The translations under genes were made by a program, and so were the position numbers. 37,885 nucleotides of DNA from Klebsiella planticola ATCC 33531. Its GTDB lineage: Bacteria; Pseudomonadota; Gammaproteobacteria; Enterobacterales; Enterobacteriaceae. Shown piece after piece: positions 1 through 37,885 of the stretch. Under the pieces are notes generated by a model. It saw only the letters and a list, made by a program, of their open reading frames with translations. It was not told where the DNA came from and did no database searches. The stretch covers positions 1 to 37,885 of the forward strand of contig NZ_JMPP01000037.1 of assembly GCF_000735435.1 (NCBI RefSeq), written 5' to 3'. The first letter of the stretch is position 1. Every line of letters begins with the position of its first letter.

Positions 1-187
1 CCCGGCGGCGGTGCTGGCGCAGCAGAGTATCCGCAGCCTGGAGTGCGTGGCGTATCCGGAACTGGGGATGGAAGCTATCTGGAAAATCGAAGTGGAAGAT
101 TTCCCGGCCTTCATCCTGGTGGATGATAAAGGCAACGATTTCTTCCAGCAGATCCAGACCTCGCAGTGCACACGCTGTGTGAAATAA
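1..187 (+). CDS. fumA: Class I fumarase FumA, C-terminal fragment (5' end outside window)
   Basis: The reading frame enters from the left edge and ends in TAA at 185-187, leaving 61 complete codons. The visible tail contains [20 protein letters not shown], then a stretch ending GNDFFQQIQ, and closes with QCTRCVK. This is the C-terminal end of the oxygen-sensitive [4Fe-4S] class I fumarases (FumA/FumB), which hydrate fumarate to malate in the TCA cycle. The catalytic iron-sulfur domain lies outside the window. fumC follows on the same strand after a terminator, the fumA-fumC order known in enterics. A second, inverted copy of nearly the same tail sits at the right edge of the window. Confidence 0.95.
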
Positions 188-192
188 TCGAA

Positions 193-217
193 GCCGCCCT
201 CCGGGGCGGTTTTTTTA
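193..217 (+). terminator. Rho-independent terminator after fumA
   Basis: A GC-rich hairpin (CCGCC at 194-198 pairing with GGCGG at 205-209) is followed by a run of seven T. It begins six bases after the fumA stop codon and separates fumA transcription from fumC. Confidence 0.85.
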
Positions 218-226
218 TGTCGTTTA

Positions 227-246
227 GCGGCACGAACGAGCAATAT
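227..246 (+). promoter_or_regulatory. Candidate SoxS/MarA/Rob box upstream of fumC
   Basis: GCAC at 230-233 is followed, after seven bases, by CAAT at 241-244. This approximates the GCAC-N7-CAAA core of mar/sox boxes. Known biology: fumC of E. coli belongs to the SoxRS regulon. The match is imperfect and the core promoter downstream is not clear (TTGACC at 259-264, TATAGC at 279-284, with only 14 bases between), so this is a proposal. Confidence 0.35.
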
Positions 247-331
247 AATCTTAAAAATTTGACCAATACTTAACCCTTTATAGCAGGTGAGCTTTGTCGT
301 AATTACGTACTTTGTATTCAAGGAGAAAGTA

Positions 332-1732
332 ATGACAACGCATCGCAGTGAAAGAGACTCTATGGGCGCTATCGAGGTGCCTGCCGATAAGCTATGGGGC
401 GCGCAGACCCAGCGTTCGCTGGAACATTTCCGCATCTCGACGGAAAAAATGCCGGGCGAACTGATTTATGCGCTGGCGCTGACCAAACGGGCGGCGGCAA
501 AGGTTAACCAGGATCTGGGGTTACTGACCGCAGAGAAGGCCGAGGCGATTATTCAAGCCGCCGATGAAGTGCTGGCCGGCAACCATCCCGATGAATTTCC
601 GCTGGCCATCTGGCAGACCGGTTCCGGCACGCAAAGCAACATGAACATGAACGAGGTGTTGGCCAACCGCGCCAGTGAACTGCTGGGCGGCGTGCGCGGC
701 ATGGAGCGCAAGGTTCATCCTAACGATGACGTTAATAAAAGCCAGAGTTCCAACGATGTCTTCCCGACCGCGATGCATGTCGCGGCGATTATCGCCCTGC
801 GTGAAGCGCTCATCCCCCGGCTCAGGGTGCTGAAACAGACGCTGAGCGACAAAGCTACTGCCTTCAACGACATCGTTAAAATTGGCCGTACGCATCTGCA
901 GGATGCGACGCCGTTAACGCTGGGACAGGAGTTCTCCGGCTGGGTAGCGATGCTGGAACACAATCTCCGCCATCTGGAGCTGAGTCTGCCGCACCTGAGC
1001 GAGCTGGCGTTGGGCGGTACGGCCGTTGGCACCGGTCTGAACACCCATCCGCAATATGCCGTACGGGTAGCGGAGGAGCTGGCGGCCCTCAGCGGTCAGC
1101 CGTTCGTCACTGCGCCGAACAAGTTTGAGGCGCTGGCGACCTGCGATGCGCTGGTCCACGCCCACGGCGCACTGAAGGGGCTGGCGGCTTCGTTGATGAA
1201 GATTGCCAACGATGTGCGCTGGCTGGCTTCCGGTCCGCGTTGCGGGATTGGTGAAATTGCGATTCCGGAAAATGAACCCGGCTCATCAATTATGCCTGGC
1301 AAGGTTAACCCGACGCAGTGCGAAGCGCTGACGATGCTGTGCTGTCAGGTCATGGGGAATGATGTGGCGGTCAATATCGGCGGGGCGTCCGGTAACTTCG
1401 AACTGAACGTCTACCGTCCGATGGTGATTCATAACTTTCTGCAATCGGTGCGCCTGCTGGCGGATGGTATGGAGAGTTTTAATGAACACTGCGCGACCGG
1501 CATTGAACCGAACCGTGAACGGATCGCGCAGTTGCTCAATGAGTCACTGATGCTGGTCACGGCGCTGAATACCCATATTGGCTATGACAAAGCGGCGGAG
1601 ATTGCCAAAAAGGCGCATAAAGAGGGGCTGACGCTCAAAGCCTCCGCGTTAGCGCTGGGCTATCTGACGGAGGCGGAATTTGACAGCTGGGTGCGTCCGG
1701 AAGAGATGGTGGGCAGCATGGCTACTCGTTAG
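332..1732 (+). CDS. fumC: Class II fumarase FumC
   Basis: This gene encodes the iron-independent, oxygen- and superoxide-stable fumarase that interconverts fumarate and L-malate in the cytoplasm as a homotetramer. The protein has 466 residues, close to the 467 of E. coli FumC, and opens with a very similar N-terminus. The aspartase/fumarase superfamily signature [11 protein letters not shown] lies at residues 317-327 and carries the mobile catalytic serine loop. The upstream motifs [21 protein letters not shown] and [10 protein letters not shown], all active-site regions, are also present. The ATG at 332 is preferred because AAGGAGA sits just upstream; an in-frame GTG at 287 would add residues not found in the family. 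The 3' end overlaps the convergent tus gene by 11 bases. Confidence 0.98.
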
Positions 1733-2654
1733 CCAGCCACAGATGCAGCCGCGGGATAAGTAGCCTGAGCGACTGCGCCTGCGGCTTATAGCGATACTGC
1801 ACATTATCCGCATCATAGTTCAGTAACTCGCCGATATCCGGCACGCTCACCCCCTGAGTGCCGGATATCAGCGTGATAAGCGGGCCTGGGCAGGCGTACT
1901 GCACCTGTTTCTGCTCACCGGCGTACCAGACTCGTGCGATAGGCTGGACCTTCACCGGCCGCTTGATCTTCAGCTTTGCCCGCTGCGGCAGAGCGGCGAT
2001 ATCCTGATATTCTCGCTCCAGCTTGCTTTGCCACTGCTCACGCGTCCAGGGCGGCACCGCGCGCGGCGATTGCAGGCTTTTTTCCAGCTGCTGCAGCACC
2101 TGATCACGAGTGAGATTTTTAATCACGTGCTTATTAGCCCAGCCAAAGCGGAGGGTGCTCGGGTCGCATAGCACCGTTAAGGTGCGGTAGGCGCTGAGGG
2201 TGATAAGCCCCGGCAGATGACGGTGGACCCATTCAAAACGCGCCGCGGCGGGCAGGCCGGAATCAACGGTGACAATCTTTTCGAAAGCGGCTTTCAGCGC
2301 GTTAATGCGGGCAATACTCTGCAGTAACGCCGCCTGTTCCTCGCCATCGGTTTGCAGGCAGATGGCGCCGGGGAGGCGGACTGCAGCTTTACTGCTGCGG
2401 CTTTCTGATTGCTGCTGAATGAACAGATGGCTGTAGTGTTTCAGCGCCATCTCCAGCGCCGGTTGACCGGTGTGCTGAACCACCTGAATAGTCTCCAGCG
2501 GGTCGTGTTCCGTCTCTTTACTGACGGCCGGCAGCTCGAACACCCGGGCGGCCAACAGGCGGCAGGCGCGCAGGCGCTGCTGGAGCATCTGTAGCTCGCG
2601 TTCCAGCTGGCGAAAGGTGTCATTCAGACGTTCAACGAGATCGTAGCTGGCCAT
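1722..2654 (-). CDS. tus: DNA replication terminus site-binding protein Tus
   Basis: Tus binds Ter sites as a monomer and stops replication forks arriving from one direction in the chromosome terminus region. The 310-residue product matches E. coli Tus (309 residues) along its whole length. Shared blocks include [45 protein letters not shown] and [18 protein letters not shown], the last being part of the DNA-contacting core. I chose the ATG at 2654 because AAGGTGG sits at a good distance upstream; a GTG at 2663 lies inside that ribosome-binding site. A Ter sequence overlaps the region just upstream, which fits the known autorepression of tus. The gene follows rstB on the same strand, as in E. 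coli. Confidence 0.97.
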
Positions 2655-2661
2655 AGCACCC

Positions 2662-2681
2662 ACCTTAGTTACAACATACTG
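2662..2681 (-). promoter_or_regulatory. Ter replication-arrest site (TerB-like) overlapping the tus leader
   Basis: Read on the minus strand the site is AGTATGTTGTAACTAA (2665-2680). It contains the invariant G and the GTTGTAAC core of E. coli Ter sites and closely resembles TerB. It abuts the tus ribosome-binding site, so Tus bound here should repress tus as well as block forks in one orientation. The polarity relative to tus is as in E. coli TerB. Confidence 0.9.
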
Positions 2682-2727
2682 TTTGGTTTTTTAACTATAC
2701 GCAGGCCGCAGCACCTGCGCAAGTGGG

Positions 2728-4029
2728 TCAGGCAGCGCTCAAATTGGGCAGCTGATGATAGATTGGCCAGCTGAAACAAAAACGAGCGCCGCCCAGAGAG
2801 CTGGCGCCGCAGCTTACCTCGCCGGACATGGCCTGGGCGATACTGTGGACAATCGCCAGCCCAAGTCCGCAACCGCCGGTGGCCCGGTCGCGGCTAGGGT
2901 CGAGACGGACAAAGGGCTCAAACACCCGTTCGCGCTCCTCCGGGTCAATGCCCGGGCCGTCATCTTCAACCTGCAAGGTTGCTCGCGAACCCTGTAGCGT
3001 GAGCCTGACCTGAATTTGCCGGTTGCTGTAGCGCAAAGCGTTATTGACGAGATTATCCAGCACGCGTTCCATCAGACGCATATCAAGCGCGCCATAATCC
3101 CCGGCCACCACTTCCTGTAACGTCACATCACGTTGGGGGTTAACCATTTGAATCTCTTCAACGTGAGCCGCTATCCAGGCGGGAAAATCAGGTGTTGTCA
3201 GATGCAGCTCATTCTGCGGTCGGTCCAGGCGGGCGTAGGTCAACAGCTCCTCGATTAAGGCTTCCAGCTGCCCAATATCGCGGTTCAGCGCCTGAGATTC
3301 CGCTTCGGTCAGGTTTTCACTCATCTCCAGACGATAGCGCAGGCGCACCAGCGGAGTCCGCAGTTCGTGGGCAATTCCGTCGATCAGCAGCTTCTTGCTG
3401 GCGATGAGCGCGTTGATATTGTCGGCCATCTGGTTAAAGGCGACGCCCAGGCGTTCGAAGCTGGACATACTGTCGAAATGAATGCGTTCGGTAAAATGCC
3501 CCTCGCCAAAGCGTTGTGCCGCGGTCTCAAGACGCAACATATCCTGCCAGTGGGGGCGCATCCAGATAAACACGGGAAAGGCCAGCGAAATGGCGATGAA
3601 AGCCATCAGGGCGACATCCAGCAAACGCATCTCGTGGAGGAAGTAGAGGTAGGGGACGGGGCCTACCGACAGAACGTAGTGGCTCCGCGGGATGCGTTGA
3701 ATAAAGGTGTATTCATCATCGAGGGCGACAATATCCCCGGCGCGCAGATGCTGCATCGAGTTTTCCGAGAGCTTAAATTTACTCAGCGGCTCAATATGCA
3801 GATCGAACGACAGATTAAGATCCAGCTCCTTTAGCGTTTTGCTCCAGTCGCGCGGTGGGATTTCCCGCAGCTCGCTACGCATCAGATACAGCGAGCTTTT
3901 CATCAGATCGTCCAGCGACTGCCGGCCCGCACGTTCGGCGGTGAATTTATACACCAGCCCTACCAGCATGGTCATCACCAGGAAGCAGACAAACAGCAGA
4001 AGGTAAAACTGCACAAACAGCTTTTTCAT
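2728..4029 (-). CDS. rstB: Sensor histidine kinase RstB
   Basis: This is the membrane sensor kinase of the RstBA two-component system, which phosphorylates RstA and in E. coli is linked to the PhoPQ and acid responses. The product has 433 residues. It has a membrane segment at about 5-27, a periplasmic domain, a second membrane segment at about 136-157, a HAMP linker, and the dimerisation box GIAHELRTPLVRLR with phosphoacceptor H221. The ATP-binding domain shows NLVNNALRY, DDGPGI and GCGLGLAIV. The ATG at 4029 has AGGTGA five bases upstream. In E. coli rstB directly follows rstA; here its upstream neighbour is a recombinase remnant and rstA lies 4.5 kb away behind a terminator. The source of rstB transcription is therefore unclear, although the protein looks intact. 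Confidence 0.97.
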   Translation of the reverse strand: MKKLFVQFYLLLFVCFLVMTMLVGLVYKFTAERAGRQSLDDLMKSSLYLMRSELREIPPRDWSKTLKELDLNLSFDLHIEPLSKFKLSENSMQHLRAGDIVALDDEYTFIQRIPRSHYVLSVGPVPYLYFLHEMRLLDVALMAFIAISLAFPVFIWMRPHWQDMLRLETAAQRFGEGHFTERIHFDSMSSFERLGVAFNQMADNINALIASKKLLIDGIAHELRTPLVRLRYRLEMSENLTEAESQALNRDIGQLEALIEELLTYARLDRPQNELHLTTPDFPAWIAAHVEEIQMVNPQRDVTLQEVVAGDYGALDMRLMERVLDNLVNNALRYSNRQIQVRLTLQGSRATLQVEDDGPGIDPEERERVFEPFVRLDPSRDRATGGCGLGLAIVHSIAQAMSGEVSCGASSLGGARFCFSWPIYHQLPNLSAA

Positions 4030-4035
4030 CAAATC

Positions 4036-4310
4036 TCACCTAAAAATCAAAAAGTTAACTACCTGTCTTTTACCTTCATGGGCACGATGGGGCATTGGTA
4101 TAACCGCCAGAGCGCTGATTCCGCCACCAACCCGATCGTTAGCAAGGGCATTTATCCCGGCAGAATATACGTGAAAAAGCATTTCTGCGTGGATAAATGC
4201 CCGATTTGATTCGCTATAAAAGCAGGGTTCGCACCGGCTGACAACACCCGGCATGCGTAAGTATGCCGCAGTTGATTGGCACGGCGGCGAATACTTGCCC
4301 TACGTACAGT
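4036..4310 (-). pseudogene. Tyrosine recombinase (phage integrase) C-terminal remnant, frameshifted
   Basis: Reading down from about 4310, the minus strand encodes NQLRHTYACRVLSAGANPAF followed by IANQIGH. This is the R-H-x-[YF]/GH part of the catalytic core of lambda-type integrases. Near 4190-4196 the frame slips by one base. In the neighbouring frame the match resumes with AEMLFHVYSAGINALANDRV, which carries the candidate tyrosine nucleophile in its expected context, and runs to a TGA at 4036-4038. No N-terminal arm-binding or core-binding domain is present, so the gene is a dead fragment of about 90 codons. Its stop lies against the rstB ribosome-binding site. It is evidence that the DNA between rstA and rstB arrived on, or was remodelled by, an integrating element. 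Confidence 0.75.
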
Positions 4311-4507
4311 GGCTTCCTGTCGCGATTGTAGAACTGATAACGGCCAGGAGCGAAGACGTGTCTCCTGAACAAAAACAGCTATCCACAATGGCTGGTCAGG
4401 TTAACTCTAACGGTAGACCACGACTTGATGAACGCACCGGGTTTTATGAAACAGGGGGCTTTTTTGTGACTCCCTGTTTGGCTTTCGGCAGGTAATAAGA
4501 AGGCAGT
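4311..4507. other. Non-coding stretch between recombinase remnant and hydrolase gene
   Basis: I see no convincing gene here. The arms AAACAGGG and CCCTGTTT (about 4449-4482) form an inverted repeat around a 15-base loop downstream of the hydrolase stop. It has no clean T-run for minus-strand termination, so read-through toward rstB is possible. Confidence 0.5.
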
Positions 4508-5521
4508 TCAGTTCCCACATTGCTGCTTAAGGATCCATGATGAGACAGAATTAAGTGCCCCGGGCGAATAGGCGTGTTGCCCGGACAGCAGAAACAATCC
4601 CTGTTTCCACAAAGGCCACTGAGAGGCAAGTTGATAATCAAACCATTCGCTGCGTAAAAGCCCGTGAGTTGCCCCCGGCAACTGCCTGATACAACGCGCT
4701 GTACCCACCGGTAGTGCTTTGCGCCAGACTGCGACTGTTTCATCAGGGTCTACATTCCGGTCATCTTTTCCCATGAGAATGAATACCGGAGTATCTATAC
4801 CTGAAATCTCTTTCGTCGCATCAGCCCGGGAATTCCTGCGCTCGAAGTCCTGTCGCGTACATGGGGTGTTGCAGGGGCGATTAGCCGCTTCTTCTGTAAA
4901 CTGCCTGTCAAAAACCGCGGCTTCATGTTTTTTCGCATCCAGAAGAGCAGACATGGAGCGACCCTCGGCTTTAAGCCGTTGCTCGGTATAGTAAATGCCC
5001 TGATTCCGCCAGTTTATCGCTGGACCTATCAGCACAATAAAGTCAGTTGTTGTTAATTGGCTTGCCTGGGGTACGACCCAACCAGCTTGTGAGAAACCAA
5101 GATAACCTCCGCGACTTTCTTTCAGTTCTGGTTGCTCTCTTAATTTTTGTAACGCCAGAACGGCCTCCCTGGCGCGATCTGACATCGTCTGCGCCAGCCA
5201 GTTTCCGGTACTTTCACCAACGCCCGGTTTATCCCATGAAAAAACAGCTATTCCCTGTGATACAAGGAAGTTAACCAGAGGAATATATCCGCCGTCTGAC
5301 CAGCGATCCTGAGGCCCGTCGCCATGAATTAAAAGCACGAACGGAGGATATACCTTATCTGGCGGCAGAATTAATGTACCCTGGAGGAGATCCTGATGAT
5401 GCGTAAAAGATAGGGTACGCAGCTGCCCGTATCCGGCAAGCTCGAAATCAGATAACCGACTGAACAAAAAAATAATGACCAGGATAATCATAATTGAAAA
5501 TGACACAATATATTTAATCAT
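4508..5521 (-). CDS. Membrane-anchored alpha/beta hydrolase (S33/acyl-hydrolase-like)
   Basis: The product has 337 residues. A strongly hydrophobic segment at about 4-22 should anchor it in the inner membrane with the enzyme domain outside. It has the alpha/beta hydrolase layout: LLIHGDGPQD (64-72) for the oxyanion region, GFSQAG with candidate nucleophile S144, GKDDRNVDP (251-259) for the acidic residue, and GATHGL with candidate catalytic H286. The nucleophile elbow reads G-x-S-x-A-G rather than G-x-S-x-G, a mild departure. Substrate is unknown; close relatives are usually annotated as peptidases or esterases of the serine aminopeptidase S33 type. It is the outermost intact gene of the islet between rstA and rstB and looks less GC-rich than the core genes. 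It ends 479 bases before rstB and may contribute read-through into it. Confidence 0.8.
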   Translation of the reverse strand: MIKYIVSFSIMIILVIIFLFSRLSDFELAGYGQLRTLSFTHHQDLLQGTLILPPDKVYPPFVLLIHGDGPQDRWSDGGYIPLVNFLVSQGIAVFSWDKPGVGESTGNWLAQTMSDRAREAVLALQKLREQPELKESRGGYLGFSQAGWVVPQASQLTTTDFIVLIGPAINWRNQGIYYTEQRLKAEGRSMSALLDAKKHEAAVFDRQFTEEAANRPCNTPCTRQDFERRNSRADATKEISGIDTPVFILMGKDDRNVDPDETVAVWRKALPVGTARCIRQLPGATHGLLRSEWFDYQLASQWPLWKQGLFLLSGQHAYSPGALNSVSSWILKQQCGN

Positions 5522-5614
5522 ATACAGCTCTTTTATGGATTATAAATATTAAACTGCAGCAGATTCTTGTAATGCTTATTTACCGCTTTTGGCAGAAAGC
5601 AGACAACCGCTATG

Positions 5615-6505
5615 TCATGTCACGCGCATCGGTTCCGCCTGCAACCAGCGCTCAAAATCTTGCAGAGCGGGTTCATTTATTCCTGTTTCCACCGGTTTTA
5701 CCAAACAAAATGTCTTGCTCAGTTGTTCGGCGTCCGGCCAGGGCGCAACAAGCAATCCCTGGTTTAACTCTTTTTCTACGTATATGCGCGGCACCATGGC
5801 CACACCTTGTCCCGCCAGTACGGCAGCTATCGCCATTTCATGCAGGTCATAGCGGACTCCCTGTGCCGGGTTATCAAGGACTATCCCACTTTGCCCGGCA
5901 TAATGCAGCCAGGCCTCTGGGTTCTGCCGCCGGTGAATGCGGGGCAGTGTATTCAACTGTTCAAAGATATTCCTGTCGCTTAACAGGTCAGGACGACAAA
6001 CCGGCACCAGTTTCTCCTCAAACAGAACCTGCGTGCGCATACCTGCCCATGCGGGATGCTCGAAATGAATCGCCGCGTCAAATCCGCTCCCGGTGAGAAT
6101 GAAAGGATCGGTTCTCGCCGCGATATTCAATGTGATGTCCGGGTATAAAGACTGGAAGCTGCTGAGCCGGGGAATTAACCAGCGACTGCAAAACGTTGGC
6201 AGGACGGCAATTTCCAGACTTCTGCTGCCCTCAGGCATGCCCATCACGTACTGAGTATCCCGCTCTAACCGCTCGAGCATTTCCCGCACGTGATGGGCAT
6301 AGCGTGAACCCACCGGATTAAGCTTGACCCGGGTTCCCGCACGGTCAAACAGTCTGCACCCGAGCAGAGTCTCCAGGCGGGCAATCTGTCTACTGATGGC
6401 GCCTTCCGTCAGCGATAGCTCCGCGGCAGCACGGGCAAAATTACCGTGCCTGGCAGCGGCCTCAAACGCCTGAAGTGAAGCACTGCTGGGAATTTTTCTG
6501 CGCAT
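5615..6505 (-). CDS. LysR-family transcriptional regulator (GcvA-like)
   Basis: The protein has 296 residues, typical for the family. An N-terminal winged helix-turn-helix covers about residues 8-65 (FARAAAELSLTEGAISRQI), followed by a periplasmic-binding-protein-like effector domain. The N-terminus resembles the GcvA/AmpR branch. The ATG at 6505 has AAGG eight bases upstream; the frame could begin 17 codons earlier, but that would run through a palindromic operator. It is divergently oriented to the three-gene operon starting at 6669. The 163-base gap between them holds one perfect and one short palindrome with shared half-sites. It most likely represses itself and controls that operon. The effector is unknown. 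Confidence 0.9.
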   Translation of the reverse strand: MRRKIPSSASLQAFEAAARHGNFARAAAELSLTEGAISRQIARLETLLGCRLFDRAGTRVKLNPVGSRYAHHVREMLERLERDTQYVMGMPEGSRSLEIAVLPTFCSRWLIPRLSSFQSLYPDITLNIAARTDPFILTGSGFDAAIHFEHPAWAGMRTQVLFEEKLVPVCRPDLLSDRNIFEQLNTLPRIHRRQNPEAWLHYAGQSGIVLDNPAQGVRYDLHEMAIAAVLAGQGVAMVPRIYVEKELNQGLLVAPWPDAEQLSKTFCLVKPVETGINEPALQDFERWLQAEPMRVT

Positions 6506-6540
6506 TAAAATTGCCTTATTCGACGGGGATGCGAGTCGAT

Positions 6541-6557
6541 AGTGACATAATGTCACT
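6541..6557. promoter_or_regulatory. Perfect 17-bp palindromic operator, LysR divergent region
   Basis: AGTGACATAATGTCACT is an exact palindrome around one central base. It lies 36 bases upstream of the LysR start codon. The symmetry is right for a LysR dimer site, although the spacing is not the textbook T-N11-A form. Confidence 0.6.
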
Positions 6558-6605
6558 AATGCTTGAATTAATATCGATTCATTGGCGAATTAACAGCATA
6601 TAGCA

Positions 6606-6620
6606 TGACTAAAAGTCACT
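6606..6620. promoter_or_regulatory. Second candidate operator half-site pair, LysR divergent region
   Basis: TGACT-AAA-AGTCA (6606-6618) is a shorter inverted repeat, and its right part GTCACT (6615-6620) repeats the right half of the 6541-6557 palindrome. The two GTCACT copies are 63 bases apart, about six helical turns, which would suit a tetrameric LysR protein bound on one DNA face. Confidence 0.45.
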
Positions 6621-6668
6621 AAGCAAGGCCATGCAGGCCCTGCGTTTTATTCATGCAGAGGTGAACCG

Positions 6669-7193
6669 ATGTTCTATACCGTGGAGTGCAACTATGCCGA
6701 CCCTGAAAGCGAGCAGGAGTGGAATGCGTTTTACAGCCTGGAAAAGCTGCCTGCGCTTATCTCGGTCACCGGGTTTAGCTCTTCCCAGCGTTTTAAAGCC
6801 CTGAAGCCGGGCGGCCCCCGGTATCTCGCCATTCATACGGTGGAGTACGCAGAGGTGCTTACCAGTGAGGAGTACAAGCTGAAAGGGGGCGGTAATTTTT
6901 CACGCTGGCAAAATCACATCACCGACTGGCACCGTAACTTGTATGAGTGTAAAGGCACCGCTCCCGCGGTAGCCAGTGATGAAATTCTGCTGCTCAGCAC
7001 CCAGCCATTGAGTTTTATTGAGGGGCTGGGATACCCGGCGCTGCAGATGCAGGCGTCAGGGCCAGAAAAAATGCCCGCCCGGCGCATTGCCTATGTGGTG
7101 ACGCGGGAAATTGCCGCGCAGTTAGCTGACATGCCCGGCGCCTGCCTCTATGCGCCGCTGACACCGCAGTTGACGAATCCAGCTCAAGCCTGA
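6669..7193 (+). CDS. Uncharacterised protein, probable dimeric alpha/beta-barrel fold (EthD-like)
   Basis: The product has 174 residues and no signal peptide. The N-terminal part (MFYTVECNYADPESEQEWNA, then FYSLEKLPALISVTGFSSSQ and RYLAIHTVE) resembles ferredoxin-like dimeric alpha/beta-barrel proteins such as the EthD and ABM groups, which act as small-molecule isomerases, monooxygenases or oligomeric accessory proteins. That assignment is from pattern only. AGAGGTG precedes the ATG at a good distance. It is the first gene of an operon, 19 bases before a tautomerase-like gene and divergent from the LysR regulator. The gene pair suggests a role in converting an unsaturated or keto-enol small molecule; I do not recognise a specific function. 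Confidence 0.7.
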   Translation: MFYTVECNYADPESEQEWNAFYSLEKLPALISVTGFSSSQRFKALKPGGPRYLAIHTVEYAEVLTSEEYKLKGGGNFSRWQNHITDWHRNLYECKGTAPAVASDEILLLSTQPLSFIEGLGYPALQMQASGPEKMPARRIAYVVTREIAAQLADMPGACLYAPLTPQLTNPAQA

Positions 7194-7212
7194 TGGGAGG
7201 CGAGTTTATAAC

Positions 7213-7539
7213 ATGCCGAATCTGACGTTTTATATTTCTCAACAACATGCTGGCAGGTTGACTGACCTCCACGGTTTAACGCGTGCCTGCAGTGCGCTCT
7301 GCACCGGCATTCTCGCGGCGGAGTCGGAAAATGTTCATATCATCTATGTTGAGGTGAAACCCGGATGCGGACATCCGGTATATGCCGAACTTTTTTATCG
7401 TCTGACAAGCGAGCGTACGCCAGAAGTCATGGCGGAGTTTATGCGCGAGTTAGAACGAACCATTCGAGAAGCCTCGGGCCTTACGGCGCGTATTCGCTGT
7501 TTTGGCTCTGCTGCATCACACCTGTTTGCGCGTAATTAA
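7213..7539 (+). CDS. Tautomerase-superfamily-like protein with N-terminal proline
   Basis: This 108-residue protein begins MPNLTFYIS, so removal of the initiator methionine would expose an N-terminal proline. That proline is the general base of the tautomerase superfamily (4-oxalocrotonate tautomerase, CHMI, MIF). The beta-alpha-beta pattern is plausible, with IIYVEVKPG and ARIRCFGSAASHLFARN as the later strands. Length and sequence may also fit the related DUF1904 group. The start at 7213 has GGGAGG upstream with rather long spacing. It sits 19 bases after the barrel-protein gene and 12 bases before the metallohydrolase gene, so all three should be translated from one mRNA. Expected chemistry is keto-enol isomerisation; the substrate is unknown. 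Confidence 0.72.
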   Translation: MPNLTFYISQQHAGRLTDLHGLTRACSALCTGILAAESENVHIIYVEVKPGCGHPVYAELFYRLTSERTPEVMAEFMRELERTIREASGLTARIRCFGSAASHLFARN

Positions 7540-7551
7540 CCAGAGGTAACG

Positions 7552-8397
7552 ATGAACCATCGGTCTTTTTCAACCCGTCGGATTGGGGATTTTCTGGTGA
7601 CCGCGCTTAGCGATGGCACGATGTCCGCCAGCCTGGATTTGCTGTCAGGCATTGAAACAGCTGAAGCAACGGTTATTCAACGCAACGCCCGGGTTGCTGA
7701 ACCCGGCAATATCCATATCAACGGCTATCTTATTCAGGGGCGGGGGCGGACTATCCTCGTCGATGCCGGTGCCGGAGGGCTGAATAACGTCGGTGGGCAG
7801 CTCCAGGATAATCTTGGCGCGGCAGGTATCAGCCCCAATGACGTCGATACCGTGTTACTGACGCACGGCCATCCTGACCATATTGGTGGTCTTTTAGATG
7901 CAGATGGGCTACCTGTTTTTCAACGGGCCGAACTTCATCTGCACCCGCTTGAAGCACAATACTGGCACGATGATGAACGATTTAACGTCGCGAATGAGCG
8001 TGGGCAGCGAAATTTTAATCTGGCTCGCCGGACGTTAAACGCGTACGCCCGGCAGCTGCGCTTGCTTGACGAAGGGGAGATAACTGAGGGCATTCTCCCG
8101 GTATGGTTGCCAGGACATACGCCAGGTCATACTGGATTTCGCATCACTTCCGGGGATCAATGCTTATTGATCTGGGGTGACATCGTCCATTTCCCGCATA
8201 TCCAGGCAGCACGGCCGGACGTTTCCATTATTTTTGACTGTGACCCCCTTCAGGCTGAAGAGACACGTAAAAAAATCCTGGCCCAGGCGGCAAGTGAAAA
8301 ACTGCTGGTTGCAGGAATGCATTTAGACAGTTTGGGTTTTGCCAACGTGCTCAGGGCGGACCCGGGATACCGTCTTGCCTGGCGGGAAAATGATTGA
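7552..8397 (+). CDS. Metallo-beta-lactamase-fold hydrolase
   Basis: The 281-residue protein carries the full dinuclear zinc site of the family: THGHPDH (H105, H107, D109, H110), LPGHTPGHTG with H193, WGD with D210, and H257 near the C-terminus. The spacing resembles the lactonase and phosphotriesterase-like branch (AHL lactonases, MPH-type enzymes) rather than true beta-lactamases, and there is no signal peptide, so it should be cytoplasmic. AGAGGTAACG precedes the ATG. It is the last gene of the LysR-linked operon, and transcription probably ends at the hairpin at 8534-8560. With a tautomerase next to it, lactone or ester hydrolysis of an aromatic or quinone-derived compound is a reasonable guess, not a demonstrated function. 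Confidence 0.88.
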   Translation: MNHRSFSTRRIGDFLVTALSDGTMSASLDLLSGIETAEATVIQRNARVAEPGNIHINGYLIQGRGRTILVDAGAGGLNNVGGQLQDNLGAAGISPNDVDTVLLTHGHPDHIGGLLDADGLPVFQRAELHLHPLEAQYWHDDERFNVANERGQRNFNLARRTLNAYARQLRLLDEGEITEGILPVWLPGHTPGHTGFRITSGDQCLLIWGDIVHFPHIQAARPDVSIIFDCDPLQAEETRKKILAQAASEKLLVAGMHLDSLGFANVLRADPGYRLAWREND

Positions 8398-8476
8398 TCA
8401 CAGGGAGAGATTGACAAATGAAAAGTCGGGCGCCAGGGGGAGGCCGATTTTTCCCCTTGATGCGCCGCAGCGGGGA

Positions 8477-8494
8477 GCTGACGGAATCGTCAGC
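8477..8494. repeat. Seven-base inverted repeat hairpin downstream of the MBL gene
   Basis: GCTGACG (8477-8483) pairs with CGTCAGC (8488-8494) around a four-base loop. There is no T-run, so it is not a classical terminator. It lies in the apparently non-coding 8398-8533 segment at the right edge of the islet. Confidence 0.5.
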
Positions 8495-8533
8495 CGTGCG
8501 CGGCAGGCGACGGAGGGACAGAGCGCTGCCGAC

Positions 8534-8560
8534 AAAAAACCACCCGCAGGTGGTTTTTTT
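8534..8560. terminator. Bidirectional Rho-independent terminator between the islet operon and rstA
   Basis: An A-run, the stem CCACC/GGTGG around loop CGCA, and a T-run give a terminator that works in both directions. It should end the MBL operon from the left and the rstA transcript from the right. If so, rstA transcription does not reach rstB. Confidence 0.9.
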
Positions 8561-8584
8561 CGCGCTCGACGGCCGGACGGTAAG

Positions 8585-9301
8585 TTAATTGTCCCAGGCG
8601 TGAGGGGCGAACAGATATCCTTTATTGCGCACCGTCTTGATGCGATAAGGCTCGGTCGCGCTGTCGAGCAGTTTTTTCCGCAGGCGCGAAATCGCCACAT
8701 CCACACTGCGATCCATACCATCGTAACTGACGCCGCGCAGATTTTTTAGCAGCGCATCACGATCCATAATCTGTCCGGCGTGGGTGGCCAGTTCCCACAA
8801 CAGCTCAAAATCAGCCGTTGAGAGCGCCACGCTCTCGCCACCGAGCAATACCTGACGGTTAACCGGGTCGATGAGCAGTGAACCGAATGTAATCGATTTA
8901 TGCGGCGTGAGCGACGCCGGAGCATTGGTCACGGGAGAGGCGATGTGCTGGCGCAAATGCAGACGCAGACGTGCCAGCAATACCGCCGGCGGCGTGGTCT
9001 TCAGAATGTAATCGCTGGCGCCCATTTCCAGGGACAAAATATGGTTCATATCGCTGTCGAGCGAGGTGAGCAACACAATCGGACCTTGCCACTGGCCACG
9101 CAGATCGCGGCACAGGGTCATGCCGTCTTTGCCAGGCAGCATAATATCCAACAACACCAGGTCGGGTTTTTCCCGCGCGATAACCTCTTCTGCCCGGTCG
9201 CCTCGTGGTTCAACCACCACTTCCATATCGTGCTTTCCGAGATAAGCGGCAATCAGGGCGCCCACTTCCGGATCATCCTCAACAAAAACGATCTTATTCA
9301 T
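8585..9301 (-). CDS. rstA: Response regulator RstA
   Basis: This is an OmpR/PhoB-type response regulator paired with RstB. The 238-residue product has a receiver domain with the acidic pocket E8-D9-D10, phosphoacceptor D52 in LVLLDIMLPGKDG, and conserved T79 and K101. A C-terminal winged helix follows (TADFELLWELATHAGQIMDR, then SVDVAISRLRKKLL and IKTVRNKGYLFAPHAWDN). Length and sequence match E. coli RstA closely and the gene is intact. In E. coli rstB would follow within a few bases. Here the stop at 8585 is followed by a terminator hairpin and the islet. In other enterics rstA is activated by PhoP; I did not find a clear PhoP box upstream. Confidence 0.97.
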   Translation of the reverse strand: MNKIVFVEDDPEVGALIAAYLGKHDMEVVVEPRGDRAEEVIAREKPDLVLLDIMLPGKDGMTLCRDLRGQWQGPIVLLTSLDSDMNHILSLEMGASDYILKTTPPAVLLARLRLHLRQHIASPVTNAPASLTPHKSITFGSLLIDPVNRQVLLGGESVALSTADFELLWELATHAGQIMDRDALLKNLRGVSYDGMDRSVDVAISRLRKKLLDSATEPYRIKTVRNKGYLFAPHAWDN

Positions 9302-9359
9302 ATCTTACTTGTACTGGAAAAAGAATTAACATACACCGCCACCAGACTACCTGCCATTA

Positions 9360-9377
9360 CTCTTTTATAAAAAAGAG
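9360..9377. repeat. A/T-rich inverted repeat upstream of rstA
   Basis: CTCTTTT (9360-9366) pairs with AAAAGAG (9371-9377) around ATAA, within the divergent rstA/ydgC intergenic region (9302-9549). It could be a regulator site or a weak hairpin; no family is recognisable. Confidence 0.3.
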
Positions 9378-9485
9378 GTCATCCTTCAAGCGGCCCCGGC
9401 GTTTGCTTCGCGTGCTGAACGGCCAGCCGGTTATCCAGGCTTAGAGCATTCGCCCTTACGCCGCTCAGGGGGGATTCGAATGATA

Positions 9486-9513
9486 TTGTGAATATATGTA
9501 CTTCCGTTATGCT
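9486..9513 (+). promoter_or_regulatory. Candidate sigma-70 promoter for ydgC
   Basis: TTGTGA (9486-9491) and TATGCT (9508-9513) are separated by 16 bases and lie about 37 bases before the ydgC start codon. The elements are moderate matches. Confidence 0.4.
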
Positions 9514-9549
9514 ACATCAACGGGTTGTTTATATGTTAAGGCTAAAGGA

Positions 9550-9885
9550 ATGGGGTTGTTGATTAAAGGGCTGATCGGCGCGCTGGTGGTGATACTGATT
9601 GGCGTACTGTCGAAAAGCAAAAATTATTATATTGCTGGTTTAATTCCGCTATTTCCGACCTTTGCTTTGATTGCGCATTATATTGTGGCCAGCGAGCGCG
9701 GGCTTGAGGCGCTGCGGACCACGATCGTCTTTGGGATGTGGTCAATCATTCCCTATTTCGTCTATCTGCTGTCGCTCTGGTATTTCACCGGAATGATGCG
9801 CCTGCCGTTGGCGTTGGCGGGCGCAGTCGGGTGCTGGGGGCTGTGTGCCTGGCTGTTGATCCTCGGCTGGAGCCGCTTCCACTAA
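9550..9885 (+). CDS. ydgC: GlpM-family inner membrane protein YdgC
   Basis: This 111-residue inner membrane protein has about four hydrophobic segments. Its sequence is nearly superimposable on E. coli YdgC (for example KNYYIAGLIPLFPTFALIAH and SIIPYFVYLLSLWYFTGMMR). It belongs to the GlpM family, named for a Pseudomonas membrane protein that affects alginate production; the biochemical role is unknown. The ATG at 9550 gives the family N-terminus MGLLIKG, with AAGG in the leader. An in-frame ATG at 9496 would add 18 residues and overlap the likely promoter. Its stop overlaps the convergent folM stop by four bases. Confidence 0.93.
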   Translation: MGLLIKGLIGALVVILIGVLSKSKNYYIAGLIPLFPTFALIAHYIVASERGLEALRTTIVFGMWSIIPYFVYLLSLWYFTGMMRLPLALAGAVGCWGLCAWLLILGWSRFH

Positions 9886-10607
9886 CGCAGGTGTCTGCCG
9901 CCATCCACGGCAAAAGAGCGGCCCGTAACAAACCGGCTGGTGAACAGATAATCGAGCAGGTCGACTATCTCTTTTTCGCCCGCCACGCTTTTCATAAGCG
10001 ATTTATCCAGCGCCTGCTGGCGATATTCGGCGTCATCGCCCTCATTAAACATGATCAGCGAAGGGGCAACGGCGTTGACCTTAATCTCCGGCGCCAGTTT
10101 GCGGGCAAATGAGCGGGTCATATTATCCAGCGCCGCTTTACTGGCCGCGTAGGCAATATGTTTATCGCTGCCGCGTTCAACGACATAGTCAGTGATATGA
10201 ATAATGTCGCTGGCGGCGTGCCCGTGCCCGCGCAGGAGCGTTTCCAGCGCATGGTTGAGCAAATAGGGGACATGAACGTGGATCTGCATCATGCTGGCCA
10301 GCACGGTGGTGAGCGGAACGCCCGGCTTTTCAGCCATCCAGTCGCTGGCGTTATGGACGATCGCGCGCAGGCCGTCGGCGGCGTGGTGTTTTACCGCTTC
10401 GGCAAAGGCCAGTATCTGTTCATCGGTACTAAAATCGGCGGCAAGACAGACGGCCCCGGCGTCGCGCAGTGCGTCAATGGCCGGGTAGTGCGTGCGATAG
10501 CTGACGATAACCGGCTGCTGCTGATCCAGAAAATGGTGCGCCAGCGCGAGGCCGATGCGGCGGCCTCCACCGGTGATGAGAATCGGGCGAGGCTGTCGGA
10601 CAGTCAT
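9882..10607 (-). CDS. folM: Dihydromonapterin reductase FolM
   Basis: FolM is an NADPH-dependent short-chain dehydrogenase/reductase that reduces dihydromonapterin to tetrahydromonapterin and has weak dihydrofolate reductase activity. The 241-residue product shows the nucleotide-binding motif TGGGRRIG (12-19), the NAS motif at 86-88, and the catalytic Y153-x-x-x-K157 in YAASKAAL. Most of the C-terminal half is identical to E. coli FolM, including HITDYVVERGSDKHIAYAAS. AAGGAG precedes the ATG by a standard distance. It lies downstream of ydgI on the same strand with only 36 bases between, and overlaps ydgC tail to tail. Confidence 0.96.
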   Translation of the reverse strand: MTVRQPRPILITGGGRRIGLALAHHFLDQQQPVIVSYRTHYPAIDALRDAGAVCLAADFSTDEQILAFAEAVKHHAADGLRAIVHNASDWMAEKPGVPLTTVLASMMQIHVHVPYLLNHALETLLRGHGHAASDIIHITDYVVERGSDKHIAYAASKAALDNMTRSFARKLAPEIKVNAVAPSLIMFNEGDDAEYRQQALDKSLMKSVAGEKEIVDLLDYLFTSRFVTGRSFAVDGGRHLR

Positions 10608-10643
10608 GGGTATCTCCTTTGAGTTCAGCAGCAGGGCGACCGC

Positions 10644-12026
10644 TTACCCCACCAGCATCCACGTTGCCGGTACAGCGGCAACCAGCAAAAAACCAATTAA
10701 GGCTAATTCACGGCGTTTGAGCATGCGATCGTGCTGGTGCGTACGGCGAGCGTACAGGAAAACCAGAAGACCCGGAGCGTAAAGTACCACTGACAACAAT
10801 AAATGCACAGGGCCGGATGCATATAATAACCATAAGCCATAAATACATGCGCCGACACCTACCGCCTTATGCAGCGGGCGTACAGCAATCTTCAGCAGGA
10901 AGGCGCCCACGAGGAAATAGGGCACCAGAATCATCTCGGACGCGATGGTCAATAACGTATTGTAATCAGACTTTGTCAGCCAGATCAGCACCAGCGACAC
11001 CTGAACACTGATATTGGTTAGCCACAGCGAGGCCGACGGAGCGTTGTTTTTATTCTGCCGGGCGAAGCGGCGCGGAAATGCTTTATGCGTCGCGGCCAGC
11101 CAGGGGACTTCTGCCGCCATAATGGTCCAGCTCAGGTAGGCACCGCACACGGAAATAATCAGCCCGGCCGCGATCACCACTTCGCCCCATGAGCCCATCA
11201 TTTTCACCATCAGGCCAGCCATCGACGGATTACGCATTTCGGCCAGTTCCGGACGGGCGACCACGCCTAAAGAGAGCAGGGTCACCAGCAGATAAACCAC
11301 CAGCGCGGAAAGGACTGCCAGCAGCGTGGCGCGGCCGACATCCTGTTTATTGCGCGCCCGTGCGGAAACCACGACCGCACCTTCCACGCCGATAAACACC
11401 CACAGGGTGATCAGCATGGTGTTCTTCACCTGCTCCCAGACCGGTACCCCGAGCGCCAGCCCGCTAAAATCAAGGCGGAATGTCTCCAGGCGAAAGGCGA
11501 TGACGGCGAGGATAACAAATGCGCCGAGGGGGATTAACTTGGCCAGGGTCGCGATCAGGTTAATGCCTGCCGCGGTCTGGACGCCGCGCAGGACCAGAAA
11601 GTGCACCACCCACAGCAGGAGCGACGCGCCCACGATCGCCTGCCAGGTATTCCCGTTGCCGAAAATAATGGTATCCGGAGTGTCGGTAAAGAAGCTGAGC
11701 GCGGCAAAGACAATCACCAGATACGAGACGTTGGCGATCACCGCGCACAGCCAGTAGCCCCAGGCGGAGCAAAAACCGACGAGTTCACCGAAACCTTCGC
11801 GGGCATAGGTGAAGATACCGCCGTCAAGATCGGCGCGAATGCGGGTCAACAGCAGCATGGCGAAGGCGAGGAATAAAATCCCCACGCCGGTGATCGCCCA
11901 GCCAATCAGCAGGGCCGACGGGCTGGCGACGGCCGCCATATTTTGCGGCAAGCTGAACACGCCTGCGCCCAGCATTGAGCTCAGTACCAGTGCGGTCAAG
12001 GCGCTGAGGCCCAGTTTCTTTTCCAT
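10644..12026 (-). CDS. ydgI: APC-family amino acid antiporter YdgI (putative arginine/ornithine exchanger)
   Basis: The 460-residue inner membrane transporter has about twelve hydrophobic segments. It aligns end to end with E. coli YdgI, a member of the basic amino acid/polyamine antiporter (ArcD-like) group of the APC superfamily. The N-terminal signature LSSMLGAGVFSLPQNMAA forms the first unwound membrane helix, and GVEGAVVVSARARNK marks the sixth helix region. The ATG at 12026 yields the family start MEKKLGLSALT; ten further in-frame codons upstream lack family support. Transport of arginine and ornithine is inferred from family only. folM follows 36 bases downstream, so the two are probably co-transcribed. 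Confidence 0.93.
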   Translation of the reverse strand: MEKKLGLSALTALVLSSMLGAGVFSLPQNMAAVASPSALLIGWAITGVGILFLAFAMLLLTRIRADLDGGIFTYAREGFGELVGFCSAWGYWLCAVIANVSYLVIVFAALSFFTDTPDTIIFGNGNTWQAIVGASLLLWVVHFLVLRGVQTAAGINLIATLAKLIPLGAFVILAVIAFRLETFRLDFSGLALGVPVWEQVKNTMLITLWVFIGVEGAVVVSARARNKQDVGRATLLAVLSALVVYLLVTLLSLGVVARPELAEMRNPSMAGLMVKMMGSWGEVVIAAGLIISVCGAYLSWTIMAAEVPWLAATHKAFPRRFARQNKNNAPSASLWLTNISVQVSLVLIWLTKSDYNTLLTIASEMILVPYFLVGAFLLKIAVRPLHKAVGVGACIYGLWLLYASGPVHLLLSVVLYAPGLLVFLYARRTHQHDRMLKRRELALIGFLLVAAVPATWMLVG

Positions 12027-12160
12027 TGTATTCCCGAGGTGACGGCAGTGAATCAAGAATATTTATTTGGCGAAATCGCATAAAAATGGAGGATTACGCT
12101 AAGGCGCGGGATTTTACGGAGTGTCTTGTGCGCATGCAATGGTGGCGGATGAAAAAAAAC

Positions 12161-12187
12161 AAAAAGGCGGCATATTGCCGCCTTTTT
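12161..12187. terminator. Rho-independent terminator downstream of ydgH
   Basis: AAAAAGGCGGC and GCCGCCTTTTT form a near-perfect hairpin around a short A/T loop. It lies 18 bases past the ydgH stop on the minus strand and has A and T runs on both sides, so it may act in both directions. Confidence 0.85.
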
Positions 12188-12204
12188 ACTCAGTGCCGAT
12201 GCGA

Positions 12205-13155
12205 TTATTTATACAGATCTGCGCTGATGGTGATGTTACCGCCACGTTCCTGCCACTGGCGGGTAATGTGGTAGTACTTCGCCCCTTTCTTCGCCGCGCG
12301 TTTGGCGGTCTGGTAAGAAATTTCGGTCATGTTGCCGTAATTACCGGTGAACTTGATGCTGTCAAACGGCGCCATCTGGGCCGCGGTGATCTTGTTCACT
12401 TCTTCAACTTTGGTGCCATCCGGCAGCGTGACGGTGTAACGTCCGCCTTTTGATGACTGCGTTTCGAAGAAACGACCTACGCCGGTACCGGAACCGACGG
12501 CTGCCGTGGTGGCAACGCCTGGAATTTCGACGTTTTTCGCAGCGGTACCGCCTTCAGCCAGCGCTGCGCGCCCGGCTTCAGAATCGGCCGGGATCGCATC
12601 CGGGCTCTGCAGAACGCGTTTCCGGGCATCGGCTTTATAGATATAAGCCGTGATACGCTGGTTGCCGCCCTGGTTAGCATCAACCTGACGGACGATGAAG
12701 AAGGAGGCGGCACCTTTGGCTTTCGCCGCTTTGGTGATCGCATCATTCACTTCCGGCTGACTGCGATAAAAGCCCTGGACGGTCACGGTATCAAAAGGCT
12801 CCAGCTCGACGGCCTGATCCTTTGGCAACTCCATGACGCCATTGATGACGCGATTTTTCGGGGCATCCGCCTGCGGAGCATTGTCTTTATACAAATCCGC
12901 CGTGACGCGCCAGTTGCCGCTGTTGCCATAATCAGAAGTGTCGACAACATAAAATGAGGCCGCGCCATCTTTGTCCGCTTTACGGGACATGGCTTTTACC
13001 GCATCGCCGATGGCATTAAAACGGCCCGTGATCACGACGCGATCGTAGGGTTTTAGCGCCGCCGCCTGCTCCGGAGTCAGCTCGGTCGCTGCATGGGCTG
13101 ACAACGCTGTCGTAGCCAGGAGAGCAGACGCCAGGAGTGAGTTCTTAAGCTTCAT
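12205..13155 (-). CDS. ydgH: Secreted three-repeat DUF1471 protein YdgH
   Basis: The product has 316 residues with a clear Sec signal peptide (MKLKNSLLASALLATTALSA, cleavage near AHA-ATE). The mature part holds three DUF1471 (YdgH/BhsA/McbA) repeats. Each has the pattern x-FD-x-[IV]-x-[FV]-x-G and a partner block such as SFYVVDTSD, SFFIVRQVD or KYYHITRQW. E. coli YdgH (314 residues) matches throughout. DUF1471 proteins are periplasmic or envelope-linked and stress-inducible; YdgH is implicated in envelope and fimbrial phenotypes in some enterics, but its molecular job is unsettled. The ATG at 13155 has AAAGGA upstream and starts the signal peptide; ten upstream in-frame codons would spoil it. 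Confidence 0.95.
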   Translation of the reverse strand: MKLKNSLLASALLATTALSAHAATELTPEQAAALKPYDRVVITGRFNAIGDAVKAMSRKADKDGAASFYVVDTSDYGNSGNWRVTADLYKDNAPQADAPKNRVINGVMELPKDQAVELEPFDTVTVQGFYRSQPEVNDAITKAAKAKGAASFFIVRQVDANQGGNQRITAYIYKADARKRVLQSPDAIPADSEAGRAALAEGGTAAKNVEIPGVATTAAVGSGTGVGRFFETQSSKGGRYTVTLPDGTKVEEVNKITAAQMAPFDSIKFTGNYGNMTEISYQTAKRAAKKGAKYYHITRQWQERGGNITISADLYK

Positions 13156-15207
<2,052 letters not shown>

Positions 15208-15214
15208 GGGGTAG

Positions 15215-16606
<1,392 letters not shown>

Positions 16607-16637
16607 TGGTTTGCGATCCTAAATAATGTTTGCTTCT

Positions 16638-16666
16638 GAAGCCGTCTCTGCTGAGACGGCTTTTTT
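16638..16666 (+). terminator. Rho-independent terminator after pntAB
   Basis: GCCGTCTC and GAGACGGC form an eight-base stem around TGCT, followed by six T. It lies 32 bases past the pntB stop. Confidence 0.93.
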
Positions 16667-16714
16667 ATATATACAGCAAGGTCATGAATTGCTCATAAAG
16701 TCGTCAGCCTGGAG

Positions 16715-16723
16715 TGCTATACT
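16715..16723 (+). promoter_or_regulatory. Extended -10 promoter for ydiH
   Basis: TG-C-TATACT (16715-16723) is a good extended -10 element 31 bases before the ydiH start, with no convincing -35 at the right spacing. Confidence 0.5.
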
Positions 16724-16754
16724 AAGCCTGTTTTTTCATCACTCTGAGGATATT

Positions 16755-16943
16755 ATGGATACCGAATTAACCCCGGCGCAAATGGCAATCGAGTTTCTGC
16801 GTCGTGACCCAACAGCGTTAACCCCCGCGCAGTATCTGAAAAAATTCAAACTTCTTGAGCTGGAGTTTGCGGATTTGATGTCGCTCTCATCCAGCGAGCT
16901 GAAAGAAGAAATCGATCATGCCTGGCGCTTAGGTATCCATTAA
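16755..16943 (+). CDS. ydiH: Small conserved protein YdiH
   Basis: This 62-residue soluble protein matches E. coli YdiH in length and most positions (AIEFLRRD, PAQYLKKFKLLELEFADL, SSSELKEEI, AWRLGIH). Function is unknown. The sequence is highly helical and charged, which suggests a helical hairpin or a protein-binding module. GAGGA at an appropriate distance precedes the ATG at 16755; the frame is open further upstream, but that part runs across the pntAB terminator and the ydiH promoter. The gene has its own terminator downstream, so it is probably monocistronic. Confidence 0.92.
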   Translation: MDTELTPAQMAIEFLRRDPTALTPAQYLKKFKLLELEFADLMSLSSSELKEEIDHAWRLGIH

Positions 16944-16976
16944 AAGCATTGTTGCTGTATATGTGTTGTCGATAAC

Positions 16977-17001
16977 GGGGCCGAAAGGCCCTTTGTTTTT
17001 T
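16977..17001 (+). terminator. Terminator after ydiH
   Basis: GGGCC-GAAA-GGCCC followed by TTTGTTTTTT, 34 bases past the ydiH stop. Confidence 0.85.
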
Positions 17002-17022
17002 CTGTTGCCGGGGAGGCAACAC

Positions 17023-17050
17023 AAAAAATCCCCCGCCGAAGCAGGGGAGC
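17023..17050 (-). terminator. Terminator after uspE
   Basis: On the minus strand CCCCTGC-TTCG-GCGGGGG is followed by ATTTTTT. The UUCG tetraloop makes a stable hairpin 29 bases downstream of the uspE stop. Confidence 0.85.
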
Positions 17051-17078
17051 GTGTTTTACGCAGCATCAACCCGGTGGA

Positions 17079-18029
17079 TTAATCGTCATCCTCGTCATCC
17101 ATTTCAACCGGCGTTTTGTACTGCTCAGGCTTGAGGACCAGCAGGTCGCAGCGCAAATGGTCGATGACCTGCTCGGCGGTATTGCCGAGAAAGGCCGCCG
17201 ACAGCCCGGTGCGCCCGACGGTGCCCAGCACCACAATCCCCGCCTGCAGGTGTTCAGAGAGGTCAGGAATGACCTCTTCCGGTAGGCCTTTTTCAACGTG
17301 GGTGCGGTTCTCATCAATGCCGAATTTTTGCCGCAGCGCCTTCATGGCCAGCAAATGCTGACCGCGAATGGCGTCGTTGTAGATACTGGGGTCAAAATCG
17401 GGGAGTTCGATGGCGATATTAATCGGTGTGACCGGGTAGGCGCCCACCAGATGGACTTCGGTATGGTTGACCTGGTCCGCCAGCTCGAGGGTTTCTTTAA
17501 CCAGTTTTTCGTTTAACGCGTCGTGGTAATTTTCTTCGCTGGCCAGATTGACGGCCACCAGCGCTTTGCCGCCTTCCGGCCACGGCTGATCTTTTACCAT
17601 CCAGACCGGACATGGACATTTACGCAGCAGATGCCAGTCGGTCGGGGTGAAAATCACGGCCTCCAGCTTGTCATGCTGGTGCGCCATTTTCAGCAGCAAA
17701 TCGTGTTTGTCGCTGAGGATTTCCTGAATAATGGCTTCGAAGGGGCGATTGTGCCACACCACCTTAATCTCAATGGGAACGCCGGACTCAATATAAAACC
17801 GGGCCTGTTCTTTGATCCAGGCGCTACGTTGGCTGATAACGCCCTGGCGCATTGCCGTCCGCTCATCGGGCGACAGCAGGGTTGTCATCTCATAGGAAAA
17901 ATCGTAGATCGGCAAAAAGGCTTTGATGCGTCCACCAATCCGTTGGTGTAGATACACCGCACGCCGCAATGCAGGCTGGTCGTCCTGATTGGGGTCGATT
18001 ACTACCAGCATGTTCTGATACTTGGCCAT
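17079..18029 (-). CDS. uspE: Tandem universal stress protein UspE
   Basis: UspE is a 316-residue cytoplasmic protein made of two Usp domains in tandem (about 1-150 and 155-305). The first starts [20 protein letters not shown]. The second keeps a G-x2-G-x9-G-N-type nucleotide-loop signature in [20 protein letters not shown]. In E. coli UspE is linked to DNA-damage resistance, motility and adhesion. The acidic C-terminus (MDDEDDD) is a local feature. The ATG at 18029 is preceded by AAGGAG and gives the family N-terminus MAKYQN; nine in-frame codons before it are unlikely to be used. It lies next to fnr on the same strand, as in other enterics. Confidence 0.97.
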
Positions 18030-18165
18030 ACAGGGTCTCCTTACAACTGTAACCACAGTCTGTAATTAAAAGATAACCTATATGGATGAAATGAAACAGG
18101 GGATGACCCTGGCCAGATCAACAAATCAGAAAAAAATGAGCGATCTGGCGGAGGGACAAAGAGGA

Positions 18166-18918
18166 TCAGGCGACGTTGCGGGCCTGACCAGCGAGCTGAG
18201 CGAGCAGGTCGCTATTTTCGATGGTGATGTATTTGCCTTTTACCGCCAGCATGCCGCTTTTCTGAAAACGCCCCAGCAGACGGCTGATGGTTTCGACGGT
18301 CAGACCGAGATAGTTGCCGATATCACCGCGGGTCATCGTCAGGCGGAATTCGCGAGGCGAGAAACCGCGCTGCGCGAAACGACGAGACAAATTATAAATA
18401 AAGGCCGCCAGACGCTCTTCCGCATTCTTTTTAGAAAGCAGCAGGATCATGTCCTGGTCGCCTTTGATCTCGCCACTCATCAGACGCATCATCTGCTGGC
18501 GCAGATTTGGCATTTTACCGGAAAGATCGTCCAGCGTTTCGAAAGGGATTTCGCAGACCATTGAGGTTTCCAGCGCTTGCGCAAAGCTCGGATGTAGCGC
18601 GGTACCAATGGCATCAAAACCAACCAAATCACCCGCCAGGTGGAAGCCGGTAATCTGCTCGTCACCTTGTTCGGTAATGGTATAGCTTTTAATGGTGCCA
18701 GAACGAATCGCATACAGCGATTTCAGCTCATCACCCGCTTTGAATAAGGTTTGCCCTTTCTGGATTGGCTTTTTACGCTCGATGATATTATCCAGCTGAT
18801 CAAGCTCGTGCTCGTTCAGAGTAAAAGGGATGCAAAGCTGACTAATGCTGCAATCCTGACAATGGATTGCGCAACCGCCAGACTGAATGCGTCGTATAAT
18901 TCTCTTTTCCGGGATCAT
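18166..18918 (-). CDS. fnr: Global anaerobic regulator FNR
   Basis: FNR is the oxygen-sensing CRP-family regulator that binds a [4Fe-4S] cluster, dimerises without oxygen, and controls anaerobic metabolism. The 250-residue product is almost identical to E. coli FNR. The cluster ligands C20, C23 and C29 ([10 protein letters not shown]) and C122 (in MVCEIPF) are present, as is the recognition helix [13 protein letters not shown] with the E, S and R that read TTGAT half-sites. The differences fall mainly around residues 105-107 and near the C-terminus. The ATG at 18918 is the known start; a TTG four codons upstream is in frame. An FNR site overlaps the promoter, consistent with autorepression. 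Confidence 0.99.
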
Positions 18919-18937
18919 AAGTCTGCTCAAGCCTTAA

Positions 18938-18951
18938 TTGATATTGGTCAA
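18938..18951. promoter_or_regulatory. FNR binding site upstream of fnr (autoregulation)
   Basis: TTGAT-ATTG-GTCAA differs from the FNR consensus TTGAT-N4-ATCAA by one base. It lies 20 bases upstream of the fnr start codon, in line with the known negative autoregulation in E. coli. Confidence 0.8.
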
Positions 18952-19113
18952 TTTTAACATCTTTTTGGTGAGCAGGTAAGTCTCGAACCCGTGAAACACG
19001 TAATATTAAAAGGGGAAAGCTTTTATCACTTTTATCTCATTGATAACCAATACAAAGTTGGTCGGAAGCTTATTGTAAAGTTACCTGATGCTTCCGATAA
19101 AAGGCACGTAGCG

Positions 19114-19629
19114 TCAAAGAAGCAGATACCCCTCATGGCGCAATAACCACTCTTTCCGCTGCACGCCGCCGGCATAGCCGGTCATGGTGCCATTTCGCCC
19201 AATCACGCGGTGGCAGGGCACGACAATGCTGACCGGGTTTGAACCGTTGGCCGCGCCGACCGCACGCGCCGCGCCCGGACGCCCTAGTGTTTCCGCCAGC
19301 TGGCCGTAATGCATCACCTGACCGCAGGGAATGGTGCGCAGGGCTTGCCAGACTTCACGCTGAAAGGGGGTGCCTGCCGTTGCCGTCGGCAGCGTCTCGA
19401 TGATGCTGAGATCGCCGGCGAAGTAGGCGTCAAGTTGGCGACTCAGCCCGCCGGGATCGCGGGCATCGATGCGTTGATAACCTTCATGCCGATAGTGCAG
19501 ATCAAGCAGTTGCGTCATACGGTCGCTATGCTCCTCCCACTCAACGGCGCGCAGGCGAAACTGCTCGTCGCAAAGAATCCATAATGGCCCCAGCGGGGTG
19601 TCGATTTTGTCCTGAAGCAGTACCAGCAT
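19114..19629 (-). CDS. ogt: Methylated-DNA--[protein]-cysteine S-methyltransferase Ogt
   Basis: Ogt is the constitutive suicide repair enzyme that transfers alkyl groups from O6-alkylguanine and O4-alkylthymine to itself. The 171-residue length equals E. coli Ogt. The acceptor motif [10 protein letters not shown] places the alkyl-accepting cysteine at C139, and the preceding helix [17 protein letters not shown] carries the arginine finger and the DNA-binding helix-turn-helix. CAAGGAGAAAC before the ATG supports the start. In E. coli it lies next to fnr, as here. Confidence 0.97.
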
Positions 19630-19707
19630 CGTTTCTCCTTGTTACCTGATTAGCAAGATAACTATTGCGCTCTATTGACAAGATATCACGCACGCCGTTC
19701 TGGCAAC

Positions 19708-19713
19708 TATACT
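19708..19713 (+). promoter_or_regulatory. Candidate -10 element in the ogt-abgT intergenic region
   Basis: TATACT at 19708-19713 could start a rightward transcript of about 350 bases that would end at the strong terminator at 20047-20072. No clear -35 is present at standard spacing, so the call is tentative. Confidence 0.3.
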
Positions 19714-19766
19714 CCTGAAAGATAATCCACCGCTGTGCGGATAAAGGCCGGGAACAGGGGAAAGAA

Positions 19767-20033
19767 ATGACGCGCGATTTCAATCTGCGTACGGCTGCTG
19801 ATACGGATAAAATCGCCGACATATCGTCTGCGGAGATGTTTATTTTTGTATTAATTGCGCCGCGCGGGGGCGACGGGTTTTTGTTACTTTTATTCGGCGG
19901 CGAATTCCCCTGTGCGGAGGAGCGTTCAGTTCGTTTTTCTCTGCAGTTTGTCATACGCACGCGGATTAGTAAGAACTGGCTAATTCATCGGGAGGCACCC
20001 GGCGCCGCGAATAAATATACAGGCATTCCTTGA
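19767..20033 (+). CDS. Hypothetical 88-residue ORF (doubtful), or part of an untranslated RNA
   Basis: An ORF of 88 codons starts with ATG after GGGGAAAGAA and stops 13 bases before a strong terminator. A possible -10 element lies about 55 bases upstream. The predicted protein has one hydrophobic patch (MFIFVLIAPRGG, then DGFLLLLFGG) and no recognisable domain. The placement between a candidate promoter and a terminator argues that the region is transcribed. The sequence itself does not look like a conserved protein, so the RNA may be a small RNA or a leader. No other gene explains the 19630-20094 stretch. Confidence 0.3.
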   Translation: MTRDFNLRTAADTDKIADISSAEMFIFVLIAPRGGDGFLLLLFGGEFPCAEERSVRFSLQFVIRTRISKNWLIHREAPGAANKYTGIP

Positions 20034-20046
20034 GTCAATTATTTTG

Positions 20047-20072
20047 CCAGCACCCCGGTGTTGGCTTTTTTT
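20047..20072 (+). terminator. Strong Rho-independent terminator in the ogt-abgT intergenic region
   Basis: GCCAGCAC-CCCG-GTGTTGGC is followed by eight T. No well-supported gene precedes it on the plus strand, so it implies an unannotated rightward transcript ending here. The microprotein ORF begins 23 bases beyond it. Confidence 0.85.
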
Positions 20073-20094
20073 TACAACCACTAGAGGTATCGAT

Positions 20095-20223
20095 ATGCAA
20101 TATATGCTGACAGGACTTTTAATCTTGATTATCAGTGGGTTATTGTTAAACGCTGTCTCTCTTGTGCTTGAGTCTGTATATAAGATGCTGAAAGAGATGC
20201 ATTTAAAAAAACGGCATCTTTAA
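20095..20223 (+). CDS. Putative single-span membrane microprotein (42 residues)
   Basis: The ORF starts MQYMLTGLLILIISGLLLNA, one hydrophobic span, and ends in a basic amphipathic tail (MLKEMHLKKRHL). GAGG lies seven bases before the ATG. A transmembrane helix with a positively charged cytoplasmic tail is typical of enteric small membrane proteins that modulate partner proteins. I do not recognise a named family. It directly follows a terminator, so expression may depend on read-through or on a promoter inside the leader. Confidence 0.6.
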   Translation: MQYMLTGLLILIISGLLLNAVSLVLESVYKMLKEMHLKKRHL

Positions 20224-20300
20224 GAATGTCGCAAGACAACCCTGGATGCCGAAAAAATGCGTCTCAGACAAGGCTGATATAATCAAAGCAGGTCTGGAGA

Positions 20301-20371
20301 CGAAGATCCTCTTCGCGTGGTGACAAGTGTCGTCACGCGCGCAGCGGAGGGTGACCAGATTCTGGCCACCC
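20301..20371. repeat. Three consecutive hairpins downstream of abgT
   Basis: CGAAGA/TCTTCG (20301-20315), an 11-pair stem with two wobble pairs around AAGT (20314-20339), and GGGTG-CCAG/CTGG-CACCC (20349-20371) follow one another in the abgT 3' region. None has a T-run facing the abgT transcript. They may stabilise the mRNA end or assist termination. They do not match the usual REP/BIME consensus that I know. Confidence 0.45.
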
Positions 20372-20378
20372 GGTTTTG

Positions 20379-21905
20379 TCAGGACAGGCGTGGGTAAATT
20401 CCTGGGCCGATGGGTAACCCCAGCCAGTACCATATCACCAGCATCAGAAGCCACACGCCGAGGAATATCAGGGGATAGGGCAGGACGAGAGAATAATAGG
20501 TGCCGAGTTTCGCATCTGAACGATAGCGTTGCAGGAAGCCCAGAAACAGCGGGACAAACGGCGATACCGGCGCCAGCGGCAGGACCGACGAATCCGCGAT
20601 GCGGAACAGTATCTGTGCAAAGGCCGGATGAAACCCGAGTAGCATAAACATCGGCACAAAGATCGGCGCCAGAATGGACCAGATTGCCGAGCCGCTGGCG
20701 ATGAACATACAGAGAAATGCCGACAGTAACGCCAGGCCAACAAAAGCCGGCACCCCGTTCATTCCCGCCTGCTCCAGTAAATCAGTCAGCCCCACGGCCA
20801 TAAATTTTCCCATATTGCTCCAGTTAAAAATGGCAACAAACTGGGCCAACGGGAACACCATAACGATAAACCCGGCCATCTCTTTCATCGGTTCGATCAT
20901 TAACGGCGGCAAATCTGCCTGACGGCGAATTTTTCCGGTGGCAATACCGTAGGCCAGCGAGACGAAGCAGAAGAAAAAAATAATCAGCGGCACAATGCCT
21001 TTAATAAAGGGAGAGGGCATCACCGTATGGGTGACCGGATCGCGCAGAATCCCGTTCTGCGGCACGACCATGATGGCGACCAGAGCGATAAAAACCAATG
21101 ACGCGATACCGGCTACCCGCAGCCCGAAGCGTTGCTCTGGCGTCAGCGCCGCAAGTCTGTCCTCACTGCGGCCTTCCCATGTTCCCAGCCGCGGTTCAAT
21201 CAACTTATCGGTGATAAGCCCGCCTACCAGGGTCAGAACGATGACCGAACAAGCCATGAAATACCAGTTGTCGATAACGCTGACATGCAGCGAGCCATCC
21301 AGCGTCTTTGCCGCCTCGGTACTGATGCCCGAGAGCAGCACATCGGTTGTGACAATCAGCAAATTAGCGGTGAACCCGCAGCCGACGCCGGCAATCGCCG
21401 CCAGTAATCCCGCCACCGGGTGGCGGCCGACGGCGAGAAACATCAGGGCGCCTAACGGCGGCATGATCACCAGAGCGGCGTCGGATGAGATATGGCTAAA
21501 AAAGGCGATAAACAGCACCATATAGCTGGCGTAGCGCGCGCTGACGTGCGAGGCCATTTTGACCATCAGCGCCGGCAGCAGACCCACCCGTTCGGCCAGT
21601 CCCGCGCCGAGCACCAGCGCCAGAATCGCCCCCAGCGGGGCAAATCCGCTGAAGTTCTTGATGACGTTCGGCAGAAACCAGTGTAGTCCTTCGATGCTGA
21701 GCAGGTTTTTGACTACCACGGTGGAGCCGTCTGTCGGGTTGATCACCCCCACGCCAAAGGCCGACAGTGCGGCGGTGGCTACCGCCAGCACCACGATCAG
21801 ATAAATAAACAGCAAAAAAGGGTGTGGAACCTTGTTGCCGATCTTTTCAACCCAGCTGTACAGCTTCCCGTTGGGGGAAGGCGACGGTATGGATGACATA
21901 CTCAT
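20379..21905 (-). CDS. abgT: p-Aminobenzoyl-glutamate transporter AbgT
   Basis: AbgT imports p-aminobenzoyl-glutamate, a folate breakdown product, and related AbgT-family proteins also export sulfonamides. The 508-residue inner membrane protein has many hydrophobic segments plus two re-entrant hairpins. It matches E. coli AbgT along the whole length; examples are FFSHISSDAALVIMPPLGAL, GVGCGFTANLLIVTTDVLLS and LPLAPVSPFVPLFLGFLQRY. The ATG at 21905 has GAGGA six bases upstream and gives MSMSSIPS; an earlier ATG two codons up touches the ribosome-binding site. It is the last gene of abgA-abgB-abgT, 58 bases after abgB. Confidence 0.97.
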   Translation of the reverse strand: MSMSSIPSPSPNGKLYSWVEKIGNKVPHPFLLFIYLIVVLAVATAALSAFGVGVINPTDGSTVVVKNLLSIEGLHWFLPNVIKNFSGFAPLGAILALVLGAGLAERVGLLPALMVKMASHVSARYASYMVLFIAFFSHISSDAALVIMPPLGALMFLAVGRHPVAGLLAAIAGVGCGFTANLLIVTTDVLLSGISTEAAKTLDGSLHVSVIDNWYFMACSVIVLTLVGGLITDKLIEPRLGTWEGRSEDRLAALTPEQRFGLRVAGIASLVFIALVAIMVVPQNGILRDPVTHTVMPSPFIKGIVPLIIFFFCFVSLAYGIATGKIRRQADLPPLMIEPMKEMAGFIVMVFPLAQFVAIFNWSNMGKFMAVGLTDLLEQAGMNGVPAFVGLALLSAFLCMFIASGSAIWSILAPIFVPMFMLLGFHPAFAQILFRIADSSVLPLAPVSPFVPLFLGFLQRYRSDAKLGTYYSLVLPYPLIFLGVWLLMLVIWYWLGLPIGPGIYPRLS

Positions 21906-21963
21906 GGGCATTCCTCAGTCGTTGTTGTGTTAGTTGTGGTGTTTATTGCGTGAGCTATTGTTT

Positions 21964-23409
21964 TTATTTTAAAGGTGACGGTGTCACGTCTTGCGGGATC
22001 GGGCAATGATATGGCCTTTCCGCCAGCTGTTGCGCCAGTTCTTGTTGACTGGCTTGCAGCAGCGCGCCGTCGGTGAGCAGGCGGATCGCCGTGGCGCCGA
22101 GCACTTTTCCGGCCAGCAGCATCCCCTTGTGGGCGATGGCCGTGCGGCCCTGGCTCACCAGCTGCCAGGTATGCAGCGGTGTTCCGACGGCAAAACAGGG
22201 GCTGAAACATTGGGCGACCGGGGTTTTCCAGCTGACGTCGCCCACATCGGTTGACCCTGCCAGGATATTATCCGTCGCGGCCCAGGGAGCGACTTCATCG
22301 ATCAGCACCGTGTCCCGGTGGCGGCGGGCGAAGTTTTTTCCCTCTTCGCCGCCGGTGCCGGCGATATTTTTCAGGCTGTTGTTGAGATCGTTCTCGCTTA
22401 ACGTTGCACGAATTTGGTCGGCAAACGCGCGATCTTCCTTGCTCCATGACGGCGTGCCGTAGTGGCAAACGGCCTGATACATCGCCGCCTCCAGCGTGCG
22501 ATTTGGTAAATAGCTGGAGCAGGCCTTCTCGAAACGACAGATGACCGAGGTTTCCGTCATCAGCGCCGCGCCCTGGGCTATTTTCTCGATGCGGGCATAG
22601 ATTTGCTGCGCATCCGCCATCTCCGGCGCGCGGATTAAATAGAGCACTTCCGCCTGCGCCTGGACCACGTTGGGGGAAATACCGCCGCTGTCGGTAATGG
22701 CATAGTGGACCCGCGCTTTCTCAATAATGTGCTCATTGAGGAAGTTGCTGCCGGTAGTCATCAGCGTAACGGCATCCAGAGCGCTGCGGCCCAGATGCGG
22801 CGAGTTGGCGGCGTGGGCGGCGGTGCCGCTGAACCGCCAGGCGGCCTGAATGTTGGCCAGCGTGCTGGTGCTGAACATACCGGCGTAGGCTTCCGGGTGC
22901 CAGGTCAGCGCGGCGTCCACATCGTCAAACAATCCTTCGCGCACCATAAACGTTTTGCCGGAACCGCCTTCTTCACCCGGACAGCCGTAGAAACGAATCG
23001 TCCCACCACCGCCGTGCTGCGCCAGCCAGCTCCGGCAGGCAATGGCGGCGGCCAGCGCCGCGGTGCCCAGCAGATTGTGACCACAGCCGTGGCCGTTCGC
23101 CCCTGGGGTTGCGGCAGCAGGATGCGCGCAGTGCGCCTGCTGACTGAGCCCGGCCAGCGCATCATATTCACCCAGCAGGGCAATCACCGGCTTTCCGCTG
23201 CCGTAGCTGGCGACAAAGGCGTTCGGGATCCCGCCGGCTTCACGGCAGACCTGAAAATCTTCTGCTTCAAGGGCCAGCGCCAGCCGTTCGGCTGACCAGT
23301 ACTCCTCAAACCGTGTTTCCGGATGATCCCAGATTGCATCGGCGATGGCGGTCAACTCCCCGGCGCGGGCGGCAATCGCCTCATCAACGTAGCGGTAGAG
23401 AGTCTCCAT
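21964..23409 (-). CDS. abgB: p-Aminobenzoyl-glutamate hydrolase subunit B
   Basis: AbgB is one of two M20-family metallopeptidase-like subunits that together split p-aminobenzoyl-glutamate into p-aminobenzoate and glutamate. The 481-residue length equals E. coli AbgB. Metal-site blocks are intact: [17 protein letters not shown] at about 104-117 (here [13 protein letters not shown]) and [15 protein letters not shown]. The dimerisation-domain strand [19 protein letters not shown] is also recognisable. Its ATG overlaps the abgA stop as TAATG at 23407-23411, so the two subunits are translationally coupled and probably made in equal amounts. Confidence 0.97.
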
Positions 23410-24719
23410 TACACACCTCGTTGCCAGGGGAAATTGAGCGCGGTGCGGGCCAGGGTTTCAACGGCGATGGCCATCACGTTCTCATCAAAGTCGAATTGTT
23501 CGTTGTGGTGGCCGGCGCTGAGTTGCGTGCCAAAAACCATATATGAGGCCAGACCATTATGCTGTTGAACCCGGGCCATCATCAGGGTGGCATCTTCTGA
23601 GCCGGCAGGCGCGGCAATACGGTCGATAGCCTGTTCCACGCCGGGCACCCGGGCCGCCTGCTCGCGCAGATAGTTTACCCACGCCGGGGAGGGGGCGCTG
23701 GAGGTCGCCGCGCCCATCAAACGCACGTCGACGCTGGCCCCGTACATCGCGGCAGACCCCTGAATAACCTCTTGTGCGCGTTCAAACACATAGCGATTAA
23801 TGTCTTCCGTGTCACCACGGGTTTCCACCTTCAATAGCGCGCCGGAAGGGACAACGTTCCGCCCGGTGCCCGCCTGCATGACGCCGACGTTGACCCGCGA
23901 CGCGCCGGCGCTATGCGGCGCGATGGCGTGCAGACCAATTGCCGCCTGCGCCGCGGCGAGCAGAGCATTGCGTCCGTCTTCCGGTTTACCTCCGGCGTGG
24001 GCGGCGACGCCGGTGAATACCGCGTCGAATTTGGTGGTAGCCATAAAATTATCGCTGCCGCATACCACCGTACCGGCCGGTACGCCGGTACCGATATGAA
24101 TAGCGGTAAAGTAATCGACATCATCCACCACGCCAGCGGCGACCATGGCCCGCGCGCCGCGGGTACCTTCCTCCGCAGGCTGGAAAATCAGCTTGATCAC
24201 GCCGTGCAGCCGATCGGCATACTGTTTCAGAACGTGGGCCAGACCAAGGCCGATAGCCGTATGACCATCATGTCCGCAGGCGTGCATCATCCCAGGGTTA
24301 CAGGAGGCAAAGTTCTCGCGGAACGGGCGGTGGTGGCCGTCGCTATGTTCATTCAGATCGAGGGCATCCATATCGACCCGAAAGGCCAGCGTGGGGCCGG
24401 GACGCCCGGTATCCAGCGTCGCGACGATACCGGTGAAGCCGCCTTCAAACGCGCTCAGCCACGGTTCTGGCGCCCCTTGCTCGCGGGCGCGCTGAAAAGC
24501 TTTGGCCAGGGTGGCCTCATCCGGTAATCCCATCCGGCTATCGGCATCGATCGCGTCGCGGCCCAGCGTCAGGTCGTAGCCCAGCTGGTGCAATCGTTCT
24601 GCAACTTTACTGGCGGTGCGGAACTCGACCCAGCCGGACTCGGCATAATGGTGTAAATCGCGACGCCATTGCGTCATCTCTGGCAGCAGTTGACGGATGT
24701 ATTCATTGAGTAACGGCAT
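23409..24719 (-). CDS. abgA: p-Aminobenzoyl-glutamate hydrolase subunit A
   Basis: AbgA is the partner of AbgB in the Mn-dependent p-aminobenzoyl-glutamate hydrolase. The 436-residue protein equals E. coli AbgA in length and has the M20 metal motifs [12 protein letters not shown] and [11 protein letters not shown], with a third ligand region in IHIGTG and a C-terminal [12 protein letters not shown] use the ATG at 24719 because it gives the family length and has AGGA six bases upstream; the frame remains open for 34 further codons, but these cross the promoter region. The operon is divergent from abgR. Confidence 0.96.
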
Positions 24720-24762
24720 AACCTGTCCTGTCATATTTAAAAATGTGATGAGGTTCACGGTG

Positions 24763-24781
24763 TGATAGCTTTTACTTATCG
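24763..24781. promoter_or_regulatory. Candidate AbgR operator, abgA-proximal
   Basis: TGATAG-N7-TTATCG is an imperfect 19-bp dyad that resembles the perfect dyad at 24858-24876 in arm sequence and length. Both flank the abgA/abgR divergent promoter area. Confidence 0.4.
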
Positions 24782-24857
24782 CTGACGGGTTTTTCAGCAG
24801 CGCATTCTTACGTTGCCACAACGCTTTGCATTACAGTAGATGCCATTTTCTTCTGTT

Positions 24858-24876
24858 TGATAAACAATGGTTATCA
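24858..24876. promoter_or_regulatory. Candidate AbgR operator, abgR-proximal
   Basis: TGATAAACAATGGTTATCA has perfect six-base inverted arms (TGATAA/TTATCA). It ends eight bases before the preferred abgR start and overlaps the alternative ATG at 24867, which argues for the later start and for autoregulation. Confidence 0.5.
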
Positions 24877-24884
24877 CTACGGCG

Positions 24885-25796
24885 ATGTCTTTTCAGATCA
24901 AATTTCACCAAATTCGCGCCTTCGTCGAAGTGGCGCGTCAGGGCAGCATTCGTGGTGCCAGCCGGACGCTGGCGTTATCGCAACCGGCCTTGACCAAGGC
25001 GATTAAAGAGCTGGAAGAGGGACTGTCCGCCCAGCTGTTCGTGCGCCGTAGCCAGGGGGTATCGTTAACCGAAAATGGCGAAAGTTTTTATCAGCACGCC
25101 AGTTTGATTCTTGAGGAGCTGCGGGCGGCGCAGGAGGATCTGTTACAGCGCCAGGGGGCGTTGACCGGGCAGATCAATATTGGCCTTGGAGCCAGCGTGG
25201 CGCGCTCGCTGATGCCCTCGGTGATTGGGCGTTTTCATCAGCAGCACCCGCTGGTGAAGGTGCGTATCATGGAAGGTCAGCTGCTGTCGATGATCAACGA
25301 GCTGCGGCAGGGTGAGCTCGACTTCACCATCAATACCTATTATCCCGGCCCTTACGATCATGAGTTCAGCTTTGAGAAGCTGTTCGAAAAGCCGTTTGCG
25401 GTCTTCGCCCGCGTCGGGCATCCCGCAACCCAGGCGACCTCGATTGAACAACTGCTGCCTTACAGCTGGACCATGCCGACGCCGCGCGGCAGCTACTTTA
25501 AGCAGCTCCAGGATCTGTTTAGCCACCGTGCGCAGATCCCGCATGTCGGCATCGTGTGCGAAACCTTCTCTTCCTGCATCAGTCTGGTGGTACAGAGTGA
25601 TTTTCTGAGTATCTTACCGGTTGAGCTGGGCAGCGACCCGATGATTGCCGACAAGCTGGTGATGATCAAGGTGAGCGAAACGTTACCGAAAGCGACCTAT
25701 TACCTGATCCAGCGTCGCGACTCGCGCCAGACGCCGCTAACGGCCTCGCTAATCACCCAGTTTCGCCGACAAAGTCGCCAGCAGTTTCCCGCCTGA
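24885..25796 (+). CDS. abgR: LysR-family regulator AbgR
   Basis: AbgR is the presumed LysR-type activator of the divergent abgABT operon. The 303-residue protein matches E. coli AbgR (302 residues): FHQIRAFVEVARQGSIRGAS at the N-terminus forms the helix-turn-helix region together with LSQPALTKAIKELEE, and MEGQLLSMINELRQGELDFT lies in the effector domain. The ATG at 24885 gives the family start MSFQIKFHQIRA; the ribosome-binding site is weak in either case. An alternative ATG six codons earlier sits inside a candidate operator. Confidence 0.94.
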   Translation: MSFQIKFHQIRAFVEVARQGSIRGASRTLALSQPALTKAIKELEEGLSAQLFVRRSQGVSLTENGESFYQHASLILEELRAAQEDLLQRQGALTGQINIGLGASVARSLMPSVIGRFHQQHPLVKVRIMEGQLLSMINELRQGELDFTINTYYPGPYDHEFSFEKLFEKPFAVFARVGHPATQATSIEQLLPYSWTMPTPRGSYFKQLQDLFSHRAQIPHVGIVCETFSSCISLVVQSDFLSILPVELGSDPMIADKLVMIKVSETLPKATYYLIQRRDSRQTPLTASLITQFRRQSRQQFPA

Positions 25797-25866
25797 GCCG
25801 GGAGGGTAAATTGTCGCCGGTTGTCGACAAACGCATTGAGGAGGCGGGGCGCGGCGGATATAGTAG

Positions 25867-25886
25867 CCTCCGGTAGCAGCCGGAGG
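25867..25886 (+). promoter_or_regulatory. Hairpin occluding the smrA ribosome-binding site
   Basis: CCTCCGG (25867-25873) pairs perfectly with CCGGAGG (25880-25886) around TAGCAG. The right arm contains the GGAGG that should serve as the smrA Shine-Dalgarno. In RNA this would limit initiation unless it is opened. Confidence 0.6.
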
Positions 25887-25893
25887 AGTGCAC

Positions 25894-26457
25894 ATGAATC
25901 TTGACGACAAATCGCTATTTCTTGGCGCCATGGAGGACGTTCAGCCTCTCAAGCGTGGCAATGACGTGCATTGGCATCCTGAACGCAACCCGCGCCCGAC
26001 GCAGCGTCTTGATGTCCTGCAGCTCGATAATTTTCTCACCACCGGCTATCTCGATATTCTGCCGCTGACGACGCCGCTGGAATTTAAACGCGAAGGGCTG
26101 CAAAACGGTGTGCTGGATAAGCTGCGGCTGGGGAAATATGACCCGCAGGCGAGCCTGAATCTGTTGCGCCGTCCGGTCGAACAGTGCCGGCAAATGCTGT
26201 TTGCCTTTGTCGTGCAGGCGCAAAAAGAGGGGTTGCGCAATCTGCTGATCGTCCACGGGAAAGGGCGGGATGATAACGCCCACGCCAATATCGTGCGTAG
26301 CTATCTGGCGCGCTGGCTGGTCGAACTGCCCGAGGTGCAGGCGTTCTGCGTGGCCTCGGCACCGCATGGCGGCAGCGGAGCGTGTTACGTCGCGTTGCGT
26401 AAATCCGCCGAGGCGAAACAGGAAAACTGGGAGCGCCACGCCAAACGCAGCCGCTAG
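25894..26457 (+). CDS. smrA: Smr-domain endonuclease-like protein SmrA
   Basis: The 187-residue protein matches E. coli SmrA (YdaL) throughout. After an N-terminal extension (MNLDDKSLF, then EDVQPLKRG), the Smr domain runs from about residue 85 to 175. It has the signature LIVHGKGRDDNAHANIVRSY and the C-terminal GGSGACYVALRK. E. coli SmrA has DNA endonuclease activity in vitro; Smr domains elsewhere act on branched DNA or on mRNA in collided ribosomes. The ATG at 25894 is preceded by GGAGGAG, which is part of a hairpin. Its stop overlaps the convergent pcaR stop by four bases. The McaS small RNA found at this position in E. coli is missing. Confidence 0.95.
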   Translation: MNLDDKSLFLGAMEDVQPLKRGNDVHWHPERNPRPTQRLDVLQLDNFLTTGYLDILPLTTPLEFKREGLQNGVLDKLRLGKYDPQASLNLLRRPVEQCRQMLFAFVVQAQKEGLRNLLIVHGKGRDDNAHANIVRSYLARWLVELPEVQAFCVASAPHGGSGACYVALRKSAEAKQENWERHAKRSR

Positions 26458-27260
26458 CGCAGCAGCAGCGTCAGCTCGCGAGCCGCTTTTTGCAGCTCGG
26501 GCAGTACTCGTTCCAGCATTTCGCGGGTGGAGACCTGCCCGGCATGCACGCCGACGTTCAGCGCGGCCTGTATCTGGCCCTGCGGGTTGAACAAAGGCAC
26601 CGCCAGCGAGCGGAGCCCCATTTCCAGCTCCTGATCGTTGAGCGCGTAGCCCTGCTGCTGGACGCGCTTCAGCTCCGCGCGCAGTTTGTTCACTGAATCC
26701 ACCGTTTGCGGGGTGTAGCGAATCATCGTGACCCGCGCCAGCATATCATTCAGCTTCTCTTCCGGCAGATGGCTTAACAGCACGCGCCCCATCGAGGTCG
26801 CCCAGGCCGGCAGGCGGCTGCCGATATCGAGATCGATGGTCATAATCCGCGAACTGGAGGCGCGGGCAATATAGAGAATATCGTCGCCATCGAGGGTGGC
26901 TATCGAGCAGGACTCGTTCAACATTTCACTCAGATGTTTAAGAACAGGCTGCGCCGAACGCGCCAGCGGCGTGGAGGCTAGCCATGCGTGGCCGAGAGCC
27001 AGAATGCGCGGGCGCAGCTGAAAGTTTTTGCCATCTTCCGCATAGACGAACCCCAGTTTCCCCAGCGTATACAGGCAGCGGCGCACCGCCGCGCGCGGAA
27101 TGCCGGTCTTCTGACTGATTTGCGAGATAGACAGAACCGGGCGCTGCGGGGTGAAGGCCTGAATCACTTCCAGCCCGCGGGCCAGCGAGGCCATAAAGTT
27201 CGGATCGCCCTTAAACGGATCGCTGTCGCCCGTCAGTAAATCGTCTGGATGCTTCTCCAT
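26454..27260 (-). CDS. pcaR: IclR-family regulator of the beta-ketoadipate pathway, PcaR
   Basis: PcaR is an IclR-type regulator that activates pca genes in response to beta-ketoadipate. The product is about 268 residues with an N-terminal winged helix (LSISQISQKTGIPRAAVRRC, then LYTLGKLGFV) and a C-terminal effector domain including LDGDDILYIARASS, LPAWATSMGRVLLS and QELEMGLRSLAVPLF, all typical of the PcaR/PobR branch. I prefer the ATG at 27260 because GGAGAAGAAA precedes it; the frame is open to an ATG at 27281 without such a site. It is divergent from pcaI, and the gap carries three copies of the PcaR-type operator. Confidence 0.92.
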   Translation of the reverse strand: MEKHPDDLLTGDSDPFKGDPNFMASLARGLEVIQAFTPQRPVLSISQISQKTGIPRAAVRRCLYTLGKLGFVYAEDGKNFQLRPRILALGHAWLASTPLARSAQPVLKHLSEMLNESCSIATLDGDDILYIARASSSRIMTIDLDIGSRLPAWATSMGRVLLSHLPEEKLNDMLARVTMIRYTPQTVDSVNKLRAELKRVQQQGYALNDQELEMGLRSLAVPLFNPQGQIQAALNVGVHAGQVSTREMLERVLPELQKAARELTLLLR

Positions 27261-27312
27261 TTTCTTCTCCATATTTGCCATCGATCACATTCTTTCGCTA
27301 AAGATATACGAT

Positions 27313-27327
27313 GTTCGATTATCGCAC
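27313..27327. promoter_or_regulatory. PcaR operator 1
   Basis: GTTCGATTATCGCAC differs in one base from the 15-bp PcaR site I know from Pseudomonas (GTTCGATAATCGCAC). It lies 53 bases upstream of the preferred pcaR start. Confidence 0.8.
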
Positions 27328-27331
27328 CATA

Positions 27332-27346
27332 TTTCGATTATCGCCC
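27332..27346. promoter_or_regulatory. PcaR operator 2
   Basis: TTTCGATTATCGCCC repeats the core CGATTATCGC 19 bases from operator 1, a spacing of about two helical turns. It abuts a possible -35 element TTGACC (27347-27352) for pcaI. Confidence 0.7.
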
Positions 27347-27396
27347 TTGACCAACATCGTTAAGCGGGTCACATTTTGTGCGAACAACGCATAAAA

Positions 27397-27411
27397 GTGC
27401 GATTACCGCAC
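27397..27411. promoter_or_regulatory. PcaR operator 3 (pcaI leader)
   Basis: GTGCGATTACCGCAC is a third related site ending two bases before the AAAGGAG ribosome-binding site of pcaI (27414-27420). A site there could block transcription, in contrast to the upstream pair. Confidence 0.6.
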
Positions 27412-27427
27412 GTAAAGGAGCGACCTG

Positions 27428-28114
27428 ATGATTGATAAAAGCGTGTCGACGCTAAGTGATGCCATCGCCGGGATTCACGACGGGGCGACCATCATGATCG
27501 GCGGTTTTGGTCCTGCCGGTCAGCCAACGTACCTGATTGATGCCCTGATTGAACAGGGTGCCCGCGAACTCACGATTATCAACAACAATGCGGGCAACGG
27601 TGAAGTTGGCCTGGCGGCACTGCTGAAGGCCGGACGCGTGAGAAAGATGATCTGTTCTTTCCCGCGCCAGGTCGACTCACAGATTTTTGACGATCTTTAT
27701 CGTCGCGGCAAAGTGGAGCTCGAACTGGTCCCGCAGGGTAATCTCGCGGCGCGAATCCAGGCCGCCGGCGCCGGTCTGGGCGCGATTTTTACGCCGACCG
27801 GCTACGGCACGCCGCTGGCTGAAGGTAAAGAGAGCCGCGAAATCGATGGTCGTCATTACGTCCTCGAATACCCGATCAAGGCCGATTTTGCCCTGATCAA
27901 AGCGCATCAGGCTGACCGTTGGGGCAATCTGGTGTACCGCAAAGCGGCGCGCAACTTCGGCCCCATTATGGCCACCGCCGCAAAAACCACCATCGTTGAA
28001 GTCTCCCGTCTGGTGAGTCTTGGCGACCTTGACCCGGAAAATGTGATCACGCCGGGGATTTTCGTCCAGCGGATGTTCTCGCTGGAACACCTGACCACCG
28101 CACAACGCGCCTGA
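27428..28114 (+). CDS. pcaI: 3-Oxoadipate CoA-transferase subunit A
   Basis: PcaI and PcaJ form the enzyme that moves CoA from succinyl-CoA to beta-ketoadipate. The 228-residue subunit has the CoA-binding glycine-rich segment MIGGFGPAGQPTYLIDAL near the start, the block NNNAGNGEVGLAALL, and YPIKADFALIKAHQADRWGN toward the C-terminus. AAAGGAGCGACCTG precedes the ATG. It is the first gene of a compact operon; pcaJ begins 10 bases after its stop. Confidence 0.96.
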   Translation: MIDKSVSTLSDAIAGIHDGATIMIGGFGPAGQPTYLIDALIEQGARELTIINNNAGNGEVGLAALLKAGRVRKMICSFPRQVDSQIFDDLYRRGKVELELVPQGNLAARIQAAGAGLGAIFTPTGYGTPLAEGKESREIDGRHYVLEYPIKADFALIKAHQADRWGNLVYRKAARNFGPIMATAAKTTIVEVSRLVSLGDLDPENVITPGIFVQRMFSLEHLTTAQRA

Positions 28115-28124
28115 GGAGCCAGCC

Positions 28125-28781
28125 ATGCAAAAACTAACCCGTGATGAAATGGCCCAGCGAGTGGCGCGCGATATTCCTGAAGGGGCCTATGTCAATCTGG
28201 GCATCGGTTTACCTACGCGCATCGCCAACTATCTGCCGACCGACAAAGAAGTGTTTCTGCACAGTGAAAATGGCCTGCTGGGGATGGGGGGCAAGCCGCA
28301 GCCGGGCGAAGAAGACCCCGAGCTGATTAATGCCGGTAAAGAGTACGTGACCCTGCTTAAAGGCGGCTGCTTTTTCCATCATGGCGACTCATTCGCCATG
28401 ATGCGCGGCGGCCACCTCGACATTTGCGTTCTGGGGGCGTATCAGGTCTCCGCCAGCGGCGATCTCGCCAACTGGAGCACCGGCGCGCCGGATGCGATCC
28501 CGGCGGTGGGGGGGGCGATGGATCTCGCCATCGGCGCCCGTCAGGTGTTTGTGATGATGGATCATCTGACCCGCGACGGCGAGTGTAAGCTGGTTGAACA
28601 GTGCAGCTACCCGCTCACTGGAGTGGGCTGCGTCAGCCGGATCTACACGGACCTGGCAGTCATCGACATCACGCCGGCCGGCCCGGTGGTACGCGAAATT
28701 TTCAACGGCCTCTCTTTTGAGGAGCTGCAGCGCATCACTCCGGTGGCGTTGACCTTCGAACATCTGGCGGAAAGCGCATAA
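28125..28781 (+). CDS. pcaJ: 3-Oxoadipate CoA-transferase subunit B
   Basis: This 218-residue subunit carries the catalytic glutamate of family I CoA transferases, E48 in FLHSENGLLGMG, which forms the thioester intermediate. Other family blocks are YVNLGIGLPTRIANYLP and LKGGCFFHHGDSFAMMRGGH. GGAG precedes the ATG. It is followed by pcaF after 7-10 bases, so subunit A, subunit B and thiolase should be made together. Confidence 0.96.
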   Translation: MQKLTRDEMAQRVARDIPEGAYVNLGIGLPTRIANYLPTDKEVFLHSENGLLGMGGKPQPGEEDPELINAGKEYVTLLKGGCFFHHGDSFAMMRGGHLDICVLGAYQVSASGDLANWSTGAPDAIPAVGGAMDLAIGARQVFVMMDHLTRDGECKLVEQCSYPLTGVGCVSRIYTDLAVIDITPAGPVVREIFNGLSFEELQRITPVALTFEHLAESA

Positions 28782-28791
28782 GGAACCTATG

Positions 28792-29994
28792 ATGAATCAG
28801 GCATTTATCTGTGATGCGGTGCGTACACCGTTCGGACGTTTTGGTGGTACGCTGGCGACGATGCGCGCCGATGATTTGGCCGCTCTGCCGCTGAAAGCGC
28901 TGCTGGCGCGTAACCCGGGGCTGGATCCCGCGCGCATTGATGATGTGATTTACGGCTGCGCAAACCAGGCCGGGGAAGATAACCGCAACGTTGCCCGCAT
29001 GGCGCTGCTGCTGGCCGGGCTACCGCAAACGGTGCCGGGCAGTACCATTAACCGGCTGTGCGGCTCCAGCCTTGATGCGATCGGCGTCGCAGCGCGCGCC
29101 ATCAAAAGCGGCGAAACTCAGCTGATGATCGCCGGCGGCGTGGAGAGCATGTCGCGCGCGCCGTTTGTGATGGGCAAGGCGGAGAATGCCTTCAGCCGCA
29201 ACATGCAGATTGAAGATACGACGATTGGCTGGCGCTTTATCAACGCCCGGATGAAAGCATTGTACGGCGTGGATTCGATGCCGGAGACCGCCGAGAACGT
29301 CGCCGCTGATTTTGCCGTTTCGCGTGCCGATCAGGACGCCTTTGCGCTGCGTAGCCAGATGCGTACCGCCGCGGCGCAGGAGGCCGGCCGGTTTGCTGAT
29401 GAGCTGATAACGGTCTCTATCGCCCAGCGAAAAGGTGATCCGCTGCTGTTTACCCGCGATGAACACCCGCGCAGCACTTCTGCGGAAGCGCTGGCGAAAC
29501 TCAAGGGGGTGGTGCGCCCGGACGGCTCGGTGACCGCGGGGAACGCCTCCGGGGTGAACGATGGCGCCTGTGCCTTGCTGTTGGCCAGCGAATCGGCGCT
29601 GAGGGCCAACGATCTGCACCCCCTGGCCCGGGTTGTCGGCGTGGCGACGGCGGGTGTGGCGCCGCGGATTATGGGCTTCGGACCGGCTCCGGCGGTACGT
29701 AAAGTGCTGGCGCAGACCGGGCTGACGCTGGAGCAAATGGATGTGATTGAATTGAATGAAGCGTTCGCCGCACAGGCGCTGGCGGTGACCCGCGATTTAG
29801 GGCTGGCCGACGATGCGCCCCACGTCAATCCCAACGGCGGCGCCATTGCGCTGGGCCATCCTCTGGGGGCGTCGGGCGGGCGTCTGGCGATGACCGCCGC
29901 GTATCAACTACGTCGCACCGGTGGGCGCTATGCGCTGTGTACCATGTGTATTGGCGTCGGTCAGGGCATTGCGCTGATTATTGAACGTGTTTAA
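28792..29994 (+). CDS. pcaF: 3-Oxoadipyl-CoA thiolase
   Basis: PcaF performs the last step of the beta-ketoadipate pathway, splitting beta-ketoadipyl-CoA into succinyl-CoA and acetyl-CoA. The 400-residue thiolase has the acyl-accepting C90 in STINRLCGSSLDAIG, the histidine block NPNGGAIALGHPLGASGGR, and the second active cysteine in CTMCIGVGQG. AAGGAA precedes two adjacent ATG codons; I use the second, which gives MNQAFICDAVRTP as in characterised PcaF proteins, and the first (28789) adds one methionine. pcaB starts nine bases after the stop. Confidence 0.96.
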   Translation: MNQAFICDAVRTPFGRFGGTLATMRADDLAALPLKALLARNPGLDPARIDDVIYGCANQAGEDNRNVARMALLLAGLPQTVPGSTINRLCGSSLDAIGVAARAIKSGETQLMIAGGVESMSRAPFVMGKAENAFSRNMQIEDTTIGWRFINARMKALYGVDSMPETAENVAADFAVSRADQDAFALRSQMRTAAAQEAGRFADELITVSIAQRKGDPLLFTRDEHPRSTSAEALAKLKGVVRPDGSVTAGNASGVNDGACALLLASESALRANDLHPLARVVGVATAGVAPRIMGFGPAPAVRKVLAQTGLTLEQMDVIELNEAFAAQALAVTRDLGLADDAPHVNPNGGAIALGHPLGASGGRLAMTAAYQLRRTGGRYALCTMCIGVGQGIALIIERV

Positions 29995-30003
29995 GGAGCC
30001 AAC

Positions 30004-31356
30004 ATGAGTTTGTTGACCCCCATGCTGCGCAGCAGTCCGCTGACCGCCTGGTTTAGCGATGCGCAGCGGGTGCAGGGGATGCTGGATTTTGAAGCGGCGC
30101 TGGTCCGCGCGCAGGCATCCTGCGGCACGGTGCCGCAGGATGCCGTCGCCCCCATCGTCAGCGCCTGCCAGCATTCGGCCATCGATTTTCCGGCCCTGGG
30201 ACTGGCCGCCGCCAGCGCGGGCAACCTGGCGATTCCGCTGGTGAAACAGCTCACCGCCCGGGTGAAGACGCAGGATGCCGGGGCGGCACGCTATGTTCAC
30301 TGGGGGGCGACCAGCCAGGATGCTATCGATAGCGGACTGGTCTTGCAGCTGCGCGGCGCGCTGGACGAAACGGAACGGCTGTTGCAACAGCTGATTGACG
30401 GCTTCGCCATGCAGGCTGAACGCTATCAGAACACGGTCATGCCCGGTCGTACCTGGATGCAGCACGCGCTGCCGGTCACCTTTGGCCTGAAGCTGGCGGG
30501 CACGCTTGATGCGCTGCTGCGCTGGCAGCAGCGTTTGCGGGAGATGCGACCGCGGGTGCTGGTGCTGCAGTTTGGCGGCGCGGCGGGCACCCTGGATTCG
30601 CTGAAAGCCGATGCATCGCCGGTTGCTGCGGCGCTGGCCAGCCTGCTCGGGCTGACTCTGCCGGATACGCCGTGGCACAGCCAGCGTGACCGGCTGCTGG
30701 AAGTGGGGGCCTGGTTTGCTGGCCTGTGCGGCACGCTGGGCAAATTTGCTAACGATTTTTCCCTGCTGATGCAAACCGAAGTGGCGGAAGTCAGCGAACC
30801 GGTTGCGGAAGGGCGCGGCGGATCGTCGACCATGCCGCACAAACGCAACCCCATCGCCTGTAGCGCGATTTTAACCGCGGCCCAGCGCACGCCAGGACTG
30901 GTGGCGACGCTTTACGCCAGCCAGATTCAGCAGCATGAACGCGCCCTTGGCGGCTGGCAGGCGGAGTGGGAGACCCTGCCAGAGCTGATTATGCTGGTGG
31001 GAGGGGCGCTGGCGCAAAGCGATGCGCTGGTTCGCGAGATGCAGGTCTTCCCGCAGAAAATGCGGGCCGATCTGGAGATCACTCACGGACTGATTATGGC
31101 CGAGGCGGTGACGCTGGCGCTGGCGGCGTTTATTGGCAAAGCCGATGCCCATCACCGTATTGAGGCGCTGTGCCGCCAGGCGATCGACGAATCTCGCCCG
31201 CTGCAGGCGCTGCTGGAGAACGACCCGCTGGTCAGCCAGCATCTTTCGCCACCCCGTTTAACGCAGCTGCTGGACCCGGCCACGGCCACCGGCAGCGCCG
31301 AACGTTTTGTGCGCCAGGTCGTGGCGCGTTACAAGGAGCAACGTGATGAACCTTGA
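30004..31356 (+). CDS. pcaB: 3-Carboxy-cis,cis-muconate cycloisomerase
   Basis: PcaB converts beta-carboxymuconate, the product of protocatechuate ring cleavage, to gamma-carboxymuconolactone. The 450-residue protein belongs to the fumarase/aspartase superfamily. It has the signature GSSTMPHKRNP (residues 273-283) with the mobile catalytic loop, and VHWGATSQDAIDSG and GRTWMQHALP upstream as the other conserved regions. AAGGAG lies before the ATG. It overlaps pcaD by 11 bases at its 3' end, so translation is coupled. Confidence 0.96.
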   Translation: MSLLTPMLRSSPLTAWFSDAQRVQGMLDFEAALVRAQASCGTVPQDAVAPIVSACQHSAIDFPALGLAAASAGNLAIPLVKQLTARVKTQDAGAARYVHWGATSQDAIDSGLVLQLRGALDETERLLQQLIDGFAMQAERYQNTVMPGRTWMQHALPVTFGLKLAGTLDALLRWQQRLREMRPRVLVLQFGGAAGTLDSLKADASPVAAALASLLGLTLPDTPWHSQRDRLLEVGAWFAGLCGTLGKFANDFSLLMQTEVAEVSEPVAEGRGGSSTMPHKRNPIACSAILTAAQRTPGLVATLYASQIQQHERALGGWQAEWETLPELIMLVGGALAQSDALVREMQVFPQKMRADLEITHGLIMAEAVTLALAAFIGKADAHHRIEALCRQAIDESRPLQALLENDPLVSQHLSPPRLTQLLDPATATGSAERFVRQVVARYKEQRDEP

Positions 31357-32113
31357 TTATCAGCTGGACGGGCCGGAAGGCGCGCCGGTCATTGTGCTTT
31401 CTAACTCGCTCGGGACCACCCGAGCAATGTGGCAGCCGCAGATGGCGGCCTTAACCCAACGGTTCCGCGTGCTGCGCTATGACACCCACGGCCATGGTAA
31501 AACCCAAAAGTCAGGCAAGGTGACGCTGGCGCAGCTTGGTGAAGATGTTATTGCGCTGCTCGATCATCTCAATATCGCCAAAGCCTGGTTTTGCGGTATC
31601 TCGATGGGTGGCCTGACCGGGCTATGGCTGGGGCGTTTTGCCGCGGATCGTTTTTACGGTATCGCGGTGGCCAACACGGCGGCGCGGATTGGCGATCAGG
31701 CCAGCTGGCTCTCCCGCTCGCGGGCCGTGCGTCAGGAAGGAATGGACGTAGTGGCCGCCGGTGCGGCGGACCGCTGGTTCACGCACGCTTTCCGTCAGAA
31801 GGCGCCGGAGGTGGTCGAGGCGCTGTGCCATCAGCTGACCCATAGCAATGCCGAAGGGTATGCCGAGTGCTGTGAAGCCCTGGCGGCGGCCGATTTGCGC
31901 AGCGAAGTCGGACAAATTAGCGTGCCGACGCTGATCATTGCCGGTGAAAGTGACCCTGTCACTACCGTTGCCGATGCGCATTTTTTACATCAGCAGATCT
32001 CCTCTTCGCAGGTGGTGGTGGTTCCCGCGTCCCATCTGTCCAGTATCGAGTCGCCGGAGGCCTTTAGCGCGGCGCTGTTGGCTTTTTTGCAAGGGGACGA
32101 TCGTGGACGATAA
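31346..32113 (+). CDS. pcaD: 3-Oxoadipate enol-lactonase
   Basis: PcaD hydrolyses beta-ketoadipate enol-lactone to beta-ketoadipate. The 255-residue alpha/beta hydrolase shows the oxyanion region VLSNSLGTTRAMW, RYDTHGHG, the nucleophile elbow WFCGISMGGLTG with S86, an acid in AGESDPVTTVADA, and the histidine in ASHLSSIESP. AAGGAG precedes the ATG at 31346, which lies within the end of pcaB; the frame extends upstream, but only as pcaB overlap. pcaC overlaps its 3' end by 11 bases. Confidence 0.95.
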   Translation: MNLDYQLDGPEGAPVIVLSNSLGTTRAMWQPQMAALTQRFRVLRYDTHGHGKTQKSGKVTLAQLGEDVIALLDHLNIAKAWFCGISMGGLTGLWLGRFAADRFYGIAVANTAARIGDQASWLSRSRAVRQEGMDVVAAGAADRWFTHAFRQKAPEVVEALCHQLTHSNAEGYAECCEALAAADLRSEVGQISVPTLIIAGESDPVTTVADAHFLHQQISSSQVVVVPASHLSSIESPEAFSAALLAFLQGDDRGR

Positions 32114-32492
32114 AACCCGTTACCAGCAGGGCATGAACGTTCGGCGCAAAGTGCTGGGCGATGCCCATGTGGAGCGCACGCTGCACAATCTGACGCCGCT
32201 CAATGACGAGTTTCAGGATTTTATTACCCGCTATGCGTGGGGAGAGACCTGGACCCGGCCGGGGCTCGATCACCATACCCGCAGCATGATAACAATCGCC
32301 ATGCTGATTGCGCTCAACCGCGAAGCGGAGCTGAAAATGCATCTGCGCGCGGCGTTTAATAATGGCGTGACCCGCGATGAGCTGAAAGAGTTGATTATGC
32401 ACTCCGCGCTGTACTGCGGGCTGCCTGCCGCCAATGCCACGATGCATCTTGCGCAGCAGGTGTTTGATGAGCTGGACGGGAAACCGGCCTGA
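32103..32492 (+). CDS. pcaC: 4-Carboxymuconolactone decarboxylase
   Basis: PcaC decarboxylates gamma-carboxymuconolactone to the enol-lactone used by PcaD. The 129-residue protein is a single carboxymuconolactone decarboxylase domain with the N-terminal block GMNVRRKVLGDAHVERTL and the C-terminal HSALYCGLPAANATMHLAQQ. It has one cysteine in that helix rather than the CxxC of AhpD-type relatives. The best start is GTG at 32103, preceded by AAGGGGA; no ATG fits without overlapping pcaD heavily. It closes the pca operon. Confidence 0.94.
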   Translation: MDDKTRYQQGMNVRRKVLGDAHVERTLHNLTPLNDEFQDFITRYAWGETWTRPGLDHHTRSMITIAMLIALNREAELKMHLRAAFNNGVTRDELKELIMHSALYCGLPAANATMHLAQQVFDELDGKPA

Positions 32493-32500
32493 TGCGGTTG

Positions 32501-32526
32501 TGCTGGCCGGTTTTCGCCGGCCAGCA
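32501..32526. terminator. Hairpin between pcaC and the convergent MscS-family gene
   Basis: TGCTGGCCGG pairs perfectly with CCGGCCAGCA around TTTTCG, a ten-base stem. No T-run follows on either side, so it may stop transcripts only with help from Rho, or may act as an mRNA end barrier. Confidence 0.6.
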
Positions 32527-32533
32527 TCGTGAC

Positions 32534-34153
32534 TTATCTCTCTGTTATCTGTGGGTCTTTCGCCGCCGGCGCGGCGTACCAGTCCTCTTTTGCCACCATC
32601 ACGGCTCCCTTCGGCTGCATAACAAAGTTCGGCGACATGATCTGCACGCCAAATTCATTAAAGACATCCTGAATGTTGCTGTGTAGCGCGGTTCGTCCGT
32701 CGGCCAGCGAGGTTTCCGCCAGTAGCAGGACCTGCAGCTCATAGGCGACGTACCAGTCCATCAGCCCAAGCTGACGCACCTGCGGCGGCTGGCGGTGGTC
32801 GATACCCGGCGCGCGCCGCGCGGCCAGTTCCAGCAGCGCCTGAACCTGTCGCCACGGCGTGTCGTAGCCGATGGTGACGCCGGTGGTCAGGTTAAGGCCG
32901 CTTTCGCTGCTTTGTGCGCTGAGGTTGGTGATTTTCCCGCTCACTACCACGGCGTTTGGCACCGTCACGATATAGTTTTCCCGGGTGACGATTTTGGTGG
33001 CCAGCATCCCAATTTCACTGACCTCACCCTCATTGTCGGCAATCCGAATCACATCGCCTTTGCGCAGCGCGCGCGAGTAAATCAGCACCAGACCGCTCAT
33101 GGCATGGTTCATGACTCCTGCCGATCCCAGGGTTAACATCAGACCGAAAAAGACGCTAATCCCTTTGAACGCCAGCGAGTTGGCGCCAGGTAAAAAGGGG
33201 TAAGCGGCGGAGAGGGCGAAGAGCCAGATGACCACCGAGATAAGTTTGCGCGTTGCGCCTACCGTTTCGGGATGCAGACCCGGAATTTGCAGACGACCGG
33301 CTTCCACCTGACTGAGCAGCAGCTTTACCAGACGGATAATAAACCAGGTGATCAGCAAGATAATCAGAACAATCAGCAGGCCGGGTAGCGCCGAAACTAT
33401 TGCCAGGGCAATCTCCTGCAGGACGCGTACCGACCACTCTCCCAACGATTCGCTCCACACGCGCGTCCAGGGAAACAGGCCGAAGGCCCAGCTTAGCCAG
33501 GCATAAAGCGCCACTATGCCCAGCAAAACCATCAGCAGGGCATAGAGTCTGGTTTCGATATTGCCGAGAAACCGCCGCCAGTTCTGGGGGATCCAGCCGC
33601 GCTTTTGCAGAATACGCAGCAGAAAATAGCGGCGAACCCGACGCCAGGAGCGCCAGGCGGCGTAATAAAAGGCCGCCAGCAGCAGCGCGCCACCCCCCAC
33701 TTTAACGACCGCCAGCGTCAGATAGGATGTATTGAACTGTTCACGAAGCGCGGTGCGCTGCGCCTCCATTCGGGCGAGAACCCGTTGGCTGGCCTGGTCG
33801 AGGGTCAGGTCGTCACCTTCGTCGAGGTCGGCCTGGCTCAGTAACATAATGGGTTTACCGTTCATAAGGAACAAACGACCCGGCAGGTTGTAGCGCGTGA
33901 CCGGAACAACCTGCAGCGGCTGGCTGATATCCGCCTCGGTAAAAGCGCGTAGCGTATTGCGAATTCGCAGCACCCGCTCTTCGGGCGTCGTCTGACCGAA
34001 GGTCGCCTGTAACATCACAATCGGCTGGTGGAAAATTTTCACCGTACGGGCCTGTTCACGTTCTGTGGGCTGTTGGCGAGGTTCCGCCGCCGAAAGGGGG
34101 AACGCCAGGCATAGCGCGAGGCCGGCCACAAATAACGCCTGTATTTTGTTCAT
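32534..34153 (-). CDS. MscS-family mechanosensitive channel with periplasmic N-terminal domain
   Basis: The 539-residue protein starts with a cleavable-looking signal peptide (MNKIQALFVAGLALCLAFPL, then SAAEP). A periplasmic domain extends to about residue 140, followed by hydrophobic segments near 146-166, 203-223, 248-272 and 304-320. A pore-lining segment lies near 330-358 (SVFFGLMLTLGSAGVMNHAM). The MscS beta-domain follows (ALRKGDVIRI, ENYIVTVPNAVVV). Such channels release solutes on hypo-osmotic shock. It is longer than E. coli MscS (286) and differs from YnaI and YbdG by its large periplasmic part, so I leave the symbol blank. The ATG at 34153 begins the signal peptide. A copy of the regulator half-site CTGACCAGGC lies 58 bases upstream, shared with the divergent marR operon. 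Confidence 0.88.
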   Translation of the reverse strand: MNKIQALFVAGLALCLAFPLSAAEPRQQPTEREQARTVKIFHQPIVMLQATFGQTTPEERVLRIRNTLRAFTEADISQPLQVVPVTRYNLPGRLFLMNGKPIMLLSQADLDEGDDLTLDQASQRVLARMEAQRTALREQFNTSYLTLAVVKVGGGALLLAAFYYAAWRSWRRVRRYFLLRILQKRGWIPQNWRRFLGNIETRLYALLMVLLGIVALYAWLSWAFGLFPWTRVWSESLGEWSVRVLQEIALAIVSALPGLLIVLIILLITWFIIRLVKLLLSQVEAGRLQIPGLHPETVGATRKLISVVIWLFALSAAYPFLPGANSLAFKGISVFFGLMLTLGSAGVMNHAMSGLVLIYSRALRKGDVIRIADNEGEVSEIGMLATKIVTRENYIVTVPNAVVVSGKITNLSAQSSESGLNLTTGVTIGYDTPWRQVQALLELAARRAPGIDHRQPPQVRQLGLMDWYVAYELQVLLLAETSLADGRTALHSNIQDVFNEFGVQIMSPNFVMQPKGAVMVAKEDWYAAPAAKDPQITER

Positions 34154-34210
34154 ATGCAGCACCCAAAAAAAGAGAATTATCGTTATTTTTCAGGTGGTCA
34201 ACAGCATTTT

Positions 34211-34220
34211 CTGACCAGGC
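34211..34220. promoter_or_regulatory. MarR-type half-site upstream of the MscS-family gene
   Basis: CTGACCAGGC repeats the arm of the large inverted repeat at 34372-34411. It lies 57 bases before the channel gene start, so the same regulator may touch this promoter. Confidence 0.4.
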
Positions 34221-34371
34221 CTTGCTTTGAGCATAGACCAGCGATAAGCGAATACAAGCGCGGCGGAGAGGTCGCGAATATCGAGGGCGGGGCCGGCAAA
34301 CCACCTCGGGCGCGGCGTCTCGCCGCGCTGACAAAACGTGCGATCTTCTTGACACTGCGTTGACAAATAGA

Positions 34372-34411
34372 TGCCTGGTCAGTAGTTTCATTTGTAATTA
34401 CTGACCAGGCA
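34372..34411. promoter_or_regulatory. Large MarR-type operator overlapping the marR promoter
   Basis: TGCCTGGTCAGTA (34372-34384) and TACTGACCAGGCA (34399-34411) are perfect 13-base inverted arms around a 14-base A/T-rich spacer. The right arm ends six bases before the marR start. The size and position suit an autoregulated MarR-family repressor. Confidence 0.7.
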
Positions 34412-34417
34412 AATATC

Positions 34418-34873
34418 ATGAATAACCATCCGGGTATTATTAACAATAAATTTCACTTAGGTTTGTTGATCCATCTGGCTAACCAGTTCAAGGACCAGCT
34501 GATTAGCCAGCACTTCTCCGGCATGGACATTACCGCCGCGCAGTTCAAGGTGCTGATCAGTATTTATAAAGGCTTTAACAGTCCGGTCGAGATCAGTAAA
34601 AACCTGGTCATGGACGCCGGCGCCATGAGCCGAATGGTGGATCGAATGGTCAAGCGTGAGTTGATCAGTCGCTCCCCCAATCCACAGGATAAACGCCAGG
34701 TGATTCTGGCATTGACCGACAAAGGGCTGCTGATTTGCGAGCGCTTTGTCAATGAAGCGCTGGTATCGATCATCAGCGAACTCACCGCCCGACTCACTCC
34801 CGATGAATCCCGACAGCTGGTCGATCTGATGACAAAAATGTTGCCAGACGAGATCGTCGCCCCTCATCGCTAA
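34418..34873 (+). CDS. MarR-family transcriptional regulator
   Basis: The 151-residue protein has the MarR winged-helix fold. Dimerising helices surround a DNA-binding core with ITAAQFKVLISIYKG, PVEISKNLVMDAGAMSRMVD and the wing SPNPQDKRQVILALTDKG. The D-x-R in the wing (DKR) is the usual DNA-contacting signature. It begins directly after a large inverted repeat, with no strong Shine-Dalgarno visible between operator and ATG. An HlyD/EmrA-like gene begins 24 bases after its stop, so it most likely represses its own efflux operon, as EmrR does for emrAB. The inducer is unknown. Confidence 0.92.
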   Translation: MNNHPGIINNKFHLGLLIHLANQFKDQLISQHFSGMDITAAQFKVLISIYKGFNSPVEISKNLVMDAGAMSRMVDRMVKRELISRSPNPQDKRQVILALTDKGLLICERFVNEALVSIISELTARLTPDESRQLVDLMTKMLPDEIVAPHR

Positions 34874-34897
34874 TGCATTCAAAAAGGTCCTGACAAG

Positions 34898-36076
34898 ATG
34901 GAAACCACTGCGGTACAACAGGCTGAGCGCGGCAGCAAGCGCAAACGTAACTTTATTATTTTATTGATTATCCTGCTTCTGGCCGCCGGTGGCGGGGTGG
35001 CGTGGTATTTGCTGTACGCCCGCTACTATGAAACGACCGACGATGCTTATGTCAATGGCAACCAGATGACGCTCACTCCGCAGATTGGCGGTACGGTCAC
35101 TCAGGTGACGGTGGATGAAGGCGACTTCGTACAGAAGGGGCAGCCGCTGGTGCTGCTCGACCCCAGCGATACCGAAATTGCGCTGCAGCAGGCGGAAGCC
35201 AGTCTGGCGAATACGGTTCGCCAGGTTCGCGGGCTGTACAGCACCGCGGATAACTACCGCGCGCAGGTCGCCGCGAAAAAAGTGGCGTTACAAACGGCGC
35301 AAAACGACTATGCGCGGCGGCAGAAAATCTTCCAGAGCGGGGCGATCGCCGCGGAAGACCTGGCGCATTATCGCGATGCGGTCACCAGCGCGCAAAGCGA
35401 TCTTCTCGCCGCACAGGAAGCGTTGCGCACCAATATGGCCATGGTGGATGACACCGTAATCGACAGCCACCCGGAAATTAAAAGTGCCGTCGCCACCCTC
35501 CGTCAGCGCTATCTCGACAATTCCCGCAGCACCATCGTGGCCCCAGTCAGCGGCTATGTGGCGAAGCGCGCGGTACAGCTCGGCATGCGCGTTGATTCCG
35601 GCACCACGCTGATGGCTATCGTGCCGCTGAACGAAGTCTGGGTAGATGCCAACTTCAAAGAGAGCCAGATGAAGGGGATGCGTCTCGGACAAAAAGTCAC
35701 CCTCAACGCCGATCTGTACGGCGATGATGTCGAGTATCACGGCACCATCGAAAGCCTGGGCATTGGCACCGGTAGCGCGTTCTCGCTGCTGCCGGCACAG
35801 AACGCCAGCGGCAACTGGATCAAAATTGTCCAGCGTCTGCCGGTCCGTATTGTACTCGATCCCCATGATATGCAGAAAAACCCGCTGCGCGTCGGCCTGT
35901 CGATGAACGTCAGCGTCGATATTCGCGACGCCGACGGCCACCTACTGCCGCAGCAAACCGTTAGCAGCCCGCGTTTCACCACGGACGTGTATCAAAACCC
36001 GCTGGCAGAAGCGGACAAACTGGTGGCTAAAATCCTTCATGACAACAGCAAAACGGTAGCCGCCGGCGCCCGTTAA
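34898..36076 (+). CDS. EmrA-like membrane fusion protein (HlyD family)
   Basis: The 392-residue periplasmic adaptor has one N-terminal membrane anchor (about 19-40) and the conserved segment YYETTDDAYVNGNQMTLTPQ. A lipoyl half-motif (GTVTQVTVDEGDFVQKGQPL) and a long coiled-coil region (about 95-195) follow. The second lipoyl half and beta-barrel (STIVAPVSGYVAKRAVQLGM, then VDANFKESQMKGMRLGQ) complete it. It should link the inner-membrane pump encoded next to an outer-membrane channel such as TolC; no outer-membrane gene is in the window. The pair resembles EmrAB but is probably a paralogue, so the symbol is left blank. emrB-like starts 10 bases after the stop. Confidence 0.92.
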   Translation: METTAVQQAERGSKRKRNFIILLIILLLAAGGGVAWYLLYARYYETTDDAYVNGNQMTLTPQIGGTVTQVTVDEGDFVQKGQPLVLLDPSDTEIALQQAEASLANTVRQVRGLYSTADNYRAQVAAKKVALQTAQNDYARRQKIFQSGAIAAEDLAHYRDAVTSAQSDLLAAQEALRTNMAMVDDTVIDSHPEIKSAVATLRQRYLDNSRSTIVAPVSGYVAKRAVQLGMRVDSGTTLMAIVPLNEVWVDANFKESQMKGMRLGQKVTLNADLYGDDVEYHGTIESLGIGTGSAFSLLPAQNASGNWIKIVQRLPVRIVLDPHDMQKNPLRVGLSMNVSVDIRDADGHLLPQQTVSSPRFTTDVYQNPLAEADKLVAKILHDNSKTVAAGAR

Positions 36077-36086
36077 GAGAGACGTT

Positions 36087-37622
36087 ATGCACGATAAGGC
36101 TGCCTTTACACCGCCCAATATGTGGCTGGCGGTGCTTGCGCTGTCTCTGGCCACGTTTATGCAGGTGCTGGATTCCACTATCGCCAACGTGGCGTTGCCG
36201 ACGATTGCCGGCAACCTCGGGGTCAGCGCGGATCAGGGGACATGGGTGATCACCTCATTTGCGGTGTGTAACGCCATCGCGCTGCCGCTGACCGGTTGGT
36301 TTACGCGCCGCTTCGGGCAGTTAAAGCTCTTTATTGGCTCGGTGATGATGTTTACGCTGACCTCATTCCTGTGCGGATTTGCCCACAGTATGACCGAGCT
36401 GATTATCTTCCGCGCGCTACAGGGCTTTTTCGCCGGCCCTATGTTCCCGATGTGTCAGACGCTGCTGCTGGTTATCTTTCCCGCCAGTAAACGCAGTATG
36501 GCGCTGGCGCTGCTGTCGATGGTGACGGTCGTGGCGCCGATTGTCGGGCCGATTACCGGCGGCTGGATAACGGACAACTACTCGTGGCCGTGGATCTTCT
36601 ACATCAACGTACCGATCGGCATCTTCGCCACTACCGTGGTCTGGACGCAGATGCGTGAACGGGAAGAGACCACCACCCACGCCCCCATTGATTACATCGG
36701 GATTGCGCTGCTGGTGCTCGGGGTTGGGTTGCTGCAGGTGGTGCTTGATAAAGGCAACGATCTAGACTGGTTTGCCTCTTCGCAGATCGTTGTGATGTCG
36801 ACGATTTCCGCCATCTCGCTGGTGTCGTTCGTTATCTGGGAACTGGGCGAGCGTCATCCGATCGTGAACCTGCGCTTGTTCAAAGATCGCAATTTTGCGA
36901 TTGGTACGCTCTCGCTGACCCTGGGGTACGCGGCTTTTTTTGCTATCAATATTATTCTGCCGCAGTGGCTGCAAACGCAGATGGGCTACACGGCGATCTG
37001 GGCCGGACTGGCCGCCGCGCCGATGGGGATCCTGCCGCTGATGATGACGCCGATTATCGGCCGCTACGCCAACAAGTTTGACCTGCGGATCCTGGCCTCG
37101 CTCTCATTTTTGACGATGGGGGCCTCCTGCCTGATTCGCGCGCAGTTCAATACCGATGTCGATTTCCGCACCATTGCAGAAGTGCAGCTATTTATGGGGA
37201 TCGGCGTGGCGTTTTTCTTCATGCCCATTACCACGATTGTGCTGTCAAACCTGAACGGCGCGGAAGTGGCCGAAGGCTCCGGGCTGGCGACCTTTTTCCG
37301 CGTGCTGGGCGGCTCTTTTGCGTCGTCGCTCACCACCTGGATCTGGTCGCGTCGGGAAGTTTTCCACCATGCCAACCTGACCGAAAGCGTCTCCGCCTAC
37401 AATCCCGCGGCGGTGGACTATATCAACAAGATGGGCGGCGCCACGCAGCAGCATATGGCGCTGATTGATAAGAGCATCGAGCAGCAGGCCTACATGATGT
37501 CGACCATCGACTATTTCTGGCTACTGGGCTGGGGCTTTATGGCGCTGATCGCGGTTATCTGGTTTGCCCGTCCGCCGTTCAGCCGCGCAGGGGGGCCAGG
37601 GGCGCCGTCAGCCGGCCATTAG
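36087..37622 (+). CDS. EmrB-like DHA2-family multidrug efflux transporter
   Basis: The 511-residue inner-membrane protein has about fourteen hydrophobic segments, typical of the 14-helix DHA2 drug:proton antiporters. It carries the helix 1 signature LDSTIANVALPTIAGNL, a motif-A-like loop GWFTRRFGQLKLF, and a motif-C-like segment with VVAPIVGPITGGWI. It closely follows the pattern of EmrB. AGAGACGTT precedes the ATG. Export of hydrophobic drugs or toxic metabolites is the family role; the real substrate is not visible from sequence. It closes the marR-emrA-emrB-like operon and is convergent with the second fumarase. Confidence 0.93.
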   Translation: MHDKAAFTPPNMWLAVLALSLATFMQVLDSTIANVALPTIAGNLGVSADQGTWVITSFAVCNAIALPLTGWFTRRFGQLKLFIGSVMMFTLTSFLCGFAHSMTELIIFRALQGFFAGPMFPMCQTLLLVIFPASKRSMALALLSMVTVVAPIVGPITGGWITDNYSWPWIFYINVPIGIFATTVVWTQMREREETTTHAPIDYIGIALLVLGVGLLQVVLDKGNDLDWFASSQIVVMSTISAISLVSFVIWELGERHPIVNLRLFKDRNFAIGTLSLTLGYAAFFAINIILPQWLQTQMGYTAIWAGLAAAPMGILPLMMTPIIGRYANKFDLRILASLSFLTMGASCLIRAQFNTDVDFRTIAEVQLFMGIGVAFFFMPITTIVLSNLNGAEVAEGSGLATFFRVLGGSFASSLTTWIWSRREVFHHANLTESVSAYNPAAVDYINKMGGATQQHMALIDKSIEQQAYMMSTIDYFWLLGWGFMALIAVIWFARPPFSRAGGPGAPSAGH

Positions 37623-37640
37623 TCTTCTGGCGGCGAGCGT

Positions 37641-37671
37641 AAAAAAGGCCGTAACGCACAGCGTTACGGCC
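37641..37671 (-). terminator. Terminator of the second fumarase gene
   Basis: GGCCGTAACGC pairs with GCGTTACGGCC around a three-base loop, an eleven-base stem. On the minus strand it is followed by six T. It lies 25 bases past the fumarase stop. Confidence 0.9.
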
Positions 37672-37695
37672 CCGAACAGGGTTAATCAGCCAAAA

Positions 37696-37885
37696 TTAGC
37701 GCTGTGAACAACCCGCACACTGTTTGTTCTGAATCTGCTGGAAGAAATCGTTGCCTTTATCATCCACCAGGATGAAGGCCGGGAAATTTTCCACTTCGAT
37801 TTTCCAGATAGCTTCCATCCCCAGTTCCGGATACGCCACGCACTCCAGGCTCTTAATACTCTGCTGGGCGAGTACCGCCGCCGGA
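37696..37885 (-). CDS. fumB: Second class I fumarase, C-terminal fragment (FumB-like, 5' end outside window)
   Basis: The minus-strand frame enters from the right edge and ends with TAA at 37696-37698. The tail [20 protein letters not shown], then [19 protein letters not shown], is a class I fumarase C-terminus. The last residues (NKQCA.C) resemble E. coli FumB rather than FumA. Most of the fragment is nearly identical in DNA to the fumA fragment at 1-187, in inverted orientation. Naming as fumB is provisional, since only the end is visible. Confidence 0.85.

Follow-up and report, generated by a model that had tools for sequence, protein, structure and literature searches.

The locus examined here raises the question of how two genes that are neighbors in E. 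coli, the response regulator gene rstA and the sensor kinase gene rstB, came to lie 4.5 kb apart, and from which signals the second is now expressed. The whole stretch of DNA analysed, referred to hereafter as the window, comprises 37,885 nucleotides from Klebsiella planticola ATCC 33531 (contig NZ_JMPP01000037.1). Both genes are full length and lie on the minus strand. rstB (2728-4029) matched the NCBIfam equivalog NF007898 with 804.7 bits (cut-off 478) and rstA (8585-9301) matched NF007977 with 461.5 bits (cut-off 330). For rstB, the ATG at 4027-4029 is the better reading of the start, and a TTG at 4032 was dropped in favor of this ATG 3 nt further on. The profile matches and open reading frames confirmed the original prediction that the two genes are intact and are split by five genes. 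The islet between them (4030-8584) carries an S33-like alpha/beta hydrolase gene (4508-5521, minus strand as rstB; Pfam PF12146), a LysR-type regulator gene (5615-6502, minus strand; PF00126 and PF03466) and, on the plus strand, genes for a 174-aa protein (6669-7193; no Pfam family above cut-off), a 108-aa protein (7213-7539; no Pfam match) and an MBL-fold hydrolase (7552-8397; PF00753), all of which we regard as cargo.

A bidirectional intrinsic terminator had been predicted directly after rstA, and the hairpin at ~8534-8560 folded strongly on both strands (-26.1 and -27.6 kcal/mol, z -2.3 and -2.8); it ends rstA on the minus strand and the MBL gene on the plus strand. A consensus scanner did not report this hairpin, probably because its T tract was counted into the stem. 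Because the terminator and 4.5 kb separate rstB from rstA, rstB needs another source of transcription. The earlier claim that rstB is cut off from the rstA promoter therefore stands, although it missed the frequency of split junctions among relatives, the prophage attachment site, the phage-made leader and the promoter-like integrase fragment described below. A regular-expression search for a PhoP box upstream of rstA gave no match in the window and was uninformative because the E. coli locus was also blank.

The adjacency of the two genes in E. coli was borne out in 5426 genomes, of which 5374 matched the pair and 5364 did so in one place. One place here means at least 80% coverage of the pair, so that inserts of up to ~1.5 kb could escape this count; of 40 matches sampled at even steps, 39 spanned 2021-2022 bp as a single piece. 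Comparison of the interval across relatives gave a different picture. Among the best 80 RstB loci in named genomes, 6 lacked rstA and the junction was split (at least 290 bp, n=37) in 37 of the 74 with both genes, the others being tight (less than 80 bp, n=37). Split loci with varied cargo were found in Klebsiella, Raoultella, Kluyvera, Citrobacter, Enterobacter, Lelliottia, Leclercia and Salmonella. In a family-wide sample, 41 of 136 genomes were split (220 bp to 39 kb, 14 genera) and 95 had fewer than 80 bp, among the matches listed (150 each for rstB and rstA, from 218 and 220 matching genomes, respectively) and with both genes on one contig and strand. Two rstB and ten rstA matches, none with a listed partner, were left out of this sample, and 2 of the 138 genomes with both genes were set aside with the genes on different contigs. 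These counts do not reveal why individual lineages are split; the search for integrase remnants covered the named loci and the window. Among the matches listed, at least five genomes of the genus that includes S. arizonae had 2.1-3.6 kb between rstA and rstB, and a transcription start for rstB has been reported in late-stationary S. Typhimurium in the accessible part of PMC3963941. In Citrobacter and Salmonella loci (L074, L078 and L087, for example) the RstA frames extend several codons beyond the usual WDN-type end.

The split is not universal in the genus. Eleven named loci, from Klebsiella or Raoultella with two labelled Enterobacter sp., had RstB at least 91% identical; four of these had a 15-bp junction and one a 59-bp junction. 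The type strain of Raoultella ornithinolytica (RstB 99% identical, rstA-rstB spacing 4745 bp) had the same five islet genes (85-96%) and an integrase remnant (92%) in the same place. The cargo of the window itself was seen in one of the 80 best named RstB loci. The titles and abstracts of the searched literature, from which subscription journals were mostly absent, contained no prophage or insertion at rstA/rstB, which does not imply absence in print, and the accessible part of a paper on K. pneumoniae RstA (PMC12131781) does not mention the split.

The origin of the islet is indicated by the DNA next to rstB. The stretch at 4030-4292 (minus strand) consists of a leader preceded by the degraded 3' portion of a Rac-like tyrosine integrase gene, as identified by blastn and tblastn and by collinearity with the right ends of prophages. 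A recombinase remnant had been noted before, and it was recovered here both as a weak Phage_integrase match of the frame at 4152-4388 (E=6.6e-4, 19.9 bits, under the cut-off of 27.1) and by alignment with the right end of a prophage in Enterobacter quasihormaechei (locus L080). This alignment was 79% identical (259 of 327 nt), its final 59 nt being rstB; with rstB excluded, identity was 76% over 267 nt. The integrase end, the leader and the start of rstB thus form one collinear phage-host junction, suggesting that phage DNA replaced the leader of rstB. The aligned integrase remnant is broken by frame shifts and stops, with traces at the protein level up to ~4340 (tblastn). Within it, 17 nt at ~4184-4200 are exactly inverted relative to the prophage sequence TCTGCGTGGATAAATGC and form a small inverted duplication. 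When up to 1.5 kb upstream of rstB was searched in the 41 loci without an obviously intact integrase gene, the window included, 24 kept integrase DNA and none kept any from more than ~320 nt before rstB. Retention of the integrase 3' end may be an edge effect of its position beside rstB.

Prophages are present at this site in other genomes. In E. quasihormaechei (L080) and E. wuhouensis (L094), a full-length integrase ORF of 426 aa stops ~30 bp before the rstB ATG, and it is only as a remnant that the window has an integrase gene beside rstB. The L080 integrase has Arm-DNA-bind_2 and Phage_integrase domains; among phage proteins its closest kin are the integrase of PHB10 (55% identity) and a Rac intR (52%). 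Genes for an excisionase, RecT and a RecE-type exonuclease precede it, so that within 10 kb beside rstB all the features by which we recognize a Rac-like prophage (IntR-type integrase, RecE, RecT and excisionase) were found. In this genome rstA and rstB are 56 kb apart, two contig records of identical length being taken as one. Of 80 loci returned from IMG/VR, we considered the 28 closest to the L080 integrase. Twenty of these continue into the rstB core; among the remainder L148 reaches a diverged core, five stop short of the core and L140 and L143 adjoin something else. The strict core pattern was not seen in the other 52 of the 80, which carry Rac-like integrases ~52% identical. In L140 and L143 the integrase leader and a partial rstB core are followed at ~4311 by DNA that is not rstB, which suggests a second, abutting element.

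The attachment core is the first ~26 nt of rstB (4004-4029, minus strand in the window) and is duplicated at the left ends of prophages, as seen in L212, L217, L218, L205 and L210. In L212 a copy of the 26 nt that open rstB stands directly behind the rstA stop and gives way to other DNA. Direct repeats at both ends were found in L217/L080, which belong to one genome with the contig taken as one, and in L218/L094, which belong to one genome on different contigs. Relics of the core were found exactly 15 nt past the rstA stop in K. michiganensis (21 of 26 nt, shuffled maximum 17) and, weakly, in K. indica (17 of 26, shuffled maximum 16); 15 nt is the spacer length in tight relatives. The window had no left core above chance (best 16 of 26 nt against a shuffled maximum of 17). 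With only one copy of the core recognizable, the window is a scar and not a prophage.

The leader between the integrase end and the rstB ATG (4030-4061, minus strand) resembles that of L080 and contains AGGTGA, a Shine-Dalgarno-like sequence. Over 34 nt it was 0.79 identical to the prophage leader, compared to a mean of 0.49 and a maximum of 0.65 for 300 shuffles. Among 49 right ends, 25 had a leader at least 0.66 identical to that of L080, five of them phage or prophage ends with a full-length integrase gene; the other 24, which include the loci L045, L067, L076, L082 and L091 that carry the element described below, did no better than the shuffled maximum. Of 41 split loci, 28 had GGTGA and 37 had GGTG within the last 16 nt ahead of the rstB ATG; the corresponding numbers for 37 tight loci were only 2 and 9, and GGTGA preceded the ATG in five of seven prophage junctions. 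The loci in these leader and GGTGA counts, and in those for the element, share kinship and are not independent trials. We infer from these likenesses that translational coupling of rstB to rstA has been replaced by a phage-derived ribosome site.

A candidate for the rstB promoter lies within the integrase remnant. The element at 4213-4244 (minus strand) reads TTGTCA-N17-TTTTAT with TGC before the second hexamer, an arrangement that suggests a promoter of the extended -10 type. The -10 hexamer has T instead of A at its second position, which is atypical for sigma70. Readings of the element as a sigma54 site, a PHO box or an RstA box were dropped after comparison by eye with the consensus sequences. 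The 600 nt upstream of rstB were searched for similar stretches in 42 split or scarred loci that lack an obviously intact integrase gene. In 13 of them a stretch matched at least 24 of the window's 32 nt and exceeded the shuffled maximum of its locus, and 11 of the 13 had exactly TTGTCA-N9-AANCCTGC-TTTNAT. Although this pattern was drawn from split rstB loci, a search of 392 genomes for the exact form (ending ATA) found it once each in 10, which represent six genera, one of them contributing four genomes; every match was ~60-200 nt upstream of rstB on the rstB strand. In IMG/VR it occurred twice, in L250 within sequence resembling an older islet of L217 and in L251 within integrase-like sequence at a contig end; the latter suggests that some phages already carry the element. 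Four Enterobacter-type integrases that were compared have TTGTCG at the first block.

Promoter scans gave weak scores. In 200 bp, p was 0.05 or lower in 8 of 43 split loci and 3 of 37 tight loci; the window scored 0.72 because the element lies just outside that stretch. In 300 bp, the corresponding numbers were 3 of 38 and 0 of 37, and the best site in the window was the element itself (p=0.11). The two scans used different sets of split loci (43 and 38), L056 being left out of the 200-bp scan on account of an N. A consensus scan of 3900-9500 found as many promoter-like sites as in shuffles and none in the rstB leader; because it requires the second -10 base to be A, it cannot list the element. 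We put the chance that 4213-4244 functions as a promoter at about even. The rstB start reported in late-stationary S. Typhimurium and the case of prophage HK022, from within which torS is transcribed, are independent hints in favor of such a promoter.

Alternatively, the islet could be of prophage origin while most rstB transcripts come from read-through of the hydrolase gene, as originally suggested, or from another start, 4213-4244 being an integrase fossil. This alternative falls somewhat short of even odds. rstB shares its strand with the hydrolase gene, and the single hairpin examined in the interval separating the two folded no better than shuffles (z 0.17) and is no terminator, so the earlier suggestion survives. 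The poor -10 hexamer, the window's p of 0.11, the lack of the element in 29 of the 42 split loci and the exact pattern on one phage-like IMG/VR contig all agree with a fossil. Against it, the exact matches in the 392 genomes lie only upstream of rstB. Furthermore, in 15 loci chosen by the pattern the hexamer blocks are steady while the spacer and flanks drift, with a mean agreement of 0.90 in the element columns (inflated by choice by pattern) compared to 0.45 and 0.51 in the flanks.

Another alternative is that the split loci descend from one ancient insertion, which many lineages later lost through precise excision or replacement of the allele, rather than from a hotspot that was entered repeatedly. 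A single event would fit the presence of similar leaders and of one and the same element in Raoultella, Klebsiella, Lelliottia, Enterobacter, Salmonella and further genera, and also that some cargo is common to different genera. As a separate observation, a cargo protein of ~590-660 aa is encoded in islets at this site in both Klebsiella and Kluyvera (L043, L046, L055 and L061) and hints at exchange between genera. We nevertheless regard one insertion as unlikely. Tight 15-bp junctions occur beside split relatives (K. oxytoca, K. spallanzanii and R. terrigena), and full-length integrase matches, 68-98% identical, are found at the rstB site in present-day contigs. The site has also been used more than once: an older islet lies ahead of the left core in L217 (1.4 kb) and L218 (0.6 kb), and both resemble other Enterobacter islets. 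A prophage therefore sits atop an older islet in L217, and the same is indicated in L218. The older islets, at ~1960-3368 in L217 and ~1886-2482 in L218 (reverse strand), lie between rstA and the core of the newer prophage.

Most of the cargo in the window has its own history. Of 392 genomes, 23 had the 174-aa gene, counting that of the window, and of 20 chromosomal places examined, one being that of the window, 18 of the other 19 had LysR and MBL genes adjacent. Neither rstA nor rstB was found in the flanks examined at those 19 places. The LysR/174-aa/108-aa/MBL group is thus a travelling cassette and not a partner of rstAB. NCBI names relatives of the 174-aa protein 'sugar ABC transporter', a name that looks wrong. 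By eye alone, the 108-aa protein looks tautomerase-like. By profile, the MBL protein resembles the AidB lactonase only distantly (218 bits with the AidB-type AHL lactonase model NF047979, below the cut-off of 360); its closest cluster, 98% identical, is named Raoultella planticola. Ordinary insertion of cargo by homologous recombination, with the integrase remnant incidental, would agree with the occurrence of the cassette elsewhere but is very improbable, since the remnant passes into rstB without interruption and supplies the leader, just as the right ends of prophages do.

The reading we prefer, with a probability of roughly 80%, is that the islet is a domesticated prophage scar that has uncoupled rstB from rstA and left it dependent on phage-derived signals or read-through. 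A temperate Rac-like phage with RecE/RecT and an IntR-type integrase would have recombined its attP with the first ~26 nt of rstB. Integration would have moved rstA and the original spacer away and placed the integrase 3' end and a short phage leader before the restored rstB. The prophage would then have been lost save for that end, and the hydrolase gene and the cassette would have come to lie between the integrase remnant and rstA. For rstB, translation would now begin at the phage-derived site, and transcription would start in the captured integrase fragment at 4213-4244 or reach the gene by read-through, but would not come from the rstA promoter. More tentatively, Enterobacteriaceae phages may repeatedly have entered the rstB start codon and left an integrase fragment that was domesticated as promoter and ribosome-binding region of the kinase gene, making two independently controlled genes in many lineages, including Salmonella and Raoultella. 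If so, a phage attachment site has rewired a conserved two-component system on a long evolutionary time scale, swapping the expression signals of the kinase without breaking its gene. Assumptions about RstA/RstB co-expression that are based on E. coli need not apply in Klebsiella, Raoultella, Citrobacter, Enterobacter or Salmonella, and the split loci allow a direct test of how regulator and kinase behave when their expression is uncoupled.

Prophages of the Rac type (IntR, RecE/RecT) offer one close comparison, L080 having a 52% identical integrase and RecT and RecE-type genes near it. Rac's own attachment site is ttcA, whereas that of the L080 type is the 5' end of rstB. Other elements also enter genes at the 5' end, as SXT does in prfC. 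SpyCI in mutL likewise has its attachment site at the 5' end of a gene and supplies element DNA as the new upstream region, as described in the accessible part of PMC4129442. SpyCI and SXT have other hosts and integrases, and the gene entered here comes second in a two-component operon. A prophage likewise separates a sensor-kinase gene from its native control in E. coli, where HK022 (and Gally) lies between torS and torT and, in the HK022 prophage, torS is driven from a promoter inside the prophage (accessible parts of PMC6814406 and PMC9928086 for the position, PMC6814406 for the promoter). In contrast to HK022 at torS, as far as those parts describe it, the core here is the coding start of rstB within a closely spaced rstA-rstB pair and the phage is of the Rac-like kind; its DNA appears to make the ribosome site as well, decayed forms are spread across genera and the promoter is a candidate.
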